Below are positions 1 to 53,470 of a DNA stretch of 53,470 nt, piece after piece. Each line of letters begins with the position of its first letter. The stretch's first letter is position 1. The stretch spans positions 1 through 53,470 of the forward strand of contig JHWW01000018.1 in the NCBI GenBank assembly GCA_000621985.1, in the 5' to 3' direction. A program made the position numbers and the translations under genes. Origin of the DNA: Lachnospiraceae bacterium V9D3004. Lineage in GTDB: Bacteria > Bacillota > Clostridia > Lachnospirales > Lachnospiraceae. The notes beneath the pieces are model-generated. The model worked only from the letters and a program-made list of their open reading frames with translations, made no database searches and was not told the DNA's origin.

Positions 1-226
1 TGGACGGACCTCTGGTGTACCGGTTGTTCCGCCAGGAGCATGGCCGGGTAGCCAAGTCCGGAAGGGATAAACGCTGAAGGCATCTAAGCGTGAAGCCCCC
101 CCCGAGATAAGAATTCCCAAGATTTCGATCTGAGAGACCCCTTGAAGACGACAAGGTTGATAGGACAGAGGTGGAAGTGCAGTAATGTATGGAGCTGACT
201 GTTACTAATAGGTCGAAGGCTTGACC
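1..226 (+). rRNA. 23S ribosomal RNA, 3' end (partial)
   Basis: The first 226 bases match the conserved 3' end of bacterial 23S rRNA. They include the domain VI text around GGACAGAGGTGGAAGTGCAG and the closing CTAATAGGTCGAAGGCTTGACC, which is the usual end of the molecule. The gene enters from outside the window, so only the 3' end is present. No 5S-like sequence is visible in the 80 bases before the following tRNA-Asn. The exact 3' boundary is placed by analogy and may be off by a few bases. Confidence 0.95.
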
Positions 227-307
227 ATAGACTTGGTTTAAAGGATGAAAGTAAGTTTCAGTGTGTAGTTTCCAGGGTATGGATACAATTGTATATAAAG
301 ATAATAA

Positions 308-379
308 TCCTCGATAGCTCAATGGTAGAGCACTCGGCTGTTAACCGAGTTGTTGTAGGTTCGAGCCCTACTCGGGGAG
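308..379 (+). tRNA. tRNA-Asn (anticodon GTT)
   Basis: A full cloverleaf can be folded. The acceptor stem TCCTCGA pairs with TCGGGGA, the anticodon arm is CTCGG-CTGTTAA-CCGAG with GTT at 340-342, and the T arm has the usual GGTTCGAGCC. The discriminator base is G and CCA is not encoded. It lies about 80 bases behind the 23S end and is probably cotranscribed with the rRNA operon. Confidence 0.96.
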
Positions 380-385
380 CTTTTA

Positions 386-417
386 AAATCTCATGAGACG
401 ATCATGGGATTTTTTTG
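386..417 (+). terminator. Intrinsic terminator after the rRNA/tRNA-Asn unit
   Basis: An inverted repeat (AAATCTCATGA, then TCATGGGATTT) is followed by a run of T directly behind tRNA-Asn. It probably ends the rRNA operon transcript. Confidence 0.8.
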
Positions 418-442
418 TTACCATTCACGTAACTCTTTTTTC

Positions 443-471
443 TTGTAACATATCCCGAATGATGTTAAAAT
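443..471 (+). promoter_or_regulatory. Sigma-A type promoter of the lemA gene
   Basis: TTGTAA at 443-448 and TAAAAT at 466-471 are separated by 17 bases, about 45 bases before the start codon of the LemA gene. This is a visual call from consensus hexamers. Confidence 0.55.
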
Positions 472-516
472 GGGTATCAGCAGTTACATATTATAATATT
501 TTCGGAGGTGTGAATT

Positions 517-1131
517 ATGGGTAATAACGGTGAAGGCGGCGGAAAAGCTGCAATAGCTTTACTGCCGATATTTATGATAATAATAGGAGGATTGGCTGTT
601 GTCGGTATAATACTTCTTGTATTTGGTATTACGAATTATAATTCGCTTGTTACCAAACAGGTTGCGGTTGAGGAACAGGAGTCTAATATTGACACACAGT
701 TGCAGAGAAGAGCGGATCTGATACCTAATCTTGTGAATACGGTTAAGAGCTTTGCAAAGCATGAATCAGAAGTTTTTTCTGAAGTGACAGAAGCACGTGA
801 GAAACTTATGGCAGCTGATTCAATGGCTGAAAAATCCGAAGCTAACGAGCAGGTTGATGCAGCGCTTGGAAAACTTATTGCAATTGCCGAAAGCTATCCG
901 GAACTAAAGTCTGACAGTGTTTATGTGGGTCTCATGGATGAACTGTCGGGAACGGAGAACCGTATATCTTATGCAAGGCAGGAGTACAATGCAAGTGTAA
1001 ATGATTACAACAAGTCTATACGATCATTTCCGGGTTCGATATTTGCGGCAATGTTTGGATTTGAGAAAGCTGATTTCTTTGAAGCGGCAGAGGGGACCGA
1101 TACCGTTCCGGAAGTTAATCTTGATGAATGA
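517..1131 (+). CDS. lemA: LemA family protein
   Basis: This 204-residue protein has one N-terminal membrane segment (about residues 15-40). It is followed by the LemA signature: a tyrosine-asparagine stretch (NYNSLV), then QLQRRADLIPNLVNTVKSFA and helical E/A-rich repeats. Length and order fit the LemA family, which forms a membrane-anchored helical bundle with an outward-facing domain and no firmly established biochemical role. A good GGAGGTG site stands upstream of the ATG. The next gene encodes a TPM-domain protein; LemA and TPM proteins are often neighbours, which supports joint action at the envelope. The unusual feature is a glycine-rich N-terminus (residues 2-9) before the membrane helix. 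Confidence 0.93.
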   Translation: MGNNGEGGGKAAIALLPIFMIIIGGLAVVGIILLVFGITNYNSLVTKQVAVEEQESNIDTQLQRRADLIPNLVNTVKSFAKHESEVFSEVTEAREKLMAADSMAEKSEANEQVDAALGKLIAIAESYPELKSDSVYVGLMDELSGTENRISYARQEYNASVNDYNKSIRSFPGSIFAAMFGFEKADFFEAAEGTDTVPEVNLDE

Positions 1132-1197
1132 CTCCCGTTGAACCGGTGTGTTGAGTAGTTACAATTGTATTTATTTACGTATACAGGTGATATATTT

Positions 1198-2049
1198 ATG
1201 AATAAGTTAAAAAAATATCTGATCATTTTTCTTATAATGAGTGTTGTGGGAACAGCATTTACGTTTTCATTCATAACCGAAGGTCTGGAGACTGCGTATC
1301 CGGAACATTCCAAGTTGTTCTATATAGAAGACTACAGTGGAGTATATACCGGCAATACGGAACAGTATATTATGGATGAAGCCGTTAATCTTGAGAAAAA
1401 AACTTCAGCCCAGATAGTTGTAGTTGCCGTTCCTGACACGCATGAGGATTCAATTGAACAATACAGTATCAATCTTGCCAATAAGTGGGGGATCGGTGAC
1501 AAGAAGAAGGATAACGGTATTCTGATATTATTTACGACCGACGAGCCTCATGTTCGTCTTGAAGTTGGAAAAGGACTTGAGGGATGTCTGCCGGATGCAA
1601 AAGCAGGAAGGATATTGGACAAATATGCTGTAGACGCAAAAGATAACGGCAGGTGGAATGAAGCGGCAGTTAATACATTTGTGGCCGTTGCGCAGGTTAT
1701 ATATCAGGAATACGGCGTAGAGATGCCTTCGACGTTAAAATATGTCGGAAGTACTCTTGAGGATCCGGGTGAAGAACGGACCATGGCAGATATGACGTTT
1801 CCGGAACCGAATGTTACCAAGAATCCTGACCCCTGGTATATACAGATCCTTACAGCATTCATAGCATTCTGGATCATTGCGGCAATACCGCTGTTTATCA
1901 TCATAGTTGCCTTCAAAGGAGGCAGAGGCGGCGGAGGCAGATATTCCGGAAGATATTACGGTGGAGGCGGTGGCTTCCACGGCGGAGGCGGCGGAGGCGG
2001 CTTCAGTGGCGGAGGCGGTTCCTTCGGCGGAGGCGGTGCAAGCAGATAG
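1198..2049 (+). CDS. TPM-domain (YgcG-like) membrane protein
   Basis: The protein has 283 residues: a signal or anchor segment (about 3-25), a TPM domain (about 45-180), a second membrane helix (about 215-240) and a glycine-rich C-terminal tail. The TPM domain contains the text ANKWGIGDKKKDNGILILF and an EVGKGLEG motif. Such proteins are called TPM_phosphatase or YgcG-like; in plants the TPM fold takes part in photosystem repair, while the bacterial role is unsettled. The start is placed at ATG 1198 because AGGTGA lies at proper distance. An earlier in-frame TTG at 1165 has no such site. The tail of GGGG-F/S blocks resembles those on many bacterial YgcG proteins. It follows lemA by 66 bases and is probably cotranscribed. 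Confidence 0.88.
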   Translation: MNKLKKYLIIFLIMSVVGTAFTFSFITEGLETAYPEHSKLFYIEDYSGVYTGNTEQYIMDEAVNLEKKTSAQIVVVAVPDTHEDSIEQYSINLANKWGIGDKKKDNGILILFTTDEPHVRLEVGKGLEGCLPDAKAGRILDKYAVDAKDNGRWNEAAVNTFVAVAQVIYQEYGVEMPSTLKYVGSTLEDPGEERTMADMTFPEPNVTKNPDPWYIQILTAFIAFWIIAAIPLFIIIVAFKGGRGGGGRYSGRYYGGGGGFHGGGGGGGFSGGGGSFGGGGASR

Positions 2050-2181
2050 GTGTACAAGTGTTCATTATCGCTTTGAACAAATGAACGATTACCAAATAAT
2101 TATGCTTGCCTACCATAGGAATATTTAGTATAATGAACAACTGTGTAATAACATAAAAGGATTAATTGAAGGAGAGATAGT

Positions 2182-3156
2182 ATGGAAAGAATCAAAAAAA
2201 GTTATAAGAAGACAATTGCACTTTTACTGGTTATGGTAATGACAATGTCAATGTTTGCCGGTTGCGGGGCAGGCAGTTTCCCAAAGACCGCTTCAGCGAT
2301 GGCACTCAGTTACGGTGAACAGCTTAAAAGTGTTGAGAATTACAAACTGACCGGAACAGCTACCGTTAATGTCGGATTTGCACAGGCAGGGGATGAGGCA
2401 TCGGCGCTCGGTTCCATGTCACTTCCGGTTAATGTTTCATTCACCAATAAGGTTGATGGAAAAGGACATATGATGTTCGATCTTAAGATGGATATATCAT
2501 TCTTAGGACAAAGCAATTCAAGAGAGATGCAGATATATATGGAGTACAGTGATACGGAATCTACATTGTATATGCATGATGTTGAGAGTGATACATGGAC
2601 GAAGCAGAGTGTTAAGATCAGAGAGGAAGATGTAGACTTCTTCAGACAGCAGGACGATGTATTAAACGAGTGGTTTGACAAAGCTGAATTCGAAGATACG
2701 GATGACGGACATGTTGTTACACAGAAGTTGTCAGATATTATCGGAAGTTCTGCATTCAAGGAGATCTTAAATAAGGCTATGGAGAGTGTTAAAGAAGCCG
2801 GAAAAGAGAATAATGCTCTTAACTGGTTTTCAAACCCGGATGAGCTGATCAGTCATCTTAACGAGAAATTGGGAAATGCTGCATTCGTTTACACATTTGA
2901 TGACGACAAATTACTTACAAACTTTAAGACAAAAGATGTATCATTCTCTGAGGAACTTGATACCGGCGCATTATTTGGCGGCACATCCGGATCCAAGATG
3001 AAGTTTGATCTGTCTGTAGATATTAATGCGGATTACAGTGATTACGGTAAAGTAAATGAATCAGAGTGCATAATATCAGATGAGGATAAGGCTAAAGCAA
3101 AGGATTCGGGAGCTTCGGTAGATATGAATGATCTGCTCGGAGGTAGCACAACGTGA
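2182..3156 (+). CDS. Secreted lipoprotein of unknown function
   Basis: This 324-residue protein begins with a basic N-terminus, a hydrophobic stretch and a lipobox (MFAGC, lipidated Cys near residue 27), so it should be exported and anchored to the outer face of the membrane. The rest consists of alternating beta-type stretches, with repeated patterns such as YKLTGTATVNVGF, SFTNKVDGKGHMMFDLKM and DLSVDINADYSDYG. This resembles the half-barrel lipid- or peptide-binding lipoproteins (LppX/DUF6612-like) common in Firmicutes, but that match is only by general look. The RBS is GGAGAG, 6 bases before the ATG. Function is not assigned. Confidence 0.8.
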   Translation: MERIKKSYKKTIALLLVMVMTMSMFAGCGAGSFPKTASAMALSYGEQLKSVENYKLTGTATVNVGFAQAGDEASALGSMSLPVNVSFTNKVDGKGHMMFDLKMDISFLGQSNSREMQIYMEYSDTESTLYMHDVESDTWTKQSVKIREEDVDFFRQQDDVLNEWFDKAEFEDTDDGHVVTQKLSDIIGSSAFKEILNKAMESVKEAGKENNALNWFSNPDELISHLNEKLGNAAFVYTFDDDKLLTNFKTKDVSFSEELDTGALFGGTSGSKMKFDLSVDINADYSDYGKVNESECIISDEDKAKAKDSGASVDMNDLLGGSTT

Positions 3157-3198
3157 TCTTTTCGTAAAACGTTGGTGCTGAATTGATAAAAAAAATAC

Positions 3199-3227
3199 TT
3201 GAAATGCATTTTATTTTATGTTATTAT
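3199..3227 (+). promoter_or_regulatory. Promoter of the tRNA Thr/CAT/Asp cluster
   Basis: TTGAAA at 3199-3204 and TATTAT at 3222-3227 have a 17-base spacer and stand about 40 bases upstream of tRNA-Thr. Consensus-based visual call. Confidence 0.55.
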
Positions 3228-3265
3228 TATTCTTGCCGTCAGCAAAAAGACTTTGCTGCGGCTAT

Positions 3266-3338
3266 GCCGACATGGCTCAATTGGCAGAGCAGCTGATTTG
3301 TAATCAGCAGGTTAACGGTTCAAGTCCGTTTGTCGGCT
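3266..3338 (+). tRNA. tRNA-Thr (anticodon TGT)
   Basis: The acceptor stem GCCGACA pairs with TGTCGGC. The anticodon arm is GCTGA-TTTGTAA-TCAGC with anticodon TGT, and the T arm GGTTCAAGTCC is present. CCA is not encoded. First of three tRNA genes in tandem. Confidence 0.96.
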
Positions 3339-3341
3339 TAT

Positions 3342-3415
3342 GGACCATTAGCTCAGTTGGTTAGAGCAACCGGCTCATAACCGGTCGGTCCGGGGTTCAA
3401 GTCCCTGATGGTCCA
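3342..3415 (+). tRNA. tRNA with CAT anticodon (Met elongator or Ile2)
   Basis: The acceptor stem GGACCAT pairs with ATGGTCC and the discriminator is A. The anticodon loop is CTCATAA. A CAT anticodon may be elongator methionine or isoleucine-2, in which C34 becomes lysidine. The GGACC acceptor and the CTCATAA loop occur in both types in Firmicutes, so the choice is left open. It is not the initiator, because the three G-C pairs of the initiator anticodon stem are absent. Confidence 0.9.
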
Positions 3416-3427
3416 CTTTAATAATAC

Positions 3428-3501
3428 GGCCCAGTGGCTCAGTTGGTTAGAGCGCCGCCCTGTCACGGCGGAGGTCAGGGGTTCGAGCCCCCTTTGGGTC
3501 G
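3428..3501 (+). tRNA. tRNA-Asp (anticodon GTC)
   Basis: The acceptor stem GGCCCAG pairs with TTGGGTC with two wobble pairs, and the discriminator is G as expected for Asp. The anticodon arm is CCGCC-CTGTCAC-GGCGG. Third member of the cluster. Confidence 0.96.
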
Positions 3502-3505
3502 CTTC

Positions 3506-3535
3506 AAGGTTATCCGATATCGGATAACCTTTTTT
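3506..3535 (+). terminator. Intrinsic terminator of the tRNA cluster
   Basis: A perfect palindrome with arms AAGGTTATCCGAT and ATCGGATAACCTT is followed by a T run, directly behind tRNA-Asp. Confidence 0.9.
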
Positions 3536-3612
3536 AATTCGAAATTGCGTTGCAATTGCTTTTTTTTTTATTATAGTATAGAATGAAATGGATAATGGTT
3601 GGAGGAAATGCT

Positions 3613-5238
3613 ATGTATAGAAGACGCGGAAGAGGAAAAAAGATTGCTATTATATCTGTGGCATCCTTTTTTGGATGTCTGCTTGCCCTGTATATCGGTG
3701 TGACTGTTTTTTACAGTTCACATATATTCAGTAATACGTGGTTTGGAAATATTGAATTATCTGGGCTCTCGGCTTTGGCGGTTGAAGAGGAGCTTAATAA
3801 ACTGTTACTTGATTATAAGCTTACCATTCATGCGAGAGACAATGTTGATGAAGTCATAACGAGCAGTGATGTGGATCTGAGATATATTCTTGACGGCTAC
3901 GGGGATAAGCTTATCAGTGAACAGAATCCGTTCGCATGGCCTGTTCATATGTATAACAAAGAAAATATCGATGCCACATTTGAAGTGGAATATGATAAGA
4001 ATAAGCTTAGCAGCGTTATATCGTCAATGAGCATTATGCAGAAAGAAAATATCGTTGAACCGGAAGATGCTCATGTGTCTGATTATATATCAGGTACGGG
4101 ATATGAAGTGGTAAAAGAGGTAATGGGCAACAAGATCGACAACGGTCTGTTCGTTAATGCCGTTGATAAGGCTCTGTCGGAAGTAACGGACGACATTAAT
4201 CTTGAAGAGCTTGGATGTTATATATCTCCGGAAGTTTACTCCGATAATGAAGAGATAGTTAAGAAAGCGGATTATCTGAATTCATTTGTTAAGGCCAAGA
4301 TAACATATACGTTCGGGGATGATGTGATAGTTGTGGACGGTGATATGATCCATAACTGGATGAAGATAAAGAAGAACGGTAAGGTAAAGCTTGATGAAGA
4401 TAAGATAGCGGAATTCGTTAATGGTCTCGGTTCAAAATATGATACGATCTTTCGTAAGAGAACTTTCAAGACTTCATACGGAACGGAAGTTACGATCGAT
4501 GGCGGAGACTACGGCTGGTGGATGGACAGAAAGTCGGAAGTTAAGGAACTTGTCAAGCTGATAAAGAAGGGCAAGGTAACCGACAGAGAGCCTGTATATT
4601 TCCAGAAGGCTCAGGCATACGGAGCCGCCGATTACGGTAAGACATATGTTGAAGTCAATCTTACAGCGCAGCATTTATTCTTCTATAAAAAAGGAAAACT
4701 TGTGCTTGAGTCCGACTTCGTGTCAGGAAAAGAAACACCCGAAAGAAAAACTCCTGTAGGTGTGTATGGAATAACTTATAAAGAAAGAGACGCAACGCTT
4801 GTAGGAGAGGACTATGAGACGCCGGTATCCTACTGGATGCCGTTCAACGGTAGCGTCGGACTTCATGACGCTATATGGAGACATCAGTTCGGAGCTAACC
4901 TTTATAAAGGAGGAGGATCGCACGGCTGTGTCAATCTTCCGTTCAATGTGGCAGCAAAAATATATGACAAGGTTGACAAGGGAACAGCCGTTATATGTTA
5001 TGAATTACCTGGAACGGAATCAACTTCGATAACAAATCAGTCTGATGAGGAGATCGCACAGTTCGTTGTTGATGCGATCGACAGGATAGGAACGGTTAAC
5101 AAGGACAGGAAACTGATACTCACAAAGTTCCTTCCAAGAATCAGACAGTGTTACAATGAACTTACTTATAATCAGAAAAAATATGTAACAAATCTTGATA
5201 AGCTAGCCAAAGCGGAGCAGGAATTTAAGAAGCTGTGA
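3613..5238 (+). CDS. L,D-transpeptidase (YkuD) with N-terminal membrane anchor
   Basis: The 541-residue protein has a basic N-terminus, a membrane helix (about 10-32), an elongated middle region typical of the PG_binding_4 repeats of clostridial L,D-transpeptidases (about 60-320), and a YkuD catalytic domain (about 350-475). The catalytic motif SHGCVNLP is complete, with Cys439, and a conserved His lies upstream in GLHDAIW. The C-terminal 60 residues form a small helical module ending in TYNQKKYVTNLDKLAKAEQE, often seen at the end of clostridial surface proteins. The enzyme should make 3-3 cross-links in peptidoglycan or attach proteins to it. The start is ATG 3613, because GGAGGA at 3601-3606 fits it; the ATG at 3583 has no ribosome binding site. 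Confidence 0.93.
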   Translation: MYRRRGRGKKIAIISVASFFGCLLALYIGVTVFYSSHIFSNTWFGNIELSGLSALAVEEELNKLLLDYKLTIHARDNVDEVITSSDVDLRYILDGYGDKLISEQNPFAWPVHMYNKENIDATFEVEYDKNKLSSVISSMSIMQKENIVEPEDAHVSDYISGTGYEVVKEVMGNKIDNGLFVNAVDKALSEVTDDINLEELGCYISPEVYSDNEEIVKKADYLNSFVKAKITYTFGDDVIVVDGDMIHNWMKIKKNGKVKLDEDKIAEFVNGLGSKYDTIFRKRTFKTSYGTEVTIDGGDYGWWMDRKSEVKELVKLIKKGKVTDREPVYFQKAQAYGAADYGKTYVEVNLTAQHLFFYKKGKLVLESDFVSGKETPERKTPVGVYGITYKERDATLVGEDYETPVSYWMPFNGSVGLHDAIWRHQFGANLYKGGGSHGCVNLPFNVAAKIYDKVDKGTAVICYELPGTESTSITNQSDEEIAQFVVDAIDRIGTVNKDRKLILTKFLPRIRQCYNELTYNQKKYVTNLDKLAKAEQEFKKL

Positions 5239-5334
5239 TGATCAATTGTGTGGTTCCAATGTTAGTTATCGTCATGCGATAATGAGCCGGGGAGCTAATA
5301 ACTACGTTATAGAATGTGTGGGAGGCAGAATTCA

Positions 5335-6744
5335 ATGAAAAAACAGGCTTTTAACCCGTATCTTCCTTCATGGGAGTATACACCGGATTGTGAACCTTAT
5401 GTATTCGGGGACAGAGTATATGTATACGGTTCACATGACAGATTCAATTCACTTATGTATTGTCTGAATGACTACGTGTGCTGGTCGGCGCCGGTGGATG
5501 ATCTTTCCGACTGGAGATATGAGGGAGTGATCTACAGGAAGACTGATGATCCGCTTAATCCGAGAGGGAATGCGTGTCTGTACGCACCGGATGTGACTAA
5601 AGGACCGGACGGCAGATATTATCTGTATTATTCTCTTGATAAATTCCAGATCGTGTCTGTAGCAGTCTGTGATACTCCTGCAGGTGAATATAAGTTTTAC
5701 GGATATGTACATTATGAAGACGGAACAAGACTGGGAGAGAGAGAAGGCGATGAACCTCAGTTTGATCCGGGTGTTCTTACAGAAGGCGACAGAACATATC
5801 TGTATACAGGATTTTGTGGCATAGGTGATAAGGAAAGATCCGGACCGATGGCGACCGTTCTGGATAAAGATATGGTTACCATTATTGAAGATCCTGTATT
5901 CATTATGCCAAGCGAACCATACAGTAAAGGTTCCGGTTTTGAAGGACATGAGTTCTTTGAGGCATCATCGATGAGAAAGATCGGCGATACGTATTATTTT
6001 GTATATTCTTCGGTGCTAAGTTTCGAACTGTGTTATGCAACGAGCAATCATCCGACTAAGGATTTTGTATATGGCGGAACGATAATCGCAAACAACGATA
6101 TAGGTATCGATTCATATAAGGCAGCGGATCTGCCTATGTATTACGGCGGTAATGATCATGGAAGTATTATTGAAATAAACGGACAGTGGTATATATTCCA
6201 TCACAGACATACCAACGGATCCAATTTCAGCAGGCAGGATTGTATTGAGAAGATAGAGATCCTTCCTGATGGGTCAATTCCACAGGTAGAGATGACTTCG
6301 TGCGGGGCCAATGACGGACCGTTATCGGGAAAAGGAGAGTATCCTGCATATATCGCATGTAACCTTTTTTGCGATACCGTATGCGCGAGAACCGGTTGGG
6401 AATGGATGCCTCCGGAATTCCCCAAGATAACACAGGACGGAAAAGACGGGGACGAAGAGCAGGGATATGTATGCAACATGAAGAGCGGTGCGACCGCAGG
6501 ATATAAGTATTTTGATTTTAAAGATACGAAGAAGATAAAGCTTCGTGTAAGAGGATACGGAAGCGGCTCATTTGAGATAAGAACAGGGCTTGAGGGACCG
6601 GCTCTTGGGACAATTCCTGTTATGTATACCAATGTTTGGGAGGATTATGAATCAGATATTGATATACCGGACGGTGTATATCCGTTGTATATAAAATATA
6701 CAGGGCAGGGAACGGTAAGTCTGTATTCTTTCACTCTGGAGTGA
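5335..6744 (+). CDS. Glycoside hydrolase family 43 protein
   Basis: This 469-residue protein has a five-bladed beta-propeller domain of GH43 type (about 8-330) and a C-terminal beta-sandwich resembling CBM6 (about 335-469). All three catalytic acids can be placed: a base Asp in TPDCEPYVFGD (Asp18), the pKa-tuning Asp in LYAPDVTKGPDGRYYLYYS, and the acid Glu in EFFEASSMRKI. GH43 enzymes release arabinose, xylose or galactose from plant polysaccharides. No signal peptide is visible, so it should act inside the cell on imported oligosaccharides. The start is ATG 5335 with GGAGGC 9 bases upstream; the ATG at 5314 lacks a site. The subfamily and substrate cannot be read from the sequence. Confidence 0.88.
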   Translation: MKKQAFNPYLPSWEYTPDCEPYVFGDRVYVYGSHDRFNSLMYCLNDYVCWSAPVDDLSDWRYEGVIYRKTDDPLNPRGNACLYAPDVTKGPDGRYYLYYSLDKFQIVSVAVCDTPAGEYKFYGYVHYEDGTRLGEREGDEPQFDPGVLTEGDRTYLYTGFCGIGDKERSGPMATVLDKDMVTIIEDPVFIMPSEPYSKGSGFEGHEFFEASSMRKIGDTYYFVYSSVLSFELCYATSNHPTKDFVYGGTIIANNDIGIDSYKAADLPMYYGGNDHGSIIEINGQWYIFHHRHTNGSNFSRQDCIEKIEILPDGSIPQVEMTSCGANDGPLSGKGEYPAYIACNLFCDTVCARTGWEWMPPEFPKITQDGKDGDEEQGYVCNMKSGATAGYKYFDFKDTKKIKLRVRGYGSGSFEIRTGLEGPALGTIPVMYTNVWEDYESDIDIPDGVYPLYIKYTGQGTVSLYSFTLE

Positions 6745-6861
6745 TTAGAACGTTCGGCAACCTGTGAAATCATGAGATGTTTAGCCGTAAAGCGGTAATG
6801 ATTCGTGGTGCAGAACAGTTATTACTTGTAACATAAAAAATAAGATCGGGTGGGAGTCAAA

Positions 6862-7875
6862 ATGAATAAAAACAAATCCGAAGGAAAGGAAAAAAAGACC
6901 TTCACGGATAGTAATGAGTTAAAAAAGTTAACTATATTGATACCTGTTATCATCTATGAATTATTTTCGGTCATCGTATCCTATTGTTCGCGTTCGGATG
7001 AAGTGATCATGCTGGGTGATAATACGCTTCCTATATCAGCATTCTCCGGAGTTATATCGTCATTTTCTTTGATGTGCCTTATAATAACGGTGCTGTTGTA
7101 CAAAAAGATGGGATATATTGTGGCTCTTGTAATAGATCTTATACAGATCCCACCGTTGATAATAGGAATGAGCATGTCGCATAATCTAAGAATGATCCCC
7201 GGGTTATTCCTTAATATCAGTACGGTATTGACCATCACAATTATATATCTCAGTCAGGCGAAGGTAGAGAGAGAAAAGAAACGTTTGAGAAGTCTGTTCG
7301 AACAGACCGCAGTTACTCTCGTAGGCGCCATAGATGCGAAAGATACTTATACTCACGGTCATTCTTCAAGAGTAGCCGAATATTCGAGAAAACTGGCGGA
7401 GATGAAGGGAATGAGCGAAAAGCAGTGTGATGAGATATATTACACGGCACTTCTTCATGATGTTGGAAAGATCGGTGTTCCGGAGAACATAATCAACAAG
7501 CCCGGAAAGCTTACGGATGAGGAATTCGAGTATATAAAGCAACATCCGGGTCAGGGAGCCCAGATACTGGAGAAGATAAATGAATACCCGTTCTTAAGCA
7601 TAGGAGCGCATTTTCATCATGAACGTTATGACGGAAGAGGATATCCCGAAGAAAAGAAGGGATATGATATTCCCGAGAATGCCAGGATCATATCCGTGGC
7701 TGATGCTTATGATGCCATGACATCCAAACGAAGTTATCGTGATCCGATGCCCCAGGAGAAAGTGCGCGAACAGATCGAAAAAGGGATCGGAACACAATTT
7801 GACCCCGAATACGCAAAACTCATGTTAAAACTCATTGATGCTGATAAAGATTATGATATGAGGGAAAAAGATTGA
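6862..7875 (+). CDS. Membrane HD-GYP domain protein (putative c-di-GMP phosphodiesterase)
   Basis: The 337-residue protein begins with about four or five hydrophobic helices (residues 20-130) and continues into an HD-GYP domain (about 145-330). Metal-binding and signature motifs are present: HGHSSRVAEYSRKLAE, HDVGKIGVPE, HHERYDGRGYPEE and ADAYDAMTS. The HD-GYP family hydrolyses cyclic di-GMP, and the N-terminal part is probably the sensor. The start is ATG 6862 behind GGTGGGAG; the GTG 12 bases earlier lies inside that site. It stands between GH43 and GH59 genes and is closed by its own terminator, so a link to glycan use is possible but not shown. Confidence 0.92.
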   Translation: MNKNKSEGKEKKTFTDSNELKKLTILIPVIIYELFSVIVSYCSRSDEVIMLGDNTLPISAFSGVISSFSLMCLIITVLLYKKMGYIVALVIDLIQIPPLIIGMSMSHNLRMIPGLFLNISTVLTITIIYLSQAKVEREKKRLRSLFEQTAVTLVGAIDAKDTYTHGHSSRVAEYSRKLAEMKGMSEKQCDEIYYTALLHDVGKIGVPENIINKPGKLTDEEFEYIKQHPGQGAQILEKINEYPFLSIGAHFHHERYDGRGYPEEKKGYDIPENARIISVADAYDAMTSKRSYRDPMPQEKVREQIEKGIGTQFDPEYAKLMLKLIDADKDYDMREKD

Positions 7876-7888
7876 ACAATACATTAGT

Positions 7889-7941
7889 ATAACATTGCAA
7901 TAGTTCATTGAAGAGATTACTGTTGCAATGTTATTTTATTA
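7889..7941 (+). terminator. Intrinsic terminator after the HD-GYP gene
   Basis: A 12-base stem (ATAACATTGCAA and TTGCAATGTTAT) with a loop of about 22 bases is followed by a T-rich stretch, just behind the stop codon. Confidence 0.7.
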
Positions 7942-8057
7942 TTGATATGCTCTGTTTATCATGTTACAGGAAAAGCAGGTAATTTCCATGAATTACTTAA
8001 GTTTTCACGGAGTGGTGAACCGGTATAAAAAGTGTTATGAAAGGGATGGAAAGCAGG

Positions 8058-15384
<7,327 letters not shown>

Positions 15385-15454
15385 AAGACATCTATATGAA
15401 AAGGCCTGACGGCATGTGACGGATCATTAACAGATCCAAGGATCATAACTTAAG

Positions 15455-15513
15455 AAGCCACACGTCGGGGTATGCTGTGAGTAGTGCAGTAATACGCCGT
15501 CGTGTGGCTTTAT
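15455..15513 (+). terminator. Hairpin after the beta-galactosidase gene, possible terminator
   Basis: AAGCCACACG at 15455-15464 pairs with CGTGTGGCTT at 15501-15510, with a loop of 36 bases and only a short T stretch behind it. It is the only strong foldback between the GH2 gene and the Fur gene, so termination is the likely role, but the long loop weakens the call. Confidence 0.4.
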
Positions 15514-15616
15514 CCATGTGTTCATTTCACTGCTTGTATTACACTGCTTACCGTAAATGGATGCCTTGCCATGTGGCTGTTTATGTTGTAAAATATCTTG
15601 GGGTGATTCATAAAAT

Positions 15617-16015
15617 ATGAAAGAATACAAGACAAGATCAAGAACATTAATATTGGACTATCTGAAAGAGAATGCTGACAGGCGATTCACTGTGGGAGAT
15701 ATATATAAGCAGATCAATGAAAGCGACTCCGGAATAAACCGTGCCACGGTATATCGTAATCTGGACAGACTGTGCCAGCAGGGAAAGCTTCTCAGATATA
15801 AGGATACGGATTCGGATGCATGTTATTATCAGTATTCGGATGAACATGATAATTGTGACAGTCATTTGCATGCCAAATGTTCCGAATGCGGGAAGATATT
15901 TCATATCGAGAGTGAATTTGCAAGGGAATTCGAGGGACATATGCAGTCGGAATACGGTATTGATGTTGATTGTAGCAAAACGATAATTGTCGGGAAATGT
16001 GATGAATGTAAGTAA
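15617..16015 (+). CDS. Fur family transcriptional regulator
   Basis: This 132-residue protein has the Fur layout: a winged-helix DNA-binding domain (about 1-80) with INRATVYRNLDRLCQQGKL, and a metal-binding dimerisation domain. It carries the DSHLHAKCSECGKIFH motif and two CxxC pairs (CSEC and CDEC) that hold a structural zinc. Its length is normal for Fur/Zur/PerR proteins. Which metal or signal it senses cannot be decided from these motifs. GGGGTGA precedes the ATG. It stands alone on the plus strand, with a small HTH gene in convergent orientation only 2 bases beyond its stop. Confidence 0.93.
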   Translation: MKEYKTRSRTLILDYLKENADRRFTVGDIYKQINESDSGINRATVYRNLDRLCQQGKLLRYKDTDSDACYYQYSDEHDNCDSHLHAKCSECGKIFHIESEFAREFEGHMQSEYGIDVDCSKTIIVGKCDECK

Positions 16016-16017
16016 GT

Positions 16018-16245
16018 CTATTCCGGTTTTTCATATATTATAAGTTCATTTATTTCGACATTCAGATAATGGCATAGTTTGCACATGAGATTAGCATCGA
16101 TACGTTTGAATTTATTGCGACAATATTTGTTGAAATTGGTTCTTGGTATGTCAAGATCCTTACAGATCCTGTTCTTGCTAATATTGCGTTTCTTTAATAA
16201 TTCATTGATTTTCAAAGACAACGATCCATAATTTTTTTCATCCAT
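16018..16245 (-). CDS. Small Cro/C1-type helix-turn-helix protein
   Basis: The 75-residue protein contains one XRE-like HTH domain: a first helix SLKINELLKKRNISKNRI, then CKDLDIPRTNFNKYCRNKF as the turn and recognition helix, then LMCKLCHYLNVEINELI. Nothing else is attached. The start is put at the ATG beginning MDEKNYG because GGAG lies 11 bases before it. Two ATGs and a longer frame exist upstream (to 16275), but the one at 16254 is too close to the same GGAG. It converges on the fur gene. Such lone repressors often control their own gene or a neighbour; the target here is unknown. Confidence 0.78.
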   Translation of the reverse strand: MDEKNYGSLSLKINELLKKRNISKNRICKDLDIPRTNFNKYCRNKFKRIDANLMCKLCHYLNVEINELIIYEKPE

Positions 16246-16598
16246 AATATTCATAACTCCTGCTTTATACATCACTCACATACCCCGTGGGCGTCACCGG
16301 ATGAATAAGCAGGCAAATAAAACCGGATCGTGCCAACGAGACAATTGGTAATGATTATTCTCTTCTGAAATAAAATTATACAATCAATATAAATTAAAGC
16401 TGATACATAATATTATTACGGATTATCAAAAATGTTATATTAAGTTGTTATAGGACAAATAAATTAAAATATTATGGGAATTTTTGCATTATCTATTTGG
16501 ATAGATAATTTTTTTTGAAAATAATTTGCTTTTTTTTGTAACGAATACCACATTAACTGCATTAACGTAATAGAACAAGCAAGGAAAGGGGTGAAAAA
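16246..16598. other. AT-rich intergenic region between divergent regulator genes
   Basis: About 350 bases between the minus-strand HTH gene and the plus-strand ECF sigma gene. It is very AT-rich in its right half and holds no credible ORF. It should contain the promoters of both genes. I did not find a convincing pair of hexamers, and the one clear structure is the small hairpin at 16489-16516. Confidence 0.6.
16489..16516 (+). terminator. Terminator-like hairpin upstream of the ECF sigma gene
   Basis: TTATCTAT and ATAGATAA form an 8-base stem with a 4-base loop, followed by eight T. It looks like an intrinsic terminator, yet no gene ends before it on this strand. It may end a short untranslated transcript or act as a leader attenuator for the sigma gene 80 bases downstream. 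The stem is pure A/T except for one pair, so stability is low. Confidence 0.35.
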
Positions 16599-17066
16599 AT
16601 GCAGTCGATGGATGAAGTATACAGACAGTATGCACAGACAGTATACAAGTATCTTATATCGCTGACGGGAAGTGATGAACTTGCTGAAGAACTGACTCAG
16701 GAAACTTTCTACCAGGCTATAAGAAGCTGCGATTCATATAATGAATCATGTGCGTTATCGACGTGGCTGTGTGCCATTGCGAAAAATGTTCTGCGTACTT
16801 ACAGGAGAAAACATCCTCCTTCAGATAATATTGAAGATCAGAATCTGAGGACGGATTCGGCAGAAGAAAAGGTCATAAGTTCCGAAAACAGAGTGGAGAT
16901 ATTTAAAAAACTGCATGAACTTAATGAACCGTACAGAGAAGTCATCTATCTGAGAGTATTCGGAGGCTTGTCATTCCGTGAGATAGGAGAAGTACACGGA
17001 AAGACAGAAAACTGGGCGAGAGTAACATATTACAGAGGTAAAAATAATATGTCGGAGTTGGATTAA
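16599..17066 (+). CDS. ECF-type RNA polymerase sigma factor
   Basis: The 155-residue protein has sigma region 2 (about 5-70, with ELAEELTQETFYQAIRS and STWLCAIAKN) and region 4 (about 95-150, with REVIYLRVFGGLSFREIGEV), and no other domain, as in ECF sigma factors. AAAGGGG stands before the ATG. The following gene encodes a membrane protein with a zinc anti-sigma motif, so this is a sigma/anti-sigma pair that should respond to an envelope or redox signal. The target promoters are not known. Confidence 0.93.
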   Translation: MQSMDEVYRQYAQTVYKYLISLTGSDELAEELTQETFYQAIRSCDSYNESCALSTWLCAIAKNVLRTYRRKHPPSDNIEDQNLRTDSAEEKVISSENRVEIFKKLHELNEPYREVIYLRVFGGLSFREIGEVHGKTENWARVTYYRGKNNMSELD

Positions 17067-17133
17067 CAGCCTTATCGGAGAGATATTTTTCGGAAGTATA
17101 ATTATTGAAAATCAAGAAAGGAAGGAAATGATA

Positions 17134-18126
17134 ATGAATAATATTCCATGTGAATTGATCAGGGATCTGTTCCCGTCATATATTGATAAACTTACAAGTG
17201 ATGCAAGTAACAGAATAATCAAAGAGCATATCGGTGAGTGCAGTGAATGTAACGATATTCTCGAAAAAATGAGAAGCGGCGTAGAGGAACCTCACATTGC
17301 GACGGATTCTGAAAAAAAAGAGCTCAATTTCCTGAAAAAGAATAAGAACAGAAACAGGAAAGTTGTGATAGGAAGCATTATGGCAGCGGTTGTTCTCATA
17401 GTTGTGATCATTGCCGCAAGATTCTATATGATAGGTGATTATGTATATGGAAACGAGATCAAGGCATCTGTAATGGTAGATGCAGGCAAAGTAATAGTTG
17501 ACGGAAAACTTGAAGACAAAACCCGCAAGGTATCTTCAGTGATATTCGATGAAAATGACGGCAAAGTAACAATAAAGATAAAAGCAGCACTGACCGGGCC
17601 GTTTTCTTCGGGTGACGAAGAATTCCATTCGGAATATCAGGTGTCATCTGATGTGAAGGATATATATATAAATGATCTGATCGTGTGGAGTGATGGAGAA
17701 ACAATTCCGGAATTTACTGCCAAGGCGATAGGGACGGCACATGAATATATCGGAGATATGCCGGCCAACTCACTTACAGCGGAGACTCTTGGATTAAGCA
17801 TAAAATTAGGAGAATATGATAACAGACTAATAACCGATAAGGAGCCTTACGGCTGGGTGATCAATCTTAAGGATACATTTCCCGAAAAGAGCAGTAATGA
17901 CAGAATGCGCATGGAAAAATATATGGAATCATTTGCAAGCGCCGTATTCGCACTTACAGGAAATCTCGGTGAAGTAATATATGAATACGATACGGTTGAC
18001 GACGGACATGTAAGCAGAAAATATACAAGAGAAGAGATAAGCAAAAAATTCGACACAGATCTTAATGAATGCAGAACAAATGCAAAGATGCTTAATGAGC
18101 TTTTTGTAAAGACAGGATTGGTTTGA
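17134..18126 (+). CDS. Zinc-containing membrane anti-sigma factor
   Basis: The protein has 330 residues. The N-terminus carries the anti-sigma zinc motif: Cys6, then His32-x3-Cys36-x2-Cys39, in NIPCELIRDLFPSYIDKL and EHIGECSEC. One membrane helix lies at about 75-97 and a large extracellular beta-rich domain follows (about 100-330), with no family that I recognise. It should hold the preceding ECF sigma factor at the membrane until a signal is received. Of the two ATGs, the one at 17134 is chosen since AAGGAAGG stands 8 bases before it; the ATG at 17128 is too close to that site. Confidence 0.9.
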   Translation: MNNIPCELIRDLFPSYIDKLTSDASNRIIKEHIGECSECNDILEKMRSGVEEPHIATDSEKKELNFLKKNKNRNRKVVIGSIMAAVVLIVVIIAARFYMIGDYVYGNEIKASVMVDAGKVIVDGKLEDKTRKVSSVIFDENDGKVTIKIKAALTGPFSSGDEEFHSEYQVSSDVKDIYINDLIVWSDGETIPEFTAKAIGTAHEYIGDMPANSLTAETLGLSIKLGEYDNRLITDKEPYGWVINLKDTFPEKSSNDRMRMEKYMESFASAVFALTGNLGEVIYEYDTVDDGHVSRKYTREEISKKFDTDLNECRTNAKMLNELFVKTGLV

Positions 18127-18195
18127 TAATAACATTGGGGTATTGAACAGTTACGATATAAAAACCTGTTCAGCCCCAACCCTCCACAATATTTG

Positions 18196-18221
18196 TATAA
18201 TCTGTGAATATATGTTATAAT
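18196..18221 (+). promoter_or_regulatory. Two overlapping TATAAT boxes upstream of the Big2 protein gene
   Basis: TATAAT occurs at 18196-18201 and again at 18216-18221, 67-90 bases before the start codon of the next gene. Neither has a convincing -35 hexamer at 17 bases, so the promoter may need an activator. A G/C-rich foldback (GGGG with GAACAG, then CTGTTC with CCCC, about 18134-18180) lies just upstream. Confidence 0.4.
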
Positions 18222-18287
18222 CTGACATTATTAACTGTTTATCACGAAAGTAGTGATGAGCACATCATTTTAGGGGGTATTGGTAAT

Positions 18288-20537
18288 ATGAGAAAACCAT
18301 ACTTATTAACAAAGAAGTTCATTGCCTGCGGATTAAGTGCCGCAATCGCTCTGACTTCATCTTTCACTGTCACTTCGACAGAAGCGGCGGCAGCAGGCGC
18401 CGGAGAAAAATCAATCCAGGATGTATGGAAAAAAGCCATCTCCATCGACTTCGGTATCAGTTCTGAGATCAACGGTGTGACTTCAAAGATCAAGACCGCA
18501 TCAGGCGAAGCCGATGCAGACGGTAACAGGGAACTGGCACAGCTCATTCCGAATGCCGAAGGTTACAAGGATTATGCAAAAGAAGAAAATGCTGATCTTG
18601 TCGGCGACATAGTTCAGTGTGACGGAACATTACTGTACGAGAATTCGACAGTTCAGGATCTCTATGGCGAGAATACTGATTTTCAGCAAAAACAAAAGAT
18701 CGGATTTAACAAGGTTGTTCCCGCTGCCATCACTTCAGGCGGTGACTACTTCAATGACTGGGTATTCTCACCCGATGGCGCGGAATACAGCTTAAGCGTA
18801 GATCTTATTCCGGGTCAGTATTATGTATGCGTATATACAGGTAACAAGGTCAAGGAAAAAGATAACACAACATTTGTTAATTTTAATAATGAAAAAGCTG
18901 CCGGCAGTACGATACTGTATGATCAGACTTCAATAGGCGGACAACAGTTCTACGGTCCGGAAGGCAATAAAATATCCACAAAGGATAATAAGTTCATATA
19001 TTCCGTAGACGTTCAGGACAATGGAAAAGGAACCGGTACTCTTGTTCTTAATCTGAGTGATCCAACTATGGGCAAAGAAGATTATGCAGCTTCCCATCAG
19101 ATAAAGGTGAGCGATGCAATACAGTCAGCTGATGCATTCAGTAATCTTACCGATGATGAAAAGGGCAGCTATGCCGATATCAAAGCTGTTGACCTTTACA
19201 AAGACACTGAATTCGAGGTGGATGAGGCAGAGGAACTTGCAGACAAATGTGTCACTGCAAGACTTAACGGTATCGAGATCGTTCCGGTAAAGCAGCCTAA
19301 GCATATTACTCCGGCAGCATTTACCGTACCTGATAAATTATCAATGGAAATGGGCTCCGAACCACAGAAGCTTATGGATAATCTCTCAGATTTTACCGAT
19401 CGTATCGTATTCGGAAGTTCTGATTCAACTGTTGCAAAAGTTAACGTATACACTGGTGAAGTTACTCCGGTAGGTGTAGGAACCGCCAAGATATCTGCCT
19501 ACAGCGGATATGTTGATGCATCCGTAAGCTGCAATGTGACCGTCACACCGGAAACTGTTGTAAAGCTTGACAAACCAAATACTGAACTAATTATGGGTTC
19601 GGAAAATACGGAAACCGGTTCACTTACAGCAACCTTCAATGTTGCCGACAGCGATGTGATAGAATGGTCTGTTGACACACAGGGCGTTATCGATATCGGA
19701 GCTCCTTCCTTCAGTAAAGGAAGCGTAGAGTCAACATCAACCGTAACCATTAAAGCATTGAAAACCGGACGTGTAACCGTTACCGCAACAAGAAAAGACA
19801 CAGGAAAAACCGCAAAATGTACGGTTAATGTTGTTAAACTCGTTTCATCATTTTCAATAACAAAAGAAGACGGTACAGTTATCGCATCAAGTGAAGCAGG
19901 CAATACTACCAGTCAGCCGATCAATATGTATAAGGGTGATGCGCTTACTATTAAAACTGCAATAACACCGGAAGATGCAACCAATAAAAAGATAACTTTC
20001 GAAAGTTCTGACAAGAATGTTGTTTCGGTATCTGAAAAAGGAGATGGAGCGATCATATCAGCAAGCGGTGTAGGAGAAGCAACGATCACTTGTACAGCTG
20101 CAAGCAATCCGGATGTAACGGTTACATTCAAAGTTACTGTAACCGAAAAGCCTGCGGATCCGACAAGCAAACCGGCAGCAACAGCAGCCCCCGTACCTAC
20201 TTCATCACATGCAACATCACAGGCGAATCCATCACCGGACACTAAACCTTCCGGACAGACAGATGCCGATACAGTAGTGATCAAGCTCTCGGGTAAAGCA
20301 AAGGTTACGATCAAAATAAAGAAGTCAATGATCTTCAAAGCATCTGCCAAAGGCTCAAGTATATCAAAGCTCACATACAAGATCAAATCAGGTAAGAAGT
20401 TCATAAAAGTTAAGATCAACAAGAAAAAATCGGTTAAGATATCTGCCAGAAAAAAAGGTACTGCAAAAGTAATAATTACTATTAAAGCAGCTAATGGTTT
20501 AACCAAAAAATTCACACGTACGGTAATAGTTAAGTAA
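18288..20537 (+). CDS. Secreted protein with Big2 Ig-like domains and Lys-rich C-terminus
   Basis: The 749-residue protein has a signal peptide (about 1-35), a long beta-rich N-terminal region (about 45-345) resembling a carbohydrate-binding module or malectin-like fold without a firm match, and two or three bacterial Ig-like (Big2) domains (about 350-620). The Big2 texts are VFGSSDSTVAKVNVYTGEV, GVGTAKISAYSG and FESSDKNVVSVSEKG. A Pro/Ser/Thr linker (about 622-655) and a strongly basic C-terminal domain follow. No sortase motif is present, so the basic tail may hold it on the anionic wall. The start is ATG 18288 with AGGGGGT upstream; the longer frame to 18204 has no site. A role in binding glycans at the surface is an inference. 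Confidence 0.82.
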   Translation: MRKPYLLTKKFIACGLSAAIALTSSFTVTSTEAAAAGAGEKSIQDVWKKAISIDFGISSEINGVTSKIKTASGEADADGNRELAQLIPNAEGYKDYAKEENADLVGDIVQCDGTLLYENSTVQDLYGENTDFQQKQKIGFNKVVPAAITSGGDYFNDWVFSPDGAEYSLSVDLIPGQYYVCVYTGNKVKEKDNTTFVNFNNEKAAGSTILYDQTSIGGQQFYGPEGNKISTKDNKFIYSVDVQDNGKGTGTLVLNLSDPTMGKEDYAASHQIKVSDAIQSADAFSNLTDDEKGSYADIKAVDLYKDTEFEVDEAEELADKCVTARLNGIEIVPVKQPKHITPAAFTVPDKLSMEMGSEPQKLMDNLSDFTDRIVFGSSDSTVAKVNVYTGEVTPVGVGTAKISAYSGYVDASVSCNVTVTPETVVKLDKPNTELIMGSENTETGSLTATFNVADSDVIEWSVDTQGVIDIGAPSFSKGSVESTSTVTIKALKTGRVTVTATRKDTGKTAKCTVNVVKLVSSFSITKEDGTVIASSEAGNTTSQPINMYKGDALTIKTAITPEDATNKKITFESSDKNVVSVSEKGDGAIISASGVGEATITCTAASNPDVTVTFKVTVTEKPADPTSKPAATAAPVPTSSHATSQANPSPDTKPSGQTDADTVVIKLSGKAKVTIKIKKSMIFKASAKGSSISKLTYKIKSGKKFIKVKINKKKSVKISARKKGTAKVIITIKAANGLTKKFTRTVIVK

Positions 20538-20636
20538 GGTCATCATATGTGGTGCGAGAACCGCACATCAAATTGCATTACAGTAATTAACCTTATGAAA
20601 TCTGAGTTTTTCTAAAGTGAAAATTTGATTTCCGAA

Positions 20637-20705
20637 TAAAAAAACTACGGGCGTCATCGGCTGAATATGCTTACATATTCATACGGTGACGCCTGTAGTT
20701 TTTCT
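20637..20705. terminator. Bidirectional terminator between converging genes
   Basis: A long stem (AAAAACTACGGGCGTCATCG with CGGTGACGCCTGTAGTTTTT) encloses a second short stem (GAATATG/CATATTC). It has A-rich and T-rich flanks and can end both the plus-strand Big2 gene and the minus-strand SulP gene. Confidence 0.85.
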
Positions 20706-20758
20706 CATGCAAATATGGCACACGCTTGACGGGTTAGTTCAAAAAACGAGCAGATGAA

Positions 20759-22411
20759 TCAATCCTTATACATCTCCGATGCCCATTCTATCGCATCATC
20801 AATATGAGGTCTGAAGTTTTCTCTTCCAACGCGGTCAACGAAGCCGCTCTTTTCCATAGTTTTCATAGGCTGTTCATTTACATGTGAGAACACCAGATGG
20901 ATGCCCGCTTTTTCGCAACGATCGCACAACATCTCCATGGCATGCATCGCGGATGCATCAAGTGCAGGCACTCCTCTCATTCTGAATATGATAACTTTCG
21001 TGAAGTCTTTGAAATGCACTCCTGCAAGTCTGTCTGCATCACCGAAGAACATCGGTCCCGAGATCTCGTATATACGAACATGTTTTGGTATCGCCCTGAG
21101 CTCCGGTCCGTCCGGATCTTCGTCGGGATCGTAATATTTCCAGCCCGATATTACCGACTCGTCGCTCATTCTCTTCATGAAGAGAACACATGCGATGATC
21201 ATTCCGATCTCGATAGCTACAACAAGGTCGAATACGACCGTGAGTATAAATGTTAATACAAGTACTATTATATCGCTCTTGGGAGATGTCTTACATAAAT
21301 GTGTGAACACACGCCACTGACACATATTGTATGCTACCATAAAAAGTATTGCTGCTATGGTCGGCATCGGGATCAGTGCCGCATAAGGCATCAGAAGTAT
21401 CAACACAAGTATGAGTACAATAGAATGGATAATTCCGGCTATAGGAGTTCGTCCTCCATTTTTAATGTTTGCTGCAGTTCTTGCAATTGCACCGGTTGCG
21501 GGGATTCCTCCGAACAAAGCCGAACCGATATTACCGGCACCCTGCGCGATAAGTTCCATATTGGAACGATGATGTGAGTTGATCATTCCGTCTGCCACAA
21601 CGCAGGAAAGAAGTGATTCGATAGCTGCGAGGATTGCTATCGTAACTGCATCGGGCGCCACATTTCTTACCATTGTTATTGAGAATTCAGGCATTGTAAA
21701 TGGTGGTAATTCATTACTTATGGAATAGAGATTTCCGATCGTAAGCACATCCATATTAAATCCTTTTACCATTAATACACCTGCGATAACCGCAATAAGC
21801 GAACCCGGTATCTTACCTGAGATATAAGGCCATACAATCAATATGGCAAGACATACAACACCGACTATAACAGTCTGATAATTAATTGTTGATATGTTAT
21901 CTGCGATGGCACGGATCTTGTCGACTGTCTCAATCGTCTCTGTTCCTTTCGGGTATACAAGACCCAGAAAATCTTTGATCTGACCTATCAGGATCGTCAC
22001 TGCGATTCCCGCAGTGAATCCGGTTGTAATTGTATATGGGATGAATCTGATAAGTGAACCAAGTCTCAAGAATCCCATTATTACAAGAAGTATTCCTGCA
22101 ATTACGGTAGCAAGCGCAAGTCCTTCCATCCCGTTCTTTGCAACAATTCCCGCAACGATGGTAGCAAATGCAGCCGTCGGTCCCGCAATCTGTACACGGC
22201 TGCCTCCAAGAAATGATATGATGAATCCCGCAACAATTGCGGTATATATACCCTGCTCCGGGCCAACACCCGAAGCAAGGGCAAGCGCGATCGAGAGTGG
22301 AAGCGCAATGATCGCAACAATTATTCCCGAGATAATATCTGTCACACATTTTTTGGCGTCATATGTTTTTATAACGCTGAATAACATCGGTTTCAGTTTG
22401 TCTTTCTTCAT
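20759..22411 (-). CDS. SulP family anion transporter with STAS domain
   Basis: This 550-residue protein has a transport domain of 10-14 helices (about 25-430), with the early SulP text IALPLSIALALASGVGPEQGIYTA split over two conserved helices and the later FGGIPATGAIARTAANIKNG. A C-terminal STAS domain follows (about 440-545), with RMRGVPALDASAMHAMEML. Members carry sulfate, bicarbonate or other anions, and the substrate cannot be told from sequence. GGGGAGA precedes the ATG on the minus strand. It stands alone, with its own promoter and a shared terminator. No sulfur assimilation genes are near, so the usual label of sulfate permease should be held loosely. Confidence 0.92.
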   Translation of the reverse strand: MKKDKLKPMLFSVIKTYDAKKCVTDIISGIIVAIIALPLSIALALASGVGPEQGIYTAIVAGFIISFLGGSRVQIAGPTAAFATIVAGIVAKNGMEGLALATVIAGILLVIMGFLRLGSLIRFIPYTITTGFTAGIAVTILIGQIKDFLGLVYPKGTETIETVDKIRAIADNISTINYQTVIVGVVCLAILIVWPYISGKIPGSLIAVIAGVLMVKGFNMDVLTIGNLYSISNELPPFTMPEFSITMVRNVAPDAVTIAILAAIESLLSCVVADGMINSHHRSNMELIAQGAGNIGSALFGGIPATGAIARTAANIKNGGRTPIAGIIHSIVLILVLILLMPYAALIPMPTIAAILFMVAYNMCQWRVFTHLCKTSPKSDIIVLVLTFILTVVFDLVVAIEIGMIIACVLFMKRMSDESVISGWKYYDPDEDPDGPELRAIPKHVRIYEISGPMFFGDADRLAGVHFKDFTKVIIFRMRGVPALDASAMHAMEMLCDRCEKAGIHLVFSHVNEQPMKTMEKSGFVDRVGRENFRPHIDDAIEWASEMYKD

Positions 22412-22479
22412 TTGTATATTCTCCCCTTTTTCTTTCGTAAACGTTCTTAATCGCAGTTACTGTCAATCAAACGTATACT

Positions 22480-22508
22480 ACTATATGACTATACGAACGA
22501 TTGGTCAA
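22480..22508 (-). promoter_or_regulatory. Promoter of the SulP gene
   Basis: On the minus strand TTGACC (22508-22503) and TATAGT (22485-22480) are 17 bases apart, about 70 bases before the start codon. Confidence 0.6.
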
Positions 22509-22645
22509 GGGGTTTTTTACATCGTAACTGTTCATTATGGAGGGTTAGGGCTGTGAAATAAATATGTAATTGCCATAAATAAAGCATAAATAATCCATAA
22601 ACAACAAGGCTTGCACAACTCAATCAACCCTACCCGACAATTAAG

Positions 22646-22674
22646 TTGCCTTTTAGTATATATTCATTTATAAT
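22646..22674 (+). promoter_or_regulatory. Promoter left in front of the decayed ATPase gene
   Basis: TTGCCT at 22646-22651 and TATAAT at 22669-22674 with a 17-base spacer stand 37 bases before the first remnant ORF. The promoter may still be active although the gene is broken. Confidence 0.5.
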
Positions 22675-22710
22675 GTGGATAGTTAGGTAAACACTGGCTT
22701 TCGGAGGTGC

Positions 22711-23455
22711 GTGATGAAGAAGATTGGGATTGGATATGATCGTGATGGAAATGTTGTTGATAACAGCAGGTATTTTGATAATAAGAAGATTATGAATGCA
22801 GATAAGAAGATACTCGATATGATGGGTAAGTATCCGGTTATTAATCTGTCACTTAAGGCTGCGAAGCAGCCGGTGTTTCTGACTGCTTTCAAGAAGCTAA
22901 GGGATGAGATAATAAATGAGTACAGGCTCTTATTATCCCGGCAAATGATAAAGATCTGAATGATGATAATAGTATTCAGGCAGAGATTGGAAGATAGAAT
23001 AGAAGAAGCAAAGAATTGGTATAATGGATATCTGTTTGGGCAAACACATCATCCAATCTGATAATCAAAGATACGGTATGGCAGATTATGTCAGTGATCT
23101 TCTGGCTAAAAGCATTAGCACATTCGATAGTAAGGAAGGATTTTATCATGGATTCTTCCTGTCATTACTTATGAATATACCGAATTATACAGTTCAATCC
23201 AATCGCGAAGAAGGAATAGGACGTCCTGACATCGTTTTGTACCCTGAACGTCCGAAGGACTCTGCAATAATATTTGATGTAAAGATCAGAAGCAAGTTCA
23301 ACGAGATGGAAGACGGACTTAATGAAGCATATGAACAGATAAGAGCACAAAAATATGAGAAAGGCGTGCTCGACGACGGGTACCTCGGAGTCAGGTCTTA
23401 TGGTATATGTTTCTGTAAGAAGAGTTGTATAGTCGGAAGGTTGCCGAATGATTGA
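22711..23455 (+). pseudogene. Remnant of an AAA-ATPase-like / PD-(D/E)XK nuclease gene
   Basis: Pieces of one known fusion family (AAA-ATPase-like, DUF1703, with a C-terminal PDDEXK domain) follow each other here in different frames. At 22711-22930 stands DGNVVDNSRYFDNKKI and KYPVINLSLKAAKQP, from the middle of the ATPase part. Near 23010-23045, in another frame, is KNWYNGYLFGQT, which resembles the WYDGY-F motif of the family. At 23045-23455 stands the nuclease part, with GRPDIVLYPERPKDSAIIFDVKIRSKF (the D...DxK core, shortened here) and the usual end ICFCKKSCIVG. The N-terminal Walker A region is gone and at least one frameshift and one deletion separate the pieces. No full product can be made. 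Intact members are common in Lachnospiraceae and their role is not settled. Confidence 0.8.
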
Positions 23456-23582
23456 TTATGATGTATAATTCAGCTTGACGGCTACCGGCCGGATGCTCCG
23501 ATGGCATGCCCGGATACTTACAGGCAACATCTATGTACTAGCATTACTTACGTGTGAATAAAATAAGAAAGGATCCTTACAT

Positions 23583-26204
23583 ATGAGCAAGATATCATTC
23601 AAACACATCACGGCAAAACTTCTTACCTGTGCATTACTTCTTACACTTGGCATCATCCTAAGTGCCGGAAGTTCACAGGCCAAAGGAAAATATACCGTAA
23701 AAACATCAACAAAACCATGTAATGCCACATATACAAAAGTGGCAGCATACAATTCAAAGACAAGCCAGTATTTCATGCTTCGTTCTTATCTTGAGAAGCT
23801 TGAATCGGAAGGCGGCGGAACGCTTACACTTAAAAAAGGTACTTATAAGATTCCGTGCACTCTGTACATTCCTTCCAATGTGACCATTAAGTTAAAGAAT
23901 GGAGTCGTATTAAAAAAGACAGCAAAGACCGGAACGAAAAAACTTGCTGCAGGTTCCAGCCTGTTCGAACTCGTACCGCCTTCAAAATCAGTGAAGAAAA
24001 ACGGTGTAAAAAAGTATGCCGGTTCCAAAAAAGTAACTATATCCGGTGCAGGAAATGCGACCATCAATCTTAACAAGGTTGCGAACAGCAGCGGAATCGT
24101 TGTCGGACATGCCAAGAATATTACAATAAGCGGAATTACATTCAAGAATATGAACGGCAATTCATTTATCAATGTTGCCGCAACCAATAATATTAACATT
24201 ACCGGATGTAAATTCACGGGTGCTACAGCTTCCGAAGCTGCAGTGAGCAATTATGCCATAAGCCTTGAGATACCTGATAAGACAACCAAGGCTTTCCCAT
24301 ACACATGGAGCAAGACTGACAAGACAGTCAATAAGACTGTAACGATCACGGGCAATACATTCAGTAAGATCATATCTGCTGTAGGAAGCAACAAATATAC
24401 GGAGAACGTATATCACAGCATTGTTAATCTTACAGGAAACACTTTCTCGGAATTAAGCGATAATGCTGTAAGACTTCTCAACTGGGAAAGTGCCAATATC
24501 AGTTCCAACAAGTTCAAGAATATAGCATCCGGTACGGGTTCATTTTGCGGAATCCTTGCAAGCGGTGCTAAGAGTCCTGTATTCTCAGGCAATACTTTTG
24601 ATTATGTTGCCGTTCCCATAAAACTTCTTCCGGCAACCAATACAGGAAACGGCAGTAAATATGCCGTATCTTACAACAATGTTCTCCCGGCGGATTTTGT
24701 TACCGGACTTCAGAACAACACCGTAACAAATGCACAGATCTATTATGTTATCAACCAGACAAGTACGGCACCTGAAAGTGCTATGCGTCTTGCTTACTAC
24801 ATGGACTATACAACAAAGGATTATACGATTACGGCAGGAAGCAGACCTTACCATGATTATTATACAGATAATGTATGGTATAACGATTATACAAAAGATT
24901 ATTATGTATTCAAATCATACCTTGATCAGCTTGAACGTGTGGGCGGCGGAACACTTACCGTTGAAAGCGGTAATTATTCGATCACCAACACGCTGTTCGT
25001 TCCCTCGAGTACGACGATCATATTCCACCACGGAGTTAATATCACAAAGGGAAGTTATACCGGATTCGATTCCAAGGTACTCGCTCCCTCACAATCAATA
25101 TTCCAGCTCATTCCGCCGTCACTCGGTGCAACTACAGGAGCTGTGGGCGGTTATAACGGCGCACATGACATATCTTTCATCGGACAGGGAGCAGTAACTA
25201 TCGATCTTGCATTCTATGATTACTGTAAAGCGATCGTAATGGGTCATAACAGAAATGTTGTCATTCAGGGCATCACCTTCCTTAATTATAAAGGACATCA
25301 TTTTATTGAGCTTGATGCTTCGGATAATGTAACGATACAGGCATGCACTTTCTCGGGCTGCTTCCCGAGTGCTTCCGATAATTATAAGGAAGCGATCAAC
25401 ATTGACACTCCTGACAGGAATACCGGAGGATTCAATCAGGTATGGACTAATTTTGACAGAACACCGAATAACAATGTCAAGATCCAGAACAATACGTTCA
25501 CGAATGTATTACGAGCAATAGGATCTCACAAATACTCCGTATCCCTTCTTGATAACACAACACAGGTATATCATACAGGAATACAGATCCTTAACAATAA
25601 CATATCCGATACATTCAGCTATGCTATACGAGGTATCAACTGGAAAGACTGTATAATCAAAGGCAACACCATTAAGAATGTAAATGCCGGCAATACTACA
25701 GCAATTCTTATGAGTGGAACGGTTAACCCGACGATTACCGAGAATACTATCGAAAAAGCTGCAAGACCGATCACTCTCAATTCAACGGATAACCTGGATT
25801 CCACACTTGCAGATAAAGCTTATCCTGCAACACATACGATACTTGATTCCAATAAGAAAACAGGTGTTAATCTGTCAGCCATGCTTAACAATACATTGAT
25901 CGATGTTACAAAGGCTCAGATATTATTCTATGTGGGAGGCAACAGTAAGGAAAACAGTACGGAAGTCAAAAAATATAACTTTGACAGTTCACATGTAACC
26001 TACACAGGTCCTACGCCTACACCTGAAGCAGAAGATTCACCTTCGCCGGCTCCTTCAGAATCTGCTTCGCCGAGTGCGAGCCCATCTCCGGAACCACTGG
26101 CACCTGCACAGCAGTTAACTGCGCAATCCGTCACTGAAGAAGCAGACAATACGCCTTCGGATGTGATAACCGATAATTCGGAAAGCGAATTATCGGTGGA
26201 ATAA
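23583..26204 (+). CDS. Secreted right-handed beta-helix protein with internal duplication
   Basis: This 873-residue protein has a signal peptide (about 1-36) and two long homologous halves (about 37-400 and 415-785). Each begins with a short N-cap, a block like FMLRSYLEKLESEGGGTLTL or VFKSYLDQLERVGGGTLTV, and then parallel beta-helix coils rich in N, T and G (NITISGITFKNMNGNSF; NVVIQGITFLNYKGHHF). This fold is shared by pectate lyases, polygalacturonases and related glycan-active proteins. The end is a Pro/Ser-rich tail without a sortase motif or lysine-rich module. I see no certain catalytic set, so enzyme activity is open. AAGGA stands before the ATG. Transcription ends at a terminator shared with the Amr operon. 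Confidence 0.85.
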   Translation: MSKISFKHITAKLLTCALLLTLGIILSAGSSQAKGKYTVKTSTKPCNATYTKVAAYNSKTSQYFMLRSYLEKLESEGGGTLTLKKGTYKIPCTLYIPSNVTIKLKNGVVLKKTAKTGTKKLAAGSSLFELVPPSKSVKKNGVKKYAGSKKVTISGAGNATINLNKVANSSGIVVGHAKNITISGITFKNMNGNSFINVAATNNINITGCKFTGATASEAAVSNYAISLEIPDKTTKAFPYTWSKTDKTVNKTVTITGNTFSKIISAVGSNKYTENVYHSIVNLTGNTFSELSDNAVRLLNWESANISSNKFKNIASGTGSFCGILASGAKSPVFSGNTFDYVAVPIKLLPATNTGNGSKYAVSYNNVLPADFVTGLQNNTVTNAQIYYVINQTSTAPESAMRLAYYMDYTTKDYTITAGSRPYHDYYTDNVWYNDYTKDYYVFKSYLDQLERVGGGTLTVESGNYSITNTLFVPSSTTIIFHHGVNITKGSYTGFDSKVLAPSQSIFQLIPPSLGATTGAVGGYNGAHDISFIGQGAVTIDLAFYDYCKAIVMGHNRNVVIQGITFLNYKGHHFIELDASDNVTIQACTFSGCFPSASDNYKEAINIDTPDRNTGGFNQVWTNFDRTPNNNVKIQNNTFTNVLRAIGSHKYSVSLLDNTTQVYHTGIQILNNNISDTFSYAIRGINWKDCIIKGNTIKNVNAGNTTAILMSGTVNPTITENTIEKAARPITLNSTDNLDSTLADKAYPATHTILDSNKKTGVNLSAMLNNTLIDVTKAQILFYVGGNSKENSTEVKKYNFDSSHVTYTGPTPTPEAEDSPSPAPSESASPSASPSPEPLAPAQQLTAQSVTEEADNTPSDVITDNSESELSVE

Positions 26205-26276
26205 ATGAAAAAAAGCTACAGCCATTTGATTTTGTAATACCAACATAGTAAGTGTCTGTCGTGCTTACATGAGCAG

Positions 26277-26317
26277 AAAACGAGTAGGACAATATGAAGT
26301 GTCCTACTCGTTTTTTT
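26277..26317. terminator. Bidirectional terminator between beta-helix and amrS genes
   Basis: AAAACGAGTAGGAC and GTCCTACTCGTTTT form a 14-base stem with a short loop and a T run. It stands exactly between two converging genes and touches the stop codon of the minus-strand gene. Confidence 0.9.
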
Positions 26318-27177
26318 CAACAGTTCCCCGTATATACATAATTCAGTTTCTCTCTTGCAACATCTGCAAGCCTGTATATCAGTCCGACATCCGTTGCATC
26401 CCGATCGGTCATATGGAATCTTGGGAAGAATCTTGATATATGAAGAGGAATATCACATCCTATGACATTACCTTCCGAATCTTTAAGACCGGAGATATAA
26501 TTACTTATATTCCTCATTTCTTCTTCGGTGTCATTTTCTCCCGGAATGATAAGAGTTGTGAGTTCTACATGACTAACTTTGACTGCAGCCTCGATGAATG
26601 ACAGAACCATATCAAGATCACCGGATAATAATTCTTTGTAATAGTTGTGTGTAAAACCTTTCAGATCTATGTTCATCGCATCGATATAAGGTGACAGTTC
26701 ATTAAGAACACTCACATCGGCCATGCCGTTACTTACAATGACATTCTTCATCCCTTTTTTATGAACTATCTTTGCTGTATCTCTTATATACTCATAACCG
26801 ATAAGTGGTTCATTATAAGTAAATGCAACACCGATATTGCCTTCGTCCTTATATCTCTTAGCTATGGCAGCAAGTCTCTCGGGGGACAGATAATCGGCCT
26901 TCTTACTGTAATATTCTGCCTCTTTGGACCATGATATCTCATAATTCTGACAGAAAGGACATCTTAGATTACAGCCGTAACTTCCAACAGACACTATCAT
27001 ACTTCCGGGATGGAATCTGTTGAGAGGTTTCTTTTCTATCGGATCAAGTGCAATGGATGTTATCTTTCCGTAATTTGCCGCGGTAACAGCACCGTCCTTG
27101 CACGTTCTTGCCCCGCAGAAACCGGTCTCGCCTTCAGCTATGTTACAATGTCTGAAACATACATTACATATTGCCAC
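26317..27177 (-). CDS. amrS: AmmeMemoRadiSam system radical SAM enzyme (AmrS)
   Basis: This 286-residue protein carries the radical SAM cluster motif C-x3-C-x2-C at Cys69, Cys73 and Cys76 (YGCNLRCPFCQNYEISW). Before it lies a cysteine-rich N-terminal region (CNVCFRHCNIAEGETGFCGAR split by the family pattern) and after it TYNEPLIGYEY, both typical of the AmrS family once named PflA-like. The partner gene for MEMO and AMMECR1 domains lies just upstream on the same strand. The reaction is unknown; the set is defined by co-occurrence. The start is GTG, since AAAGGA stands 9 bases upstream and no in-frame ATG precedes the conserved cysteines. Confidence 0.92.
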   Translation of the reverse strand: MAICNVCFRHCNIAEGETGFCGARTCKDGAVTAANYGKITSIALDPIEKKPLNRFHPGSMIVSVGSYGCNLRCPFCQNYEISWSKEAEYYSKKADYLSPERLAAIAKRYKDEGNIGVAFTYNEPLIGYEYIRDTAKIVHKKGMKNVIVSNGMADVSVLNELSPYIDAMNIDLKGFTHNYYKELLSGDLDMVLSFIEAAVKVSHVELTTLIIPGENDTEEEMRNISNYISGLKDSEGNVIGCDIPLHISRFFPRFHMTDRDATDVGLIYRLADVAREKLNYVYTGNC

Positions 27178-27200
27178 AAGCCATCATCCTTTCCGCACGC

Positions 27201-27268
27201 ATGTGCACCACTGCCTAAGACAGACGAATATATTATGTGCACCGCTGCCAAAGACGGTCGAATACACT
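27201..27268. repeat. Two-copy tandem repeat, 34-base unit
   Basis: Two adjoining 34-base copies at 27201-27234 and 27235-27268 agree at 28 of 34 positions by direct comparison. Each begins with ATGTGCACC and contains AAGAC and CGAATA. They lie in the 131-base gap between the two Amr genes and are not part of either reading frame. A third, very partial copy (GTGTGC) follows. Confidence 0.8.
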
Positions 27269-27308
27269 GTGTGCATAAGAAAAACAGGCAGCCATTATTG
27301 CCTACAAT

Positions 27309-28694
27309 CTACACATGCCTTATAACTTCGAATCTTTCCAGACTGTATTTTTCACCGGCAGATATGCCGCCTTTTTGTCTTGCTATCGATATCTGCTGTT
27401 CTACGGAATCAACACCGTCAAGATCCGGAAGCAGAAGACCTCTCTTATATCCGCTGCTTACGATGACTCCGTATCTTTTGACGTCTAGTTCCTCTGCAGA
27501 TTCGATCGGTTCGGGAGTCGTTAGTACGTCTACATTGATCTCGAGCCATATTAATTCATCGGAAGTTATAGGATCGAATCTGTAATCTTTTGTCGATGCG
27601 CTTATCGCATTGTCGATTATCTCATCAGCGATACTTTCTCTTACGGGAAGGATCGTTCCGATACATCCACGAAGCTTTCCGTGCTCATGTATCGATACGA
27701 ATACTCCGGCTTTATTATCAAGAAGTTCCTTCGAAGTATCCTTCGGAATATCAATTCTCTTACCGTATAATATATAGCTCTCAAGCGACTTTCTCGCAAG
27801 TTTAACATATTCGTCCGATTGTTCTCTCATAAGTTCAAGCCTTCTCTCATTTTTTTCGATATATGCTTCAAGAAAATGTCTGTTATCATCCTTATCTCCG
27901 GGATGGAACGTACATATTCCGTAACCGACCCCTGTTACATCCTCATGGGATAATTCCGAAGCTTTGACACTGTAACCGTCAAGTGCTCCCGCCATGATAA
28001 CAAACGAACGATGTCCGCATTCGGCAGCCTTATCACAGAAGGTTTCATCGAATTCGAATAACTCGTCAAATGCGGCTCTTTTACACACATCCATAATACG
28101 CCTGTCATATTCAGGACCTTCAGGTGCATAACCATATGGTCCGTACTCCTGCAATTTGTGTGAGAGATCACCGCTTGCAACGAGCACTGCATTTGTTCCG
28201 GTACTTTCCACAGCTTCTTTTATGATCTCACCGAGTCTGTAATGAACCGCAAAGGGAAGTCCCGAAAGTCCGATCCTTACAAGCTTAAAATCTGTATATT
28301 TCTGCCTTATAAAATATAACGGAACCATTGTTCCATGGTCAAGATTAACGCTCTTTTCGCCAAGAGTTCCTGCCTGAAGACCCTCTTCATTTGCAAGCCT
28401 GCATATAGCATCCACAAGTTTCGTATCATATTCTTCATTAAAGCTTACTTCAGGCGCTCCGAAACTTGCGAAGTCACCTCTTGCCGAAGCACCCGGTGAT
28501 ATGTGAAAATAATCCGCATACATGACCGTATGAGGACTTGTTATGATTATCGTATCGGGTTTTATCTGAGCTATCTCATCGGCAACTTTTTCGTAAGAGC
28601 GCACAGTCTTTTCTATCTGTGCTTCACCGCCGCGTCCGACCGCAGGAACTATAAGCGGCGGATGAGGTACCATATATGCGGCTTTGATCGACAT
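27309..28694 (-). CDS. AmmeMemoRadiSam proteins B and A fused (MEMO-AMMECR1)
   Basis: The 461-residue protein joins two domains. Residues about 1-270 are the MEMO/LigB-like class III dioxygenase fold, with MVPHPPLIVPAVGRG, TSPHTVMYADYFH, NLDHGTMVPLYF and VASGDLSHKL, in which His residues usually bind metal. Residues about 290-461 are an AMMECR1 domain with the invariant LRGCIGT. In many genomes these are separate AmrB and AmrA proteins; here one gene supplies both, followed by amrS. The function of the three-part set is not known, and no dioxygenase activity should be assumed. The start is the ATG at 28694, since GGAGGCGAT stands directly before it; the ATG 15 bases upstream lies before that site. 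Confidence 0.93.
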   Translation of the reverse strand: MSIKAAYMVPHPPLIVPAVGRGGEAQIEKTVRSYEKVADEIAQIKPDTIIITSPHTVMYADYFHISPGASARGDFASFGAPEVSFNEEYDTKLVDAICRLANEEGLQAGTLGEKSVNLDHGTMVPLYFIRQKYTDFKLVRIGLSGLPFAVHYRLGEIIKEAVESTGTNAVLVASGDLSHKLQEYGPYGYAPEGPEYDRRIMDVCKRAAFDELFEFDETFCDKAAECGHRSFVIMAGALDGYSVKASELSHEDVTGVGYGICTFHPGDKDDNRHFLEAYIEKNERRLELMREQSDEYVKLARKSLESYILYGKRIDIPKDTSKELLDNKAGVFVSIHEHGKLRGCIGTILPVRESIADEIIDNAISASTKDYRFDPITSDELIWLEINVDVLTTPEPIESAEELDVKRYGVIVSSGYKRGLLLPDLDGVDSVEQQISIARQKGGISAGEKYSLERFEVIRHV

Positions 28695-28764
28695 AAGATC
28701 GCCTCCCATTCTTATTCATCTATACTCTGTATCACCTATACATCATAGCTTAGGCAATTAATGA

Positions 28765-30486
28765 TCACGACTCTAAACTGCTGTAATAGGCTTCAAGCCA
28801 CGGCCTTGCGTGAACGTAGCATTTCTCAAGTTCGGGATCGAACTGGGTTCCCATTCCTTCCATAATGATCCTGTCAGCCTGAGAAAAAGACATGCTGGCT
28901 TTATATACACGCTTGCTCACAAGAGCATCATATACGTCGGCGATAGCCATGATCCTTGCTTCGATAGGGATCTCTTTGCCCTTGAGACCTTTTGGATAAC
29001 CTGAACCGTCCCATCTCTCATGATGAAAATGTGCAACATTTTCGGCAACTTTTTTGAAATCTTCATCGTCGGTATCTTTAAGAATCTCATGAACTATTCT
29101 TGCGCCTTCGGCTGCATGCTGCTTCATCTGTTCGAATTCCTCATCAGTGAATCTGCCCGGTTTTTTAAGAAGGGCATCATCGACTGCTATCTTTCCAAGA
29201 TCGTGCATCGGCGCGGCTTTTATAAGATTACGGCAGAATGAATCCGAAAAGTCATATACACCGTCACCCTTGATGGAATTAATAAGTATCTTAACGTTCT
29301 CACTTGTTCTCTTAATATGACCGCCTGTAGAATTGTCACGACTCTCAACCATAGTAGCCATGCTGATTATAAGATTGTCATGCATCTCAACAATTCGTGA
29401 AGTTTTCTTTGCGACCTCATCCTGAAGTTCCGAATTATATTTATCAAGAAGTTTTATATACTTCTGGTTCTGTGTATCGTCCTCAAGGAATATCTGATAA
29501 CCTCTGCGTCTTCTGCCGTCATACAGATAATTTACCGTAACGATATATATTCTGTCTTCATTTTTACCTTCTTCATCATGAAATGTGTACAGAGACTTCG
29601 TTGCACTGTCATTCTCTTTAAAATGATCGATCCATTTGTATACATTATTCTTAAGTTCTCCAAGCCCCTCTATCGAATGATCAACTACAAGATCGTTAAG
29701 AACGGGAAGAATCTTTTTGGCGGTATCGTTACTTCCGAGATAATTGTATTTGAAATCAAAAGATATGAACCCGGTATCTCCGGACTGTACCATGGATTCG
29801 ATCACCATGTCACTGACATCATACAGAGCCATTCTGTGAACAATGAACAGATATACGATCTGGGCGATCGTGTATATTAACGGCATAAGCTCAATGTTAT
29901 TGCCAAGAATATTATTGCAGAGATATCCTATTATTGCCAGAGCATGGGGCAGAAAAAGCATAAAAATGATACGTCCCGACACCTGCTTCTTCTTAAAATA
30001 ACTGTAAATGATCACAGCTATGCTTACAAGGAAATACATTGCTATTACAATATAAAATATCGTATGAACAAACCCATATTCCTTAACGAGCACGGGAGTA
30101 TCTCCATCGTAAGTTACCTTAAGATCCTTATAAAAATACGGAAAATGACCTATTGTAAGCACGAAACCGTATAACAGTGAATTGATCATAAAACTAACAA
30201 ATCTGACCCATCTGTAAAGTTCGATCCCGCACAGATTCATTACCGCTATCGTAATAAACCATGGAAGAAAACAGCCGCCGACATATATCAGTTTTAAAGC
30301 AACCGTAGCACTTTCAACATCGATAACGTCAGCACTGTACATGATATAATACATAAGATTAACCAATGGGATCAGAATAAATAGCGAAGTTATTATTAGG
30401 TTAAATCTTTTCTGCCATATGTAGACATAAAATATTGACAACAGATAAGAAATTATGAACAATATCCCATAATAATATACAGCCAT
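28765..30486 (-). CDS. 7TM sensor HD-GYP protein (putative c-di-GMP phosphodiesterase)
   Basis: The 573-residue protein has seven membrane helices like the N-terminal 7TM region of some histidine kinases (about 1-225), a PAS-like middle part (about 235-345), a coiled linker (about 345-375) and an HD-GYP domain (about 375-560). Motifs seen are GGHIKRTSENV, HDLGKIAVDD, HHERWDGSGYPKG and ADVYDALVSKR, so the enzyme should be active. It would break down cyclic di-GMP in response to a membrane or extracellular signal. GGGGA stands 7 bases before the ATG. It ends 71 bases before the Amr fusion gene on the same strand and could share its transcript. Confidence 0.93.
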   Translation of the reverse strand: MAVYYYGILFIISYLLSIFYVYIWQKRFNLIITSLFILIPLVNLMYYIMYSADVIDVESATVALKLIYVGGCFLPWFITIAVMNLCGIELYRWVRFVSFMINSLLYGFVLTIGHFPYFYKDLKVTYDGDTPVLVKEYGFVHTIFYIVIAMYFLVSIAVIIYSYFKKKQVSGRIIFMLFLPHALAIIGYLCNNILGNNIELMPLIYTIAQIVYLFIVHRMALYDVSDMVIESMVQSGDTGFISFDFKYNYLGSNDTAKKILPVLNDLVVDHSIEGLGELKNNVYKWIDHFKENDSATKSLYTFHDEEGKNEDRIYIVTVNYLYDGRRRRGYQIFLEDDTQNQKYIKLLDKYNSELQDEVAKKTSRIVEMHDNLIISMATMVESRDNSTGGHIKRTSENVKILINSIKGDGVYDFSDSFCRNLIKAAPMHDLGKIAVDDALLKKPGRFTDEEFEQMKQHAAEGARIVHEILKDTDDEDFKKVAENVAHFHHERWDGSGYPKGLKGKEIPIEARIMAIADVYDALVSKRVYKASMSFSQADRIIMEGMGTQFDPELEKCYVHARPWLEAYYSSLES

Positions 30487-30560
30487 AACAACATCCCCAA
30501 AACAATTTTATCTATAGTAATAAATATATCGTATTTTTCCTCAAAAAGCAAATAAATATA

Positions 30561-30600
30561 CGTGCCTTTCGCATGCTTCGGGAATTAAGCGAAAGACACG
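30561..30600. other. Strong hairpin between divergent genes
   Basis: CGTGCCTTTCGC and GCGAAAGACACG form a stem of 11 pairs with one mismatch and a 15-base loop. It stands upstream of both divergent genes (the HD-GYP gene on minus, PAP2 on plus) and next to the PAP2 promoter. It is not at the end of any gene, so a regulatory role is more likely than termination. Confidence 0.45.
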
Positions 30601-30603
30601 GAC

Positions 30604-30632
30604 TTGACAGGTTACATGGGGCAATATATGAT
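30604..30632 (+). promoter_or_regulatory. Promoter of the PAP2 phosphatase gene
   Basis: TTGACA at 30604-30609 and TATGAT at 30627-30632 with a 17-base spacer, 44 bases before the start codon. Confidence 0.65.
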
Positions 30633-30675
30633 GAAAAGAAGTGTATGATTCTTATGTGTTAGTGAGGTGACAAAA

Positions 30676-31221
30676 ATGACCGGTAGCATTACTGACGGAT
30701 TTGATTATGGTATACTTGACTGGTTTGCCGGTCTTCATAATCCTGTATTGACGGAAATATTCAAGCTGTTTACTTATATCGGCGAAGCGGGCGCTATCTG
30801 GATCGTGATAGGAATAATTCTGATCATCAGGAAACCGACCCGTCACATAGGAGTGACACTTGCGGTTGCGATCATTTTATCATTGGCAATAAGTAACGGG
30901 ATCATTAAGAATATCGTTGCAAGATCAAGACCATGCTGGCTGAATCCGGATGTTAAGCTGCTTATACCGAATCCGTGGGATTATTCGTTTCCATCCGGTC
31001 ATTCAAGCGCAGGATTTGCAAGTGCAACGGCGATATTTGCATGGAACCGCAGATACGGAATGGCGGCACTTGTGCTTGCGGGTCTGATCGCTGTGACGAG
31101 AATGTATTTTTATGTACATTTTCCCACAGATATAATTGCCGGAGTGATACTTGGAACAGCATATGGAATCGTAGCGTATATTTTCATTAAAAGATTCAGA
31201 AGTAAAATACCCGGATTGTGA
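30676..31221 (+). CDS. PAP2 superfamily membrane phosphatase
   Basis: This 181-residue protein has five or six membrane helices and the three PAP2 motifs: KNIVARSRP, PSGHSS and TRMYFYVHFPTD. Such enzymes remove phosphate from lipid phosphates, in bacteria often undecaprenyl pyrophosphate (recycling of the wall carrier) or phosphatidylglycerol phosphate. The substrate cannot be chosen here. The start is ATG 30676 with GAGGTGA upstream; the GTG at 30667 lies within that site. Confidence 0.92.
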   Translation: MTGSITDGFDYGILDWFAGLHNPVLTEIFKLFTYIGEAGAIWIVIGIILIIRKPTRHIGVTLAVAIILSLAISNGIIKNIVARSRPCWLNPDVKLLIPNPWDYSFPSGHSSAGFASATAIFAWNRRYGMAALVLAGLIAVTRMYFYVHFPTDIIAGVILGTAYGIVAYIFIKRFRSKIPGL

Positions 31222-31229
31222 TTTCACTA

Positions 31230-31257
31230 TTGACTTTTATTATTTGCATGATAGAAT
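31230..31257 (+). promoter_or_regulatory. Promoter of the rubrerythrin gene
   Basis: TTGACT at 31230-31235 and TAGAAT at 31252-31257 with a 16-base spacer, 48 bases before the start codon. Confidence 0.6.
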
Positions 31258-31305
31258 TAAATCACAGAGATTGACAGTTTTTTAACAATGCAGGAGGTGT
31301 GCTTT

Positions 31306-31839
31306 ATGGAACTTAAAGGAAGTAAAACGGAAAAGAATCTGCTTGCAGCATTTGCAGGCGAATCACAGGCCAGAAACAAGTATACTTATTTTGCGAGCGT
31401 CGCAAAGAAAGAAGGTTATGAACAGATAGCTGCGATATTCAATGCAACGGCTGATAATGAAAAAGAACATGCCAAGATGTGGTTCAAGGCACTTGGAGAA
31501 CTGGGTGATACCGCAGCTAATCTCGCAGCGGCAGCTGACGGTGAGAATTACGAATGGACAGACATGTATGAGACATTCGCCAAGGAAGCCGAAGAAGAAG
31601 GCTTTACTGAACTTGCAGAGAAGTTCAGGGCTGTAGGACAGATCGAGAAGGCGCATGAGGAGAGATACCGCAAGCTTCTTAAGAATATTGAGATGCAGCA
31701 GGTATTTGACAAAGGCGAGATGACAATGTGGGAATGCCGCAATTGCGGACATCTTGTTATGGGCGCGAAAGCTCCGGATGTATGTCCGGTATGTAATCAT
31801 CCGCAGAGTTATTTTGAAGTAAGAAAAGAGAACTATTAA
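31306..31839 (+). CDS. rbr: Rubrerythrin
   Basis: The 177-residue protein has a ferritin-like four-helix domain (about 1-135) with ExxH-type diiron ligands ([39 protein letters not shown]). A rubredoxin-like domain follows (about 140-177), with [10 protein letters not shown] and CPVCNHPQ binding one iron. It reduces hydrogen peroxide in anaerobes. The start is ATG 31306 with GGAGGTG; the upstream ATG at 31288 precedes that site. It is followed closely by gpmI and may be read with it. Confidence 0.96.
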
Positions 31840-31873
31840 TTTATTTATTTTATTTAAGAAAAGAGGAAATGTA

Positions 31874-33418
31874 ATGTCAAAGAAACCAACCGTATTAATG
31901 ATTCTTGATGGTTACGGTCTTAATGAGAAGACCGAAGGAAATGCAGTAGCAATGGCTAAGACCCCTGTAATGGATAAACTTATGAAGGAATATCCTTTCG
32001 TACATGGAAATGCCAGCGGACTTGCAGTAGGACTTCCGGACGGTCAGATGGGTAACTCCGAAGTCGGACATATCAATATGGGTGCCGGCAGAATAGTATA
32101 TCAGGAGCTTACAAGAATTACTAAGGAGATTGAGGACGGATCATTCTTTACAAATGAAGGTCTTATGTCAGCTATCAATAATTGTAAGAAGAATAATTCC
32201 GCTCTTCATATGTACGGACTGTTATCTGATGGCGGAGTGCACAGTCATAATACACATTTATATGCACTGCTTGAGCTTGCAAAAAAGGAAGGTCTGGACA
32301 AAGTGTACGTTCATTGCTTCCTTGACGGAAGAGACACACCGCCTGCTTCCGGAAAAGATTACGTACAGGCACTTGCCGATAAGATGAAAGAGATCGGCGT
32401 AGGTGAGATAGCAACAGTTATGGGACGTTTCTATGCAATGGACAGAGATAACCGTTGGGAGCGTGTTGAGAAAGCATGGAACGCAATGGTTAAGGGCGAA
32501 GGTGTTGAAGCTTCGGATGCTGTGGAAGGCGTTGCCGCATCTTATGCCGAAGATGTGACTGACGAATTCGTTGTGCCGATCGTTGTTAAAAAAGACGGCA
32601 AACCGACAGCAACAATAAGCAATAATGATTCGATCATATTTTTCAACTTCAGACCTGACCGCGCAAGAGAGATCACAAGAGCTTTCTGTGCCGATGATTT
32701 TGATGGATTCGACCGCGGTGCCAGAATGAATCTTACATATATATGCTTTGCCGAATATGATGTTACGATCCCGAACAAAGAGATCGCGTTCAAGAAAGTT
32801 GAGATCAACAATACATTCGGACAGCTTCTTGCATCAAAGGGAATGAAACAGGTAAGAATCGCTGAAACCGAGAAATATGCTCATGTAACATTCTTCTTCA
32901 ACGCAGGCGTTGAGGAGCCTAATGAAGGCGAAGACAGGATACTCGTTCCTTCACCAAAGGAAGTTGCAACATATGACCTCAAGCCTGAGATGAGTGCGTA
33001 CGGTGTATGTGAGAAGCTTGTGGAAGCAATAGAGTCAGAGAAATATGATGTGATAATAATCAACTTCGCTAATCCTGATATGGTAGGTCATACCGGTGTG
33101 CTTGATGCTGCAGTCAAAGCTATCGAAGCTGTTGACGAATGTGTGGGAAAAGCATATGAAGCACTTATAAAAGTAGACGGACAGATGTTCATCTGCGCAG
33201 ACCATGGTAATGCAGAGATGCTTATAGATTATGAGACCGGCGAACCGTTCACAGCTCATACGATCAATCCGGTACCGTTTATTCTTGTTAATTATGATGA
33301 GAATTACAAGCTTGATGAAGGTGGATGTCTTGCAGATATCGTACCTACAATGCTTGAAATGATGGGACTTGAACAGCCTGCGGACATGACGGGAAGATCA
33401 CTTCTTATTAAGAAATAA
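31874..33418 (+). CDS. gpmI: 2,3-bisphosphoglycerate-independent phosphoglycerate mutase
   Basis: The 514-residue protein interconverts 3- and 2-phosphoglycerate in glycolysis. The alkaline-phosphatase-like metal site is complete: Asp12 in LDGYGLN, the catalytic Ser62 in QMGNSEVGH, NFANPDMVGHTG and CADHGNAEMM-type ADHGNAEM. Its length is normal for the family. It uses two manganese ions and no cofactor. It starts 34 bases after the rubrerythrin gene. Confidence 0.97.
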   Translation: MSKKPTVLMILDGYGLNEKTEGNAVAMAKTPVMDKLMKEYPFVHGNASGLAVGLPDGQMGNSEVGHINMGAGRIVYQELTRITKEIEDGSFFTNEGLMSAINNCKKNNSALHMYGLLSDGGVHSHNTHLYALLELAKKEGLDKVYVHCFLDGRDTPPASGKDYVQALADKMKEIGVGEIATVMGRFYAMDRDNRWERVEKAWNAMVKGEGVEASDAVEGVAASYAEDVTDEFVVPIVVKKDGKPTATISNNDSIIFFNFRPDRAREITRAFCADDFDGFDRGARMNLTYICFAEYDVTIPNKEIAFKKVEINNTFGQLLASKGMKQVRIAETEKYAHVTFFFNAGVEEPNEGEDRILVPSPKEVATYDLKPEMSAYGVCEKLVEAIESEKYDVIIINFANPDMVGHTGVLDAAVKAIEAVDECVGKAYEALIKVDGQMFICADHGNAEMLIDYETGEPFTAHTINPVPFILVNYDENYKLDEGGCLADIVPTMLEMMGLEQPADMTGRSLLIKK

Positions 33419-33448
33419 ATTGCGATACATTTCTTATAAAAAAAGTAG

Positions 33449-33477
33449 TTGAAATCCGTAAATTGTTATGCTATAAT
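33449..33477 (+). promoter_or_regulatory. Promoter of secG (and likely rnr-smpB)
   Basis: TTGAAA at 33449-33454 and TATAAT at 33472-33477 with a 17-base spacer, 48 bases before the start codon. Confidence 0.7.
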
Positions 33478-33525
33478 GTTCTTCGTGTCATAATTAATTA
33501 GTCGGTAATATCAGGAGGAATAGTA

Positions 33526-33765
33526 ATGTTAGCAGTAGTTAGAACAATATTGACAGTAGTATATATACTGATATGCGTTATTCTTGTAATTGTAATTCTT
33601 CTTCAGGAAGGTAAGTCGGCAGGACTCGGTGCAATAAGCGGAGCTGCTGAGACATACTGGGGTAAGAATAAGGGAAGGTCTATGGAAGGCGGACTGCTTC
33701 GAGGAACACAGGTACTTGCTGTATTATTTTTCGTATTGTCACTTGTGCTCAACCTGAAGTGGTAA
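33526..33765 (+). CDS. secG: Preprotein translocase subunit SecG
   Basis: The 79-residue protein has two membrane helices (about 3-24 and 57-76) with the SecG loop between them (LLQEGKSAGLGAISGAAETYW). It supports SecYE in protein export. AGGAGGAA precedes the ATG. The order secG-rnr-smpB-ssrA is a common arrangement in Firmicutes. Confidence 0.96.
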   Translation: MLAVVRTILTVVYILICVILVIVILLQEGKSAGLGAISGAAETYWGKNKGRSMEGGLLRGTQVLAVLFFVLSLVLNLKW

Positions 33766-33788
33766 GTAATTGATCAAGCTAATGAATC

Positions 33789-33822
33789 GGGATCCCTTGC
33801 AAGAACATAGGGGTCCCTTTTT
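33789..33822 (+). terminator. Intrinsic terminator or attenuator between secG and rnr
   Basis: GGGATCCC and GGGGTCCC pair with one G-T wobble and are followed by TTTTT. It stands 24 bases after secG and 20 bases before rnr. Since no new promoter is seen between it and rnr, it may let only part of the transcripts continue. Confidence 0.75.
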
Positions 33823-33841
33823 AATTCATAGGGGGGATAGC

Positions 33842-36019
33842 ATGAACTCATTGTACGAAGACAGAAAAAAAAGAATAAATGAATATATCCAGTCGAATGA
33901 ATATCATCCGGTCAAGATAAAGCAGCTTGCTGCCATGATAGGGGTTCCGGCTGAAGATAAGAGCGAATTTCGTCAGATAATCAGAGAACTTGAGGAAGAG
34001 AATAAGATATTCATTGACGGTCATGGCAAGATAAAAACGGCTGAAGATGTGTATGTAACGGGAAGATTCTCTCAGACTCAGAGAGGATTTGGATTTGTTA
34101 TGCCCGAAGATGGCGGCGAAGATGTATTCATCAAAGAATCCGATGTCGGAAGCGCCATGCATGACGATATTGTTGTTGCAAAACTGAATAAAGGAAGAAG
34201 AAGCGGCAGGAACAGGGAAGGTGTTATTGTTCAGATTCAGGAAAGAGCTGTTCAGACTATTGTAGGAACGCTTGATATGTACAAGAATTATGCATTTGTG
34301 GTGCCGGATTCAACCAGACAGATACGTGATCTGTTCATACCGGGAGAGAAGCTTGGAAGCGCCGAACATGGTGATAAAGTCGTGGTTCTTATTACGGATT
34401 ATGGTGACGGTCACACAAAGAATCCCTCGGGAGAAGTTATAGAGGTTCTCGGACGTCCCGATGATCCGGGCGTTGATATATTGTCAATTGCGAAGTCCTT
34501 TGGAATACCGGAAGAATTCCCTGATAATGTGATCAAAGCGGCCAAGCGCGTATCACAGAAAGTCAAGGAAGAAGACTGCGTGGGAAGAAAAGATATCCGT
34601 GATTGGCTTACGATCACTATAGACGGTGAAGATGCAAAGGATCTTGACGATGCTGTAACGCTCACGTACGAAAATGGTGAATATACACTGGGTGTGCACA
34701 TAGCGGATGTTACCAATTATGTTAAGGAGGGAAAGCTCCTTGACAAAGAGGCTCTTCTTAGGGGAACGAGCGTCTATCTGGTTGACAGGGTTATTCCCAT
34801 GCTTCCGAAAGAATTGTCGAATGGGATATGTTCTCTCAATGAAGGTGTAGACAGGCTTGCATTAAGCTGTATAATAAAACTTGATGACAATGGAGTTGTT
34901 ACCGGACATGAGATAGCAGAGACACTGATCAGGGTTGATCACAGGATGTCATATACTTCCGTGAACAAAATTATATCAGTAAATGATCCTGATAATATCA
35001 CGGAACTGACTTATGCCGATAAAGTGGATTATGAAGCAGAGAGGGAAAAGTACAGTGATATCGCGCCGATGCTCGATCTTATGTTAAGATTATCAAGACT
35101 CAGAATTGATATAAGAAAAAAACGCGGTGCCATAGATTTTGATTTTCCCGAGAGCAAGATCATACTTGATGAAAAAGGTCATCCGACGGAGATCAAGCCT
35201 TATGACCGTAATGCTGCCACAAGGATAATCGAAGAATTCATGCTCCTTGCAAATGAAACGATAGCCGAAGATTATTACTGGCAGGAACAGCCGTTTATAT
35301 ATCGTTCGCATGATTATCCGGATGCGGAGAAGCTTCAGGAATTGTCGCTTCTTGTAAGCAATTATGATATTCATATGAAGAAGATCAAGGAAAAAGTTCA
35401 TCCGAAAGAGATCCAGAAATTACTTGACGATATTAAAGGGCTTCCTGTTGAGAATTTCATAAGCAGGATCACGTTAAGATCGATGAAGCGGGCATGTTAC
35501 ACATCTACGGCTGACGGACACTACGGACTTGCAACAAAATATTACTGTCATTTTACATCGCCTATACGAAGATATCCTGATCTGCAGATACACAGGATCA
35601 TCAAGGAGAATCTTAACGGAAAACTTACAGAGAAAAGAAAAGAGCATTACCACTCTATCATGGATTCGGTGGCTGCTTCATCAAGCCGTCTTGAAAGGCG
35701 CGCCGAAGAAGCCGAGAGAGAAGTGCATAAGCTTAAAAAAGTTCAATATATGAGTGACAAGATCGGGGAAAGCTTCGAAGGAATCATATCGGGAGTTACC
35801 GAATGGGGAATATATGTTGAACTTGAGAATACGGTTGAAGGAATGATAAGACTTGAAGATATTCAAGGAGATGATTATTATTATGATGAAGGCCGTTACA
35901 AGGTCGTTGGCAAGCGTTTTGGCAGGGAATATATGTTAGGACAGCCTGTCCGTGTAAAAGTACTTCGAACCGATATTGTATCGCGTACAATTGATTTTGA
36001 GATGAATGAGGAAGAATAA
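33842..36019 (+). CDS. rnr: Ribonuclease R
   Basis: This 725-residue protein has an N-terminal helical/winged part (about 1-75), cold-shock domains ([21 protein letters not shown] begins at about 80), the RNB catalytic domain (about 255-590) with the Asp cluster in [11 protein letters not shown], and a C-terminal S1 domain ([20 protein letters not shown]). It degrades structured RNA from the 3' end. With SmpB and tmRNA it takes part in clearing stalled messages, and here it is directly coupled to smpB. The start is ATG 33842 because GGGGGGATA lies just upstream; a TTG-started extension to 33770 would cross the terminator. Confidence 0.97.
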
Positions 36020-36489
36020 TGGGCAATGAATCATTTAAGCTGATCGCCAACAATAAGAAGGCATATCACGATTATTTCATAGAAGAAAAATATGAAGCGG
36101 GTATCGCGCTGCACGGAACCGAAGTGAAGTCACTCAGGATGGGCAAGTGCAGTATTAAAGAGGCATTCATACGCATTGATAACGGAGAGGTATATGTGTA
36201 CGGAATGCACATAAGTCCCTATGAAAAGGGCAACATATTCAATAAGGATCCGCTTCGCATAAGAAAGCTCTTGCTCCATAAGAGCGAGATCCGTAAGATT
36301 GCGGGAAGCATAACGCAGAAAGGTTACACTCTTGTGCCTTTGCAGGTTTATCTTAAGGGAAGTCTTGTCAAAGTGGAGATAGGTCTTGCCAAAGGTAAGA
36401 AATTATACGATAAGAGAGAAGACATTGCGAAGAAGGATCAGAGACGCGAAGCTGAGCGCAATTACAAATTAGCGGGAAAAATGTATTAA
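36019..36489 (+). CDS. smpB: SsrA-binding protein SmpB
   Basis: The 156-residue protein has the SmpB core: [44 protein letters not shown], and the basic tail with [18 protein letters not shown] that enters the ribosomal A site. It binds tmRNA and starts trans-translation. Its ATG overlaps the rnr stop codon by one base (TAATG), so translation is coupled. The tmRNA gene follows 55 bases later. Confidence 0.97.
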
Positions 36490-36497
36490 TGATCTTA

Positions 36498-36526
36498 TTG
36501 ACATTTCCGATAATTAATTATATCAT
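36498..36526 (+). promoter_or_regulatory. Promoter of ssrA
   Basis: TTGACA at 36498-36503 and TATCAT at 36521-36526 with a 17-base spacer, just before the tmRNA gene, so tmRNA can be made apart from smpB. Confidence 0.6.
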
Positions 36527-36544
36527 ACTGATACAAATATATAA

Positions 36545-36881
36545 GGGGTAGTAAAGGTTTCGACAGGGTACTTGAAGTCGGAGAAGCAAGCCGCAGGAGA
36601 TGCGTCAAATCTCACAATTAAAATTAAACGCTGACGAAAATTACGCGTTAGCTGCCTAAGCGCAGCAGTCCGACCCGTTGCACCTGCACTTCGGGAGCCG
36701 GGCTTCATCCATGCAGGAAACGACATATGCAAAGCTTTGCGTATATGGGCGTATCATGAAGCTACTGAAACTGTAACCGTGCAATTCCGGGTACGGCAGA
36801 GGGAATGTCAAAAGGATTGCTAAGCTTGTAGAAGGACGAGGGACGGTATTTTGGACGCGGGTTCGATTCCCGCCTATTCCA
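36545..36881 (+). ncRNA. ssrA: Transfer-messenger RNA (tmRNA)
   Basis: The 5' end GGGGTAG pairs with CTATTCC at the 3' end (36874-36880), followed by discriminator A. The T arm GCGGGTTCGATTCCCGC and the conserved AAAGGTTTCGACAGGG near the 5' end are present. The tag frame reads GCT-GAC-GAA-AAT-TAC-GCG-TTA-GCT-GCC-TAA at 36630-36659, that is ADENYALAA, nine residues long, as in some other clostridia. The resume codon is inferred from tag length and the ALAA end; a longer in-frame reading upstream exists. CCA is not encoded. Confidence 0.96.
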
Positions 36882-36885
36882 TGGA

Positions 36886-36921
36886 CAAGAACCGGGCTGT
36901 TAAGGCAGTCCGGTTCTTTGT
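36886..36921 (+). terminator. Terminator of ssrA
   Basis: AAGAACCGGGCTG and CAGTCCGGTTCTT pair with one G-T wobble, followed by a short T-rich stretch. Confidence 0.75.
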
Positions 36922-36924
36922 ATT

Positions 36925-37227
36925 GTGAAAATCTCAAAATACTTAAACAGAAAACCTCAAATTACTCAAGTTGATGTTGCAAAAGATATGTACAAGCAAA
37001 CATATTCAACAGATATTTCGAATATTGATAATGTAAAACGTAACCCACAGATAACAATGGATATTCTGAAATCTTACAGTAGGAATATATGTACTTTTGC
37101 AACTACAAAAACAATACTGTCGGATGTTAAAGCAAATAATAATGTTTCAGATACTACATTGTACGATTATATAAATTCACTTACCGAATTGTACATTATA
37201 GACGATATAGATGCATGGTGTATATAA
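36925..37227 (+). pseudogene. N-terminal half of a DUF4143-type ATPase domain (remnant)
   Basis: An open frame of about 100 codons begins with GTG directly behind the tmRNA terminator. It reads like the start of the DUF4143 region of AAA family ATP-binding proteins: SNIDNVKRNPQITMDILKSY, then NICTFATTKTILSDVKAN and DYINSLTELYIIDDIDAWC. The ATPase core that should precede it is missing, and the frame stops straight after DIDAWC where intact members continue. No ribosome binding site is seen. It is most likely a fragment. A C-terminal fragment of the same family lies at about 41882, same strand. Confidence 0.72.
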
Positions 37228-37367
37228 CAGGCTTTTTTATTGCCAGAATGACATTATTTGTCATCCTGCCGGAATATGATGAGACTATATGAAAAACTAA
37301 ATTGTCGCCTGCCATGCGACCACAACCTCCGGATAAGCATATATAATGACCTCATAAAAATAAAATT

Positions 37368-37403
37368 GCTTCACGAGATAAAAAAATACTGATCTCATGA
37401 AGC
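37368..37403. other. Hairpin upstream of the VWA gene
   Basis: GCTTCACGAGAT and ATCTCATGAAGC pair over 11 of 12 positions with an 11-base A-rich loop. It stands 40-75 bases before the VWA start codon and is not followed by a T run, so it may be a regulatory site or the terminator of the remnant upstream. Confidence 0.4.
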
Positions 37404-37442
37404 CGTATACAGCCGGTGAACGGCGGAAAGTGAGGGGTTATT

Positions 37443-38120
37443 ATGAAAAAAGGTTTAACAGAGGTTGTATTCATTCTTGATCGCAGCGGTTCAATGTCAG
37501 GGCTTGAGAAAGATACCATCGGAGGGTATAATTCGATGCTTAAAAAGCAGTTGAAGGAAAATGAGAACGGTGATGTAATTATATCAACGATATTGTTCGA
37601 TGATCGGATTGAAGTGCTTCATGACAGGAAGAATATCAAAGAGGTAGAGAATATTACGGAAAATGAGTACTATGTAAGAGGCTGCACGGCTCTCCTTGAC
37701 GCTGTAGGAAGTGCAATTCATCACATAGGACGCATGCATAAGGAGGCGTCGCCGGACGAAGTTCCGGAGAAGACATTGTTCATAATCACAACGGACGGAC
37801 TTGAGAATTCCAGTCGCGAATATACTTACGCAAAAGTTAAAAAGATGGTAGAAAAAAAGAAGAAAAAGCGTAACTGGGAATTCATTTTCCTTGGAGCTAA
37901 TATAGACGCGGCAAAAGAGGCAGGTAAATTCGGAGTTGCTCCCGATCGTGCAGTTCGTTATATGAGTGATGAATCCGGCACATCTGTCTGCTGGAACGCA
38001 ATGTCCAATATCGTAAGTTGCGCAAGAAAGGCTTCTTCATCAAAGTGTATGAGCGAGGTGTTCGATACAGAATCGCCGCTTGAACCAGTTATGATGGATT
38101 ATGAAACAAGAGGTAAGTAA
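37443..38120 (+). CDS. Von Willebrand factor A (VWA) domain protein
   Basis: The 225-residue protein is a single VWA domain. The metal-ion-dependent adhesion site is visible: DRSGSMSG at residues 13-20, a conserved Thr in RGCTALLDAVG, and TTDGLENSS. No signal peptide or membrane helix is present, so it should work in the cytoplasm. Similar short VWA proteins (TerY-like) act in protein-binding or stress systems. The MIDAS is complete, so metal-dependent ligand binding is expected. The partner is unknown; the next gene encodes an HD-domain protein. A GTGAGGGG site precedes the ATG. Confidence 0.88.
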   Translation: MKKGLTEVVFILDRSGSMSGLEKDTIGGYNSMLKKQLKENENGDVIISTILFDDRIEVLHDRKNIKEVENITENEYYVRGCTALLDAVGSAIHHIGRMHKEASPDEVPEKTLFIITTDGLENSSREYTYAKVKKMVEKKKKKRNWEFIFLGANIDAAKEAGKFGVAPDRAVRYMSDESGTSVCWNAMSNIVSCARKASSSKCMSEVFDTESPLEPVMMDYETRGK

Positions 38121-38182
38121 AAAAACTTTTTTTATTTGCAAAAATATATTATGATATAGAAAAAAAAGGATGGTATAGAACA

Positions 38183-38779
38183 ATGATAACAAGAGATGAT
38201 GCTTTTTCGCTTCTGAAAAAATACAACAAGGATCCATTTCATATCCAGCATTCACTGACCGTGGAGGCTGTTATGAAATGGTATGCAAAAGAACTCGGAT
38301 ATGCAGATGAGGCAGAGTACTGGGGAATAGTGGGTCTGCTTCACGATATCGACTTTGAACTGTATCCGGAAGAACACTGTCTGAAGGCACCTGAACTTCT
38401 GAAAGAAGGTGGGGTGAGTGATGATATCATTCATTCAGTATGTTCTCATGGATATGGAATTACTGTCGGCTGTGGTGTAACTATCGATGTGGAGCCGGTT
38501 CACGAGATGGAGAAGGTTCTCTTCGCGGCGGATGAGCTTACGGGACTAATATGGGCAGCTGCGCTCATGAGACCGTCTAAGAGCACTACCGATATGGAGC
38601 TTAAGTCTCTTAAAAAGAAGTACAAGAGTAAAGGTTTTGCTGCCGGATGCTCCAGAGAAGTGATAGAGCGCGGAGCGAATCAACTTGGTTGGGAACTGAA
38701 CAAGCTCCTTGAGATGACACTTCAGGCTATGGCTGCAAGCGAGGATACAATTAAAGCTGAGATGGAGGCAGAACAGTAA
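38183..38779 (+). CDS. HD domain protein (putative metal-dependent phosphohydrolase)
   Basis: The 198-residue protein carries HIQHSLTVEAVMKWYAKELG and GLLHDIDFELYPEEH, which give the H...HD pattern of the HD superfamily, then CSHGYG. It is a short cytoplasmic protein of the hydrolase type found in many Clostridia, distinct from the HD-GYP proteins elsewhere in this window. Its substrate is not known; nucleotides are typical for the superfamily. It starts 62 bases after the VWA gene, behind an A-rich spacer with AAAAAGGA. Confidence 0.88.
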   Translation: MITRDDAFSLLKKYNKDPFHIQHSLTVEAVMKWYAKELGYADEAEYWGIVGLLHDIDFELYPEEHCLKAPELLKEGGVSDDIIHSVCSHGYGITVGCGVTIDVEPVHEMEKVLFAADELTGLIWAAALMRPSKSTTDMELKSLKKKYKSKGFAAGCSREVIERGANQLGWELNKLLEMTLQAMAASEDTIKAEMEAEQ

Positions 38780-38890
38780 GAATAGGTTTTGCAAGGTGTT
38801 CACCATAAGAAATCGAGGAAAAGCCTTATAATCCCCAAAATGTATAATTGATTCAGTGAAGGCTATAAGCACATTATTGTTAATGGAGGT

Positions 38891-39370
38891 ATGTTTTTAT
38901 GATAGGCCGGAAAGAAGAATATTAAGATAATAAGAGAGTTATCTAAAAGACAATATGGAAGAACAAGAACTGAGCTGATCGACAGCGGTAATGCGGATGG
39001 CAAGACACTTACAAGATGTCTTGAGGATTTGGAACAATGCGGATTTATAAGGAAATATAATAATTATTCCTCAAAAAAAAATGGAGCTTATTATCAATTG
39101 ATCGATCCAATGTGTTTATTCTACCTGACATTTGTTGATACGGGTAAAATAGGTTCGTGGATAGATTATATTAATACGCCTGCTTATTATAGCTGGTGTG
39201 GATTGGCTTTTGAGAAAGTATGTCTGTTACACATCAAGCAGATAAAGCAAAAACTTGGTATCTCAGGTGTGTCAAGCAATGAGCTTGCATGGATGAGTAA
39301 AAAAACAATCCCGCAAGCTCAGATAGATTTGCTTATAGACAGAAAAGATGAATATCTTTTTCCGGGTTAG
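38891..39370 (+). pseudogene. Remnant of a COG1672-type ATPase with internal deletion
   Basis: Right behind GGAGGT an ATG at 38899 gives MIGRKEEY and a stop, which looks like the usual start of archaeal-type (COG1672/DUF234) ATPases. In the next frame, from 38918, comes NIKIIRELSKRQYGRTRTEL, then CLEDLEQCGFIRKYNNYSSK, YYQLIDPMCLFYLTFVD and QIDLLIDRKDEY, which is the C-terminal half of the same family. The ATPase core with Walker A and B has been lost by deletion and the two ends were joined out of frame. The longest open stretch is 39029-39370. No functional product is expected. Confidence 0.75.
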
Positions 39371-39424
39371 TTGATAATGGGTACAAAAAATGTGTGGTTA
39401 GTGAATTAACATGTGATGATCTGT

Positions 39425-41122
39425 TTACCTGATACCCAGATCTACGCATATCTGTTTGTAATCACGATCGCCCATGCCGATCTCAAGGTACATATCCTTT
39501 ACAAAATCTTCATCAACGATATATGAAAAATGATAAGTTACTTCTTTGCCGGGCATTAGATCATTTTTTCCGACTTCTTTAATGCCAAAGCTTTTGCCTC
39601 CGGATGTTTCCTTGAAATAACATGCGTGGTGATCCATGAAGATCCCTTCTACCGAAGACGGACGATTATAATTTTCAGTGTATTCTTCAGTATGATCAAC
39701 ATATTCACCATTAATAATTTCAAAGAAATGTGCGTATGGCACTTCAAAAGGATCATAATCGGATTCATGCTCTTTGTAGTGTGAATCCGGTGTTACTTTC
39801 ATGGTAATATTAACGGATTTTAAGTTTATTTTTTCAGTCTTGCCGACATAGCGGGAAGGAGAATTAATGCCGTCACCGGTATTGATACTTTCACGTTCAT
39901 AGGATATCAGGCTTCCATCAGGGTTCCAGGTAACATATTCATATACAAATGGGTTGGCAGGTTTTCTTGTGCCGTCTTCATAATATTGTCCCGGATCAGT
40001 GATGATGTTACATCTTTCATCCTTTTTTGTTAATCCCGGCATCAGCGATGTTACCGATACATCAGTTATCTGATAGGTAATGCCTTTATAGTTTATTTTT
40101 TCATTGGTATCATGCATGATCAGCTCAGGATCATAGTCATCTGTTATGATGTTTGCTTTGATTTTTTCTCGGCCTTTGTCGGTAAGATAATAATCAGCCA
40201 GACACATGTATCTGCTTGAGTTATCATGATCGCCTTCATGAACATTTATTTTTTTTGCAAGCTTTATTATGTCATCATGCGTGAGCCCGCCCATTGCTCT
40301 CAGATTGATGATATAACCGTATTCGTCGTAGAACATATAGAGATCGTTCTTAAAATCAGTGGTCTCTTTATCTTCGTATCTTGTTCCTGCAACACAGTTA
40401 TCCTCACATAAGAATGCTTTATGATCATTGATAGTCAGTTCTTTTGTGGAATATTTGTCGTACAGTCTGATGGGATTGTCATTTACATCAACATATATTA
40501 TCGTGATCATGAAGTCTTTGCCGGCTTCAAAACCGTTTTTATGCTCGTAATAATATTCGCCATCACTTCCTTCATCAAGAAACTGATAGCTGGTATCTAT
40601 AATGTTACCGTTATCGTCGAGGTCATAACTGCTGATCTTTTTCCATTCATCAGTATCGGTTGTGGAATAATCTTTTCCAAAGTCAGTAGTCACCTTGATG
40701 TATTTTGAAGGTGTGGAGTAGGTGTTGTCTTCAATATGTTCAATGACATTATGGTGTGGACTGTCTGAGGCGATTTCAGGGTTTTCCTTGTCTTTGGTTA
40801 CACCTGGTTGTGTTGCGTTATCGTCTGTCATATCGGATGTATCCGAAGACGCAGTTTGTCTGTCAGTCTGTTCCGTGATTATTTCTGCCGCATGCTTGTC
40901 GGTTTTGATCGTTACGCTGTAATATTCCATAATCTTTCCGGCAGCATATGTACCGGCAGGAAATAACAGAGCAAATGCCATGCAGGCAGCAACGGCTGTT
41001 TTCCAAGTGTGCAGGTTTTTCTTATTAGAAGAATCTGACTTCAATATCTCATCGCATATTCTGTCTTTTGCCTCGTCAGACATTTTTATTTTCTTATATG
41101 AATCTTTTATATTATGGTTCAT
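39425..41122 (-). CDS. Membrane protein paired with an ECF sigma factor (DUF4179-like anti-sigma)
   Basis: The protein has 565 residues: a short cytoplasmic N-terminus (KMSDEAKDRICDEILKSD, about 12-30), one membrane helix (about 45-65), a Thr/Ser/Asp-rich spacer (about 80-130) and a large extracellular region rich in beta structure (about 135-565). The layout and its place after an ECF sigma gene fit the DUF4179-type anti-sigma or sensor proteins of Firmicutes. No zinc anti-sigma motif is seen. The start is the ATG at 41122 with AGGAGGT upstream; an extension to 41167 would overlap the end of the sigma gene. The family name is a judgement from layout. Confidence 0.75.
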   Translation of the reverse strand: MNHNIKDSYKKIKMSDEAKDRICDEILKSDSSNKKNLHTWKTAVAACMAFALLFPAGTYAAGKIMEYYSVTIKTDKHAAEIITEQTDRQTASSDTSDMTDDNATQPGVTKDKENPEIASDSPHHNVIEHIEDNTYSTPSKYIKVTTDFGKDYSTTDTDEWKKISSYDLDDNGNIIDTSYQFLDEGSDGEYYYEHKNGFEAGKDFMITIIYVDVNDNPIRLYDKYSTKELTINDHKAFLCEDNCVAGTRYEDKETTDFKNDLYMFYDEYGYIINLRAMGGLTHDDIIKLAKKINVHEGDHDNSSRYMCLADYYLTDKGREKIKANIITDDYDPELIMHDTNEKINYKGITYQITDVSVTSLMPGLTKKDERCNIITDPGQYYEDGTRKPANPFVYEYVTWNPDGSLISYERESINTGDGINSPSRYVGKTEKINLKSVNITMKVTPDSHYKEHESDYDPFEVPYAHFFEIINGEYVDHTEEYTENYNRPSSVEGIFMDHHACYFKETSGGKSFGIKEVGKNDLMPGKEVTYHFSYIVDEDFVKDMYLEIGMGDRDYKQICVDLGIR

Positions 41123-41160
41123 GTCGTACCTCCTGATTATAAAAAATAAGTGTATTGCGT

Positions 41161-41709
41161 TCAGCAATTATCCAGTTCATTTTTCAAGAGCTTTCTTGCC
41201 TTCTGAAGATAAGAACGAACAGTCGGTGCCGGTTTGCCAAGAAGCTTTGCGATCTCGTTCGTATCATAGCCTTCGTAATAATACAGGAACACAGCAGTCT
41301 TGTATTTTTCGGGAAGTTTCATAACAAGCTCCATCATTTCATCAGGTTCAGAGTTGTATGTACAGGCATTTACAAAATATCCCTCAAGATCTTTGCGTTT
41401 TCTCCACCAGTGCTTTAACAGGTTCTTGCAGTGGTTGGAAGCTGTTACTATAAGCCAGGCTTTGATATGTTTTTCATTATCGAATTCTTTGTCTGAAGTA
41501 TAGTATTTCATGAAGGTTTCCTGCGTAACATCTTCGGCGTCGGATTCATTTTTCATAAATGAATAGCACAGCCTGTATATATCATCAGCATATTCGTAAT
41601 ATATTCTTGTGAACGTTTCTTCTTTTGATATACAGTAAGAAAGCTCCGCGGAGCTGTTATTGTCTTTGACATATGCTATATTCATGTTGATTCTACCGGT
41701 ATAATTCAA
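41161..41709 (-). CDS. ECF-type RNA polymerase sigma factor with TTG start
   Basis: The 182-residue protein has sigma region 2 (DDIYRLCYSFMKNESDAEDV, then TQETFMKYY) and region 4 (LPEKYKTAVFLYYYEGYDTN, then EIAKLLGKPAPTVRSYLQKA). It stands 38 bases before the DUF4179-like membrane protein on the same strand. A strong GGAGGTG lies 8 bases before a TTG at 41709, while the first ATG (41685) is 32 bases from it, so TTG is the likely start codon. That may keep expression low. It is the second ECF pair in this window. Confidence 0.9.
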   Translation of the reverse strand: MNYTGRINMNIAYVKDNNSSAELSYCISKEETFTRIYYEYADDIYRLCYSFMKNESDAEDVTQETFMKYYTSDKEFDNEKHIKAWLIVTASNHCKNLLKHWWRKRKDLEGYFVNACTYNSEPDEMMELVMKLPEKYKTAVFLYYYEGYDTNEIAKLLGKPAPTVRSYLQKARKLLKNELDNC

Positions 41710-41881
41710 TCCGGTTTCACCTCCCTTTTTGGTATGTGGTGATCATGACCATCTACTATATATACAATCAAGAAGCGTGATGTGATGAGCACTTATAAAT
41801 AAATTCGCAGGGAAAAAGGATTTCTTACATGTAACTTTTCATGGTAGAGATAAACAGTCGGTAGAAGAATGGCCAAACACT

Positions 41882-41970
41882 TGAACAAAAAAACGTTCGA
41901 TTACTCGGATGATGTCCTTGATGGCAACGTATATCACTACAGAGATAAAACCGGACTTGAGTGTGATGCA
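41882..41970 (+). pseudogene. C-terminal fragment of a DUF4143-type ATPase
   Basis: A short stretch reads DYSDDVLDGNVYHYRDKTGL and then ECDAVVHLMN, which matches the well-conserved C-terminal text of DUF4143 ATP-binding proteins (GNVYHYRDK-GLECDAVIHL in intact members). It has no start, and the conserved continuation after the VHL text is missing. It lies on the same strand as the N-terminal half of the same domain at 36925-37227, about 4.7 kb away. Confidence 0.7.
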
Positions 41971-41975
41971 GTAGT

Positions 41976-42785
41976 TCATCTCATGAACTTGCTCAAACTC
42001 TTACTTAATACCGCAAGAGCTGCATAATGATGCACCTCAAACTGTTCTGGCGCTATTTCATCAAGCAGTTTCCTATGTTCTTCATCCCATTTTGCAAGTT
42101 CATCTCCGGACAATGACGCACCCACACCACGGCAGGCTATCATTCGTCCGTGCCAAGACTCCCTTGTAAAAGGCACCATCAGATCATATTCTTCATGATC
42201 CTCCATATCAAAATAGTTATAAACAACGTCCGGGATAGGTATCGGATGTTTAGTTTCTCCTGCACCGGACCAATTTGGACTATACTTAAGAACAAGTTCC
42301 TCACTCTTTCCTGCTATCGCATCCTCAAAAGGAAGCCACGCCATATACAGGATCAACAGTTTTCCGTTTGGTTTAAGAATATCAGCAAGCACCGGCATTA
42401 CACGTTCATGGTCAAAATACCAGAAACACTGGCAAGCTGTGATCACATCAAAGCTTTCTTTCGGAAAATCAATCTCTTCCGTAGGTGCTGCTTGAAAGTC
42501 AATCTTCATCCCGGCTTCTTTAGAAAGACGTTTTGCCTGCTCTATCTGCTCCGGGGAGATATCAGCTCCAATCCAGTTTGCACCGTATTTATACATATTA
42601 CGCGGCAGCACGCCGGTACCTGTTCCGAGATCCAGCACATTCTGACCATCTATGCACAATCCTCTGTCCACGATTTTTCTATAAAACTCTTCCGGATAAA
42701 TATCCCTATACTTTGCATATTTCTCTGAAGTTCTTCCCCAGTCAAAAGCTTTACCGGAATCTATCCGATTATCTATTATCTCCAT
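41976..42785 (-). CDS. Class I SAM-dependent methyltransferase
   Basis: The 269-residue protein has a Rossmann-type methyltransferase domain (about 45-150), with motif I VLDLGTGTGVLPRNMYKYG, motif II WIGADISPEQI, and FDVITACQCFWYFDH, then KPNGKLLILYM. A C-terminal part of about 110 residues follows, as in UbiE/Methyltransf_11-like small-molecule enzymes. The substrate is not indicated. AAGGAGGC lies 8 bases before the ATG. It is the last gene of the accessory stretch behind ssrA and stands alone. Confidence 0.92.
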   Translation of the reverse strand: MEIIDNRIDSGKAFDWGRTSEKYAKYRDIYPEEFYRKIVDRGLCIDGQNVLDLGTGTGVLPRNMYKYGANWIGADISPEQIEQAKRLSKEAGMKIDFQAAPTEEIDFPKESFDVITACQCFWYFDHERVMPVLADILKPNGKLLILYMAWLPFEDAIAGKSEELVLKYSPNWSGAGETKHPIPIPDVVYNYFDMEDHEEYDLMVPFTRESWHGRMIACRGVGASLSGDELAKWDEEHRKLLDEIAPEQFEVHHYAALAVLSKSLSKFMR

Positions 42786-42920
42786 ACTTCATGCCTCCTT
42801 AAAAATGATCACCTGATACTGTATTATACAACAAAAGCCCCTCGCTTCATACGCCACCGGAGGCGTTCGGTGCTTTTGCCCGCGCCGTAAGCGACGCTGG
42901 GGTTATATTTTTTCATAGTC

Positions 42921-42947
42921 AAAAAAGAGGCCTCTTTGAGACCTCTC
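42921..42947 (-). terminator. Terminator of the tRNA-Ser genes
   Basis: On the minus strand AGAGG and CCTCT form a short stem followed by six T, directly behind the 3' end of tRNA-Ser(GGA). Confidence 0.6.
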
Positions 42948-42952
42948 TTTAA

Positions 42953-43041
42953 CGGAGAAGGAGGGATTTGAACCCTCGCGCCGCTATTAACGACCTACTC
43001 CCTTTCCAGGGGAGCCCCTTCAGCCTCTTGGGTACTTCTCC
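42953..43041 (-). tRNA. tRNA-Ser (anticodon GGA)
   Basis: On the minus strand the acceptor stem GGAGAAG pairs with CTTCTCC, the discriminator is G, and the anticodon loop is CTGGAAA with anticodon GGA. A long variable arm is present, as expected for serine. CCA is not encoded. Confidence 0.95.
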
Positions 43042-43172
43042 ACATTTACTGAACTGATTATCCAATATACAATTAAATAACTGTTCAGCACCAAAACATG
43101 CAGACATATAATCCTGCCATACTGAACAGTCACATTTTAAAATGCATCGTAATTTCTTATGAAATAAAAAAA

Positions 43173-43258
43173 CGGAGAGGGAGGGATTCGAACCCTCGGT
43201 GCCTTGCGGCACGCCGGTTTTCAAGACCGGTGCACTAAACCAGCTATGCGACCTCTCC
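43173..43258 (-). tRNA. tRNA-Ser (anticodon TGA)
   Basis: On the minus strand the acceptor stem GGAGAGG pairs with CCTCTCC, the anticodon loop is CTTGAAA with anticodon TGA, and a long variable arm (GTGCCGCAAGGCAC) is present. It lies 131 bases upstream of the other tRNA-Ser on the same strand. Confidence 0.95.
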
Positions 43259-43346
43259 TTAACTGCAAGAGTCAGTATAACATTTCTGATATATAAATGT
43301 CAAGAACAAATTTTCATCCTGCTGAAAGATGTAATGTTGTAATGGA

Positions 43347-44483
43347 GTGGCCGGAAGAATTGATGCTAATTCATCGGAAGGATTCGAAAAAGAGTTAATG
43401 TCTTCTTGTACTCCGGGTGAGGATGTATGCCTGAATGCAGATGGTTTGGAGTATATTTCATCAGCGGGACTTAGGGTACTTTTGAAGCTGAAGAAATCAA
43501 TACAGGCAGAAGTCAGAGTGATCAATGCGTCAAATGACGTTTATGATATATTCGAGGTTACCGGATTTTCCGAGATCCTTACAGTGGAAAAGAAGCTTAG
43601 AGAGCTTACGGTTGATGAAAACAATGTTATAGGCGAAGGCGCTAATGGTAAGGTTTACCGCCTCGATGACGAGACGATCATCAAGGTATTTGCTCCCGGT
43701 GTTCCCATGAATGTAGTTAAAGAGGAGCGTGACATAGCCAGAGCTGCGTTTGTATCCGGAGTGCCTACGGCTATTTCTTACGATATTGCAAGAGTCGGTG
43801 AGAGTTACGGTGCCGTATATGAGATGCTTAATGCCAAAACTCTGTCAGCCGTAATAAACGAAAACAAGGACAGAGCGGTAGAGATGGGTTGCAGGCTTGG
43901 AAAACTACTGAAAGAACTTCACAGGACGCTCGCTAATAAAGAAAAGCTTACCGACATGCTGGAAGTATATAAGGATCGTGCTCATAAGATGGAAAAATAC
44001 CTTTCAGATACCGAACTTGATAAACTGATTTCCGTTTACAATGCTCTTGATTCCAGATCAACTATGCTTCATGGCGATTTCCATCCGAAAAATGTGATGT
44101 ATATGGATGATGAACTGATCTTTATAGATATGGGTGATGTGGGGTATGGTCATCCTTTGCTTGACATAGGTGGTTCATACCTTCCGATGATGCATATCGG
44201 AAAGTTTAAACCGGACTTGGTCTTCAAGTATATCGGGATGGATTTTGATACAGCGACAAGAGTCTGGGACAGCATGTTACTTGAGTATTTTGGTGAAGAG
44301 CACCTTGAGGAAGGCAAGATCCTTGCAGAGATCTATGGTGAGGCAAAATATATGCTCATGCCATTTATCTACACAAAGATGACTGATGAGATCGCTGTAA
44401 ATCTCATTGCAAGAACCAGACAGAACGGTTTCCTAAGTGACAGTTTTGATATAACGCCGGTGTTAACTTCTAATTTCTTGTAA
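43347..44483 (+). CDS. STAS domain fused to an APH-like kinase (TIGR02172-like)
   Basis: The 378-residue protein begins with a STAS domain of anti-anti-sigma type (about 1-90), with the Ser loop LEYISSAGLRVLLKLKK. It continues as a kinase of the aminoglycoside-phosphotransferase/choline-kinase fold (about 95-370). Kinase motifs are GEGANGKVYRL, the lysine in TIIKVFAP, the Brenner motif MLHGDFHPKNVMY and IFIDMGDVGYGHPLLD. This layout resembles the TIGR02172 family. The kinase might phosphorylate the STAS serine or another target; this is inference. The annotated GTG start has no ribosome binding site, and the first STAS strand usual for the family is absent, so the N-terminus may be damaged or the start lies elsewhere. 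Confidence 0.82.
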   Translation: MAGRIDANSSEGFEKELMSSCTPGEDVCLNADGLEYISSAGLRVLLKLKKSIQAEVRVINASNDVYDIFEVTGFSEILTVEKKLRELTVDENNVIGEGANGKVYRLDDETIIKVFAPGVPMNVVKEERDIARAAFVSGVPTAISYDIARVGESYGAVYEMLNAKTLSAVINENKDRAVEMGCRLGKLLKELHRTLANKEKLTDMLEVYKDRAHKMEKYLSDTELDKLISVYNALDSRSTMLHGDFHPKNVMYMDDELIFIDMGDVGYGHPLLDIGGSYLPMMHIGKFKPDLVFKYIGMDFDTATRVWDSMLLEYFGEEHLEEGKILAEIYGEAKYMLMPFIYTKMTDEIAVNLIARTRQNGFLSDSFDITPVLTSNFL

Positions 44484-44493
44484 TACTTACGTA

Positions 44494-46572
44494 ATGTTGC
44501 ACCGGAATGACCGGAATAATAACGGAAGTTACGATGATAAAACCCTCTTCAATACCTTATTGATTTTCTATACGATAATTGATATTATATACGTATATAC
44601 GTTTAACGGTATTGCAGAGGGTATTGATATGTTTAGTGATATAGATCAATTATTGTATTATCCGTATTATTGTATTGCTGCTGTGATAGCAACGCTTATT
44701 CTCATAATAATGTATTTCATCAAGCGTAATTATCCTACTAAAAGGAATAAGCTTTTCCTTACGCTTATAATATATAATCTTGCTGCATCGGCAGTAAATA
44801 TTTTATCGATATTTACGATCTCGTTTCCCGAGAAATATCCGGCGTGGTTCAGGTACGGGTGTAATATGGTGTATCTGTTTTTATACAATACGATAGCCGT
44901 AATGTTTCTTTTGTATGTTAATAATCTTGTGAATATCAGCAAACTACGTAAGCCGGTATATATTTTTGCGACATCTGTATGGTTTTTTGAAGCTTTCGTG
45001 ATTTTTTCTTCGCCGTGGACTCATTTTGTAAGTTATTATGATGACGATCTGATATACAGACACGGTCCGTTGATGGTTTCTTTGTATGCATGCGCTTTCG
45101 TACTTGTTATGTCATCGATAGGTCTGTATCTTCTTGTACATAAAAAGTTCAATTTTTATCAGACATTTTCAATAACGGGATTTGTTGCGGGAATAATATT
45201 ATGTGTTATGTTCCAGGCGTATAATCCAAGGATAGTGATCACCAATTTTATATGCGCGATGGCACTTTTCTTCCTGTACAGTGCGTTCGAGAATCCGGCA
45301 TATTATCTGTACGGTGATACTTCATGCTTCAACCGCCATGCATTTGTGGTTGAGGTGAACAGATTAAGGAAGAAAAAAGAATACAGCGTAATATATGTCA
45401 AAGCATCCGAAAGCGAGGATATAATATACTCTCTTCGAAGGGAAGGAAGGGAAAAACTTGCTGAGAGAATGGCAGAACGTATAAGCGGGGAATTCGGCAG
45501 AGAAGCGTTCTGTATCGATGTGGGAGTACTGACAGTGGTTGTCGAACATCCTTTTAATATGGACAGATATCTGAACAGGATCAGAAAATGTTTCGATGAA
45601 CCTTATGCGATCAATACCGATGTTGATTATAATCTAATCAGTGTAAAACCTGTGATAGCAGTCATACCGGTCAAGGGGGAACCCGCAGACGGGCAGGAGA
45701 TGCTTGAACTTATACGCAATGCGGAAGAAGAATTCAATCAGGAACTTACCTACATTAATGACACGGGCAGAAGAGTTGCGGCTATACGCAGGGAAAAAGA
45801 ATTGCTGCATGTACTTGATAATGCCATTATTAATCATGGGTTTGAAGTATATTATCAGCCGATCCTTGAAGCAGAAAGCAACAGATTTGTCTGTGCGGAA
45901 GCACTGATTCGTCTTAATGATGAAAAACTCGGCTTCGTAAGCCCTGAAGAATTCATACCGATCGCAGAAAAGAACGGAAGGATAGGAGATATCGGAGAAT
46001 ATGTTTTCAGGGAAGTGTGCCGGTTTGTAAAAGAAAGCAATATAACATCACTTGGCGTCAAATTTATTGAGATCAATCTGTCGCCCGTTCAGTGCAAGAA
46101 AAAAGGACTGGCACTTACGTTGATAAATATTCTGAGGGAATATGATGTTGATCCGCAATATATCAATCTTGAGATAACTGAAACAGCGGAGGTTGAGAAT
46201 AATATTCTGGACAGGCTCAATGAACTGATGAACAACCTTCATGAAAAAGGGATCAAATTTGCTCTTGATGATTTCGGATCGGGTTTTGCGGCACTTGATT
46301 ACCTGATCAAATTACCGGCAGATGTTGTCAAGATCGATAAGGGAATTCTGTGGCATGCATTTCAGGAAGAAGCATCCATGATCATACTTCGCAATACAAT
46401 AAAGATGGTGCGTGATATAGGCAAGAAGATAGTTGTGGAAGGCGTTGAGAATGATGAAATGGCTGATGTACTTAAAGAATGTAACTGTGATTATCTTCAG
46501 GGCTACCTGTATTCCAAACCGCTGCCTGAGAGCGAATATGTGCAATTTATGGAATATTATGGAGACAAATGA
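44494..46572 (+). CDS. Membrane EAL-domain protein with degenerate GGDEF (c-di-GMP phosphodiesterase)
   Basis: The 692-residue protein has about seven membrane helices (20-265), a GGDEF-like domain without the GGDEF motif (about 270-430), and an EAL domain (about 440-690). The catalytic set of EAL enzymes is present: AEALIR (Glu469), EINLSP, LEITET, ALDDFGSG, VKIDKG, VEGVEN and LQGY. It should hydrolyse cyclic di-GMP to pGpG, with the membrane part as sensor and the degenerate GGDEF part perhaps as a GTP-binding regulator. It starts 10 bases after the STAS-kinase stop, so the two are almost certainly one transcript. Confidence 0.93.
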   Translation: MLHRNDRNNNGSYDDKTLFNTLLIFYTIIDIIYVYTFNGIAEGIDMFSDIDQLLYYPYYCIAAVIATLILIIMYFIKRNYPTKRNKLFLTLIIYNLAASAVNILSIFTISFPEKYPAWFRYGCNMVYLFLYNTIAVMFLLYVNNLVNISKLRKPVYIFATSVWFFEAFVIFSSPWTHFVSYYDDDLIYRHGPLMVSLYACAFVLVMSSIGLYLLVHKKFNFYQTFSITGFVAGIILCVMFQAYNPRIVITNFICAMALFFLYSAFENPAYYLYGDTSCFNRHAFVVEVNRLRKKKEYSVIYVKASESEDIIYSLRREGREKLAERMAERISGEFGREAFCIDVGVLTVVVEHPFNMDRYLNRIRKCFDEPYAINTDVDYNLISVKPVIAVIPVKGEPADGQEMLELIRNAEEEFNQELTYINDTGRRVAAIRREKELLHVLDNAIINHGFEVYYQPILEAESNRFVCAEALIRLNDEKLGFVSPEEFIPIAEKNGRIGDIGEYVFREVCRFVKESNITSLGVKFIEINLSPVQCKKKGLALTLINILREYDVDPQYINLEITETAEVENNILDRLNELMNNLHEKGIKFALDDFGSGFAALDYLIKLPADVVKIDKGILWHAFQEEASMIILRNTIKMVRDIGKKIVVEGVENDEMADVLKECNCDYLQGYLYSKPLPESEYVQFMEYYGDK

Positions 46573-46631
46573 ATATTAGTATAAAAAATATCGTATAACT
46601 AATATTCACGTTATAAATATGTTAATAAAAT

Positions 46632-46671
46632 GGGGTTGTGGTGTAAGTTACATACTTAACACCACGACCCC
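46632..46671 (-). terminator. Terminator of the uraA-upp operon
   Basis: GGGGTCGTGGTGTTAAG and CTTACACCACAACCCC form a long stem on the minus strand, followed by ATTTTATT. It may also help end the plus-strand EAL gene, which stops 60 bases earlier. Confidence 0.8.
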
Positions 46672-46697
46672 GTATTATATGTATCACCTAAGTTCGT

Positions 46698-47330
46698 TTA
46701 CTTTGTTCCGAATATTCTGTCGCCGGCATCACCGAGTCCCGGAACGATATAGCCGTGATCGTTAAGTCTTTCGTCAAGTTCACCTACGAAAATATCTACA
46801 TCCGGATGATCTTTCTGCATTCTTTCGATTCCTTCGGGTGCAGCAATTATACACATGAAATGAATGTGTTTGCATCCTTTTTCCTTGAGCATCTTGACTG
46901 CAGCGGAAGAAGAACCGCCGGTTGCGAGCATCGGGTCAACCACGAATACTTCTCTCTCATCACAGTCGGATGGAAGTTTGCAGTAGTATTCAACAGGTTC
47001 TAAAGTTTCGGGGTCACGGTACAGACCGATGTGACCGATCTTTGCAGCGGGAATAAGCTGAAGCACTCCGTCAACCATGCCGAGTCCTGCGCGAAGGATA
47101 GGGATAACGGCAAGCTTTCTTCCTTTTAATTCTTTTGATACGGTCTTACATATCGGAGTTTCAATCTCGACATCTCTAAGGGGAAGATTGCGGGTAGCTT
47201 CGTAACATATGAGAGAAGCAATCTCGCTTACAGATTGTCTGAAATCTTTTGTTCCTGTCTCCACTCTCCTTATGATGCCTATCTTATGCTTGATCAGCGG
47301 ATGATCCATAATGTGTACATTATCATTCAT
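46698..47330 (-). CDS. upp: Uracil phosphoribosyltransferase
   Basis: The 210-residue protein makes UMP from uracil and PRPP (pyrimidine salvage). Motifs seen: [11 protein letters not shown], the PRPP loop [12 protein letters not shown], and the uracil-binding end [18 protein letters not shown]. Length is normal. It follows the uracil permease gene by 58 bases on the same strand, so uptake and salvage are linked. Confidence 0.97.
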
Positions 47331-47388
47331 ATTGGTAACAACCTCCTCATTTTTTTTATTGTAATGGTTTTATAACTGTTACATGGTC

Positions 47389-48747
47389 TTATGATTTTGA
47401 TTCGGCAGGTCTCAGTATCGCATTGAGAATGATTCCTGCAAGAACTCCTACGGAAAGACCGGTAAGACTTATAGTGATGTTGCCGATATCAAATGATATC
47501 GAACCGGCTGCCGAGTAAGAGATTCCGATTGAAAGTACAAGGATCAGTGCAGCGATTATTACATTGCGGGTATCTTTGAAATCGACATTATTTTCAACGA
47601 TATTCCTGACACCGACTGCAGATATCATTCCATACAGTACAAGTGATACACCACCGATGGTTGCGGTTGGCATGGCTCCTATTATCGCAGCAAATTTTGG
47701 ACAGAAGGAAAGCAGTACCGCAATATAAGCTGCAAGTCTTATTACAAACGGATCGAATACTTTTGTGAGTGTTAGAACGCCGGTATTCTCGCCGTATGTT
47801 GTGTTGGCCGGAGCTCCGAACAGAGAAGCAAGGATTGTTGCAAGACCGTCGCCGAGAAGTGTCTTATGAAGTCCGGGGTCTGCGATATAATCCTTTCCTA
47901 CTGTGGATGATATGGCTGATATATCTCCGATATGCTCTGCCATTGTTGCAATAGCGATAGGCATGATCGTAATTATTGAAGTTGTAATAAGTGAAGAATC
48001 GGGGTTCGAGAATATTGAAAATACTGTGTTGTCCCATTCAAACGGAAGTCCGATCCAGGGAGCGTCGATGATAGCCTGAATACTGTCTTTTGAGAAAAGA
48101 GCGAATGAACTGTTACCTGCTATCGTGATCATGTTGTCAGTTTCCAAGCCGAGGCATATCGTCAAGATGATGGCAAGCAATGAAGAACCGAGTACACCGA
48201 GTATGATGGGAACTATCTTTATAAGTCCCTTGCCCCATGTAGTACATATAATAACTATGGCTATTGCAACTATGGCAATGATCCAGTTTGATGAACAATT
48301 GTTGATCGCGCTTGCCGATAATGTAAGACCTATTGCTATGATGACCGGTCCCGTTACTATCGGTGGAAAGAATCGCATGATCCTGTTTCGGCCGTAGGAT
48401 TTGATAAGAGCAGCGAGTATCAGATAGAGAGCACCCGCACAGGCTACACCGAGACATGCATATGGAAGAAGTTCTTTTTCACCGTTTGGAGCGATTGCGC
48501 CGTAACCGGCAAGGAATGCGAATGATGAACCGAGGAATGCCGGTACGCGACAGTTTGATAAGAAATGAAACAGAAGAGTTCCGAGACCGGCGAATAATAA
48601 AGTAGAAGAAACACTCAGTCCCGTCAGAGCGGGAACAAGAACAGTTGCGCCGAACATGGCGAACAGGTGCTGCAGCCCGAGAACAAAGATCTTAGGGTAT
48701 CCAAGTTCCCTGGCATTGTATATTGGTTCGTTGTTTTTAGGAATCAT
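47389..48747 (-). CDS. uraA: Uracil/xanthine permease (NCS2 family)
   Basis: This 452-residue membrane protein has about 14 helices and NCS2 motifs: LGLQHLFAMFGATVLVPALTG near the N-terminus in two pieces, AEHIGDISAISS, and the substrate-loop text LFGAPANTTYGENTGVL, which is typical for uracil permeases of the UraA/PyrP type. It carries uracil with protons. The upp gene downstream supports uracil as substrate. AAGGAGGC stands before the ATG at 48747; an upstream extension to 48792 has no site. No clear PyrR attenuator is seen in the 100 bases upstream. Confidence 0.93.
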   Translation of the reverse strand: MIPKNNEPIYNARELGYPKIFVLGLQHLFAMFGATVLVPALTGLSVSSTLLFAGLGTLLFHFLSNCRVPAFLGSSFAFLAGYGAIAPNGEKELLPYACLGVACAGALYLILAALIKSYGRNRIMRFFPPIVTGPVIIAIGLTLSASAINNCSSNWIIAIVAIAIVIICTTWGKGLIKIVPIILGVLGSSLLAIILTICLGLETDNMITIAGNSSFALFSKDSIQAIIDAPWIGLPFEWDNTVFSIFSNPDSSLITTSIITIMPIAIATMAEHIGDISAISSTVGKDYIADPGLHKTLLGDGLATILASLFGAPANTTYGENTGVLTLTKVFDPFVIRLAAYIAVLLSFCPKFAAIIGAMPTATIGGVSLVLYGMISAVGVRNIVENNVDFKDTRNVIIAALILVLSIGISYSAAGSISFDIGNITISLTGLSVGVLAGIILNAILRPAESKS

Positions 48748-48843
48748 TTTCTGCCTCCTTAAAGTTGTATTTATGGGTAATTCCAAATACATTGTAACAC
48801 GTTGCGGTGAAAAATGACATAAACTCTATATAAAAATTCCCTA

Positions 48844-48872
48844 TTGACAAATAAAAATCTCGTCATTATAAT
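48844..48872 (+). promoter_or_regulatory. Promoter of the T-box leader and oxidoreductase operon
   Basis: TTGACA at 48844-48849 and TATAAT at 48867-48872 with a 17-base spacer, a near-perfect sigma-A promoter. Transcription should start near 48879, about 20 bases before the T-box stem I. Confidence 0.8.
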
Positions 48873-48896
48873 GGCATTTAGTTGAATAATTAATTA

Positions 48897-49146
48897 CGAT
48901 AAAGACTGTGACGGAGACAGTAAGCTTGTTCCAAAAGTTTCAGAGAGCCGCGATTGCTGGAAAGCGGTACGAGTAGGAACCTGACGAATATCCCTCCTGA
49001 GTTGCAGTGTCGAAAGAGTATCAAGTAGACGCTGACGGATTCCCGCCGTGATACGGGACGCATATGATAGTATGTCGTAGATGGTTGGTTTATAAGGGAA
49101 CTGTATATTCAGCTCTTACCGTTTACGGGCGGTAGGAGCTTTTTTG
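48897..49146 (+). promoter_or_regulatory. T-box riboswitch leader with atypical antiterminator bulge
   Basis: The leader shows T-box parts in order: the distal stem I text CAGAGAGCCGCG, then TTGCTGGAAAGCGG; a specifier region GAATATCCCTCCTGAG (48986-49001); AGTAGACGCTGACGG with CCCGCCGTGATA, the usual stem II/III region; and a terminator at 49111-49146 (AGCTCTTACCG with CGGTAGGAGCT and six T). A competing antiterminator can be drawn: ATGG (49081-49084) with CCGT (49119-49122), and TAAGGG (49093-49098) with CTCTTA (49113-49118), leaving a bulge TTGGTTTA. The bulge holds TGGT, able to pair with an uncharged tRNA end NCCA with A73, but lacks the usual ACC of the T-box. Specifier ATC (Ile, 48990-48992) is favoured; TAT (Tyr) is possible. 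Confidence 0.85.
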
Positions 49147-49243
49147 TAGCATAGGAAATTGCGATGCATTTCCCACGAAACTAAAACTGTCCGCGAGGAT
49201 GTATACTCGCGCGTAAGGTTAATATCAGAAAGGAAGATTAGTA

Positions 49244-49819
49244 ATGGAAAAAACTGTTGAGATCAGATGGCATGGAAGAGGAGGCCAGGGAGCCAAGACT
49301 GCAGCGCTGCTTTTGGCTGATGTGTCCTTCAAAGCCGGTAAGTATGTTCAGGGCTTCCCGGAGTACGGTCCTGAGAGAATGGGTGCGCCTATCACGGCTT
49401 ATAACCGTATAAGCGATAACAAAATTACGGTGCATTCCAACATATATGATCCGGATTATGTTGTAGTTGTTGACGAAGGACTGCTTGACAGTATAGATGT
49501 GACGGCAGGACTGAGTCCCGAAGGAGCGATAGTGATCAATTCCGCCAAGAAGCCGGAAGAGCTTGCATCCAAGCTTCGCGGCTATACCGGAAAGATATAT
49601 ACGGTAGACGCAAGGAAGATATCCGTAGAAGCACTTGGAAAATATTTTCCGAATTCTCCGATGCTTGCTGCCATCGTAGCAGTGTCCGGTGTAATGGACA
49701 GAGATCAGTTCCTTAATGAGATGGAAGCGTCCTACAGACACAAGTTCAGTAAGAAACCGGAAGTGATCGAAGGTAATATGAATGCACTTCGAATGACATT
49801 TGAGGAGGTTGCAGTATGA
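49244..49819 (+). CDS. 2-oxoacid:ferredoxin oxidoreductase, gamma subunit
   Basis: The 191-residue protein begins EIRWHGRGGQGAKTAALLLA, the family hallmark, and has FPEYGPERMGAP, as in the gamma subunits (PorC/VorC) of four-subunit 2-oxoacid:ferredoxin oxidoreductases. It forms part of the complex that oxidises 2-oxoacids to acyl-CoA with reduction of ferredoxin, or runs in reverse. AAAGGAAG precedes the ATG. It is the first gene behind the T-box leader and overlaps the next by 4 bases (ATGA). Confidence 0.93.
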   Translation: MEKTVEIRWHGRGGQGAKTAALLLADVSFKAGKYVQGFPEYGPERMGAPITAYNRISDNKITVHSNIYDPDYVVVVDEGLLDSIDVTAGLSPEGAIVINSAKKPEELASKLRGYTGKIYTVDARKISVEALGKYFPNSPMLAAIVAVSGVMDRDQFLNEMEASYRHKFSKKPEVIEGNMNALRMTFEEVAV

Positions 49820-50106
49820 TAAGCGATAAAATAAATGAGATGTCCCCATGGGAGGACCTTACTGAAGGTAATAAATTATTCGGCAGTGCCACATCCAGGG
49901 AATTCAAAACAGGTGAATGGAGAACCCAGACGCCGGTACATGATAAGGAAGCCTGCAAAGAATGTTATCTGTGCGTACCGGTATGCCCGGACATGAGCAT
50001 ACTTGTTATGGAAGATGAGAGTGTGGAATTTGATATGGAGCATTGCAAAGGTTGCGGGATATGCGCAAAGGTATGTCCTTTCAATGCAATTAAAATGGAG
50101 GTGTAA
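49816..50106 (+). CDS. 2-oxoacid:ferredoxin oxidoreductase, delta (2[4Fe-4S]) subunit
   Basis: The 96-residue protein carries two ferredoxin motifs: CKECYLCVPVCP and CKGCGICAKVCPFNAI, which bind two [4Fe-4S] clusters. It passes electrons from the catalytic beta subunit to ferredoxin. The first 50 residues are a non-cluster extension typical of PorD/VorD. It overlaps the gamma gene by ATGA and lies 3 bases before the alpha gene. Confidence 0.94.
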   Translation: MISDKINEMSPWEDLTEGNKLFGSATSREFKTGEWRTQTPVHDKEACKECYLCVPVCPDMSILVMEDESVEFDMEHCKGCGICAKVCPFNAIKMEV

Positions 50107-50109
50107 CAG

Positions 50110-51306
50110 ATGTCAATAAGAGAGAGATTATCAGGAAATGAAGCTGTTGCATACGCTATAAAGCAGATCAATCCGGATGTTATGCCGGCATTTCCAATCA
50201 CACCGTCTACCGAGATACCTCAGTATGTATCTACGTATATTGCAAATGGTGAGATGGATACCGAATTCATACATGTTGAAAGCGAGCACAGTTCAATGAG
50301 TGCTGCAATAGGCGCTTCGGCAGCGGGAGCAAGAACACTTACCGCAACATCATCGTGCGGACTTGCTCTTATGTGGGAAGAATTATATGTTGCGGCTTCC
50401 GACAGACTTCCGGTTGTACTTGCGCTTGTTAACAGAGCTTTATCCGGACCGATCAATATTAATGCGGATCATTCCGACAGTATGGGCGCAAGAGATGCGG
50501 GCTGGATTCAGATATATGCCGAATCCAATCAGGAGGCATATGATAACTTCATTCAGGCATATCCTATAGCAGAGAATCCCGACGTAATGCTTCCGGTAAT
50601 GATATGCCAGGACGGATTCATTACAAGTCACGGTGTTGAGAATATCGAACTTGAGGCTGACGAAGATGTTAAGAAGTTTGTCGGTGAATATGATCCGGAG
50701 CATTTCTTATTGAATGAAAAAGAGCCGATGGCAATAGGACCGTATGCGGTGTCCAATTATTATATGGAATCCAAACGCGGACAGCGACAGGCTATGTTAA
50801 ATGCTAAGAAAGTCATTCTTGAGGTCGCAGAGCGTTTTGAGAAAATGACAGGAAGAAAGTATGGTTTCTTCGAAGAATACAGACTTGATGATGCGGACTA
50901 TGCGATCGTTATCATCGGATCGGCAGCAGGAACAGCAAAAGCTGCTATTGAAGAGATAAGGAAGACTACCGGCAAAAAAGTCGGACTGCTTAAGATAAGA
51001 GTATTCCGTCCGTTCCCTGAAGAAGAGATCGCGGAGGCTCTTAAGAATGTAAAAGCAGTTGCGGTACTTGACCGTTCCGAGATGTTCTCGGGAACCGGCG
51101 GACCTCTCGGTGCCGAAGTTACTGCCGGATTATACAGGGCAGGTTCTAAGGCAGAAGTTGTTAATTACATATACGGTCTCGGAGGTCGTGACATAACAGT
51201 TGAAGATTTTGAGAGAGTATATGATGAGCTTGAGAACATGGCAGCTACTCATGAAGTTAAAGATAATTACAGATATATCGGATTAAGGGAAAGAGGTGAC
51301 AGGTAA
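50110..51306 (+). CDS. 2-oxoacid:ferredoxin oxidoreductase, alpha subunit
   Basis: The 398-residue protein begins with the transketolase-like pyrimidine-binding domain (about 5-190), with SGNEAVAYAIKQINPDV, AFPITPSTEIPQYV and TATSSCGLALMWEELYVAA, then a domain II (about 260-385) with KVGLLKIRVFRPFPEEEI. This fits PorA/VorA. Alpha and beta together hold thiamine diphosphate. The exact 2-oxoacid is not readable from these motifs; the T-box points toward branched-chain acids. The stop codon overlaps the beta start (TAATG). Confidence 0.94.
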   Translation: MSIRERLSGNEAVAYAIKQINPDVMPAFPITPSTEIPQYVSTYIANGEMDTEFIHVESEHSSMSAAIGASAAGARTLTATSSCGLALMWEELYVAASDRLPVVLALVNRALSGPININADHSDSMGARDAGWIQIYAESNQEAYDNFIQAYPIAENPDVMLPVMICQDGFITSHGVENIELEADEDVKKFVGEYDPEHFLLNEKEPMAIGPYAVSNYYMESKRGQRQAMLNAKKVILEVAERFEKMTGRKYGFFEEYRLDDADYAIVIIGSAAGTAKAAIEEIRKTTGKKVGLLKIRVFRPFPEEEIAEALKNVKAVAVLDRSEMFSGTGGPLGAEVTAGLYRAGSKAEVVNYIYGLGGRDITVEDFERVYDELENMAATHEVKDNYRYIGLRERGDR

Positions 51307-52259
51307 TGGATAACAATCTTAATAAGCCATATAATTTTAAAGAAGAAATGACTACAAGAAAAGACAGATTCGTTCCGGGTCACAGAATGTGTGCAGGCTG
51401 CGGCGGAGCAGTTGCAGTCCGTTCCGTACTTCGTTCCCTTCATGACGGAGACCGTGCCGTTATAGGCAACGCAACAAGCTGTCTTGAAGTATCTTCATAT
51501 ATGTATCCGTACAGTGCCTATGAGGACAGTTATATACATAACGCATTCGAGAATGCAGGTGCAACAATGTCAGGTGTAGAGACTGCTTATAATGTGCTTA
51601 AGAAAAAAGGAAAGATCGACGACACATACAAGTTCATTACTTTCGGTGGAGACGGTGGAACTTACGATATCGGATTCCAGTCGCTCTCGGGAGCAATGGA
51701 GAGAGGACATGATTTTGTGTATGTATGCTATGACAACGGCGCATACATGAACACCGGAACACAGCGTTCATCTGCAACACCGAGATTTGCCGACACAACA
51801 ACAACACCTGCCGGCAAGGTTAAGAACGGAAAGGTTCAGGTTAGAAAAGATCTTGCTTCCATAATGGCAGCGCACAATATTCCATACGTAGGACAGACAA
51901 CCTTCCTCGGTAATTTCAAGGATGTATATACCAAGGCCGAGAAAGCCATATACACACCGGGACCGGCATTCCTCAACATAATGTCGCCATGTCCGAGAGG
52001 CTGGGGCTACAACACTCCGGATATGATGGAGATTTGTAAACTTGCAGTAGACACATGCTATTGGCCGATGTTCGAAGTTGTTGAAGGAACATGGACGCTT
52101 ACATACGAGCCCAAGAAGAAACTTCCGATCGAAGACTTCCTCCGTCCACAACGCAGATTCAAGCATCTGTTCAAACCGGGCAACGAATACCTCATCGAAG
52201 AATTCCAGAAAGAAGTCGACAAAAACTGGAAAGAAATCCAGGTCAAGTGTAATATGTAA
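51306..52259 (+). CDS. 2-oxoacid:ferredoxin oxidoreductase, beta subunit
   Basis: The 317-residue protein has the thiamine diphosphate domain with HRMCAGCGGAVAVRSVLRS, NATSCLEVSS, FGGDGGTYDIGFQSLSGAME (GDG...N motif) and CYDNGAYMNTGTQRSS. Cysteines near CAGCGG and in MSPCPRGW probably hold the internal cluster, as in PorB/VorB. Length is that of four-subunit pyruvate or ketoisovalerate enzymes. It is the last gene of the operon; no strong T-run terminator follows, and the next structure is the GC-rich foldback at 52342-52437. Confidence 0.95.
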   Translation: MDNNLNKPYNFKEEMTTRKDRFVPGHRMCAGCGGAVAVRSVLRSLHDGDRAVIGNATSCLEVSSYMYPYSAYEDSYIHNAFENAGATMSGVETAYNVLKKKGKIDDTYKFITFGGDGGTYDIGFQSLSGAMERGHDFVYVCYDNGAYMNTGTQRSSATPRFADTTTTPAGKVKNGKVQVRKDLASIMAAHNIPYVGQTTFLGNFKDVYTKAEKAIYTPGPAFLNIMSPCPRGWGYNTPDMMEICKLAVDTCYWPMFEVVEGTWTLTYEPKKKLPIEDFLRPQRRFKHLFKPGNEYLIEEFQKEVDKNWKEIQVKCNM

Positions 52260-52341
52260 CAACAGGTTACTATTCGCAGCCGGGGGGCATGCAAGACTGA
52301 GGCGTCATGCTTGCATGTAAGAATCAGTCTTGTAGGGCACC

Positions 52342-52437
52342 GGGGCGGTGCCTGCGAAGCAGGAACCGCCCCCACAGCCACAGGCAGAAGCGGCGAAGCC
52401 GCGGGTCTGCGAAGCAGACGGGCTGTGGCCTGTGGGG
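52342..52437. repeat. GC-rich foldback made of three GCGAAGC hairpins
   Basis: Three hairpins follow each other, each with the same tip GCGAAGC. Hairpin 1 is 52342-52372: GGGGCGGT with ACCGCCCC, inner stem CCTGC-GAA-GCAGG. Hairpin 2 is 52390-52402 (GCGGC-GAA-GCCGC) and hairpin 3 is 52405-52419 (GTCTGC-GAA-GCAGAC). Hairpins 2 and 3 are enclosed by an outer stem of 14 pairs with one bulged base (CCCCACAGCCACAG, 52370-52383, with CTGTGGCCTGTGGGG, 52423-52437). No ORF is credible here. GC content is far above the surroundings. Confidence 0.85.
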
Positions 52438-52582
52438 AGCTGCCAATAGTAAATATTCTAATTAGTGTAATTACCTTGCAGTGTAATAATGAATAATATA
52501 TAATGATTTGTAAGACAATAAACTACAGATGATTATATTGTAATGGTTATTGATTGTTTTATACTTTTGTGGAGGTGTCGAT

Positions 52583-52675
52583 ATGGCAACATATCTTAAT
52601 CCTGGAAATACGATGTTCCAAATTACAGTTGCTTCAGAAATATATGTAGATAAAACCGGTATGATAAAGAAGTGA
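52583..52675 (+). pseudogene. N-terminal stub of an AAA-ATPase-like (DUF1703) gene
   Basis: Behind a good GGAGGTG an ORF of 30 codons reads ATYLNPGNTMFQITVASEIY and then VDKTGMIKK before a stop. This is the N-terminal text of the AAA-ATPase-like family (LN-GN--F----SEIYVDKTGLI in intact members). The rest of the gene is missing, so this is a start without a body, in contrast to the middle and end pieces of the same family at 22711-23455. Confidence 0.7.
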
Positions 52676-52984
52676 ATAATGACAGTGAAGAATATAAGCA
52701 CAACAGCTGCAGTATTGAGAAAGTATAGTTAAAAATCTGCTCGGGATAAAGATTTTAAAAATTAGAGTAATTGTAACCGCCTTGTTATCAGTCAAAAAAT
52801 TTGAATAACGAGTTGATCTGTGATATACTTATATAAGTTAAGCTATCATCATTGACGTAGGTTAACTGGGAGGTCACCGGAATGGCGTGTCCGAGGTCTG
52901 AGAATTTATGAAAAGGGAGTGTCCACCTTATGGGATATGGAAAATTATATATTGACAATATAAGGTGTGTAAAAGATAATTTTG

Positions 52985-53012
52985 TACATACATACATACA
53001 TACATACATACA
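52985..53012. repeat. Tetranucleotide microsatellite (TACA)7
   Basis: Seven perfect TACA units in a row at 52985-53012. The count was made directly from the sequence. Such tracts can change length by slippage. Confidence 0.95.
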
Positions 53013-53049
53013 GGCCTGAATAAGCCATTTTTGACATGCGTAAATAAAG

Positions 53050-53105
53050 AACATCTGAATAATTCTACAGGTACTTTTCTGTAGTTATTATCAGATGTTT
53101 TTTTG
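53050..53105 (+). terminator. Strong intrinsic terminator upstream of the IS200-type element
   Basis: A stem of about 20 pairs (AACATCTGA, TAAT and CTACAG with their complements CTGTAG, TATTA and TCAGATGTT) is followed by a T run. It would end any transcript coming from the left. Confidence 0.85.
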
Positions 53106-53112
53106 ATAACTA

Positions 53113-53470
53113 GCCGCCGCACACTTGTGACTTTAGTCGTGAGCTAGGCGGCATTTTTCTTGTAAAAAGTATAATCATATGGTATAATTTAAATATGGAT
53201 AAAACAGTGTATTTCTCAATGCCTAAAGATGTTACGCATGGTCGAGGATATATATACTCTTTACAGTATCATATCGTATGGGTTACAAAGTATAGAAAAC
53301 CCATATTTGTAGGTGAAATAGAGAAGGATGTCAGAAATTATCTTCTTGAAACACTTAAATCTTTAGATATGTTACCTATTGCAATGGAGATAATGCCGGA
53401 TCATATACATCTTCTTGTGGACTGTAAACCACAGCTGCGTTTGTCGGACGCAATTAAAATATTAAAGGGT
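53113..53470 (+). mobile_element. IS200/IS605-type insertion element, left end (partial)
   Basis: An imperfect hairpin at 53113-53152 (GCCGCC with GGCGGC, inner GCACAC/GTGAGC and GAC-TTTA-GTC) stands 43 bases before a Y1-type transposase gene. Subterminal hairpins of this kind mark the ends of IS200/IS605 elements, which move as single strands without inverted terminal repeats. The right end lies beyond the window, so the true borders are not known. Confidence 0.7.
53195..53470 (+). CDS. IS200/IS605 family transposase TnpA (Y1), N-terminal part
   Basis: The first 92 codons are present and the gene runs off the window. It reads YSLQYHIVWVTKYRKPIFVG, the typical N-terminus of Y1 (HUH) transposases, and MPDHIHLLVDCKP with the metal-binding HUH pair His70-Ile71-His72. 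The catalytic tyrosine should follow outside the window. The start at ATG 53195 agrees with the usual N-terminus, although it stands before a short KTVYFSMPKDVTHGRGYIY extension. Confidence 0.92.
   Translation, partial: MDKTVYFSMPKDVTHGRGYIYSLQYHIVWVTKYRKPIFVGEIEKDVRNYLLETLKSLDMLPIAMEIMPDHIHLLVDCKPQLRLSDAIKILKG

Follow-up and report, generated by a model that had tools for sequence, protein, structure and literature searches.

The window analysed here is a stretch of 53,470 bp from the gut bacterium Lachnospiraceae bacterium V9D3004 (GenBank GCA_000621985.1, contig JHWW01000018.1, positions 1-53,470, forward strand). It carries a porCDAB-type 2-oxoacid:ferredoxin oxidoreductase operon on the + strand, with genes for a porC-type gamma subunit (49244–49819; TIGR02175 and PF01558 over cut-off), a porD-type ferredoxin subunit (49816–50106; TIGR02179 over cut-off), a porA-type alpha subunit (50110–51306; PF01855 over cut-off, best NCBIfam PorA model below its cut-off) and a porB-type beta subunit (51306–52259; PF02775 over cut-off, best NCBIfam PorB model below its cut-off). 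Beyond the operon, a short run of CATA repeats (52985–53015) precedes an open frame at 53195, which we take to resemble an IS200-type transposase. On the other side, positions 46698–48792 hold a divergent permease gene (PF00860, over cut-off), and the gene beside it presumably resembles that for uracil phosphoribosyltransferase.

The operon is preceded by a T-box leader (48897–49146; all leader features are on the + strand). The Rfam model RF00230 matches 48899–49065 (E 4.8e-13; 65.6 bits, below the gathering score of 93), with stem I, the AUC specifier, stem II and stem IIA/B distinct and the antiterminator left unplaced. A promoter-like TTGACA-17-TATAAT (48844–48872) has 12/12 consensus letters. 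The RF00230 alignment places stem I at approximately 48905–49003, including the specifier loop and the distal AGAGA (at 48942, distal loop) and GNTG-type motifs, and stem II at approximately 49005–49034; the specifier ATC (Ile) is at 48990–48992. The leader, its isoleucine specifier and the oxidoreductase operon downstream had all been proposed in an initial annotation made from this sequence, and all three are borne out. In stem IIA/B (49034–49058), ACGG (49035–49038) pairs with CCGT (49046–49049) and TCCC (49041–49044) with GGGA (49055–49058); this element is paired in 12/12 sequences, with changes on both sides in 2/4 pseudoknot pairs. Stem III (GCATATGATAGTATGT; 49060–49075) contains TAGT at 49068–49071, where 37/39 relatives of the set defined below have TGGT. 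The intrinsic terminator (49111–49145) consists of a stem-loop (49111–49140) and a T run, and overlaps the 3′ strands of both antiterminator helices. A whole-genome search identified five T-boxes, and the other four (L001–L004) have recognisable bulges.

The initial annotation had built the antiterminator from ATGG/CCGT and TAAGGG/CTCTTA. These pairs exist and exclude the terminator stem-loop, so an antiterminator can be drawn as proposed, but a register shifted by one base fits better (-19.4 kcal/mol versus -19.0 kcal/mol). It comprises an 11-bp helix A1 (5′ strand TCGTAGATGGT, 49075–49085; 3′ strand ACCGTTTACGG, 49118–49128; 10 of 11 pairs supported by leader alignments), a bulge UGGUUUAU flush on A1 (TGGTTTAT; 49086–49093) and, from sequence and energy, a 5-bp helix A2 (AAGGG, 49094–49098; CTCTT, 49113–49117). 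The extra A1 pair, T49085-A49118, puts TGGT (49086–49089) directly against A1, so that in the shifted register a UGGN adjoins A1 at the 5′ edge of the bulge, with ACC absent. Antiterminator and terminator share a strand and are mutually exclusive; with stems III and IIA/B common to both, the 13-pair terminator (-25.8 kcal/mol) is lower in energy than A1 plus A2 by about 6 kcal/mol, making the off state the default. A flush 6-bp A2 with TGG in a 5–10-nt bulge arose in 249/200,000 shuffles of the 28-nt spacer, in a test picked post hoc. The usual TGGNACC is indeed missing, as had been remarked, but this is ordinary here, since just 13/130 family leaders with a bulge have UGGNACC. The 10-mer TGGTTTATAA, following AGG, recurs in 11/130 of those leaders and in 0/39 other leaders of the bulge-less set, the window being its sole carrier among the 40. 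This recurrence makes TGGT the likely acceptor contact of the window copy, in agreement with the earlier proposal; the 3′ end of tRNA-Ile is ACCA. Two search patterns for tRNA-Ile gave no match in the organism's own genome or those of its genus.

Within the genus, 10 genomes were searched, the organism's own included; all have porC, and 11 distinct leaders were obtained, two of them from one genome. The bulge of the window is present in 1/11 of these leaders and in 0/10 of the others; TTGGTTTA, found in the window only, was accordingly rejected as a conserved bulge, and with it the suggestion that it represents a conserved variant of por operon leaders. GTAGATGG and CCGTTTAC are kept throughout, save in L015, where the helix requires a bulge and a mismatch. 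UGGU is found in stem III of 9 of the other 10 genus leaders; in the window it lies in the bulge instead. Normal TGGTACC T-boxes precede more distant por operons. Such homologues had been named as a sign that the present copy is decayed; they do exist at that distance, but in nearer relatives A1 covaries and does not decay. The initial annotation was built on one sequence, from which the UGGU that related leaders carry in stem III could not be seen.

In the family as a whole, a model of the 3′ domain (R1) matched 136/397 genomes, and its hits and the porC loci were then read, revealing two kinds of leader: those with a GTGG bulge, and those from which this bulge is absent but in which the A1 helix is mostly there. 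Removal of 8 duplicates and 4 unclear cases (L074, coding; L292, L325 and L335) from 182 rows left 40 bulge-less leaders and 130 with a bulge. Seven rows scored as canonical by script, on a GTGG within A1 or the terminator, were reassigned by eye to the bulge-less set, and the window is counted among the 40 because its TGG has T, not G, before it. On later reading, L292 and L335 have a GTGG bulge further down. L325 resembles a T-box leader: its specifier region contains UGG and its stem III UGGU, and the 150 bases read show no GTGG bulge. The 40 leaders (window included) comprise 24 before por, 14 before ileS and two (L113 and L150) before a nucleoside-phosphorylase-like gene, which is a surprising gene to find behind an isoleucine T-box; the L113 protein has weak NCBIfam matches, none over cut-off, and L150 was judged by likeness to L113. 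Some of the 130 precede genes other than ileS and por, e.g. trp genes. ATC was found in the same context in 38/40 bulge-less leaders by script and in L113 by eye, L008 being cut by a contig end; as all specifiers are AUC, the fourth base of UGGU is seen against a single discriminator base.

A GTGG-type bulge adjoining A1 was found in 0/39 other leaders of the set (pattern search, corrected by eye). The helix itself persists: in an alignment of 34 leaders, window included, 96.2% of A1 cells are paired and 6/10 pairs have changed on both sides, in an alignment built with a model of the same structure and so leaning towards it. For the whole 19-pair structure, 0/500 shuffles, which ignore kinship, equalled it in pairing or in covariation, and sliding the structure lowered pairing from 97.4% to 27–55%. 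L057, L150, L155, L166, L189 and L302 lie outside the covariation set. The A1 3′ strand is not evident in L057 and L189; L057, which precedes por, has the stem III motif but not CCGTTTAC, and its terminator region is seemingly rearranged. RF00230 matches 20/20 tested leaders of the set, all below the gathering threshold. A UGGN hidden in the A1 spacer was also sought: between the A1 strands, TGG is found in 15/34 aligned leaders and TGGT in 3/34 (the window, L115 and L127), with no TGG in 19/34 and no TGGT in 31/34. In L115 and L127, 4 and 9 nt separate TGGT from A1, so a bulge contact there is conceivable. UGGUAUGU would be an ordinary bulge if CGCAUAUGN paired with the segment past the 3′ strand of A1; this pairing was rejected, as L006, L010, L046, L111 and L117, inspected by eye, gave no consistent helix. 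Three T-box loci also contain a Clostridiales-1 RNA (RF01699): L003 (2882–3050), L115 (1603–1772) and L166 (520–691).

Absence of the bulge is accompanied by UGGU in stem III. An almost invariant stem III, CGCAUAUGNUGGUAUGYCG, is present in 37/39 bulge-less relatives versus 2/130 leaders with a bulge; with the window included, CGCATATGNTGGTATGYCG is found in 37/40 versus 2/130, and a looser rule requiring just UGGU in stem III gives 37/40 versus 36/130. The exceptions among the 40 are the window, L015 (a por leader) and L128 (an ileS leader), all three with UAGU in stem III; L015 and L128 have neither a GTGG bulge nor a clear UGGU elsewhere, and are possibly decayed or make their contact at another place. 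Outside the family, the motif, with at most one mismatch, occurs beside a normal bulge in L340 and L342–L346, suggesting that it may predate loss of the bulge. These leaders, together with the 36/130 under the looser rule, indicate that the motif is not exclusive to the bulge-less state.

R1 was built from leaders with such a stem III and could favour it, and a sample chosen through ileS served as a check. This gene was found in 123/130 genomes at 125 places, 123 of which were used (one cut by a contig start and one weak match were dropped); 36 lie near a model hit and 87 do not, and 80/87 were read, over about 480 bases upstream each. GTGG is lacking at 18/80, 17 of them with no RF00230 match and one cut short and canonical once extended. 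The 62/80 with GTGG include 51 that also pass a loose stem I rule (script); the remaining 11 comprise three T-boxes with GTGG and eight places with no match. The ileS-chosen sample thus yielded no leader lacking both the bulge and the stem III motif, 51 of its places resting on a loose script. In a PorC tree the bulge-less UGGU state appears in several clades, with 5 changes, at least 4 of them forced by supported branches, so that this state has been gained or lost more than once. Independent origins were also sought on an IleS tree and not accepted there: the best tree has 9 changes, with only 3 supported pairs, which is not significant, and L163 is mislabelled on it.

The best explanation, to which we assign a probability of roughly one half, is a Lachnospiraceae lineage of isoleucine T-boxes in which the acceptor-binding UGGU can move between the bulge and the stem III loop, a movement that we infer from sequence alone. 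Uncharged tRNA-Ile would switch on the porCDAB-type operon through a transcriptional T-box. Most members of the lineage are without this bulge, retain A1 and have UGGU within the stem III loop; there, UGGU most likely assumes the contact with the acceptor end. UGGU is seemingly required at one of the two places, the bulge in the window and stem III in most of its relatives. The AUC specifier also precedes ileS in relatives, which fits, and the por operon would presumably serve isoleucine supply, with tRNA charging as the probable signal. More tentatively, a branch of tRNA-Ile T-boxes without a bulge may use UGGU of the stem III loop to grip the acceptor end, with a 10-bp antiterminator helix alongside, the site being swappable, as the window would exemplify. 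If true, this would constitute a second architecture for RNA sensing of tRNA charging. By energy calculation, about 1.8 kcal/mol is needed to free UGGU from stem III, against about -2.5 from UGGU:ACCA pairing, with UAGU giving +1.4; a stem III loop gripping ACCA is predicted to be energetically possible, which is no proof that it does so. By analogy with solved T-boxes, a UGGU in a hairpin loop would lack their stacking on A1, and this counts against relocation.

Conservation of the stem III loop for some other reason, such as a tertiary contact with stems I–II or A1, or with a protein, is unlikely but is the most serious competitor; binding of tRNA-Ile would then be sensed and its 3′ end would not. 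Stem III shows no variation at its paired positions in 34/34 aligned leaders, a constancy beyond what CCA pairing needs, and stem III flanks are known to pack on the discriminator, according to the part of a review cited here (PMC7583486). The loop letters argue for the acceptor contact instead: positions 36 and 37 (UG of UGGU) are fixed, at 2.0 and 1.62 bits versus 0.81 and 0.53 in leaders with a bulge, but the free position 35 is as free as in those leaders (0.46 versus 0.51 bits), the 40 leaders being compared here with the 111/130 that have a loop of equal length. The fixed letters appear to be those where CCA pairing needs them, which is more telling than the motif counts. Conservation for another purpose also sits poorly with the window, whose stem III has UAGU and whose bulge carries UGGU instead.

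Less probable still is that the window copy is a decaying leader that lost its stem III UGGU and has TTGGTTTA by chance. Its bulge occurs in no other genus leader read, and L015 and L128 are likewise without the stem III UGGU and with no obvious replacement, as such decay would predict; however, the bulge is flush on A1, A2 is full, 10 letters are common to a recurring family bulge, and the promoter, specifier, pseudoknot and terminator of the window appear intact. It is very improbable that the leader in the window is an ordinary T-box whose bulge is a variant and that its relatives have simply lost regulation: bulges do vary here, as the scarcity of UGGNACC attests, but in the relatives A1 covaries and stem III varies less than it does where a bulge is present, the opposite of decay.

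A relocatable UGGU in this isoleucine T-box lineage would depart from the usual account of T-boxes. In the part of the review cited (PMC7583486), UGGN invariably adjoins A1 in all known T-boxes; natural leaders without the bulge, and with the other parts kept, would offer a direct test of that model. A search of T-box literature by title or abstract start, mostly outside subscription journals, found none on UGGU in stem III. The TBDB paper (PMC7778990), in the portion available, mentions 48 sequences with a predicted specifier in which the canonical UGGN was not found, and these share with the present leaders a predicted specifier and a missing canonical UGGN; that portion describes no class and mentions no stem III substitute. 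Other Lachnospiraceae T-boxes, with bulges such as UGGUUUAUAA or UGGUAUAACG (e.g. L158, L173, L179 and L137), have a similar stem III and A1 before the bulge but differ in lying mostly before ileS and not por, in their shorter A1 and in a stem III that is free to vary. The window resembles RF00230 in stem I, AUC specifier, stem II, IIA/B pseudoknot, stem III and the opposition of antiterminator and terminator, with UGGN adjoining A1. It differs in its sub-gathering score, shared by the 20 tested leaders, which annotation relying on that threshold would miss; in its bulge, UGGUUUAU and not UGGNACC; and in having 39 relatives without a GTGG-type bulge, 37 of them with UGGU in stem III. This distribution suggests that UGGU can occupy one or the other of two sites in the leader, unlike in the usual description of a T-box.
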